A stretch of DNA of 26,263 nucleotides. It comes from a virus. Numbering within the stretch: the first letter of the stretch is position 1; the number at the start of each line of letters is the position of its first letter. Under the pieces are notes generated by a model. It made no database searches. It worked only from the letters and a program-made list of their open reading frames with translations, and had not been told where the DNA came from. Location: positions 1 through 26,263 of IMG/VR virus record IMGVR_UViG_3300043464_000286. One strand, 5' to 3'. Shown in pieces: positions 1 to 26,263 of this stretch. A program made the translations under genes and the position numbers.

Positions 1-2
1 CA

Positions 3-1208
3 TTAGCCCCAGAGGCGGACAGCCATCTGCGGACGGATCACCGAGTAGCCATACAGCACGTCGATACGGCACGGCATACGGTCGTTGTTGATGTCGTACT
101 GACGAACAACGCGCATGGAGACACCGTTGTGGACCTGACGCGAAGCCATGTCAACGCCCTGCGGGAGCAGGAGGTCAGCCGTGGCAAACGCAATCGCGTC
201 GCGGTGGTACACGAGGTTCTGCGGGTACTGGCTCGAAGCGCCACCCAAGAACGTCACAGCAGCACCAGACTGCGGGAACGAGTTAACCGTAGCAAGCGCG
301 TTGCCAGAGGTGTAGATCGCCGGAGCAATCTTCACGTTGGTGAACGCGCTGGCAGCAGCAGTGATGTCCTCAGTGACCACGAACTGCTGGAGCGAGCCAG
401 TCGATTCGCGGGTCTGCGGGTTGACAGCGAACACGTTAGCAATCGTGAACACGTCGCCCTTCTTCAGGGTGTTGCCCGTCGTTCCGTTGAGCGTAATGGT
501 CGCCTGACCCTGCGTAGAAACCGTACCGTTCACCGTGATGGTGCCCGTGCGGCTGCCGGTCGTGAACTGCTTGATCGACTGCGACATAGCAAGTTCGTCG
601 TAACCAAGGATGCCTTCGCCCATCAAGCCGCTCTTGAACTGCTTGCTAATCGTGGACACCGGGTTGAACAAGCCCTTCATGCCTTCCACAAGCGCGGCGT
701 TAGCAGCCGGGTTCACGGTGGCGTAGCGGGGCGACATGCCAGCAGCGGCTTCGTTCAACTTCTGCTGCGCCTGCAACAGAACGAGCGAGGTGCCCGGAGT
801 CGTGCCCGGAGTACCAACCGACTGATAGATGTTGTTGAACGAGTTGGCAACGTCAGCGTCGATGCTGGCGGCCAACTGGCTGATACGCGGCTTCAGCACG
901 CGCTCGGCAAAGTCGTCCAACTGCATCGTCATTTCGGCGGTCGTGAAGTTGACGCCGATGTGCTTCTGCGAGGCAACCGTCAAGGTTGTGAACTGTTCGT
1001 TGTCGTCCTGAACTTGCAGGGCGGCACCGTCCGTCACAAGGGCGCGGTCCGGCAGACGGATACGCAGCGTGGTGCCGATCTTGGCGCCTTCGACAGCGTA
1101 CGAGTCGTCGTACTGGCGGTTAACGTTACGGGTGATTACAAGGTTGTTCTCAAGAATTTCGAGAGCCTTTCTCGTAATCATGTCAATAGTAAGAAGTGTA
1201 TTAGCCAC
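3..1208 (-). CDS. Major capsid (coat) protein, P22 gp5-like
   Basis: This is the shell protein of the head, 401 aa, resembling the P22 coat family. The N-terminal part (residues 1-215) has the usual family features: an MANTLLTIDMITRKAL-type start, a VGVNFTT-like strand and a long helix around residues 97-128. Residues about 218-330 are Thr/Gly/Ser-rich and beta-predicted. They sit where P22 coat carries its inserted I-domain. The C-terminus returns to a conserved fold (YHRDAIAFATADL near 334, then DVLYGYSVIRPQMAVRLWG). The start is GTG at 1208, with GGAG nine bases upstream, and the stop is at the extreme left edge, so the gene is complete. It follows the scaffold-like gene directly, the normal scaffold-coat order. 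The family call is from recognised motifs and not from a search. Confidence 0.93.
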   Translation of the reverse strand: MANTLLTIDMITRKALEILENNLVITRNVNRQYDDSYAVEGAKIGTTLRIRLPDRALVTDGAALQVQDDNEQFTTLTVASQKHIGVNFTTAEMTMQLDDFAERVLKPRISQLAASIDADVANSFNNIYQSVGTPGTTPGTSLVLLQAQQKLNEAAAGMSPRYATVNPAANAALVEGMKGLFNPVSTISKQFKSGLMGEGILGYDELAMSQSIKQFTTGSRTGTITVNGTVSTQGQATITLNGTTGNTLKKGDVFTIANVFAVNPQTRESTGSLQQFVVTEDITAAASAFTNVKIAPAIYTSGNALATVNSFPQSGAAVTFLGGASSQYPQNLVYHRDAIAFATADLLLPQGVDMASRQVHNGVSMRVVRQYDINNDRMPCRIDVLYGYSVIRPQMAVRLWG

Positions 1209-1229
1209 GAAAGTGTCTCCAAAAAGATG

Positions 1230-2012
1230 TTAGCGGTTACGCGCTTCCCACTGCTTAATCTGTCGCTGACGCTCGCGCTCGATCCACTCTGACGCACTCA
1301 TGGCCGCAATGGACCGTGGGTCTGTCGTATCGTAGACCGGAGCGCCAGTGCCTTTTGCCGTGACAGGCTTAATAGGCGGGGGCGCACTGGTAGTCTTTTT
1401 AACCGGGGCAGGACTGTCGGCCATTTTGGCCTCAATCTTCCCGATTTCCTTAGCCTGAAGGAATTGCGGTAAGCGGGAAATGCGTTCGGCTTCCTTCGGA
1501 TTAGACCCCAGAAAGTAGGCTATATCTGGCCCCAAATCTGACGCCTGAATCGTCTGTGCCATCACGGTTGTGATCGGCAGTGCGTTGTTGTACGCGACTT
1601 GCTCGAAGTCATCGTACTTGTCACGCGCCGCTTCTTCACGCTCGTGATACGCCTCTAAGAGAGCCATCTGCTCCCGCTCTGCTTCGCGTCGGGCGAGGAG
1701 TTCCGTTGCTTTGCGTTCGGCCAGAGCCTCGGCATAAGCCTCGGGGTCTTCGTCTCTGCTAGGCAGTGCGGCTGGCTCAACCGGGGTCGATTGCGCCTTT
1801 AGCACCTGCTCTCTTTCCCAACTCTTACGCGCTTTCCTTAGTCTTTTATCAATGACTTTATCCAAATCATCTTGTGTAAAGAGTTTTGGCTCAGTCTTCT
1901 CCGGCTCCGCTACCTCGGGGGTAGCATCTACGGTTTCCGGGGCTGCCGTAGCCTCGGGTTCCGACACGGCCTCTGCCGCTACAACTTCAGGGACTTGATT
2001 TTCGTCCGACAT
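1230..2012 (-). CDS. Scaffolding protein (putative)
   Basis: This 260-aa protein is very rich in Glu, Ala and charged residues. Its N-terminus is acidic and Pro/Glu/Ala-rich (residues 1-42). The block LFTQDDLDKVIDKRLRKAR at about 43-61 is typical of phage scaffold-like proteins. A long helical, coiled-coil-prone region follows at about 85-135. The C-terminus is basic (ERQRQIKQWEARNR), as expected for a scaffold tail that docks on coat. It lies 21 bases upstream of the coat gene. AAGGA sits six bases before the ATG. Scaffold function is inferred from composition, motif and position, since scaffolds diverge quickly. Confidence 0.78.
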   Translation of the reverse strand: MSDENQVPEVVAAEAVSEPEATAAPETVDATPEVAEPEKTEPKLFTQDDLDKVIDKRLRKARKSWEREQVLKAQSTPVEPAALPSRDEDPEAYAEALAERKATELLARREAEREQMALLEAYHEREEAARDKYDDFEQVAYNNALPITTVMAQTIQASDLGPDIAYFLGSNPKEAERISRLPQFLQAKEIGKIEAKMADSPAPVKKTTSAPPPIKPVTAKGTGAPVYDTTDPRSIAAMSASEWIERERQRQIKQWEARNR

Positions 2013-2069
2013 AAACTTCCTTACGGAAACCTGGTGAACCGCACCAGTACGGTCAAACTTTAACTTACA

Positions 2070-2087
2070 AGTTGCGTCAGCGCAACA
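2070..2087. repeat. 18-bp dyad, GTTGC-N6-GCAAC, like the control-region repeats
   Basis: AGTTGCGTCAGCGCAACA lies between the tailspike stop (2088-2090) and the scaffold gene. It has the same half-sites and spacing as the dyads at 13713-13798. As RNA it would fold into a perfect 6-bp hairpin (GTTGCG/CGCAAC) with a 4-base loop. It could be a protein-binding site or a processing/attenuation hairpin; no T-run follows on the minus strand. Confidence 0.6.
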
Positions 2088-3494
2088 TTAAGCCGTAGTG
2101 CTATCGGTAATTAGACCAGTGCTTGCGAGCGCCGTCAGCAAAGATGCGAGGGCTGCGTTACCGCCACGGGAGCCAGTAATCGTCTGTTTAGTCTGCGGCG
2201 AGGTGCCGTAGAAACCAATAGCCGCTGGGCCAAGGCTCAAGTTTTTGACGTTTTGACACCAAAACTGCTGTTGGCCGGTGCCGAACAAGAAGTTTACAAA
2301 GTCTTCCGGGCTACCAGCGGTTAGTGCAGCGGCAGAACCTTGAACGAACCGTTCCGTTCCGCAAATCACATCGGCGCGAGCATTGGTCTCGTTAATGTCG
2401 TTATACGCGTTACCGACCACGTTCCAGTGGTGGTAATACGTGCTGTTATCAATCAAGTCGTAGAAGATGCAATTCTTGACGATGCTGCGTCCGGCGCCGA
2501 CCACAATCGTGTCTGTTACAGAACCGGCAAAGCAGTTGGAAATCTCGCTCATAGCGATAGCGCCAACTGTGATCGGGTTGAAGTTGCCCGCAAGCGTGGT
2601 GTCCATTATTGACAGGTGCAGGCCGCCGACAGCGCCGGTCTTGATGCCGTTGCCAAAGTTGCCCTCAAACCATGCGTTCTTGATGGACGCGACGGCGTAA
2701 CCGACTTCATCGTCCATCGTCACGTCGTAGTAGATACCGCCCGTGCCAGTGTCGCCCGAAGTGCCGTTAAAACTAATGTCGGTTCCGACAACATGCACGC
2801 CACCGGCTTGTTTGATGTACAAGCCCCACTGGCTGTTACCGCTAAACTGACCGCCGTAGAACGTCACCAAGTTGCTGTAGACGTTATCGGCAGACTTTTC
2901 GCAATAATAGCCGAACAGGTTTGCTTGAAACGTGCAGTCGTACACGTCAAACACCAAGCCGCCACGGCAATACAAACCGTAGTTGCAGTTTTCAATAAAG
3001 ACGTTACGCAACACCCAGCGCCCATAGTTGGTCGCTCGAAGGCCGTTGACGTTGCCGACGCTGTTGCCGTCAATCTCAAGGTCAGAGATTTCGCTGTACG
3101 GCTCCAACATGGACGCGATGCCTGAGAAGTCCAGCACAGGCGTGGCGTCAGAGCCAAACTTGCGAAGGACAGTGGATCGCTTGCCGCTGCCCTTAATGTT
3201 GACCGTAATCGGGTTTGTCCAGTTGCGGACAATCGAGGTCACGCGGTAAGTGCCAGGCGGAAAGTACACCGTACCGCCACCCGCACCGTACACGTAGTCA
3301 ATAGCAGCCTGAATAGCCGCCGTGTCGTTGGTCGTACCGTCGCCGGTTGCGCCATACGCCTTAACTGACACCATCTCGCCCAACTGGGCAATGGTTGCCT
3401 TCTTGGTTACGCCGCCATCAACGATGGGCACCACAGCGCCATCGGATACCGGGTTAGTTGCAGCGGGTAATTGGGAAATCTTAATGGTGGACAT
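2088..3494 (-). CDS. Tailspike with pectate-lyase-like beta-helix
   Basis: This 468-aa adhesin probably binds or cuts host surface polysaccharide. Residues 1-42 form a short anchor-like module (KISQLPAATNPVSDGAVVPIVDGG) also seen at the start of the fibre gene at 4246-6018. From about residue 43, VKAYGATGDGTTNDTAAIQ followed by GGGTVYFPPGTYRV is the classic opening of the pectate-lyase-3/GH28-like beta-helix of phage tailspikes. Repeated Asn/Gly-rich rungs follow to about residue 370. The C-terminal 90 residues are a separate, likely trimerising or receptor domain. The ATG has GGAG six bases upstream. The enzymatic activity and substrate cannot be told from sequence. Confidence 0.88.
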   Translation of the reverse strand: MSTIKISQLPAATNPVSDGAVVPIVDGGVTKKATIAQLGEMVSVKAYGATGDGTTNDTAAIQAAIDYVYGAGGGTVYFPPGTYRVTSIVRNWTNPITVNIKGSGKRSTVLRKFGSDATPVLDFSGIASMLEPYSEISDLEIDGNSVGNVNGLRATNYGRWVLRNVFIENCNYGLYCRGGLVFDVYDCTFQANLFGYYCEKSADNVYSNLVTFYGGQFSGNSQWGLYIKQAGGVHVVGTDISFNGTSGDTGTGGIYYDVTMDDEVGYAVASIKNAWFEGNFGNGIKTGAVGGLHLSIMDTTLAGNFNPITVGAIAMSEISNCFAGSVTDTIVVGAGRSIVKNCIFYDLIDNSTYYHHWNVVGNAYNDINETNARADVICGTERFVQGSAAALTAGSPEDFVNFLFGTGQQQFWCQNVKNLSLGPAAIGFYGTSPQTKQTITGSRGGNAALASLLTALASTGLITDSTTA

Positions 3495-3497
3495 GTT

Positions 3498-3788
3498 TTA
3501 CTCCGCCCAAGGCAGTGCAACAGGTACAGATTCGTCTTTTGGCGGCTGAACGGAATTGGCCAATTCAGCCGCTTTTTGTTCCCACGCTTTCTTGTGCGTC
3601 AGGTTCCACACCCAGTTCAGCACAATCTCTTCGGTGAGATTAGCCAGCGGGATGAAATCACCGCTCGGTCGAGTCAGGCGGGTGGTTTGGCGCAGCGGGC
3701 CAAGGCTCCACTCGACGAAAGCCACGACGTTCTCATGTTCGTCTACTTTGGGCAGAACCCGCAGACCTTCGACCTTCCAGTTAGCCAT
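3498..3788 (-). CDS. Small fibre-associated protein, paralogue 1
   Basis: This 96-aa protein starts MANWKVEGLRVLPK and ends in a Pro-rich tail (PPKDESVPVALPWAE). It is a diverged paralogue of the 104-aa product of 3931-4245: both share the MA(N/T)WK(V/I)E opening, a central VEWS/AAWR strand, an LTE-(x)3-L-x-WVW motif and an LPW(A/S)E end. The family resembles small phage proteins of the DUF7936 type (recalled, not checked). Its ATG overlaps the stop of the 48-aa gene upstream (TAATG). Lying between two receptor-binding genes, it may be a fibre chaperone, connector or minor tail component; that role is inference. Confidence 0.8.
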   Translation of the reverse strand: MANWKVEGLRVLPKVDEHENVVAFVEWSLGPLRQTTRLTRPSGDFIPLANLTEEIVLNWVWNLTHKKAWEQKAAELANSVQPPKDESVPVALPWAE

Positions 3789-3934
3789 TATTCTTCCTCA
3801 GACTGTTTAGCCTGTGCTTCGGCTTGCTCTTTAACTTTTAACAACAACGGCCATGCGCCGCTGCTCGTTGGGAGTTGCCCCAGCACTTGCAGGATGGCGT
3901 TCACTTCCTCAACGGATAGTTCCAACTTAATCAT
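3788..3934 (-). CDS. 48-aa phage protein between fibre-associated paralogues
   Basis: This tiny gene reads MIKLELSVEEVNAILQVLGQ, then LPTSSGAWPLLLKVKEQAEA and an Lys/Glu-rich tail. Its start overlaps the upstream stop as ATGA at 3931-3934 and its stop overlaps the next start as TAATG at 3786-3790, so translation is coupled on both sides. The pattern LS-x-(E/D)EVN-x-ILQ-x-LGQLP...G.WPL is one I recognise as recurring in small proteins beside tail-fibre genes of aquatic phages. It is two predicted helices with a turn. The function is unknown. Confidence 0.8.
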   Translation of the reverse strand: MIKLELSVEEVNAILQVLGQLPTSSGAWPLLLKVKEQAEAQAKQSEEE

Positions 3935-4245
3935 TCTGCGCTCCACGGCAGCGGCTTGGCGACGGTCGGCGGGTTGACGAGCATATCCAACTCACGCGCT
4001 ACGTTCGCCTCAACCTCGGCCTTATCCACGCCGTTCGCCCACACCCAACCCAGCACATCGGCTTCGGTTAGGTCGGGATACGCCACGAAGTCATCGCCCG
4101 GTGAGGCAAATCCCATGCTGCCGTAGTTGGATGCCGTCTTATCGCCATCGCTGGCAGAACAACGCCATGCGGCAGTCACCACAACGTCGGTGTGAGAGCC
4201 GTCTTGCGGCTTGACGATCATGCTTTCAATTTTCCAAGTAGCCAT
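3931..4245 (-). CDS. Small fibre-associated protein, paralogue 2
   Basis: This 104-aa protein (MATWKIESMIVKPQDGSHTD...) is a paralogue of the product of 3498-3788, with the same start, central WR/WS strand, DLTEADVLGWVW motif and LPWSAE end. It has a Ser/Gly/Asp-rich middle. It begins directly after the stop of the S74 fibre gene and ends in an ATGA overlap with the 48-aa gene. Its position next to a receptor-binding fibre suggests an accessory role in fibre assembly; this is inference. It belongs to the same family as its paralogue, possibly DUF7936-like. Confidence 0.82.
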   Translation of the reverse strand: MATWKIESMIVKPQDGSHTDVVVTAAWRCSASDGDKTASNYGSMGFASPGDDFVAYPDLTEADVLGWVWANGVDKAEVEANVARELDMLVNPPTVAKPLPWSAE

Positions 4246-6018
4246 TTATTTAGCCTCCAGTTCAGCGACACGCGCTGTCAGTTCTTGAATTGCTTTGACC
4301 AAAATCGGGATCAATGACTGATACGCGACGTTAAGGTGATTCGGGCCAGCCTGCACGATGCCGTCAACGTAGTCTTTGCCAGTCAATACCGCTTGCAGTT
4401 CTTGCGCGATAAAGCCGGTCTGTACATTTTGATCCTTGGAATAATCCGGCTTGTATTTGAAAGTCACGGGGCGAAGTTGTGACACTACGTTTAGACCATC
4501 GTTCAACGTCGTAATGTTGTCCTTCAGTCTCGCATCTGATCCGTTGACGTAAGCGCCAGCACCCCATACGCCTGTGCCGTTACATTGGAGATTGTAAGGG
4601 CCGTTGTCGGTTGTTGCGGCAATAAGTACTTCACCAGAAGTTCTGTTGAACGTAATGGTGTGAACGTCAGTTGTGCTATTAACGCGGCGATATAGATCAA
4701 GGTTTCCGTTTGTTGCGTTGTTGTACCAAAGCCATCCGTAAGTTGCTGAAGAAATTGTGTCGTTGTTTAAAGAAGCAAAAAACGGAACAGTGTCGCTGTT
4801 ACCTTCATTGATATGCGTAAAGGAAGCATTTCCGATAACAATTTTTGAACTAGGCGCAGCAGTGCTGTTAATTGCCAAATTCCCAGCAAAATAATTTGCC
4901 GCCGTCCCCGCTGCATAGAAGTTCCAGCGGTTAGAGCCAGAGGCGATGTTGCTGTAGAAGCCGTAGTTGTTGGTGGCAGATGTCATTGCATCTGCATAAA
5001 ACCCATAACTATTGGTAAGAGAAGCGCCAGAGCCTAATGCGACGTTAGCCGCTAAATAGTGAAAAACATTTGTTGTTGCTGTGGATGCGGCGATTGACGG
5101 CCCCGTGCGAAAAACGTAAGCACTACCCGTAATGGCGCTAGGGACTTCTAATACCGGATATATGCCGTTTGAATTTGCATTGCCACCTAAGACAGGGAAA
5201 CTACCTAACAATTCAAGTTTTCTATTTGCAGTTGGCGTCCCGCCGATCCCGACGTTGCCGGTGGAAGAAATACGCATTTTTTCCGTTGGAGAAGCCGACG
5301 CAGCGCCAGTTGACGTATAGAAACCTAGAGCAGCGCCATAACTTCCGCTGTCGTCAATTTCAAGGATGCCGCTACCCCAATAACCAGCGGTATGCTCCGA
5401 CATGGAAAATCCAATACCAGAATGGTAAGTGCCACCACCGCCCCAACCTTTGAGCACCAACTGTGGCGCTTGGCGCAACGACGGCGCAGCAGAGCCGCTA
5501 CCTTGGTTTACTTCTTCTTTGAAATTAGGCGAAGCCGTCCCAATACCGACGTTGCCCGACGTATCTATCCTGACCCTCTCGCTGCCGCTGGTGTAAAAGG
5601 TCATCGGAAGGTAGGTAGACCCACCATCAGAAATATTAGCCCGCAGACTTGATTCGGTTGCAGTTACTAATAAATTCAAACCAGAAGCAGCAGAAATAGA
5701 AGAATTGCTCCAAACATTGACGTTTGCTGTCGTTCCGGTTCCATTTGGAATTACGCCAAGCCCAGTTGTTCCATTTGTCGTACTGGTTTGAAACAGTAAC
5801 CGACTAGCAATTGTCGCATTGCTAAAGTCGCCCGTAATGCGCTGGGCGGTGCTGGAGAACGTGAGGTTGCCGGACGTAATCGTCGTCGCAGGCATCGAGG
5901 CTGCGATGTTCGTCAGCGTCAGTTTGTAGTTAGCGCCGGATCGAGCAACAACGTACTCGTCGCCAGCCTGTGCCGGGGCGCCAGACGCTAATTGGGAAAT
6001 CTTTTTGTCAACAGCCAT
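4246..6018 (-). CDS. Tail fibre with C-terminal S74 intramolecular chaperone
   Basis: From the ATG at 6018 this is a 590-aa receptor-binding fibre. The N-terminus carries the KISQLASGAPAQAGDEYVV module shared with the tailspike at 2088. A long Ser/Thr/Gly/Asn-rich shaft follows, with repeats such as S-(T/S)-G-N-V-G-I-G near residues 160 and 260. The last ~100 residues are a peptidase S74 auto-cleaving chaperone. NGSDARLKDNI carries the Ser-Lys dyad (S494, K499, spaced as in endosialidases), followed by QTGFIAQEL, a conserved tail and a coiled-coil end. The chaperone should trimerise the fibre and then cleave itself off just before the dyad serine. A start nine codons further upstream is possible, but GGAG six bases before 6018 favours this one. 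Confidence 0.92.
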   Translation of the reverse strand: MAVDKKISQLASGAPAQAGDEYVVARSGANYKLTLTNIAASMPATTITSGNLTFSSTAQRITGDFSNATIASRLLFQTSTTNGTTGLGVIPNGTGTTANVNVWSNSSISAASGLNLLVTATESSLRANISDGGSTYLPMTFYTSGSERVRIDTSGNVGIGTASPNFKEEVNQGSGSAAPSLRQAPQLVLKGWGGGGTYHSGIGFSMSEHTAGYWGSGILEIDDSGSYGAALGFYTSTGAASASPTEKMRISSTGNVGIGGTPTANRKLELLGSFPVLGGNANSNGIYPVLEVPSAITGSAYVFRTGPSIAASTATTNVFHYLAANVALGSGASLTNSYGFYADAMTSATNNYGFYSNIASGSNRWNFYAAGTAANYFAGNLAINSTAAPSSKIVIGNASFTHINEGNSDTVPFFASLNNDTISSATYGWLWYNNATNGNLDLYRRVNSTTDVHTITFNRTSGEVLIAATTDNGPYNLQCNGTGVWGAGAYVNGSDARLKDNITTLNDGLNVVSQLRPVTFKYKPDYSKDQNVQTGFIAQELQAVLTGKDYVDGIVQAGPNHLNVAYQSLIPILVKAIQELTARVAELEAK

Positions 6019-6081
6019 ATCAGTCTCCGCTAAATGGTGCGGCAAGCCTTGAAAACTTGCCAGAAGTATGCGTTATCCGCC

Positions 6082-6576
6082 CTACCCGTTCAATGGCCCT
6101 ATGCCGAACATGCCGATGTTGTAGTAAATCTTGATCTGCGAGCCTTCACCGCCGCTAATCTCGGCGTCGTAAAAGACCTGAGAATTCACTAACAACGGCG
6201 GCAATATGGCGTTACTGCTGGCAACAACAGGGCCGTAAAACACCTGTGTGTTGGTTAGCAACTCAGGGGCTATTGTAACCGCCCCTCGCAGTACGCTCGC
6301 CGCGTAAAACGTCTGCTCGTTGGTATACAGACCCGGTGCAAGCGTGTTACTAAACGTCGCTGTCGGGCCGTAAAACGTCTGGTCGTTGGTGTAAAACGGC
6401 GCCGCAAGGTTATACACAGACCGTGCCGTTAGGGCATAAAAGGTCTGGGTATTGGTATACAGTTCCGGTTCTAGGGTGTCGCCCGTTGAGGCCTCGCCTA
6501 GCAGCAATCCTCCGTCTTCTAGGAGGATATTCCCGCCGTCTTCTAGGACAAGCGGGTCAGTCGCGGGCATCGGCAC
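6082..6576 (-). CDS. Repeat protein with five TN-x-Q-x-FY units
   Basis: This 164-aa protein contains five tandem units of about 22-25 residues, each around (L/I)xPxLxTNxQxFY: PELYTNTQTFY, APFYTNDQTFY, PGLYTNEQTFY, PELLTNTQVFY and PPLLVNSQVFY. The repeats are ordered and diverged, suggesting old internal duplication. The N-terminus has two EDGG units (LEDGGNILLEDGGLLLGE). The likely start is GTG at 6576, with an AGG-containing Shine-Dalgarno about seven bases upstream; ATG at 6570 is an alternative. It sits among virion genes. The TN-x-Q-x-FY motif is familiar from unnamed phage structural proteins. It may be a capsid fibre or decoration protein; the role is not known. Confidence 0.8.
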   Translation of the reverse strand: MPMPATDPLVLEDGGNILLEDGGLLLGEASTGDTLEPELYTNTQTFYALTARSVYNLAAPFYTNDQTFYGPTATFSNTLAPGLYTNEQTFYAASVLRGAVTIAPELLTNTQVFYGPVVASSNAILPPLLVNSQVFYDAEISGGEGSQIKIYYNIGMFGIGPLNG

Positions 6577-6591
6577 GACTGCGCCTGCCCG

Positions 6592-6999
6592 TTACAGTTG
6601 AAAGATGCCGGAGGCGTTCCAGGTAATTACAATGTCGCCGCCGTTAGGCGTGACCGGCAATCCCGTAACGCCCGTGTCGATATAGGCTACAAGGCGGGAA
6701 GTGGCCGCACTGCCCGTATCAATGTAGATCAGCAGCGCCTCGATGCTGTTGCCCGTCACCGCCGAATAGGTCACATCGTCGCCATCAAACAGGCCGTTAG
6801 TAACGGTTGTGTTGTTGATGGTCTGCGGCGTCCCAATGACGGCAGTACCCGATACCGAACTGTAGAACTCGTCCGCAGCGTTATAGGTGTAATTGCCGGT
6901 ATCAATCAGGGCAACCTTGACCGTGCCATCGTTCAGATCGACGTTGGCAGAGGCGTCAAGGAGCGCCTGCTTGTACTTAGGATAGACCGCATTAGCCAT
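6592..6999 (-). CDS. Phage structural protein, beta-rich (135 aa)
   Basis: The protein opens MANAVYPKYKQALLDASANV, followed by TVKVALIDTGNYTYN, DTGSAATSRLVAYIDTG and LPVTPNGGDIVITWN. I recognise this pattern (K.ALL...D.....VKVALIDT..Y, then YIDT..GLPVTPNGGDI.I.W) from a widespread family of small uncharacterised virion proteins in podo-, sipho- and myoviruses. It is predicted all-beta apart from the first helix. It is encoded next to the TN-repeat protein and a coiled-coil protein. The exact virion position is unknown. Start ATG, four bases from the next gene upstream. Confidence 0.85.
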   Translation of the reverse strand: MANAVYPKYKQALLDASANVDLNDGTVKVALIDTGNYTYNAADEFYSSVSGTAVIGTPQTINNTTVTNGLFDGDDVTYSAVTGNSIEALLIYIDTGSAATSRLVAYIDTGVTGLPVTPNGGDIVITWNASGIFQL

Positions 7000-7003
7000 G
7001 CTT

Positions 7004-7501
7004 TTAGACCTTCAATGCAGCAAGTTTGGCGTTAAAGGCAGCCTTGTCGGCTTCCAACGCCTTACGCTCGGCAGCCACCTTAGCCTTGTCAGCCTCAACG
7101 GCGTTCTGAGCGTCAGCCAGCGCAGCGTTAGCCGCAGCCGAACTCTTCGCAAAAGCCACCTTCTCGGCCTCAAAGCCAGCCGATTCGCGGGCCAGCGCCG
7201 ACACATCAGCCGATAACTTAGCCTGAGCCGATTTCAGCGCCTCTTCGCGCTTGGCAACATCAGCACTCAACGCCAGCACAGCGGCCTCAGAAGCCTTCGC
7301 AGACGCCGCAGTGGCCTCTGCCGCAGCCTTGATATTCTCGGCATCGGCCAGCGTCTTGACCTTGGCGTCGTGGGCAGCGACCTGATCTAGCAGACCGCGC
7401 AGTTCCTTGATGCGGCTGTCAAACGCGCCAGTCAGGGCGGCATTGACGGCAGCCACATCCAAAAGGGCCAGATTGTCTACAGTTTGGGATGAAACAAACA
7501 T
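7004..7501 (-). CDS. Alanine-rich coiled-coil protein
   Basis: This 165-aa protein is almost entirely predicted coiled coil from residue 30 to the end. It is very rich in Ala, Lys, Glu and Asp, with heptad-like repeats (for example EEALKSAQAKLSADVSAL and EADKAKVAAERKALEADKA). Two near-identical short stretches, AAERKALEADKAA and EAEKVAFAKSSAA, suggest internal duplication. Only residues 1-30 lack this bias. It lies between two small structural genes. It may be a head or tail accessory rod, or an assembly factor. No enzymatic motif is visible. Confidence 0.82.
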   Translation of the reverse strand: MFVSSQTVDNLALLDVAAVNAALTGAFDSRIKELRGLLDQVAAHDAKVKTLADAENIKAAAEATAASAKASEAAVLALSADVAKREEALKSAQAKLSADVSALARESAGFEAEKVAFAKSSAAANAALADAQNAVEADKAKVAAERKALEADKAAFNAKLAALKV

Positions 7502-7504
7502 GGG

Positions 7505-7804
7505 TTAATCCGCCATCGCAATGCAGTAAAGGTTGCCGCCCGCCGCGTCTTGAATGGCCGATACGGTGATCGGCGCACCAGTCGTGTTGTCGGTGGGGAT
7601 GATGATGGGAGCGTTAGCCGGAAGCGGCAGATCTGCCGTCGTCGCGGTTGCGCCCACACGAACGTAAGCCGCCGTGCTGCACCACAGCAGAACGGACGAC
7701 GTAGACGGCGGAACGGTCGTCGAGCCTGCCGTGCCGGTGTATGCAGTCTTCGTGGCCGACCCGTAGATCGGGCGACGAATGACTAAGCCAAGTGATGCAG
7801 CCAT
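7505..7804 (-). CDS. Small virion-like beta protein (99 aa)
   Basis: The protein begins MAASLGLVIRRPIYGSATK and is Thr/Ala/Ser/Pro-rich throughout, with a SSVLLWCSTAAYVRVG strand near residue 40, PLPANAPIIIPTDN near 62 and an end in GNLYCIAMAD. The pattern of a short domain with (V/L)-x-(C/L)-S-T-x-A-x-V-x-x-G followed by P.P......P resembles small phage decoration or structural proteins. I cannot name the family. It sits between the coiled-coil gene and the Dps-like gene in the late operon, which supports a virion role. ATG start; no membrane segment. Confidence 0.78.
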   Translation of the reverse strand: MAASLGLVIRRPIYGSATKTAYTGTAGSTTVPPSTSSVLLWCSTAAYVRVGATATTADLPLPANAPIIIPTDNTTGAPITVSAIQDAAGGNLYCIAMAD

Positions 7805-7815
7805 TTGAGATTACC

Positions 7816-8178
7816 TCAAGCCAAGAATTTCAGTTTATAAATCGTAGACAAGTACAAGCCAAATATGGCGTCTAACAGGTTTTGCAGCGTCGTGTCGTCT
7901 TTACTGACGACTTTATACCGCATTTCCTCAAGTTCCTTAAGTTCCTTTTCCAAAAAGTCAAGCACGTTGTTGGACTTTTGGGCAGAGGCTAGGGCAATTG
8001 GGCCGATTAGCCCGTGCCGCCCCTGATAGGCTTCGGCAAAGTCGTCCGCGAGCGGAATGATGCCCTCGTAAAACTTCTGTAGCGCCTTGTGCTTGGCGTA
8101 GTTACGGGTATTCAGGTGCGTGGAATGGGTCACATCCCGCGCTAGAAATAGCCGTCCGATAAAGACTTCGCAGGTCAT
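7816..8178 (-). CDS. Dps/ferritin-like helical phage protein (DUF5856-type)
   Basis: This 120-aa all-helical protein has RDVTHSTHLNTRNYAKHKAL and QKFYEGIIPLADDFAEAYQG in its first half. The H-x2-TH-x2-T-x2-YA-x-H-x-AL-x2-FY pattern is the signature I associate with the DUF5856 family and, more distantly, with the first metal-binding helices of Dps/ferritin-like proteins. Its ATG overlaps the portal stop (ATGA at 8175-8178), so its translation is probably coupled to the portal. Such genes commonly lie next to portal genes. Whether it stores metal, binds DNA or is structural cannot be said from sequence. Confidence 0.82.
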   Translation of the reverse strand: MTCEVFIGRLFLARDVTHSTHLNTRNYAKHKALQKFYEGIIPLADDFAEAYQGRHGLIGPIALASAQKSNNVLDFLEKELKELEEMRYKVVSKDDTTLQNLLDAIFGLYLSTIYKLKFLA

Positions 8179-10358
8179 TGCGGCGGTAACTCCATCGGCA
8201 TTTGTGCGGGCATTTCCATCGGCATTTCAGCCTCTCTAGGGGCCGGGGCTACAAGGTCGTTGGCGGACAGCATCCCGCTAATCGTGCCCATTACGATGTC
8301 CTGAATCTGCTCTTCGGACATACCCGCCTGAACCGCGCTGATACGCTTGGTTTCGGCGTCATACGCCTTAATCTGCGCTTCCTGCTCCTTGATCCGCAGT
8401 TCCGTGGCTTCCATCGAGCGCGAGACGTTCTGAAGCATCTGGAACATCTGATCCATCTCAGCGCTCATCGCCTCAATCTGCTGGTTAGCAGCCTGCAACG
8501 CTGGATCTTCGTCTGGATCGGCAAGCAGTTTCGGATCAATCGTCTTGGAGAGACGCTTGGCAATTTCCTGCGCTCCCGGCCAGTCCATGTTCTTAACGAA
8601 CAGGTCGCCAGCCACGCCCCAAAGGTTCGGGTTGGCTTGCAGGATTTGCGACATCGCGTCCATCGCCTCTTGGCGCTTGGTCATGTAAGACGGGCCGGTC
8701 GTGACGGCTACGTCGTACTTACCAACGGACGGGTTGTAGATTTTCTCGATAACCACGCCAGCCTGATCTACCAACTTGCGGACAGGCTCTTGCTGCATTG
8801 GGTCGATACGCACCGTCGAGGTTTCCCCGTCGATGCCGATGATGCGAGCGATACGCTGGGTATCGTAAATCTTCGGAATCAAGTCAACGAGTTGACGCGT
8901 AACGTAGCGGATAGCGCGGGCAAGGTTATCTACGTAATGATATGACCCCGTATCGCCCTGACGTTCACGCGCCAATATGGCCCGACCCGAGCGCTCGTTC
9001 GACGTGGCGCCAAGGCTAGAGTCATAGTAGCCCGTCGTAGACTTAATGTCGTCCGACGCGCCCATCTTAGCCTGAATAAGGCCCGTTTGTGCAAGGGGTG
9101 GGGCGGCACGTTGGGGCAGCGGCAGCATGTTGCCAGCGCCGTCCGTAACGTCAGGATTGACCTCCAAATACGGCCAGTTCTGGGTATTGGCGGTCTTCCA
9201 CTGATGCTCGTATCCCTCAAACTGCCCACCGTAGCCGATAAACGGCGCTTTGGGAGCCAAGGCGAGCATTTCCGCCTCTTGGGATACCCAGTAGTTGTAC
9301 ATGCGCTGCGCGTCTTTAGCGTTACGCACGAGGCCGCTGATGTAGATACGGCCTTCAACCTCGTACTCGTTGCCAACAACGCGGACAACCGGAATCGACT
9401 TACCCGGCCACTCCTGCTCTTCCAGCACCTCATAGCCGTTCGTCTTCATCCACTTGATCTTGCGGATGTCTACGTCACGGGTGCGAACAGGGGCAAGGCC
9501 CATAGCCTCCATCTGCGCGGCTTCGGGCGAGTCGGCGTAGGCGGTCATGCCGCCCGGATACAGGTTTAACTTCGCTTTTTCGTAGTAAGCGTAGAAGTAT
9601 TCCGCAATCCGTACTGAATCGTCGGTAATCCACTGCGCCAGATTCTCGTCACCAATACCACGGCTCTGGATCGACGAGATGGGTTCGGCGTCAGGAAAAT
9701 GACGCTCAAACTCCTCACGGGGCATGTCCTCGGTTATAAAACACCATTCTGCATCGGCTCCGCACGGGTCTTGGATGTGCGGGTCCATATATACCGAGAA
9801 CGAGTTACGAACGCGAGCGATACGGATGTCTTGGTCGAACGAATCGGGGTCGCAATACTCGGTCAGGATGCGGATATAGCCTTCGCCGTACGTGACCTGA
9901 TTCTCACAGGCCGTGTCGTAGGCAACGTCCGCATCCGAGATGTACTCGATGTGCCGGACGATACCGTCAAACACCTCGGCGACTTCAATGTCCGCCTTGT
10001 CATCGACCGGGATGACCTTGCCCGCAGGGCGGTTCTGGCGCTGGTCGTTAGTGACCTGGCGCACATGCTGCGGCAGCTTGTTGATCGTCAAGCACGGTCG
10101 TGCGTTGATCGTCTGACCCTGCACCGCGCCACGGGTGGCTAAGACCTCTTGCGGCCACTGCCAGCGGTTATCTGGGCTACCTGCCATAAAGCGCAGGTCG
10201 TCCAGTTCGCTGTCCCGAGACTCGCTATAAGCCGTCAGGGACAACTGCATCCGGGTACGCGCTTGGGCGAGAATATCGCCCGTACTACGCGCACGGCGGC
10301 TCTCGGGCGTATTAGCCACCTGAGCCGCGCCCTTCATCCCTGTCGGGTCTTTAGCCAT
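8175..10358 (-). CDS. Portal protein, P22-like
   Basis: This 727-aa protein forms the dodecameric ring at the DNA-entry vertex. The N-terminal region, with INARPCLTINKLPQHV followed by VTNDQRQNRP near residues 85-110, is characteristic of P22-type portals. A helical core with GEGYIRI (about 155), FSVYMDP (about 187) and the SNERSGRAI block (about 450) follows. Residues about 610-690 are coiled-coil predicted, matching the position of the P22 portal barrel. The tail is low-complexity Met/Pro/Glu (EMPMEMPAQMPMELPPQ). The length is close to P22 gp1 (725 aa). Its start overlaps the stop of the 45-aa gene (TAATG). Confidence 0.95.
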   Translation of the reverse strand: MAKDPTGMKGAAQVANTPESRRARSTGDILAQARTRMQLSLTAYSESRDSELDDLRFMAGSPDNRWQWPQEVLATRGAVQGQTINARPCLTINKLPQHVRQVTNDQRQNRPAGKVIPVDDKADIEVAEVFDGIVRHIEYISDADVAYDTACENQVTYGEGYIRILTEYCDPDSFDQDIRIARVRNSFSVYMDPHIQDPCGADAEWCFITEDMPREEFERHFPDAEPISSIQSRGIGDENLAQWITDDSVRIAEYFYAYYEKAKLNLYPGGMTAYADSPEAAQMEAMGLAPVRTRDVDIRKIKWMKTNGYEVLEEQEWPGKSIPVVRVVGNEYEVEGRIYISGLVRNAKDAQRMYNYWVSQEAEMLALAPKAPFIGYGGQFEGYEHQWKTANTQNWPYLEVNPDVTDGAGNMLPLPQRAAPPLAQTGLIQAKMGASDDIKSTTGYYDSSLGATSNERSGRAILARERQGDTGSYHYVDNLARAIRYVTRQLVDLIPKIYDTQRIARIIGIDGETSTVRIDPMQQEPVRKLVDQAGVVIEKIYNPSVGKYDVAVTTGPSYMTKRQEAMDAMSQILQANPNLWGVAGDLFVKNMDWPGAQEIAKRLSKTIDPKLLADPDEDPALQAANQQIEAMSAEMDQMFQMLQNVSRSMEATELRIKEQEAQIKAYDAETKRISAVQAGMSEEQIQDIVMGTISGMLSANDLVAPAPREAEMPMEMPAQMPMELPPQ

Positions 10359-10495
10359 TACTTGCCCTTCTTACCGGCTTTGCGCTTGACCGAGAACGCG
10401 ATGGCAACGGCTTGCTTTACCGGCTTGCCAGCCTTCACTTCAGCGCGAATGTTCTTGCGAAAAGCCCCCTTAGAGGCGGACTTTACGAGAGGCAT
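10358..10495 (-). CDS. Basic 45-aa phage protein (DUF6496-type)
   Basis: The sequence is [20 protein letters not shown], then [21 protein letters not shown] and a KKGK end. The pattern KSxSKxAFxKNIxxEhxAGKPxKQAVAIAxSVxR is a very common tiny phage protein that I recall as DUF6496. It is strongly basic with one amphipathic helix. It overlaps both neighbours by TAATG junctions (10356-10360 and 10493-10497). Encoded between terminase and portal, it may assist packaging or DNA binding; this is inference. Confidence 0.88.
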
Positions 10496-10683
10496 TAACG
10501 CATACCCCGTTTCATCGGAGTCGGTCGGAAATCGACCGCAGTGCGGATCATATCCTCGTTAACGCGCTTCGGCATACGCGGAGCAGGCATCCGGGGCTTC
10601 TGCATCCGGCTGTTTTGGATCATGTCACCGACTGTTGCGCCGGGGGACACGCCGATTGGACCGGGGTTTTTCTTTCCGTACAT
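10495..10683 (-). CDS. Pro/Met/Arg-rich 62-aa protein
   Basis: This 62-aa protein ([20 protein letters not shown]...) is disordered-looking and rich in Pro, Met, Arg and Gly. It contains a short repeat, [15 protein letters not shown], and ends PTPMKRGMR. It follows the 57-aa gene by five bases and overlaps the DUF6496-type gene by TAATG. It belongs to a run of four tiny mostly basic genes between terminase and portal. I do not recognise a domain. Confidence 0.72.
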
Positions 10684-10688
10684 GTTTC

Positions 10689-10862
10689 TTAGCCTTTTTT
10701 GGAGGTTTTACGGGGTTTTCGGGCGGTAAGGGCTGACTTTCTGAAATTGGCAGCCGTTGGAGCGCCCTTAGAACCCGGTTTACGCATCTTTTCGCCCGAT
10801 CCCGCAGCGATTCGAGCGCGTTTAGCATGAATGTTCGCATATAGTCCCTTTTTTGCAGCCAT
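10689..10862 (-). CDS. Basic 57-aa phage protein (KGLYANIHAKR family)
   Basis: The protein starts MAAKKGLYANIHAKRARIAA, continues GSGEKMRKPGSKGAPTAANF and ends in a Lys/Arg-rich tail. The motif KGL(Y/W)ANIHAKRxRIxxGSGE(K/R)MRKPGSKGAPT is one I recognise in many phages as a free-standing small ORF. Conservation of this motif shows that this frame, and not the longer overlapping minus-strand frame, is the real gene. It starts one base after the stop of the 86-aa gene. Function unknown; high positive charge suggests nucleic-acid contact. Confidence 0.88.
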   Translation of the reverse strand: MAAKKGLYANIHAKRARIAAGSGEKMRKPGSKGAPTAANFRKSALTARKPRKTSKKG

Positions 10863-10863
10863 T

Positions 10864-11124
10864 TCAGCATTTCCATCGTTTTAAAGATGCTTTAGCGCGT
10901 TCGGCTGGCCCCTTGGCGTTGCGAACGACCCCTTTCATGCGGGCGCAAAACGACTTTTTACGTCCTGCGTCCGCTTTTGTCTTCGGACTGGGCGCCGGAG
11001 CCTTCAAATTAGACCCCGTTGCACGATTATATTTTGCACGGCCTTTCGCGGTCAATCCCGCCCCTCTTGACACGGACTGCTTTTCTCCTCTACCAACTGA
11101 GAGGCTGACAGACTTCTTAGCCAT
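10864..11124 (-). CDS. Basic 86-aa phage protein (DUF6321-type)
   Basis: Starting at the ATG that overlaps the terminase stop (TAATG at 11122-11126), the product is 86 aa, strongly basic and ends in KRWKC. The block LTAKGRAKYNRATGSNLKAP followed by GRKKSFCARMKGV is a motif I recall from small phage proteins called DUF6321. Two internal cysteines are present, one in the conserved SFCARM motif and one at the C-terminus. An ATG five codons upstream exists but lies inside the terminase gene. The role is unknown; clustering with terminase and portal suggests packaging or head assembly. Confidence 0.86.
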   Translation of the reverse strand: MAKKSVSLSVGRGEKQSVSRGAGLTAKGRAKYNRATGSNLKAPAPSPKTKADAGRKKSFCARMKGVVRNAKGPAERAKASLKRWKC

Positions 11125-12653
11125 TAAGCACCCATCCAAGTGTTAATCATGCCGCTCTCGCGGCTCGTGGTAATCGTGCGCGGTCGCTCGCGGTATTCGC
11201 GGTGCGCCACTGGATACGCAAACGTGACGGCGATGGCATCGGCAGCGTCAGGCGATGCAAGGCCACGCGATTTCATGTCTTTCTTCGACTCCAACAAGAT
11301 GGAGCCAGAGGAATTAATTTTCTGTTTTGGTCCTGTTAGGTCAGCCTTTAACTGCCTATCATTGGGTAGCGCAGCGTCTTTCAGCCACGACTTCATTTCG
11401 CCCCACAACTCTGCACGCTTGTTCTGCCACATAGCCGGGGTCTTAGACTTCCATCCGAAGTTAACGCCACGCACCACCTTATAGCGCTGCTCTTTCAAGC
11501 GATCAAGGATGCCGTAGCCTAATCCGCCTTCGTCGAGGACGACGAGTGTGGGCTGGTACTCTTCAATCGCGTCGATAACTCGGCCAACAATCTCCATTGT
11601 GTCTTCGCCTTTAAAGCGCTTGATAGCAAGAATGTCTCGCCCCTTACGCACGGCAATAACCGTGGAGTCAGCGCCAGATCGAGCAGGGTCTACGCCAATC
11701 ACTATCGGTGCGGTTTCGTCTTTATAAGCAGAGCGAGCAATAGCCTGATCCACCAGGCTAGGAGGAATAAACTGATCATCACCCTCAGAAGGAAACTCGC
11801 CATAGACTTCCACCTTGGCTTGCGGTGAGTCGATGCCGTATTCGTCGATGATCTGCTGATAAACGGACTTATCCGTCTCTTCAACGGTGCGAGCGTCAAT
11901 GTTGCGGGTGTTCCAGAACGCACGCTTAGAGTGGAACGCCTCGAAGAAGTAGCCCTCGTTACGACGGGGGTTACTGAACGACATCCAGAAACGGTGCGGA
12001 GTGTTCTCCGTAAAGAAGCCTGCCGTCACCGACCAGATAGGGTCAGGGATACCGGAGGCTTCGTCGAAGATGACCATAACGCCGTCAAAGTTGTGGACAC
12101 CGGCATACGAGTCGGGGTTCTCTTCGGACCACAGGCGACCCTCAACGGACCAGTAGCGCGTACCTTTTTTAAGGTCACGTTCAACGAGTTCGGCAAGCCA
12201 TTTAGCAGGCATCACGCGGGTGGCGCTAATCTCAAACCAATGCGAATTGATGAGGAGCGCTGCCCACTTAGTAATTTCTGCCCATGTGATCGAGCGTAAC
12301 TGCGCTTCTGAGTTAGCCGACACAATGGTCGTTGAGCCAATCCTCGTACTCAGCATCCAGAGGATAAGCCACGACACCAGCGCAGACTTACCGATACCGC
12401 GACCCGAAGCCGTAGCCATACGCAGGACTTCGTAAGAGGTTGCGGTCTTATTCTTGGCTACGTGGGCGGCGATGTCGCGCAGGATTTCCCGCTGCCACTT
12501 ACGCGGACCCTTGAAGTGTTCTAAAGGCGTACCTTTCTGGCCCCAAGGGAAAGCGAGTAGCACGAAGGCCTCTGGGTCGTCCTTAATCACGGGCGACCAG
12601 AGTTTGCTCATCAGCAACTCTTCTTCTTCGGGGCTATAGATCGGCTGTTGCAC
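11124..12653 (-). CDS. terL: Terminase large subunit (packaging ATPase and nuclease)
   Basis: This 509-aa motor pumps DNA into the head and cuts it. The ATPase domain has Walker A ASGRGIGKS at 82-90, Walker B VMVIFDE near 192-198 and a coupling SFSNP motif near 225-229. The RNase-H-like nuclease domain has GVDPARSGAD (D322), VVLDEGG (D374) and SPDAADAIAVTFA (D469/D472). The start is GTG at 12653 with GAAGGA seven bases upstream; it overlaps the small-terminase stop by 20 bases. All catalytic residues expected for the family are present. Confidence 0.96.
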   Translation of the reverse strand: MQQPIYSPEEEELLMSKLWSPVIKDDPEAFVLLAFPWGQKGTPLEHFKGPRKWQREILRDIAAHVAKNKTATSYEVLRMATASGRGIGKSALVSWLILWMLSTRIGSTTIVSANSEAQLRSITWAEITKWAALLINSHWFEISATRVMPAKWLAELVERDLKKGTRYWSVEGRLWSEENPDSYAGVHNFDGVMVIFDEASGIPDPIWSVTAGFFTENTPHRFWMSFSNPRRNEGYFFEAFHSKRAFWNTRNIDARTVEETDKSVYQQIIDEYGIDSPQAKVEVYGEFPSEGDDQFIPPSLVDQAIARSAYKDETAPIVIGVDPARSGADSTVIAVRKGRDILAIKRFKGEDTMEIVGRVIDAIEEYQPTLVVLDEGGLGYGILDRLKEQRYKVVRGVNFGWKSKTPAMWQNKRAELWGEMKSWLKDAALPNDRQLKADLTGPKQKINSSGSILLESKKDMKSRGLASPDAADAIAVTFAYPVAHREYRERPRTITTSRESGMINTWMGA

Positions 12654-13122
12654 GTTCGTCCTTCAGGGTTAGCGGCTCAGTAGCCTCATGCGCTAATTGA
12701 TCCGGTGTAGCGTCAAATACGCGGCCCGCCAAGACGCGAGATTCTGCCTCTTGCAGCGCGGCGACAATACTAATCTGGGATTTGATATCAACTTGGACTT
12801 GCTGCTTGGCGACCCATCCGTGAAGGTGGGTAAGCAGGGCGAGGGCTGCCTTGCTATCTCCCTCAAGCGCGGCAGAGCGCAATTGAGTCGCCGCCTCAAC
12901 CTCAGAGTCCGCACGACCTTTCCCCTCAGCGACCGCAGCCGCGTTATCTAACTGGCAGAGTCTACGGTACTCGACGGGCAACAACCCAGCCGCAAAGGCC
13001 AAGGCATCACCCTTCAGCCCGAGTTTAGCGGCGTCGTAAATCTTTTGCAGAACCTCCGGCGATGCCTTCAGTTCACGAGGCGCAAAAGGAATGGACTTAA
13101 AGGATTCTGTTACGAGGTTCAT
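12634..13122 (-). CDS. terS: Terminase small subunit (putative)
   Basis: From the ATG at 13122 the product is 162 aa. Residues about 18-65 (SPEVLQKIYDAAKLGLKGDA... LLPVEYRRLCQLD) form a helix-turn-helix-like region, followed by a long helical segment with a QLRSAALEGDSKAALALLTH motif and a conserved WVAKQQVQVDIKSQISI strand-helix near 100-118. This is the usual layout of small terminases: DNA-binding head, then oligomerisation coil. It lies immediately upstream of, and overlaps, the large subunit. A longer reading to 13206 exists but runs deeper into the Cys-rich gene, so it is less likely. Confidence 0.85.
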   Translation of the reverse strand: MNLVTESFKSIPFAPRELKASPEVLQKIYDAAKLGLKGDALAFAAGLLPVEYRRLCQLDNAAAVAEGKGRADSEVEAATQLRSAALEGDSKAALALLTHLHGWVAKQQVQVDIKSQISIVAALQEAESRVLAGRVFDATPDQLAHEATEPLTLKDERATADL

Positions 13123-13300
13123 ACCGGAACTCTTTGCCAGAACAGGCGGGAACGTCAGACATCCAGCCGTGGTGGGTGGCATGGGCACACCAGACCTTTT
13201 CAGCAACCTTAGTCACTTCAGCAGCCCAGAAGCAAGATCGGCACACCAAAGCCTTGGCAGCAAACTCTAACCACTCTGCCTCAGACATCTGTATCGGCAT
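13097..13300 (-). CDS. Cys-rich zinc-ribbon-like 67-aa protein
   Basis: From the ATG at 13300 the product is 67 aa with cysteines at 20, 23, 38 and 53 (CRSC, WCAHATHHGW, PACSG). The C-x2-C-x14-C-x14-C spacing plus nearby histidines suggests a small metal-binding fold. It is the first gene of the minus-strand late operon and overlaps the small terminase by 26 bases. Starts at 13339 or 13288 are also possible, and none has a strong Shine-Dalgarno. It may be a transcription or packaging regulator; unproven. Confidence 0.68.
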   Translation of the reverse strand: MPIQMSEAEWLEFAAKALVCRSCFWAAEVTKVAEKVWCAHATHHGWMSDVPACSGKEFRYEPRNRIL

Positions 13301-13334
13301 ACCGAGACTGTAACAGAAGGTTTGGCGAGGAGAA

Positions 13335-13505
13335 AGCAACGTGCAGGGTGATCCTGCCGGGAGGCCGCGATCTCCAACAACCGTGGAGCCTGTGTGCCGA
13401 GGCGGAAGCGTCTAGGGATACGTTTAGTGCCTTAGATGGTGCATCCCTTGCGGGCTGCTTCAGTTACCTCTCGGTCGCTACCAGCGCATCTGGTCAGACG
13501 TTGCT
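13335..13505 (+). ncRNA. Candidate structured RNA, 171 nt, four-armed fold
   Basis: The ends AGCAACGT (13335-13342) and ACGTTGCT (13498-13505) form a perfect 8-bp closing helix. Directly inside are GCAGG/CCTGC (13343-13347 with 13353-13357), GGAG/CTCC (13360-13363 with 13372-13375), a long arm CCGAG/CTCGG (13397-13401 with 13470-13474) containing GAAGC/GCTTC, AGGGAT/ATCCCT and GTGCC/GGTGC, and finally ACCAG/CTGGT (13480-13484 with 13490-13494). Several pairs are G-U only if the plus strand is the RNA. No known RNA family is recognised. A GAGGAG Shine-Dalgarno at 13327 followed by GTG at 13341 would give only a 24-codon peptide, and the overlapping 66-codon ORF lacks a good start. The fold was drawn by eye. 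Confidence 0.5.
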
Positions 13506-13536
13506 AATAAAGGATAACGGTAAAAGGTTTATTAGC
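13503..13536 (+). promoter_or_regulatory. 9-bp hairpin competing with the closing helix of the RNA candidate
   Basis: GCTAATAAA (13503-13511) and TTTATTAGC (13528-13536) are perfect inverted repeats around a 16-base loop. The first three bases are also used by the 8-bp closing helix of 13335-13505, so both cannot be complete at once, an arrangement seen in RNA switches. A near-copy GCGTTAATAAA follows at 13542-13552 and could pair with the same arm. Confidence 0.5.
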
Positions 13537-13618
13537 GAAGAGCGTTAATAAAAAAAATTAAAAAGTTTTTGTGAGGGCATCGTAATCGTGACCGGCCAAC
13601 GCCATGCCCCACCCCCCC

Positions 13619-13798
13619 TGTTGTTTTGCCACAACACCCTGTTGTGCGTGTACCACAAGCCTAGACGCGAATGGTTATCGTTATGCGTAAGAGAATCGTT
13701 TGCAATACGTTATGTTGCGTAGATGCAACACGTTGCGTTTGTGCAACATGACCTGGATGTGGCGTAGATGCAACAGTGAGTGTTGCGTGGATGCAACA
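13619..13798. repeat. Cluster of 18-bp dyads (iteron/operator-like)
   Basis: Four units fit TGTTGC-GTNNNT-GCAACA: 13713-13730 (TGTTGCGTAGATGCAACA), 13731-13748 (CGTTGCGTTTGTGCAACA), 13758-13775 (TGTGGCGTAGATGCAACA) and 13781-13798 (TGTTGCGTGGATGCAACA). A fifth with a variant half-site is TGTTGTTTTGCCACAACA at 13619-13636, and a degenerate one lies at 13642-13658 (TTGTG-N7-CACAA). The half-site symmetry suggests sites for a dimeric DNA-binding protein such as a repressor or replication initiator. Confidence 0.8.
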
Positions 13799-14053
13799 AA
13801 GGGAGAGAGAAGCCGTAACAGAGAGAGTGTCTGTTAGTAATGTCAGTACGTAGTCATTTTTCTAAACATAGTTTCTATACATCATTTCTTTTTCGATTTT
13901 GTTGATTGACTCTTTACTACTTACTAACACTATCCTTTAAGCCTTGTTTTTCAGCCATTTACGTCACAGCAACTTTTAGCCTTTTCGCTACCGACATTTC
14001 TACTGACACTCTCACAAATACATAGCATCGAGGGATACTATCTTTCGTAAAAT

Positions 14054-14092
14054 AATCCTTTACATGATTAGATGGCTAGGTTATAAAGGATT
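14054..14092 (+). promoter_or_regulatory. Early promoter inside a 9-bp inverted repeat
   Basis: TTTACA at 14059-14064 and TATAAA at 14082-14087, spaced 17 bases, each match the sigma70 consensus at five of six positions. The perfect inverted repeat AATCCTTTA (14054-14062) and TAAAGGATT (14084-14092) overlaps both boxes. Its half-sites are 30 bp apart centre to centre, about three DNA turns. A protein binding both halves would block the promoter. Further octamer copies are at 13508-13515 and 13932-13939. The promoter is expected to drive the early operon beginning at 14132. Confidence 0.75.
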
Positions 14093-14131
14093 TGTTGACA
14101 GACAACTACCAGGTAACACGGAGCAACTGCA

Positions 14132-14347
14132 ATGCCATCAGCCACATTTGTATATCACGGTGCAAACAAAACGATGACGGCAAGCCTTATGCCGTCTCGT
14201 ATCTTCACCGTTGTCTACGGTATTTCGCCTAACAGCACAGAAGAAGAAGTCATCTTTAAAGGTAGCATCTCGCAAGAAATGATCAGCAAGATCATGCCGA
14301 CTGCTACCGCCAAAGGCTTCACTTCGGTTCGCGTCACTCACCCGTAA
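14132..14347 (+). CDS. Early small protein (71 aa)
   Basis: First gene of the early operon, starting about 38 bases after the predicted transcription start, with GGAG eight bases before the ATG. The product opens MPSATFVYHGANKTMTASLM and has a central VVYGISPNSTEEEVIFKG segment followed by a helix and a final TSVRVTHP strand, suggesting a small alpha/beta fold. No membrane segment and no recognised family. As the promoter-proximal early gene it is a candidate host-takeover or regulatory protein; this is inference. Confidence 0.8.
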   Translation: MPSATFVYHGANKTMTASLMPSRIFTVVYGISPNSTEEEVIFKGSISQEMISKIMPTATAKGFTSVRVTHP

Positions 14348-14361
14348 CGGAGTACCTAGCA

Positions 14362-14613
14362 ATGTTTAGCCATTCAGACTTTGAAGCCAACCCGAAAAAG
14401 TACGAGTCAGTAAAAACGGCTCGCGTCGCTTCTCATGTATTTACAGAGAACGGCTCTGACGATCTTGCAAAGGGTCAATTTGTCGCCGTTCGCCACATTC
14501 GCAATGCCTATAACGGCTTGCGTCGTCGCATGGAGCCGGTTTACAGCATCACCGCAAGCGGCAAGGTGTGGGGTGTGATGTTCGCTTCTAACCTCTCTGA
14601 CTTCGTTCTGTAA
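14362..14613 (+). CDS. Early small protein (83 aa)
   Basis: The 83-aa product starts MFSHSDFEANPKKYESVKTA and contains GQFVAVRHIRNAYNGLRRRM followed by PVYSITASGKVWGVMFASNL. The second half looks like a small beta fold ending in hydrophobic residues. The Shine-Dalgarno and spacer before the ATG (GTACCTAGCAATG at 14352-14364) is repeated exactly before the next gene. I do not recognise the family. Confidence 0.82.
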   Translation: MFSHSDFEANPKKYESVKTARVASHVFTENGSDDLAKGQFVAVRHIRNAYNGLRRRMEPVYSITASGKVWGVMFASNLSDFVL

Positions 14614-14626
14614 GGGGTACCTAGCA

Positions 14627-14908
14627 ATGCAAAACAATTATGAGCGCGACTACAACATCCGCGCAGAGTTGCCAGAGTTTGACGCTTACGATGACGGACG
14701 CTTTCAAGCGCTGACGCTCACCCTTGACGATGGGCGCTTCATTGTCATCACGGACACAGACGGCATGGATTATCCGACGTTGGATAACTTCAACGTGTGC
14801 GTGTACGCATCTGAGGACGCTTTCGGTGAGTGTCCGATCGCCTCTGCTACGTCTGACAATTTCAACAACATTGAGGCGGCTATTGCTGCCGTGGAGTGTG
14901 CAAAGTGA
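14627..14908 (+). CDS. Acidic early small protein (93 aa)
   Basis: The 93-aa acidic product (MQNNYERDYNIRAELPEFDA...) has strands around LTLTLDDGRFIVITDTDG and FNVCVYASEDAFGEC, and a final helix with NNIEAAIAAVECAK. Its start lies in the second copy of the GTACCTAGCAATG junction (14617-14629). Its stop overlaps the next gene by GTGA (14905-14908). The Asp/Glu-rich surface is typical of phage proteins that mimic DNA or bind basic host partners, but no family is recognised. Confidence 0.82.
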   Translation: MQNNYERDYNIRAELPEFDAYDDGRFQALTLTLDDGRFIVITDTDGMDYPTLDNFNVCVYASEDAFGECPIASATSDNFNNIEAAIAAVECAK

Positions 14909-15045
14909 CTCGTTTCCTTAACTCTCTGGTGTTCACGGGCTTTAGCGTCGCTCTAGCCTCTATCGTTCTAGACGACTTCCGGCTCGGTGCGTTTAGCATC
15001 TGTGTCGCAGGTCTCGCTGCCCTTATCGACTACGCCCGCAACTAA
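14905..15045 (+). CDS. Small membrane protein (46 aa)
   Basis: Starting at GTG overlapping the upstream TGA, the product reads MTRFLNSLVFTGFSVALASI, then VLDDFRLGAFSICVAGLAAL and IDYARN. It has two hydrophobic helices (about 5-21 and 26-41) joined by DDFR, a hairpin topology. The segment VALASIVLDD resembles VLASILFDD in the 20-aa peptide at 17090-17152. It could be a small inner-membrane effector such as a superinfection or membrane-stress factor; unproven. Confidence 0.7.
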   Translation: MTRFLNSLVFTGFSVALASIVLDDFRLGAFSICVAGLAALIDYARN

Positions 15046-15063
15046 CTCTCGGAGAATCACAAA

Positions 15064-15321
15064 ATGAAGCCTTACGCACAATACAAACCAGACGGCAAAC
15101 TCTGGTCAGCAGGTCGCACCATTTATGGCCTCTGCGCTGCTTATAACCATGCCACAAGTCCGTCACGCCTAATGACGGACGAGCAGCACCAACGTTCCAA
15201 CGTCTACGCTCGTGCAATCCGTAATCGCATCAGACGCATGGGCTACCGATACGGAGAGCATTACTCGGAATGGTCGAATGGTGCGCTCTATCCGTGTTCT
15301 GTTAAGTCTGCCAATCCCTAG
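15064..15321 (+). CDS. Early protein ending inside the ribozyme (85 aa)
   Basis: The 85-aa basic product begins MKPYAQYKPDGKLWSAGRTI and has a helical middle (DEQHQRSNVYARAIRNRIRR) followed by a GYRYGEHYSEWSNGALYP beta-like end. GGAG lies eight bases before the ATG. Its TAG stop (15319-15321) lies inside the 5' strand of the outer stem II of the hammerhead ribozyme, so a terminating ribosome would cover that stem. I do not recognise the family. Confidence 0.8.
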   Translation: MKPYAQYKPDGKLWSAGRTIYGLCAAYNHATSPSRLMTDEQHQRSNVYARAIRNRIRRMGYRYGEHYSEWSNGALYPCSVKSANP

Positions 15322-15385
15322 AGAGGTCGAAACGCCGAGAGGCGTCAGGCAGTCACGCTGCCTCTGATGAGACCAACAAACTAGG
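15317..15385 (+). ncRNA. Type II hammerhead ribozyme
   Basis: All conserved core bases are present. CTGATGA is at 15364-15370, GAA at 15329-15331, the A15.1-U16.1 pair is A15332-T15345, and the cleavage-site base is C15346 in a GTC triplet, so cleavage is expected between 15346 and 15347. Stem III is ACGCC/GGCGT (15332-15336 with 15341-15345) with a GAGA loop. Stem I is AGGCAG/CTGCCT (15347-15352 with 15358-15363) with a TCACG loop. Stem II is GGTC/GACC (15325-15328 with 15371-15374), beginning with the standard G10.1-C11.1 pair, then an internal loop (AGA opposite AACAAA), then CCTAG/CTAGG (15317-15321 with 15381-15385). Stem II is the open end, which makes this type II. The internal loop and loop I are placed for the usual tertiary contact. 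It lies between a stop codon and the next Shine-Dalgarno. Confidence 0.95.
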
Positions 15386-15395
15386 AGATATGCAC

Positions 15396-15695
15396 ATGGG
15401 TTACACGATCAACGACGCCGACAGCCGTTACAACGGATGGACAAACTACTCTACATGGCGCGTCAATCTGGAGATCTTCGACGGGTTCGACCCCTCTGAC
15501 TATTTCTCAGGCTTTGACGCTGACGATATCGACGCATTGGCTGACGGCTTGCGCGACTACGCCGATCAAGTGTTGTTCGAGTGCGCTACCGTCGAGGGGT
15601 TAGCCGCTGACTATGCCCGCGCCTTTCTGTCAGACGTTAACTGGCGAGAGATTGCCGAGCATATGTTGGACGCCATCAAGCAGGAGGCCGCATGA
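15396..15695 (+). CDS. Acidic early protein (DUF7249-like)
   Basis: This 99-aa acidic protein has YNGWTNYSTWRVNLEIFDGF near its start, a motif (NGWTNY-x-TWRV-x-LE) I recognise in small phage proteins called DUF7249. A helical, Asp-rich region and a VNWREIAEHML helix follow. The ATG at 15396 is preferred over that at 15390 because AGGAG at 15383-15387 is eight bases from it but only two from the other. That Shine-Dalgarno overlaps the 3' strand of ribozyme stem II, so ribozyme folding or cleavage may control access to it. Confidence 0.85.
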   Translation: MGYTINDADSRYNGWTNYSTWRVNLEIFDGFDPSDYFSGFDADDIDALADGLRDYADQVLFECATVEGLAADYARAFLSDVNWREIAEHMLDAIKQEAA

Positions 15696-15889
15696 GCCGC
15701 TTTATTGTCACGCTCTGCCGCGTAGAACATCATGCTTACCAATTAGAAGTCGAAGCCGCTACACCCAAAGAAGCGCACGAGATAGCGGTGGAAACGTGGG
15801 ACGACGACGACGAGGCGTTCGACCATCTCGGGGTGGTACACGCTGAAGACTTCATCGAAGACGTTAAAAAGAAAACGGAGGCCGCATGA
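15692..15889 (+). CDS. Early small protein (65 aa)
   Basis: The 65-aa product (MSRFIVTLCRVEHHAYQLEV...) begins with two beta strands, has EAATPKEAHEIAVETWDDDD in the middle and an acidic helical end. The beta-beta-alpha pattern followed by EAxxxAxEW resembles tiny phage proteins that alter amino-acid runs to D/E-rich surfaces. Start and upstream stop overlap as ATGA; AGGAGG lies just upstream in the repeated junction GGAGGCCGCATGA. No family name is known to me. Confidence 0.8.
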   Translation: MSRFIVTLCRVEHHAYQLEVEAATPKEAHEIAVETWDDDDEAFDHLGVVHAEDFIEDVKKKTEAA

Positions 15890-16092
15890 AAATCGAAGTC
15901 ATTGGAGCGCGTGGCAAGTACACGGGCAATCTACTCTCTGCCGCGCCTGACCTTCTGGACGCTTGCCGCTGTGCGCTTGCCGACCTTGAGGGCTTGGCCG
16001 AGGCCGAGTGCTTTTCGCTTGGCGACCCCGCACACCAAACCATTAAAGAGTTACGAGCCGCTATTGCCAAGGCTACAGGGGAAGCCGCATGA
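15886..16092 (+). CDS. Early small protein, AAPDLLDAC family (68 aa)
   Basis: The product contains NLLSAAPDLLDACRCALADLEG, split here by its conserved SAAPDLL(D/E)AC core, then HQTIKELRAAIAKATGEAA. This core is common in small proteins of many phages, with no assigned function. It is all-helical after a short N-terminal strand. The second exact copy of the junction GGAGGCCGCATGA precedes it, with ATGA overlap. Position in the early operon suggests an early, non-virion role. Confidence 0.85.
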   Translation: MKIEVIGARGKYTGNLLSAAPDLLDACRCALADLEGLAEAECFSLGDPAHQTIKELRAAIAKATGEAA

Positions 16093-16274
16093 AAAAGTAC
16101 GCTGTCGTAATTCATCTAGAAATTGACGAGGACGAGGACGTATACCACCCCGCAAAATGGGGATTTGACGAACTAATCGGAAGCGAGGTGACAGGGTGGG
16201 AAGTGTTCGACGTTACCGACGAACCCGTCGAGCGCGTCCGTATTGACGCGGACGGCGCGGAGGTTATCGCATGA
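16089..16274 (+). CDS. Very acidic early protein (61 aa)
   Basis: The 61-aa product opens MKKYAVVIHLEIDEDEDVYH and continues with GSEVTGWEVFDVTDEPVERV, giving a strongly acidic small beta-rich protein. It starts in ATGA overlap with the upstream gene and ends in ATGA overlap with the next. The Shine-Dalgarno GGAA lies in a one-base variant of the repeated junction. No family recognised; acidity invites comparison with DNA-mimic or anti-restriction proteins, without direct evidence. Confidence 0.78.
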   Translation: MKKYAVVIHLEIDEDEDVYHPAKWGFDELIGSEVTGWEVFDVTDEPVERVRIDADGAEVIA

Positions 16275-16456
16275 AGTACTTTGACGTAGTGCTATATGCG
16301 ACCGTGCAAGAGGTTGTGAGCGTAGGCGCAAGGGATGAGGACGAAGCCGCAGAGATAGCCCTATCTATCGTGAAAGCCGGTCATGTGGCTTGTTCCACCC
16401 TTGATTGGGAAGTAGAAGAGGTCAACGTAGGAGACCCCCTAGATGTCGCAGACTGA
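16271..16456 (+). CDS. Acidic early protein (61 aa)
   Basis: The product begins MKYFDVVLYATVQEVVSVGA, then RDEDEAAEIALSIVKAGHVA and an acidic end with DWEVEEVNVGDPLDV. A beta strand pair followed by a DEDEAAEIAL helix is a recurring layout of tiny phage proteins (beta-beta-alpha-beta). It overlaps its upstream neighbour by ATGA and the next gene by 14 bases. It is likely a stable small fold, but no function is known to me. Confidence 0.8.
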   Translation: MKYFDVVLYATVQEVVSVGARDEDEAAEIALSIVKAGHVACSTLDWEVEEVNVGDPLDVAD

Positions 16457-16652
16457 TCAGATACGCGCCGCTTTGATTTTAGGGCGGTCGCTTACCCCTC
16501 TGGACGCGCTCCAGGATTACGGCTGTTTCCGCCTTGCCGCTCGGATTGCCGACCTACGCCGTGAGGGTATGGACATCGAATGCATCAACGAAACGAAGAA
16601 CGGCAAACGATATGCCCGCTATCAATTACGGAGGCCTTATGCGGCTGCATAA
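16443..16652 (+). CDS. Helix-turn-helix protein (69 aa)
   Basis: The 69-aa product has TDQIRAALILGRSLTPLDAL, then DYGCFRLAARIADLRREGMD and a KNGKRYARYQL wing-like strand. The sequence (SLTPLDAL...GCFRLAARIADLRR-G) is the helix-turn-helix of a common winged-helix family in phages (HTH_39-like by recollection). It should bind DNA. It is encoded mid-operon, so it may regulate the early genes or host promoters. AGGAG lies about nine bases upstream of the ATG. Confidence 0.87.
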   Translation: MSQTDQIRAALILGRSLTPLDALQDYGCFRLAARIADLRREGMDIECINETKNGKRYARYQLRRPYAAA

Positions 16653-16761
16653 ACTCTGGCAACTAGGGTATTGGTACGCTCGCGGCCACGATTGGCGACA
16701 CGTACCGACCCCGAACTGGCGCTGTAGCCGTCGTATTAACTCCCTTTCTGTTTACTGGTGA
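16639..16761 (+). CDS. Trp-rich 40-aa protein
   Basis: This 40-aa peptide (MRLHKLWQLGYWYARGHDWR...) is basic and aromatic-rich, with six Trp residues. It starts at an ATG four bases after GGAGG and overlaps the end of the HTH gene by 14 bases. An open frame extends upstream, but only this start has a Shine-Dalgarno. No family recognised. Confidence 0.55.
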   Translation: MRLHKLWQLGYWYARGHDWRHVPTPNWRCSRRINSLSVYW

Positions 16762-16764
16762 CTT

Positions 16765-16974
16765 ATGGAAAAGCCACACTTTCCAACTCTGCAAGAACTA
16801 GAGGCTATGTTTGCCGACGACGATACACCCCTGACCTACCGCGCACCCCCCGACCCTGCGCGGCTCCAAACGGTTGTGCGTGCGTTTATCAGTGCATGGG
16901 ATGACGACTTGACGGTTCGGGAGTTGTCGCCTTTCGTCGAGGAAGTGCGTCGAGCGTTGGAGGGTAGGCCGTGA
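16765..16974 (+). CDS. Early small protein (69 aa)
   Basis: The product starts MEKPHFPTLQELEAMFADDD, has PPDPARLQTVVRAFISAWDDDL and ends in a helix (ELSPFVEEVRRALEGRP). It is helical and acidic with no transmembrane segment. It begins three bases after the 40-aa gene, and its stop overlaps the next gene by GTGA (16971-16974). No known family. Confidence 0.75.
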   Translation: MEKPHFPTLQELEAMFADDDTPLTYRAPPDPARLQTVVRAFISAWDDDLTVRELSPFVEEVRRALEGRP

Positions 16975-17105
16975 CTGAGTTTCACGAGCGTTGGGGGCTG
17001 ACCCCATCCTATCCACGGCTGACCCGTTGCACCCGTCGATACTGGGTGACGTATCTCGGGCGATGCGTAGATACTGCGAGGGCGACACTATGGCGGGATT
17101 CTTGA
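16971..17105 (+). CDS. Basic 44-aa protein
   Basis: From the GTG overlapping the upstream stop, the product is MTEFHERWGLTPSYPRLTRC, then TRRYWVTYLGRCVDTARATL and WRDS. It is basic and aromatic with two cysteines. AGGGTAGGCC lies just upstream as a possible Shine-Dalgarno. The GTGA coupling is the main evidence. No family recognised. Confidence 0.55.
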   Translation: MTEFHERWGLTPSYPRLTRCTRRYWVTYLGRCVDTARATLWRDS

Positions 17106-17152
17106 TAGCCGTCGCTCTGACGGTACTTGCGTCGATATTGTTCGACGATTAA
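17090..17152 (+). CDS. 20-aa single-helix membrane peptide
   Basis: MAGFLIAVALTVLASILFDD is one hydrophobic helix with a DD end, starting at an ATG seven bases after AGGG and overlapping the previous gene by 16 bases. The end resembles the first helix of the 46-aa protein at 14905 (VALASIVLDD). It is the last gene before the terminator at 17155. Very short, but the membrane-peptide character and Shine-Dalgarno support it. Confidence 0.5.
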   Translation: MAGFLIAVALTVLASILFDD

Positions 17153-17154
17153 CG

Positions 17155-17175
17155 GAGGGGGCTACGCGCCCCCTC
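17155..17175. terminator. Hairpin between convergent operons
   Basis: GAGGGGGC (17155-17162) and GCCCCCTC (17168-17175) pair perfectly over 8 bp around TACGC, two bases after the last early gene and just before the end of the minus-strand ATPase gene at 17178. The T-tract after it is weak (TCTCATTT). The position between convergent genes suggests a terminator working in both directions. Confidence 0.7.
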
Positions 17176-17177
17176 TC

Positions 17178-18503
17178 TCATTTCACCACCTGCAAGTCAG
17201 GCTTGCCCTCGGCAATCGCTCGAATCTCCGACTTGGTACGGTTCGCCAACTCTGGAGCAATCCAAAGATGTTTGGGCGTTTGATGCTCGCGGCTCATCAC
17301 TCGGCCAACGTCCTTCCAACCGCTCTCCCGTAGGGCTACGAATAACGCCTCACGGGAAGGCTTATGGCCGTCTGTCAAGGCGGCAAGTTCAGCCAGTACC
17401 GCATACCACGGCGAACCCACAACGCCCTTGGCGAACACTCCACGGCGTTGCCGCACCATTTCCGCGATAAACGCCTCGCCCCCGCTCATGCCGAGGTCAA
17501 CCATCGCCAACTTCGCATCGGTAATCGGCGGCACGGCTCCAGGATTGAACGCGCTAACGTCTCTCGCGTCGAGGTACGCCGCCACAGCCTCAAACCCGCC
17601 GTTGTGATACCACTCCCACAGCCTCGCAGCCTCGTTATCGGGTAGGCGAGGGGCTTGCGACCAAATCACAAACCAGCGGCGGTCATCAGCGGGTATCGTA
17701 ATCGGCGCACGTTCGTTGCTGAACGCTAAAACGAGAATCCTATTGATGACGTAATAAGGGTGTTGTTGCTTCTTGTTGACCATTAGTAACTCGGGCGGCG
17801 CAGCGATCACGGGTTTCAGGTTGTTTTCCATCGCTCGACGGTCATCGCCCTTGCGGTATCGAATCTCGTTTAGCACGATCACCTCGGACTCGTAGGTATA
17901 ACCCCACGACCCTGCGACCTCTTCAGCCCTAGCCACGGCTATGTTTCGCAGCGCATCACCGCCAATAGACCATAGGAAAGGAGCCCATAACGTGTCTTTG
18001 CCCGATCCAGGCGCGCCCGTATGCAGCACGGCATGGTTTATCTTCCGGTTCGGGTGCTGCCGCTTATAGGCCATCACATTCAAAACGTGTTCGCGCTCGA
18101 AGTCTGTCGGAATCATCCGCTGTAAGTGATGGAGCCACGGCGACACATCCCCGCTAACGGCGGCTGGCCGTGCGCTCTTCCACTTGTTCACATGGGCAAC
18201 GCCCGAGCGTTTCAGCAACTCGGTTTCACCAGGCGCGTAGGTCAGGGCACTGGCAACGTAACTACCCATGGCCGCTCGGTTCTCATCGAAGAACGTGGCC
18301 GCCTCGATACGTCGAGACTTGTTGTGTACGGAATAGCACGGCGTACCCCGAAACAGGGCGTTAAACGTCTGCCGGGAATAGTCCTGATGCGTCTTTACAT
18401 CAAAAAACAGGTCGCCCTCGGCAACGTAAACGAATCGTTTAAACCAGTCAGCCGGTGCCAACTGCGATACATCACCATCCGCGAGACTTTCGTATTCATC
18501 CAT
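17178..18503 (-). CDS. DUF5906-type replicative ATPase/helicase (SF3-like)
   Basis: This 441-aa protein has Walker A GAPGSGKDT (about residues 163-171) and a Walker-B-like VIVLNEI (about 208-214), followed by a conserved NRILVLAFSNE sensor-like strand and a PADDRRWFVIW arginine region. This is the DUF5906/NrS-1-type primase-helicase ATPase layout, related to SF3/D5 helicases of phage replication modules. It lacks an obvious primase domain. The ATG at 18503 has GGGG seven bases upstream; a GTG at 18533 would add ten residues. It is the last gene of the minus-strand recombination operon. It likely unwinds DNA at phage replication. Confidence 0.9.
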   Translation of the reverse strand: MDEYESLADGDVSQLAPADWFKRFVYVAEGDLFFDVKTHQDYSRQTFNALFRGTPCYSVHNKSRRIEAATFFDENRAAMGSYVASALTYAPGETELLKRSGVAHVNKWKSARPAAVSGDVSPWLHHLQRMIPTDFEREHVLNVMAYKRQHPNRKINHAVLHTGAPGSGKDTLWAPFLWSIGGDALRNIAVARAEEVAGSWGYTYESEVIVLNEIRYRKGDDRRAMENNLKPVIAAPPELLMVNKKQQHPYYVINRILVLAFSNERAPITIPADDRRWFVIWSQAPRLPDNEAARLWEWYHNGGFEAVAAYLDARDVSAFNPGAVPPITDAKLAMVDLGMSGGEAFIAEMVRQRRGVFAKGVVGSPWYAVLAELAALTDGHKPSREALFVALRESGWKDVGRVMSREHQTPKHLWIAPELANRTKSEIRAIAEGKPDLQVVK

Positions 18504-18530
18504 TGCATTACCCCACTGGTCTGCTATTCT
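18503..18530 (+). promoter_or_regulatory. Possible plus-strand promoter antisense to the ATPase leader
   Basis: TTGCAT (18503-18508), a 16-base spacer, and TATTCT (18525-18530) preceded by TGC form an extended minus-10 promoter candidate. With the plus-directed terminator at 18582-18607 it would give a short RNA of about 70 nt, antisense to the minus-strand leader. The match is moderate. Confidence 0.35.
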
Positions 18531-18556
18531 CACGGAGCATTGCGATTTTCTCCGTG
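18531..18556. promoter_or_regulatory. 7-bp inverted repeat in the ATPase leader
   Basis: CACGGAG (18531-18537) and CTCCGTG (18550-18556) are perfect inverted repeats around 12 bases, just upstream of the ATPase start. On the minus-strand RNA the hairpin would include GGAG and the alternative GTG start. It could be an operator or a translational hairpin. Confidence 0.5.
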
Positions 18557-18581
18557 TACATTCTCCTGTTAGAGAGTCCTT

Positions 18582-18607
18582 AGCCCCACTTCGGTGGGGC
18601 TTTTTTT
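18582..18607 (+). terminator. Strong rho-independent terminator, plus strand
   Basis: AGCCCCAC-TTCG-GTGGGGCT followed by seven T residues is a textbook terminator with a C(UUCG)G loop. The T-run is only on the plus strand, although both neighbouring genes are on the minus strand. It would stop plus-strand transcripts entering the recombination operon from the ATPase side. The minus-strand gene upstream ends inside the T-run (stop 18606-18608). Confidence 0.85.
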
Positions 18608-18926
18608 ATGTGCCGCCCATTCGTCGGTTGGCCGAAATGGTGCGCCAAGTGTCAAGGACGATGCGCTCTGTCTCGCGCTTATTCGCCATCTTGGAGTACA
18701 GCGCCACAGCCGCACAGTATCGCTCATGCGCCTCTTTGGTGGCGTGATGGGTCGCGGCAATCGCTTGCCGCTCCGCCACCGTACCCTCGGCATGTGTGAA
18801 GACGGCCTCACGGGTCGCCTTCCAGCCATACTCGGCACGCTCCATCTCAGCCTTCGCCAGCGCACACGGCTCGTCTGTATCGACGAGATACCGCAGCGCT
18901 TTCTCGGCTCTTTCTTCGCTAATCAT
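18606..18926 (-). CDS. Conserved helical protein of the recombination operon (106 aa)
   Basis: The product begins MISEERAEKALRYLVDTDEP and contains ALAKAEMERAEYGWKATREA, then GTVAERQAIAATHHA and a C-terminal MANKRETERIVLDTWRTISA. The pattern (EExAExAL.YL..TDEPCALAKA.ME..., GTVAERQA, KR.TE..ILD.WR..NANRR.G) is one I recognise from phage replication/recombination operons. It is all-helical with long charged helices. Its start overlaps the 90-aa gene by TAATG. A DNA-repair or annealing partner role is inferred from context only. Confidence 0.83.
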   Translation of the reverse strand: MISEERAEKALRYLVDTDEPCALAKAEMERAEYGWKATREAVFTHAEGTVAERQAIAATHHATKEAHERYCAAVALYSKMANKRETERIVLDTWRTISANRRMGGT

Positions 18927-19198
18927 TAGAAGCCCAACGGATCGTTAAGATCAGCCTTTGACCAGTTGTCCTCGGTTAACCCCGCAGCAGGCGCAGGCTT
19001 CTGCGGCCTTTGCTGGCCTTCCTTCAATTGGACGCTAATGGACAAAAAATTGTTACCCGCCTTTGAGGCTTTCTTCCACGCAGACAGTTTGTACTCCGTA
19101 CCGCCCACGTTCAGGTCGCCAGTAAAGTCTGGGCGCTTTTCGTTGCCCTTCTTGTCGTTCGGGAACAGCACGCCACGATTGGTATTGTCATAGTTCAC
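18926..19198 (-). CDS. Small OB-like protein, possible ssDNA-binding partner (90 aa)
   Basis: The protein reads MNYDNTNRGVLFPNDKKGNE, then a GDLNVGGTEYKLSAWKKASK segment and FLSISVQLKE, with a Pro/Gln-rich linker and a DLNDPLGF tail. The (Y)DNTNxGxLFxND...P.xxGxLNVxGxEYxLSAW family is common in phage replication operons and resembles short DUF736-type proteins. The acidic C-terminal tip after a flexible linker is reminiscent of single-stranded DNA-binding proteins. It sits between the exonuclease and the helical protein. ssDNA binding is a hypothesis. Confidence 0.8.
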   Translation of the reverse strand: MNYDNTNRGVLFPNDKKGNEKRPDFTGDLNVGGTEYKLSAWKKASKAGNNFLSISVQLKEGQQRPQKPAPAAGLTEDNWSKADLNDPLGF

Positions 19199-19806
19199 AG
19201 GGTCATCTCCTTCAGTTTAGAAACTTTAGCATCCAACTCAGCCAAAAAATCAAATACCTCTTTCTCCAAAAGGGTGATGCAGTCTGTATCCCGTGGGATA
19301 CGCAGCACCAGCAGTTGTAACTCCTCGGGCATCCTCGGATCGTATGAAACCCAATCGCACCAGTCCGTGCCCGTGCAGGCCATCTGCCATTGCATTTGAT
19401 AAAAATATTTTTGTGGCGGGTCACGCTCAAAAAGGTACTCAATATGCGTGGCCGTAGACGGGCACTTAATCTCGACGCACCCATTCACGCCCACCAATCC
19501 GTCAGGGCTAGCGCCTGCCATCTCGATTGCAGGGTGGTTGATAAATCCCACCTCAGTGACAAGTTCGCCAACCTTGGCGCTGTAAGCGTCACGGGCTGCG
19601 CCTTCCTGCTCGACGCCCCACTCCATCGCGGCATTGCTAAACCCTTCGGTCGGCTTGCCGGTCAAGCGTTCGCACACTAATTGCGCCATGTAGTTGTTGC
19701 GAGTCGCGGCGTAGCCGCTCTTCGTGCGTGCCACCACATCAGCCACCTTTGAGGCAGTCACCTTACCCAACCTGGCGGCGTGCCATTCTGTTGTCCTTTG
19801 CTCCAT
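19195..19806 (-). CDS. YqaJ/lambda-type recombination exonuclease
   Basis: This 203-aa nuclease matches the YqaJ viral recombinase family. Early residues EWHAARLGKVTASKVADVV are the conserved N-terminal helix, GVEQEGAARDAY is the middle motif, and SPDGLVG followed by CVEIKCP (about residues 104-118) contains the D and E-x-K of the PD-(D/E)XK site. YFYQMQWQMACTG is the typical later motif. It should resect duplex ends for annealing by the ERF protein in the same operon. The ATG at 19806 lies seven bases after AGGAG; an adjacent GTG would add one residue. Confidence 0.94.
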   Translation of the reverse strand: MEQRTTEWHAARLGKVTASKVADVVARTKSGYAATRNNYMAQLVCERLTGKPTEGFSNAAMEWGVEQEGAARDAYSAKVGELVTEVGFINHPAIEMAGASPDGLVGVNGCVEIKCPSTATHIEYLFERDPPQKYFYQMQWQMACTGTDWCDWVSYDPRMPEELQLLVLRIPRDTDCITLLEKEVFDFLAELDAKVSKLKEMTL

Positions 19807-20030
19807 CACTCTTCTCCTGTCTCCATGAGACGTTTAAGTTCTCGACACTCGCGCTCAAGGCGCTCCGATCTTTCTGTCATCACAGCAAGTTGGCTCGTCG
19901 CCTGATCTCGCTGTTCCAATACGCGCCTCAACTTCTCGGCCAACGCTTGCGACAGTTCTGACGAGTCAGGGATCGCCATTGTGTGACCGATGATTTCGTA
20001 GTCCGACATCAGCGCGTAGTAGGGAGTCAT
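19806..20030 (-). CDS. Coiled-coil small protein (74 aa)
   Basis: The 74-aa product starts MTPYYALMSDYEIIGHTMAI and from about residue 25 is a continuous heptad-rich helix (LAEKLRRVLEQRDQATSQLA, then RSERLERECRELKRLM). Coiled-coil oligomerisation is likely. Its start overlaps the upstream gene by ATGA, and its stop overlaps the exonuclease start. No family or function recognised; it could be a recombination accessory. Confidence 0.75.
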   Translation of the reverse strand: MTPYYALMSDYEIIGHTMAIPDSSELSQALAEKLRRVLEQRDQATSQLAVMTERSERLERECRELKRLMETGEE

Positions 20031-20215
20031 GTTTTAGCCCTCGCGCGAATAGCGTTCACACAGACGTATCCCTCTGCATCCGCCATTTCTAAAATCTCTT
20101 CGCGCTCTTTTTCGGCAACCATTTCCGCAAACTCTAGCGCTTGCGAATACGTCATCTCCCAGCCAAAGTGCCAACTTACAGATTCCGCTATAGACGTTAA
20201 TTCTTCGCGGGTCAT
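20027..20215 (-). CDS. Small helical phage protein (62 aa)
   Basis: The product has MTREELTSIAESVSWHFGWE, then SQALEFAEMVAEKEREEILE and ends ICV-type (GYVCVNAIRARAKT). The layout (a short N-terminal helix, then FAxxVAxxEREEIxxM) is a very common tiny phage protein. It overlaps its neighbours by ATGA on both sides. Function unknown. Confidence 0.78.
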   Translation of the reverse strand: MTREELTSIAESVSWHFGWEMTYSQALEFAEMVAEKEREEILEMADAEGYVCVNAIRARAKT

Positions 20216-20436
20216 TGCAGTTCACCTTGTTTCCACAGCAGATAGTCGTACTGCTTAATTCCACGGTGCAGCGCAGAGGCCATGTGCATGGGTTTTAGCC
20301 CCCACTCCTGCGCTAGCGGCTTATAGTTAATACGCTTCTTTCTGGCTTTGGCATCGGCTTTACGCTCGCGCAGAACCTTGTACTGCTCGAACGTAATGCC
20401 GGGGTTGTAACGCGACGGTTTAGTATAGGTTTTCAT
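20212..20436 (-). CDS. Basic HTH-like small protein (74 aa)
   Basis: From the ATG at 20436 the product opens MKTYTKPSRYNPGITFEQYK, has a very basic middle (RERKADAKARKKRINY) and a PLAQEWGLKPMHMASALHRG segment that reads as a helix-turn-helix, ending in YDYLLWKQGELQ. It overlaps the upstream gene by 17 bases and the next by ATGA. The upstream extension to 20478 lacks support. It may bind DNA as an operon regulator; inference. Confidence 0.72.
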   Translation of the reverse strand: MKTYTKPSRYNPGITFEQYKVLRERKADAKARKKRINYKPLAQEWGLKPMHMASALHRGIKQYDYLLWKQGELQ

Positions 20437-20647
20437 GTCCGGGCACCCGATACCACGACAAGACAATCTTAGCCGCATCCCGATGATCTTTTATCAAGCG
20501 CAGGTCTTTGGCTTTGTTCTTCTCAAACACGCCGTTGGGGTACAAACCCGACTCACGCTCTTTGATCATCTGTTCCATCATCTCAACGGTATTGGTCAGC
20601 GACCAAGCCACGATGTATGACTCAACATCACTTAGTATTTCTTTCAC
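20420..20647 (-). CDS. Conserved helical protein after ERF (75 aa or longer)
   Basis: From a GTG at 20647, with AGGAG nine bases upstream, the product is 75 aa: VKEILSDVESYIVAWSLTN, then MMEQMIKERESGLYPNGVF and EKNKAKDLRLIKDHRDAAKI. The ESGLYPNGVFEKN motif is the most distinctive part. An ATG at 20743 would add 32 Lys/Arg-rich residues but overlaps the ERF gene by 82 bases, so the GTG start is preferred although both have Shine-Dalgarno-like sequence. All-helical; no family name known. Confidence 0.65.
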   Translation of the reverse strand: MKEILSDVESYIVAWSLTNTVEMMEQMIKERESGLYPNGVFEKNKAKDLRLIKDHRDAAKIVLSWYRVPGHENLY

Positions 20648-20661
20648 TAGCCTCTGCTCCT

Positions 20662-21243
20662 TTACGCTGAGGCCAACTTGCTTTTCTTTTCGCTGAACAG
20701 GCTCAAATGCACCTTTCGCTCGCTTGCGTTTAGGCTTTTCCATATTCCGTTTAACTCCTCGATAGTGGCTGCTAATTGCACGGCTGCTTCAACGGCAGGA
20801 TCGGTAGTGGCTGCGGCGACTTCATGTGTCTGTGAGTCTGCATCGTTGTCGCCCTCGGTCGGGATGCAAAACGCTTGGAAAGCGGCATACTTGTAGGCGG
20901 CAGACATGGCTTTGTTACTGGCCTTATCGCCCGAGTCCATCGCCTCGCCTACGGTAATGACCGTATGCTTGCTGCCGTCTTCGGCGGCTACGAAATCAAA
21001 CTCTACGGTCAGCGTGACGTAGAACAGCGCCGTGCCTTGGCGGTTCTGGCGCTCGATAACCTGTCGGTCGGTTACGCGAGGCAGGATGCACAGGCCGTGC
21101 TTTGACAGCAGCGGCGAGAGCGCACCATACACAGCGTCGATGCCACGGAAAGCGTAGCCCTGCGACTGGTTCTTGCTGTCTTTGCTAATGCCGATCTTGG
21201 ATAGTTCGGCGGTGACAGCGGCAATCTTCTCGTAGACCTTCAT
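20662..21243 (-). CDS. erf: ERF-family single-strand annealing protein
   Basis: This 193-aa protein carries the ERF signature: KVYEKIAAVTAELSKIGISKD and YAFRGIDAVYGALSPLLSKH in the first half, then GEAMDSGDKASNKAMSAAYK and YAAFQAFCIPTEG (about residues 100-132). The C-terminal third is a variable helical tail ending EKKSKLASA. ERF proteins anneal single strands during phage recombination and circularisation, working with an exonuclease, here the YqaJ-type gene downstream. AGGAG lies seven bases before the ATG; the start overlaps the upstream gene by ATGA. Confidence 0.93.
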   Translation of the reverse strand: MKVYEKIAAVTAELSKIGISKDSKNQSQGYAFRGIDAVYGALSPLLSKHGLCILPRVTDRQVIERQNRQGTALFYVTLTVEFDFVAAEDGSKHTVITVGEAMDSGDKASNKAMSAAYKYAAFQAFCIPTEGDNDADSQTHEVAAATTDPAVEAAVQLAATIEELNGIWKSLNASERKVHLSLFSEKKSKLASA

Positions 21244-21581
21244 GCTTGTTCTCCTGTTGTCGTTTCATAACTTAATTTCTTGTTTGCTCTAAAAAGTTCT
21301 TCAATCGCCCACACGATAAATTCTCCCGTGGCTACTGCCATTTCTGCGGCTTCTGCCGCCGGAATCAGCGCCTCAAATCGCTTTGCCCTTTCATCTTTGT
21401 CTTTGGTTTGTTTGCTGGCAATCCTCCACATCGCATCCCGTAATTCTTCTACGGAATCATGCGTGCGGACTTTGCACATCTTTGCCCAGTGCTTGCCATA
21501 TCCGCGCTCTGTAGCGATTTCTTGATGCTTTTTCATGCACAGCCACATTTCTTCTAATGTAAGACTTGAGTCACCTTTCAT
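21240..21581 (-). CDS. Helical protein of the recombination operon (113 aa)
   Basis: The 113-aa product starts MKGDSSLTLEEMWLCMKKHQ, then IATERGYGKHWAKMCKVRTH, an RIASKQTKDKDERAK basic helix, and an Ala/Glu-rich C-terminal helix with WAIEELFRANKKLSYE. It is nearly all-helical with mixed charge. Both ends overlap neighbouring genes by ATGA. Encoded just before the ERF gene, it may be a recombination accessory. I do not recognise the family. Confidence 0.75.
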   Translation of the reverse strand: MKGDSSLTLEEMWLCMKKHQEIATERGYGKHWAKMCKVRTHDSVEELRDAMWRIASKQTKDKDERAKRFEALIPAAEAAEMAVATGEFIVWAIEELFRANKKLSYETTTGEQA

Positions 21582-21790
21582 TGCGGGTTCCTCAGTTTGG
21601 CGGATGCAGCATCAATAGCAGCGATGCACTCGGCAAACGCTTGGTGCAGTTTGAAAGCGCCTTCGGCTTCTATGCGGTTAAGTTCGTTTAAGCCTTCGAT
21701 GACGTTAAAGGCGGCGTGTTCGGCGCGGCAGTGCAACTCCATGAGTCGGTCACGTTCCTGCTCGGCCAAGATGCGGTAATCATCTTCCAT
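21578..21790 (-). CDS. Promoter-proximal small protein of the recombination operon (70 aa)
   Basis: From the ATG at 21790 (GGAG six bases upstream) the 70-aa product is MEDDYRILAEQERDRLMELH, then CRAEHAAFNVIEGLNELNRI, IEAEGAFKLHQAFAECIAA and a short tail. It is all-helical. An ATG at 21802 is also in frame, but its leader is closed by a CGGGG/CCCCG hairpin. It is the first gene after the minus-strand promoter at 21824-21851. No family recognised. Confidence 0.72.
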   Translation of the reverse strand: MEDDYRILAEQERDRLMELHCRAEHAAFNVIEGLNELNRIEAEGAFKLHQAFAECIAAIDAASAKLRNPQ

Positions 21791-21823
21791 GTCTTTCTCC
21801 ATCGGGGCCAATCCCCGAAGTGC

Positions 21824-21851
21824 AGTATACTCCCGTTGACGATCATGTCAA
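21824..21851 (-). promoter_or_regulatory. Near-consensus promoter for the recombination operon
   Basis: On the minus strand TTGACA (21851-21846), a 16-base spacer and TATACT (21829-21824) match the sigma70 consensus at six and five of six positions. Transcription should begin near 21816 and read the recombination operon. The minus-35 box overlaps the dyad TTGACGATCATGTCAA. Confidence 0.85.
21836..21851. promoter_or_regulatory. Operator-like dyad between divergent promoters
   Basis: TTGAC-GATCAT-GTCAA is a 16-bp dyad. Its two arms are part of the minus-35 boxes of both divergent promoters. A Cro-like regulator is encoded 20 bases away, so this is the likeliest site of action of that protein. 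Direct evidence of binding is absent. Confidence 0.6.
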
Positions 21852-21864
21852 CACCTGTTACTGT
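21836..21864 (+). promoter_or_regulatory. Promoter for the Cro-like gene, leaderless start
   Basis: TTGACG (21836-21841), 17 bases, and TACTGT (21859-21864) with a TG-n extension form a plus-strand promoter. The expected transcription start coincides with the ATG at 21872, so the message may be leaderless, as for lambda cI from PRM. There is no Shine-Dalgarno before this ATG. Confidence 0.55.
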
Positions 21865-21871
21865 GCAACCT

Positions 21872-22036
21872 ATGACACCGAAACAACTACTGAAGATTTA
21901 TGGCTCCCAGAGCGAGATTGCTCGGGCGTTGGGCGTGACCAGGCAGGCTGTGCTGCGCTGGTTCAAAGAGGACAAGATTCCGCCTCTGCGTCTTTACCAA
22001 ATTGAGTGCGTGCTAAAAGTCCGTGAAGGTGCTTGA
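21872..22036 (+). CDS. Cro/YdaS-like repressor (54 aa)
   Basis: The product is MTPKQLLKIYGSQSEIARAL, then GVTRQAVLRWFKEDKIPPLR and LYQIECVLKVREGA. SQSEIARALGVTRQAVLRWF is a clear helix-turn-helix, and IPPLRLYQIE is the typical end of Cro- and YdaS-type proteins. It is divergent from the recombination operon with a dyad between them, so it probably controls both promoters. An in-frame ATG at 21845 would overlap the promoter boxes, making 21872 more likely. Its end overlaps the methyltransferase start by 14 bases. Confidence 0.88.
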   Translation: MTPKQLLKIYGSQSEIARALGVTRQAVLRWFKEDKIPPLRLYQIECVLKVREGA

Positions 22037-22862
22037 TTTGTTCAGCGGTATCGGCGGCTTTAGCCTTGGGCTTGAGCGTGCCGGTATGCAGACGGTAGCG
22101 TTCTGCGAGCCGAATAAGTTTTGCCAAGCCGTGCTGCACAAGCACTGGCCGGATGTGCCGATATACGAGGATGTACGTGACTTATCAGCAACTCGATTGG
22201 CTAACGATGGAGTCCGATTTGACGTTATCTGCGGCGGATTCCCCTGCCAAGACATTAGCACTGCCGGAAAAGGCGCAGGACTTGCCGGTGAGCGATCAGG
22301 ACTCTGGTGGGAATACCACCGCCTCATCGCGGAAACGAGGCCGACCTGGGTCATTGCAGAAAATGTCGCGGCCTTACGCCATCGAGGACTGGATGAAGTT
22401 CTCCGCAGCCTATTTGAGATCGGGTACGACGCAGAATGGCATTGTATACCCGCTTCAGCCCTTGGCGCCCCTCACCGTCGAGACCGAATCTGGATTGTGG
22501 CCTACCCCCACAGCGAATCCGTCAAACGCTTGCAGTCTGGACGCTGGACTGAAGGAAGCAGAACGATTGCACCCACAAGGACGCTGGACTCTATGGAGTC
22601 AGGTAGCGGCGCAGGAGGTTTATGGTCGCAGAATGTGGCCGACGCCGGATGCGAGTCCCCACAAGTATCGGCTTCAAGGCAATACCCAGCAATCCAAATC
22701 ACTCAACGGAATACATGGTGGGAAACTGAACCCGCAGTGGGTCGAGTGGCTGATGGGGTTCCCAATCGGCTGGACAGACTTAAAGCACTCGGGAACGCGG
22801 TAGTGCCGCAAATACCAGAACTCATAGGACGATGGATCAATGAACAATCCAGTGACAAATAG
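22023..22862 (+). CDS. DNA (cytosine-5) methyltransferase
   Basis: This 279-aa enzyme transfers methyl groups from SAM to C5 of cytosine in a specific site. Motif I is LDLFSGIGGFS (4-14), motif IV GGFPCQDIS with catalytic C75, motif VI ENV (113-115), motif VIII HRRDRIW (151-157) and motif X LGNAVVPQIP (256-265). The target-recognition stretch (about 165-232) is short and low in conserved sequence. The start is GTG at 22023. It probably protects phage DNA from host restriction, since no cognate restriction enzyme is visible. Most of its length is also read in another frame (22153-22803). Confidence 0.95.
   Translation: MKVLDLFSGIGGFSLGLERAGMQTVAFCEPNKFCQAVLHKHWPDVPIYEDVRDLSATRLANDGVRFDVICGGFPCQDISTAGKGAGLAGERSGLWWEYHRLIAETRPTWVIAENVAALRHRGLDEVLRSLFEIGYDAEWHCIPASALGAPHRRDRIWIVAYPHSESVKRLQSGRWTEGSRTIAPTRTLDSMESGSGAGGLWSQNVADAGCESPQVSASRQYPAIQITQRNTWWETEPAVGRVADGVPNRLDRLKALGNAVVPQIPELIGRWINEQSSDK
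22153..22803 (+). CDS. Overprinted ORF inside the methyltransferase (WPTP / LNPxWVEWLMG family)
   Basis: In the +1 frame relative to the methyltransferase, a 216-codon ORF stays open and carries motifs of a separate phage protein type: DSPAKTLALPEKA (29-41), QNGIVYPLQPLAPLT (94-108), two WPTP motifs (116-119, 162-165) and LNPQWVEWLMGFPIGWTDL (192-210). I recall such proteins in phage genomes, often beside or annotated with methyltransferases. Each is the other-frame reading of a methyltransferase motif: GIVYPLQPLAPL overlies the CIPASALGAPH region, and LNPQWVEWLMG overlies AVGRVADG. Starts at 22153 or 22207 are possible; neither has a clear Shine-Dalgarno. Function unknown; expression unproven. 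Confidence 0.5.
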   Translation: MCRYTRMYVTYQQLDWLTMESDLTLSAADSPAKTLALPEKAQDLPVSDQDSGGNTTASSRKRGRPGSLQKMSRPYAIEDWMKFSAAYLRSGTTQNGIVYPLQPLAPLTVETESGLWPTPTANPSNACSLDAGLKEAERLHPQGRWTLWSQVAAQEVYGRRMWPTPDASPHKYRLQGNTQQSKSLNGIHGGKLNPQWVEWLMGFPIGWTDLKHSGTR

Positions 22863-23154
22863 CACCGACATATCGTGGGCGTCACAGGCCAACGTGCGGT
22901 ATTGGGAAAGCGTCAAGCACACGCCATTTGGCAAACTGCGGTTAGCCGATGCGTACCTTGCTCGGATCGGCGTAGGCGACTGGCAGCAGCGTGCAGAGCG
23001 CACCTCGTGGCTTAAGAACTACGTAGGCGACATCCTGCGTTCGCTGGACGATGCGACTGAGGCATATGGCGACCCGCACGTTCGAGGGATGGTGCGGGAA
23101 CTGTGGGGCGAACCCGGCGTCACGAAGTTGAAGGCTAGGTGCAAACCGGCATAA
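22840..23154 (+). CDS. Uncharacterised protein after methyltransferase (104 aa)
   Basis: The product starts MNNPVTNSTDISWASQANVR, then YWESVKHTPFGKLRLADAYL, a GDWQQRAERTSWLKNYVGDI helix and a C-terminal RGMVRELWGEPGVTKLKARC. It is helical with several tryptophans. It overlaps the methyltransferase end by 23 bases. No family recognised; position suggests early expression with the regulator and nuclease. Confidence 0.75.
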   Translation: MNNPVTNSTDISWASQANVRYWESVKHTPFGKLRLADAYLARIGVGDWQQRAERTSWLKNYVGDILRSLDDATEAYGDPHVRGMVRELWGEPGVTKLKARCKPA

Positions 23155-23155
23155 T
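23128..23155 (+). promoter_or_regulatory. Promoter with leaderless start for the nuclease gene
   Basis: TTGAAG (23128-23133), 16 bases, and CATAAT (23150-23155, five of six) lie so that the predicted transcript would begin at the ATG at 23162. No Shine-Dalgarno is present upstream. The same spacing from the minus-10 box to ATG occurs at 23477-23489. Confidence 0.5.
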
Positions 23156-23161
23156 CGGCGT

Positions 23162-23470
23162 ATGCGCTACGCTAAACGCCGAGACAACAACCACACCGAG
23201 ATTGTAGAAGCCTTACGGAAGGCTAACTTCGAGGTCATCGACTACGCCTCGGCAGGGCACGACATCCCTGATCTGTTGGCCGTAAAGCCAATGCACGACG
23301 GCATGGCGTGGATTTGCTGGATAGAGGTCAAGGCCAAGGGTGGGCGGCTGTCAGAGGGGCAGAAACGCTTTCAGGGCTTTTTCCAGCCGAGGGGCGAGTG
23401 GTACGAAGCCCGTGACCCGGACGACACCGTATGCGCCCTACAGGCGCTTTACTTGCAGCGCCTTAAATAA
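23162..23470 (+). CDS. VRR-NUC-like PD-(D/E)XK nuclease (102 aa)
   Basis: This small nuclease-like protein has SAGHDIPDLLAV (about 31-42) followed by WICWIEVKAKGGRLSEGQKR (about 50-69). G-x2-PDLL, then I-E-V-K with GRLS-x2-Q, is the catalytic core of stand-alone VRR-NUC/Holliday-junction-resolvase-like nucleases of phages (D, E and K present). It is expected to cut branched or structured DNA during recombination or packaging. It starts directly after a leaderless-type promoter. About 100 aa is the normal size for the phage version. Confidence 0.9.
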   Translation: MRYAKRRDNNHTEIVEALRKANFEVIDYASAGHDIPDLLAVKPMHDGMAWICWIEVKAKGGRLSEGQKRFQGFFQPRGEWYEARDPDDTVCALQALYLQRLK

Positions 23471-23482
23471 TTCATTTACAAT
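23453..23482 (+). promoter_or_regulatory. Promoter with leaderless start for the 87-aa gene
   Basis: TTGCAG (23453-23458), 18 bases, and TACAAT (23477-23482, five of six) place the transcription start at or next to the ATG at 23489, with no Shine-Dalgarno. The six-base minus-10-to-ATG gap equals that upstream of 23162, and the gap sequences are similar (CGGCGT and ACGGCC). Confidence 0.5.
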
Positions 23483-23488
23483 ACGGCC

Positions 23489-23752
23489 ATGAAGAACTGG
23501 CGCGTATTGAACCAAAACCTGAATCTGTTTAACGAGGCCGAGGTCAAGGCGCTCTTGGACGAGGAGATTGCCGGTCAACGGCGTTCCACGTTCCTCAAGC
23601 GCCTGCACCAGCGGTACTGCACCCTGCGTGCAAACCGCGAACGGGCTGAGATATTCAGCGCCGCCGCAAGAATGTCAGGTAGTCAGCCCCTTCCTCCGGG
23701 TCCCACCACACCTTCACCAAGTCTGGATGGTCAGGCGGTAGCGCAGGGTTAA
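23489..23752 (+). CDS. Small helical protein (87 aa)
   Basis: The product begins MKNWRVLNQNLNLFNEAEVK, then ALLDEEIAGQRRSTFLKRLH and QRYCTLRANRERAEIF. The WRxLxxxLxxxxExEVxxLLxxExxxxRRxTFLxRLHQRYCTLRxxRER pattern is one I recognise from small phage proteins. The C-terminal 25 residues are Pro/Ser/Gly-rich and lie in the 98-base convergent overlap with the phosphoesterase gene. It is the last plus-strand gene here. Function unknown. Confidence 0.78.
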   Translation: MKNWRVLNQNLNLFNEAEVKALLDEEIAGQRRSTFLKRLHQRYCTLRANRERAEIFSAAARMSGSQPLPPGPTTPSPSLDGQAVAQG

Positions 23753-24716
23753 TTGTCGTTAGCGCGCAGGGCGATAGGCAGTTGTCCCTGAACCCGCGCT
23801 CCTTGGCGTAGCGGTCGTAAATCTTGTAGGACGCCACCTTACAAGCGTGCATCGTGATGCCGCTAATAGCATCCTTTAGGACGCTGTAAGCCGACTCATG
23901 CTTGTGACCGGCCACGTATAGGTGGTCTCTCGTGCCCATTAACGCAGCCTTCATCGGGCCGTGAGCAGGATTCCAAATGCTAGAGCCGCTGTGGTCGTGG
24001 CGAGCATTGACCCGCACCTCTAGGCCGTTCGGGAACCGAAGCGCTAGGCGGGCTTCTGAAGACTTATAAAGGGCGTCCTGCTGCTTGGCTATCCAGCGCA
24101 GCGGATCGCCTGAGCCTGACCACAAGTCGTGGTTACCGCCAATCATGTACAGCCAGTTGCAGCGGTTGATAAACCACTCGGCTATTTTCCAAGCCTGCGC
24201 TGCCGAGGTCGTCTGGTCGGCGTAGAGGCGGGCAAGACGGCCACACCAGTTGTTCGTGGTGTCGCCTACGTTCGCTGCGAATAGCCCCTCGGTGCGGTTT
24301 ACAAGGTCGGTGTGGCGCTCGATAGCCTCAATGTCGCAGCCGTCGTCGTCTACGTGCGGGTCACCAAAGTGCAGGATGCCGATAGCACCGTCCATCTTCA
24401 CTTTGATAGGAATAAGTTTGCTGGCTTCTTCGTGTTCGCGCTTGTGCTGGAACTTGCGCTTGCGCTGGGCAATCAGTTCCTCGATGGGAACGTCGTCGTC
24501 GGGCAGCGCGGTAAACTCGTAATCGCCCTTGTCTACTACTTGGCGCCCAGGCTGGTAGGTGGAGTCAGGGATAACGTACCCCTTGTCCTTCATCTTTTTT
24601 AGCCGCATCTGCAAAGTCCGCTCGTTCATTTTGAACTTTGCAGCGACTATTGCCCGTATGCCGTTTGCTTCCTGTAGCGACTTTAATATCTGATCATCGG
24701 ATGCCTTGGACTGCAT
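23655..24716 (-). CDS. Calcineurin-like metallophosphoesterase with N-terminal HTH
   Basis: This 353-aa protein carries all five metallophosphoesterase motifs: GDPHVDDDG (D119, H121), NVGDTTNNW (D152), GGNHDLW (N195, H196), ARHDHSGSS (H240, H242) and AGHKHESA (H271, H273). Residues 1-50 look like a helix-turn-helix (ATTACH-type: RAIVAAKFKMNERTLQMRLK), followed by a charged linker. This fusion of a DNA-binding-like head to a phosphoesterase occurs in phages; nuclease or phosphatase activity is likely but the substrate is unknown. The start lies four bases downstream of the HExxH gene's stop. Confidence 0.92.
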   Translation of the reverse strand: MQSKASDDQILKSLQEANGIRAIVAAKFKMNERTLQMRLKKMKDKGYVIPDSTYQPGRQVVDKGDYEFTALPDDDVPIEELIAQRKRKFQHKREHEEASKLIPIKVKMDGAIGILHFGDPHVDDDGCDIEAIERHTDLVNRTEGLFAANVGDTTNNWCGRLARLYADQTTSAAQAWKIAEWFINRCNWLYMIGGNHDLWSGSGDPLRWIAKQQDALYKSSEARLALRFPNGLEVRVNARHDHSGSSIWNPAHGPMKAALMGTRDHLYVAGHKHESAYSVLKDAISGITMHACKVASYKIYDRYAKERGFRDNCLSPCALTTINPALPPDHPDLVKVWWDPEEGADYLTFLRRR

Positions 24717-24719
24717 TGC

Positions 24720-25016
24720 TTACTCCATTGTTGTGAGCATCTGTTGCAGCAAGTGTCCAATCCGATCTACAAATTGCTCGTCTCGGCTTAGGTCATCGTG
24801 ACCAGCGATGTCAAGCATCGCGTGAATCGCCTCATGCGCCCACACTTGCTGCCGGTTTGTGCCTTTACAAGAACTTACGACGTGTATCTCGTATTTGTCT
24901 GGAAGCCACATTCCAACACAATTTTTGCCGTGACGCCACTTGGAGGGCGGAATTACTTTGACATTGATGGTGTGACCGGCTAGTTGGAAGCGCTTAGGTA
25001 TGCCGTCTTGTCGCAT
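24720..25016 (-). CDS. HExxH zinc-metallopeptidase-like protein (98 aa)
   Basis: The protein has VWAHEAIHAMLDIAGHDDLS with an HEAIH zinc motif (about 60-64), and a downstream DEQFVDRIGHLL helix whose Asp/Glu may be the third ligand. This is the layout of short SprT/ImmA-like metallopeptidase folds. Before it are strands with INVKVIPPSKW and EIHVVSS. It starts with GGAG eight bases upstream and lies between the endolysin and the phosphoesterase. Proteolytic activity is inferred from the motif alone; structural zinc use is possible. Confidence 0.82.
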   Translation of the reverse strand: MRQDGIPKRFQLAGHTINVKVIPPSKWRHGKNCVGMWLPDKYEIHVVSSCKGTNRQQVWAHEAIHAMLDIAGHDDLSRDEQFVDRIGHLLQQMLTTME

Positions 25017-25039
25017 AGCGCCCGCTCCATTAAATGAGG

Positions 25040-25519
25040 CTAACTCAAAAACAATACCCGCTCGTCGTTACGACGTTTGACGAGGCCGGGTAACACCTTA
25101 CCACCGGCTTTTGTCCACTTTTTGAATTCTTCGGCTGCCTCTTCAAAGTCGCCTCGATTGACCTTCATCCGCAAGCCAGAGCGCTGAAGGTTGCCTAGCC
25201 CCACGTTAAAGGCAAAAGATACAAGAGCATCAAAGACTCCCTGACGGCCAACAACAGCAGGGCAAAGTCGAACCACACCACGCTCAAACCGGCCAAGGTC
25301 TTGAGCAAGTATCCGGTCCACCTCGTCCATCGAGAGAGTTCGATCCCATCCTGCGGGTATCGGTAGGCTCTTGCGTTCCTCATACTTCACCGCAGCGTGA
25401 GCCGGGTCTATAACGTGGCCGACCCCGACCGTCCATAGCAGGGCCGGACACCGATAAGGGCGCGTCCTTACGCCCTCATGATGCTTGATCATCTGTATTG
25501 CAGCAGGACTGACCTTCAC
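25040..25519 (-). CDS. Endolysin, GH24 lysozyme
   Basis: This 159-aa muralytic enzyme has KHHEGVRTRPYRCPALLWTV, matching the T4/P21 lysozyme consensus E-x8-(D/C)-x5-T, with E15, C24 and T30. TVGVGH completes the motif. The C-terminal half has the conserved helical lobe (FDALVSFAFNVGLGNLQRSG and a RRNDERVLFL end). Cys instead of Asp at the second position is a known natural variant. No signal peptide is clear. It overlaps the holin gene stop by ATGA and is the second gene of the lysis cassette. Confidence 0.94.
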   Translation of the reverse strand: MKVSPAAIQMIKHHEGVRTRPYRCPALLWTVGVGHVIDPAHAAVKYEERKSLPIPAGWDRTLSMDEVDRILAQDLGRFERGVVRLCPAVVGRQGVFDALVSFAFNVGLGNLQRSGLRMKVNRGDFEEAAEEFKKWTKAGGKVLPGLVKRRNDERVLFLS

Positions 25520-26001
25520 TTCTTGCCGAAAGCCTGCGTGCCAAACCAGAAGGCAATGATTGACGACAGTATTAGCATCTCGTCATCCGAAAACACTTCA
25601 GCCATCGCAGCGGCAAACGGCACACCCGTATTGTAGGCATACCAAACGCCTGCAATGTTGATAGCGACCAGTTCCAGCACAAAGATGTAGGTCACAACCG
25701 GACGCACCGACGCACGCAGGTTAATCATCCATTGGGATGCGCCTTTGCCAATCTCAACGTCGTGGCTATACAGCGCCTGACGTTCCTCGGCAGCAGTCTG
25801 CGTTTGGATTTGCTCTAACTTAATTTCCTCAACCCGTGCCTGTGCAATAAACCCACGCTCTGCGAGGGCTAGTTCGCGCTCTTTCTGAGCGGCAACAAGG
25901 GCAAGTTCGTGCTTTTTGTCCTGCCGGTCTTGGAAGATTTGCAGAATCTTGGGCAAACCGCCCGCAAGGAACGACAGGAACGTGCTAACCATTGTCATCA
26001 T
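25516..26001 (-). CDS. Holin, 3-TM type
   Basis: This 161-aa protein resembles the GTA-type 3-TM holin family. It begins with a hydrophobic/amphipathic segment (STFLSFLAGGLPKILQIF), has a long charged coiled coil (about 20-75), then two hydrophobic helices: VTYIFVLELVAINIAGVWYA and MLILSSIIAFWFGTQAFG. It ends GKK. It should permeabilise the inner membrane to release the endolysin, which is encoded next with ATGA overlap. The family assignment is by recognised layout (charged coil, then WMINLRASVRPVVTY). Confidence 0.88.
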   Translation of the reverse strand: MMTMVSTFLSFLAGGLPKILQIFQDRQDKKHELALVAAQKERELALAERGFIAQARVEEIKLEQIQTQTAAEERQALYSHDVEIGKGASQWMINLRASVRPVVTYIFVLELVAINIAGVWYAYNTGVPFAAAMAEVFSDDEMLILSSIIAFWFGTQAFGKK

Positions 26002-26263
26002 TTGGAAGCCCTCACTACGTCGTCGCCCTTGGTAACGGTGACATGATCGCCCTCAACGTCCACCCGCATCGGCTGCTCTTTGCGATCCAGCCGGTCTAGT
26101 TTGGCGATCAGTTCCTTAATTACCTCAAACTCGGGTTTATCTTCCTTCTCCACCGTGCCTGCAATGCTGGCAAGCATAGAGATAAGAGCGGTCAGCGAGG
26201 CACCAAGCAGCCCCATCACGGCAGCGATCTTGTCCGAATCTAGCGCAAGGCTAGACAGCACGC
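25998..26263 (-). CDS. Membrane protein of the lysis region, 5' end cut by window edge
   Basis: About 87 codons are visible (LSSLALDSDKIAAVMGLLG...), with one transmembrane helix near the start (AAVMGLLGASLTALISMLAS) and a charged helix plus a beta-like VDVEGDHVTVTKGDD tail. A GTG at 26261 could be the start, but the frame runs to the window edge, so it is treated as partial. It overlaps the holin start. It may be a second holin, antiholin or spanin-like protein. Confidence 0.65.
   Translation of the reverse strand, partial: VLSSLALDSDKIAAVMGLLGASLTALISMLASIAGTVEKEDKPEFEVIKELIAKLDRLDRKEQPMRVDVEGDHVTVTKGDDVVRASK

Follow-up and report, generated by a model that had tools for sequence, protein, structure and literature searches.

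The window, i.e. the complete stretch of 26,263 nucleotides analysed in this study, comprises on its plus strand a complete type II hammerhead ribozyme, which lies between the stop codon of one gene and the Shine-Dalgarno (SD) sequence of the following gene (Table 1). This assignment had already been made in the initial annotation, including the full core, a GNRA loop, the cleavage position and the location between stop codon and SD sequence; it was confirmed by sequence and fold, and self-cleavage of the RNA is predicted. We assume, with a probability of about two in three, that the ribozyme is a cis-acting cistron separator, which would divide the polycistronic phage mRNA into single-gene pieces with hairpin ends. 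The assumption is based on the observed sequence, structure, covariation, position, recurrence and gain and loss at the junction, and would comprise cleavage, protection of the RNA ends and a competition with ribosomes as its proposed steps.

Table 1. Coordinates of the ribozyme, its parts and the flanking features (positions of the window unless another record is named).
Feature	Positions	Strand	Basis
Upstream gene, 85 aa, TAG stop at 15319-15321	15064-15321	+	ORF list; kept in 22 viral loci
Outer helix, 5' strand including the TAG stop; predicted to pair with 15381-15389, A15386 bulged	15314-15321	+	RNAfold; lineage-specific
Type II hammerhead ribozyme, full core and three stems: GGTC GAA ACGCC GAGA GGCGT C / AGGCAG TCACG CTGCCT CTGATGA GACC	15325-15374	+	Sequence, fold, Rfam match, covariation
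Stem II, 5' strand GGUC; partner 15371-15374	15325-15328	+	Two-sided changes at 3 of 4 pairs among relatives
Catalytic core GAA (G12 A13 A14)	15329-15331	+	No variation in alignment A1
Stem III hairpin ACGCC-GAGA-GGCGU with A15.1-U16.1 pair; strands 15332-15336 and 15341-15345, closed by GAGA; A15.1 is 15332	15332-15345	+	Fold and compensatory changes
Expected cleavage, C17 (15346) / 15347	15346-15347	+	Inferred from the core motif
Stem I hairpin AGGCAG-UCACG-CUGCCU, 17 nt, UNANG pentaloop; strands 15347-15352 and 15358-15363, loop 15353-15357	15347-15363	+	Two-sided changes at 6 of 7 pairs; product fold
Catalytic core CUGAUGA	15364-15370	+	Alignment A1
Stem II, 3' strand GACC	15371-15374	+	Sequence and covariation
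SD sequence AGGAG of the downstream gene	15383-15387	+	Sequence
Downstream gene, 99 aa from ATG 15396, DUF7249-like (PF23907; phrog_871)	15396-15695	+	ORF list, Pfam/PHROG, relatives
Ribozyme array of G098	L383 3886-9257 (record G098:C1, about 13.9-19.3 kb)	one strand	Scanner and R1 model

The element shows the features of the hammerhead class, namely the core motifs CUGANGA and GAA, the A15.1-U16.1 pair, an H at position 17 and three stems, and its loops close stems I and III, leaving stem II open as in the type II permutation. The minimum-energy fold calculated with RNAfold for positions 15310-15392 is the hammerhead structure (-28.7 kcal/mol, z -3.3). No other hammerhead permutation was found in a scan of the whole window. 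A transcription terminator was considered and rejected, the U-run being absent after both hairpins. Inspection of the 3' tail AACAAACUAGGAG revealed no 4-nt stretch complementary to the loop UCACG, and hence no pseudoknot with loop I.

The Rfam model for type II hammerheads (RF02276, Hammerhead_II), which the initial annotation had proposed as a check, matched positions 15325-15381 of an 86-nt query with 22.3 bits and an E-value of 0.0066, but this score lies below the gathering cut-off of 37 bits. The match was lost in a 301-nt query, in the search of the whole window at the gathering cut-off and in the whole-record search. Since 22.3 bits fall short of the cut-off, the ribozyme is overlooked by routine annotation. 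As a control for chance, the window was simulated 13,762 times with a first-order Markov model and the copies were scanned, yielding 11 matches with stem thresholds of III>=4, I>=5 and II>=3 and one match with III>=5, I>=6 and II>=4, while the real window gave exactly one scanner match, which is this ribozyme. A chance match is ruled out by these copies together with the compensatory changes in relatives.

To collect such relatives, the neighbouring proteins were used to gather 67 and 22 viral loci, on which the structural scanner was run. Among related viral contigs, 20 further distinct forms of the ribozyme were obtained, with compensatory changes in all three stems. For stem I these include AGGCAG/CTGCCT, TAGCAG/CTGCTA, AGGCGG/CCGCCT, ATGGCG/CGCCAT and TACGGG/CCCGTA, for stem II GGTC/GACC, AGGC/GCCT, TGGC/GCCA and CTAT/ATAG. 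In alignment A1, 96.4% of the cells are paired and two-sided changes occur at 11 of 16 pairs, compared to 22-53% pairing in slid controls. Alignment A2 (112 distinct rows) showed 96.6% pairing and a covariation score of 0.655 versus 0.035-0.103 after sliding, its rows having been fitted to the model and thus being biased towards it. Both alignments back the stems by compensatory changes, as is typical of the hammerhead class. Neither the scanner nor the R1 model detected a comparable hammerhead in the named phages closest by terminase, MW202483 and OR003940 (about 69% identity). A DNA similarity search of the named-phage collection gave nothing for the region, a short-query search returned weak unrelated matches only, and the strict scanner found zero matches in PaP3, for which a hammerhead with core variation was reported.

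The 85-aa protein encoded upstream of the ribozyme gave no match in Pfam and PHROG searches. For the downstream gene, ATG 15396 is the most likely start instead of the listed ORF start 15390, because this ATG lies 8 nt after the AGGAG and is the start common to the relatives. The strand CTAGGAG is also present in the ribozyme-free relatives L007 and L023 and is therefore regarded as part of the downstream gene's own leader. Further along the window, a terminator-like hairpin (17157-17174) immediately precedes the end of a primase-like gene on the minus strand (17178-18533), and by this position lies between two converging gene clusters.

Beyond the close relatives, two pattern scans of viral contigs yielded at least 370 distinct sites. 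Among the matches listed, the length of the stem I hairpin showed two main peaks, at 17 nt (204 of 370) and at 21-23 nt (97 of 370), which are not imposed by the pattern, since lengths of 15-28 nt were allowed. The 17-nt form comprises a G-C closing pair and a loop of U-N-A-N-G with A in 72% and the final G in 82%; over all sites, 85% have an A before stem II and 88% a purine after it, again among the matches listed. This describes a pseudoknot-free sub-form with a 17-nt stem I hairpin, a UNANG pentaloop and a 4-bp stem II, found at no fewer than about 200 phage-contig sites and including the ribozyme of the window. At the Rfam cut-off, copies of the longer form were found and none of the short form. 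Of 36 whole records, the 34 chosen for the short form reached 35.7 bits at best and missed the cut-off of 37 bits, which both records chosen for the longer form passed. Perfect copies were present in 31 of 31 bacterial contigs pattern-matched for the short form, many of them metagenome bins and all taken irrespective of prophage status. The taxa include Gastranaerophilales, Synergistaceae, Paraburkholderia, Rhizobiales, Acidobacteria, Verrucomicrobia and others. The initial annotation had regarded an internal loop of stem II as suited to a tertiary contact with loop I; loop I is retained in this proposal, but the contact is probably formed between the UNANG pentaloop and the purines beside the fixed 4-bp stem II, because those positions are the conserved ones.

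The position between two genes recurs as well. At the 182 short-form sites with enough flanking sequence among the matches listed, an upstream open frame had its stop nearby in 96% and an SD sequence with a start codon followed downstream in 91%. The respective values were 50% and 12% for the antisense strand, and 45% and 27% for randomly chosen places, the open frames in these counts being called simply and not by a gene finder. The end of the stop codon lies at -4 to +1 of the first stem II base in 132 of 176 sites, and apparently few upstream genes read into the ribozyme. The distance from cleavage position to start codon is mostly 40-69 nt with a median of 50.5 nt (all among the matches listed). 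A stop codon right at the ribozyme edge is thus a general feature of the sub-form, which could merely reflect compact genomes. A tie to one gene family was rejected, as the 177 downstream proteins of the matches listed fall into 145 clusters.

In the mechanism proposed for the cistron separator, the RNA would fold as soon as the polymerase has passed position 15374 and would cut itself at the expected position. The upstream piece would keep its stop codon and 25 nt behind it, so that upstream termination would not be lost, and would end with the stem III hairpin carrying a 2',3'-cyclic phosphate. The downstream piece would begin with a 5'-hydroxyl at the blunt stem I hairpin, followed by the remainder of a 49-nt leader (15347-15395) with an intact SD sequence. 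When the products were folded, each piece carried a hairpin at the newly formed end, the upstream one stem III (3' end) and the downstream one stem I (5' end). In RNA decay generally, 3' exonucleases are impeded by a 2',3'-cyclic phosphate and a hairpin, and 5'-end-dependent RNase E by a 5'-hydroxyl next to a blunt hairpin. Both pieces would be translatable, with ends of the kind that resists exonucleases and 5'-end-dependent RNase E. In phage T7, polycistronic early mRNA is cut between genes by RNase III, leaving hairpin ends; while T7 uses a host enzyme for this purpose, the RNA is predicted to cut itself here. With the TAG in the A site, a ribosome would shield the RNA up to about position 15331, i.e. 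the stem II strand and the GAA. Since the stop codon touches the ribozyme edge, cutting would take place in the gaps between ribosomes and would be slower with heavy translation of the upstream gene. As the window contains only one copy, just one junction would be cut there.

In the lineage of the window phage, cutting would also release the SD sequence from the outer helix. The minimum-energy fold of the window places the SD sequence in a helix, and its predicted accessibility rises from 0.20 uncut to 0.85 cut; for the window together with the three closest full matches the predicted values are 0.05-0.24 and 0.84-0.88. These values could be explained by a translation-coupled switch, in which the outer helix ties the stop codon to the SD sequence, the uncut RNA hides the latter and a ribosome or cleavage opens it, so that the main role would be the timing of the downstream gene and not the separation of mRNAs. 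We regard this as unlikely. Outer helices were counted at 27 of 198 sites among the matches listed versus 23.8 +/- 4.4 in re-paired flanks, which is no enrichment, and over the class the mean SD accessibility is unchanged (0.48 versus 0.52; 163 sites among the matches listed), the other relatives not showing the change. Both strands of the helix are parts of the adjacent genes and are also found separately (L012, L077, L023), one pair is broken in L076, and compensatory changes were not seen in the outer helix. Hence, the two-part stem II described in the initial annotation exists in this sequence as stem II plus an outer helix but is not a class feature, and the change in SD access proposed there holds, as a prediction, for the window phage and its nearest relatives but is not a rule. 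Since both the helix enrichment and the SD change are absent class-wide, the switch is kept as a lineage-specific possibility.

In the phage record G098 (39,356 bp), the scanner detected ten strong matches, and the R1 model gave eleven and an additional weak one. All copies are of the short form and lie on one strand within about 5.3 kb, a few hundred nt apart and most of them directly after a stop codon. Judged from this arrangement, the gene cluster would cut itself into single-gene mRNAs.

At the junction of the window's downstream gene, L001 carries the ribozyme, whereas L006, L007 and L011 have at most 2 nt at this place, the flanks on either side being 90-94% identical. The site is likewise empty in L025 and L026, the downstream flank of which aligns at 74%. 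These pairs indicate that the element is gained or lost as a whole, comprising about 50 nt, and, since all five are close relatives lacking it, that it is dispensable. In L077 (4262-4331), an apparent chimera was found, the 5' half of which resembles the window and the 3' half another allele, and in which the first, outer pair of stem I is disrupted; this suggests recombination within the ribozyme. The same observations would fit a passive or selfish junction element, which spreads by homologous recombination between gene borders, persists because cutting itself at a border does hardly any harm, and offers a shared sequence that aids the shuffling of modules. The occurrence of the same ribozyme beside differing upstream or downstream genes (L012, L071, L001, L013, L016) points in this direction too. 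Nevertheless, the strong conservation with compensatory changes, the fixed geometry across phyla and the dense arrays exceed what hitchhiking would need, and we consider this explanation quite improbable. At the same junction, L022 (near 3795) and L024 (near 783) contain, in place of the ribozyme found in relatives, a core-less GC-rich hairpin (GGGCGG...CCGCCC), which is similar to stem III of L028.

That the element is a hammerhead by sequence, but stays uncut or is cut too slowly at physiological magnesium, is very improbable, as the missing pseudoknot, the low Rfam score and the 4 of 18 consensus hammerheads left uncleaved in a 2011 survey (PMC3088659) are opposed by a core that is intact in the window and nearly all relatives and by loop I and flank positions that are conserved as a tertiary contact would need.

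Type II hammerheads at phage gene borders have been known since 2011. Perreault et al. described prophages that each contain several of them, located around single genes; such multi-hammerhead arrays cleaved in vitro as well as in E. coli, and activity was observed for 14 of the 18 consensus hammerheads that were tested (PMC3088659). Bacterial hammerheads occur near phage genes, the reason being stated as unknown (PMC10085705). The published phage and prophage form (PMC3088659, RF02276) shares the catalytic core, the permutation with open stem II and the location in phage gene clusters with the ribozyme described here, but has a stem I hairpin of 21-23 nt, the loop of which forms a pseudoknot with the 3' tail, instead of the 17-nt stem I hairpin with its UNANG pentaloop. 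In the haloviruses HF1 and HF2, the hammerhead HHphage lies upstream of a helicase gene in a polycistronic early region, and a 5' end was mapped within 3 nt of its cleavage site (PMC3088659); its core is a variant and its host archaeal, whereas the core of the window is canonical. The HDV-like theta ribozymes of gut phages (PMC10879173) are likewise a case of self-cleaving RNA processing in tailed phages, but possess another fold and cut behind tRNAs and not between protein genes. No description of the short sub-form as a unit, of the placement locked to the stop codon or of an array of about eleven copies was found in the open literature, although the 2011 data set may include pentaloop members.

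Altogether, the sub-form could represent a standard phage cistron separator, which lies below the Rfam cut-off and between stop codon and SD sequence, operates at up to about a dozen consecutive junctions and provides hairpin-capped monocistronic mRNAs without host nucleases, the cut being timed by ribosomes at the stop codon; this generalisation is tentative, and we would give it somewhat less than an even chance. The function of the many phage and bacterial hammerheads has been a question since 2011, and the placement, the presence/absence pairs and the arrays provide testable predictions, namely that 5'-hydroxyl ends occur at fixed sites, that both pieces end in hairpins and that the process depends on translation of the upstream gene. 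The gap in the database is relevant, with at least about 200 sites and 0 of the 34 tested sub-form records reaching the Rfam cut-off. As a separate observation on the longer form, two pseudoknot-type type II hammerheads were found in tandem, a few bases apart, on the minus strand of L242 (about 5049-5185).
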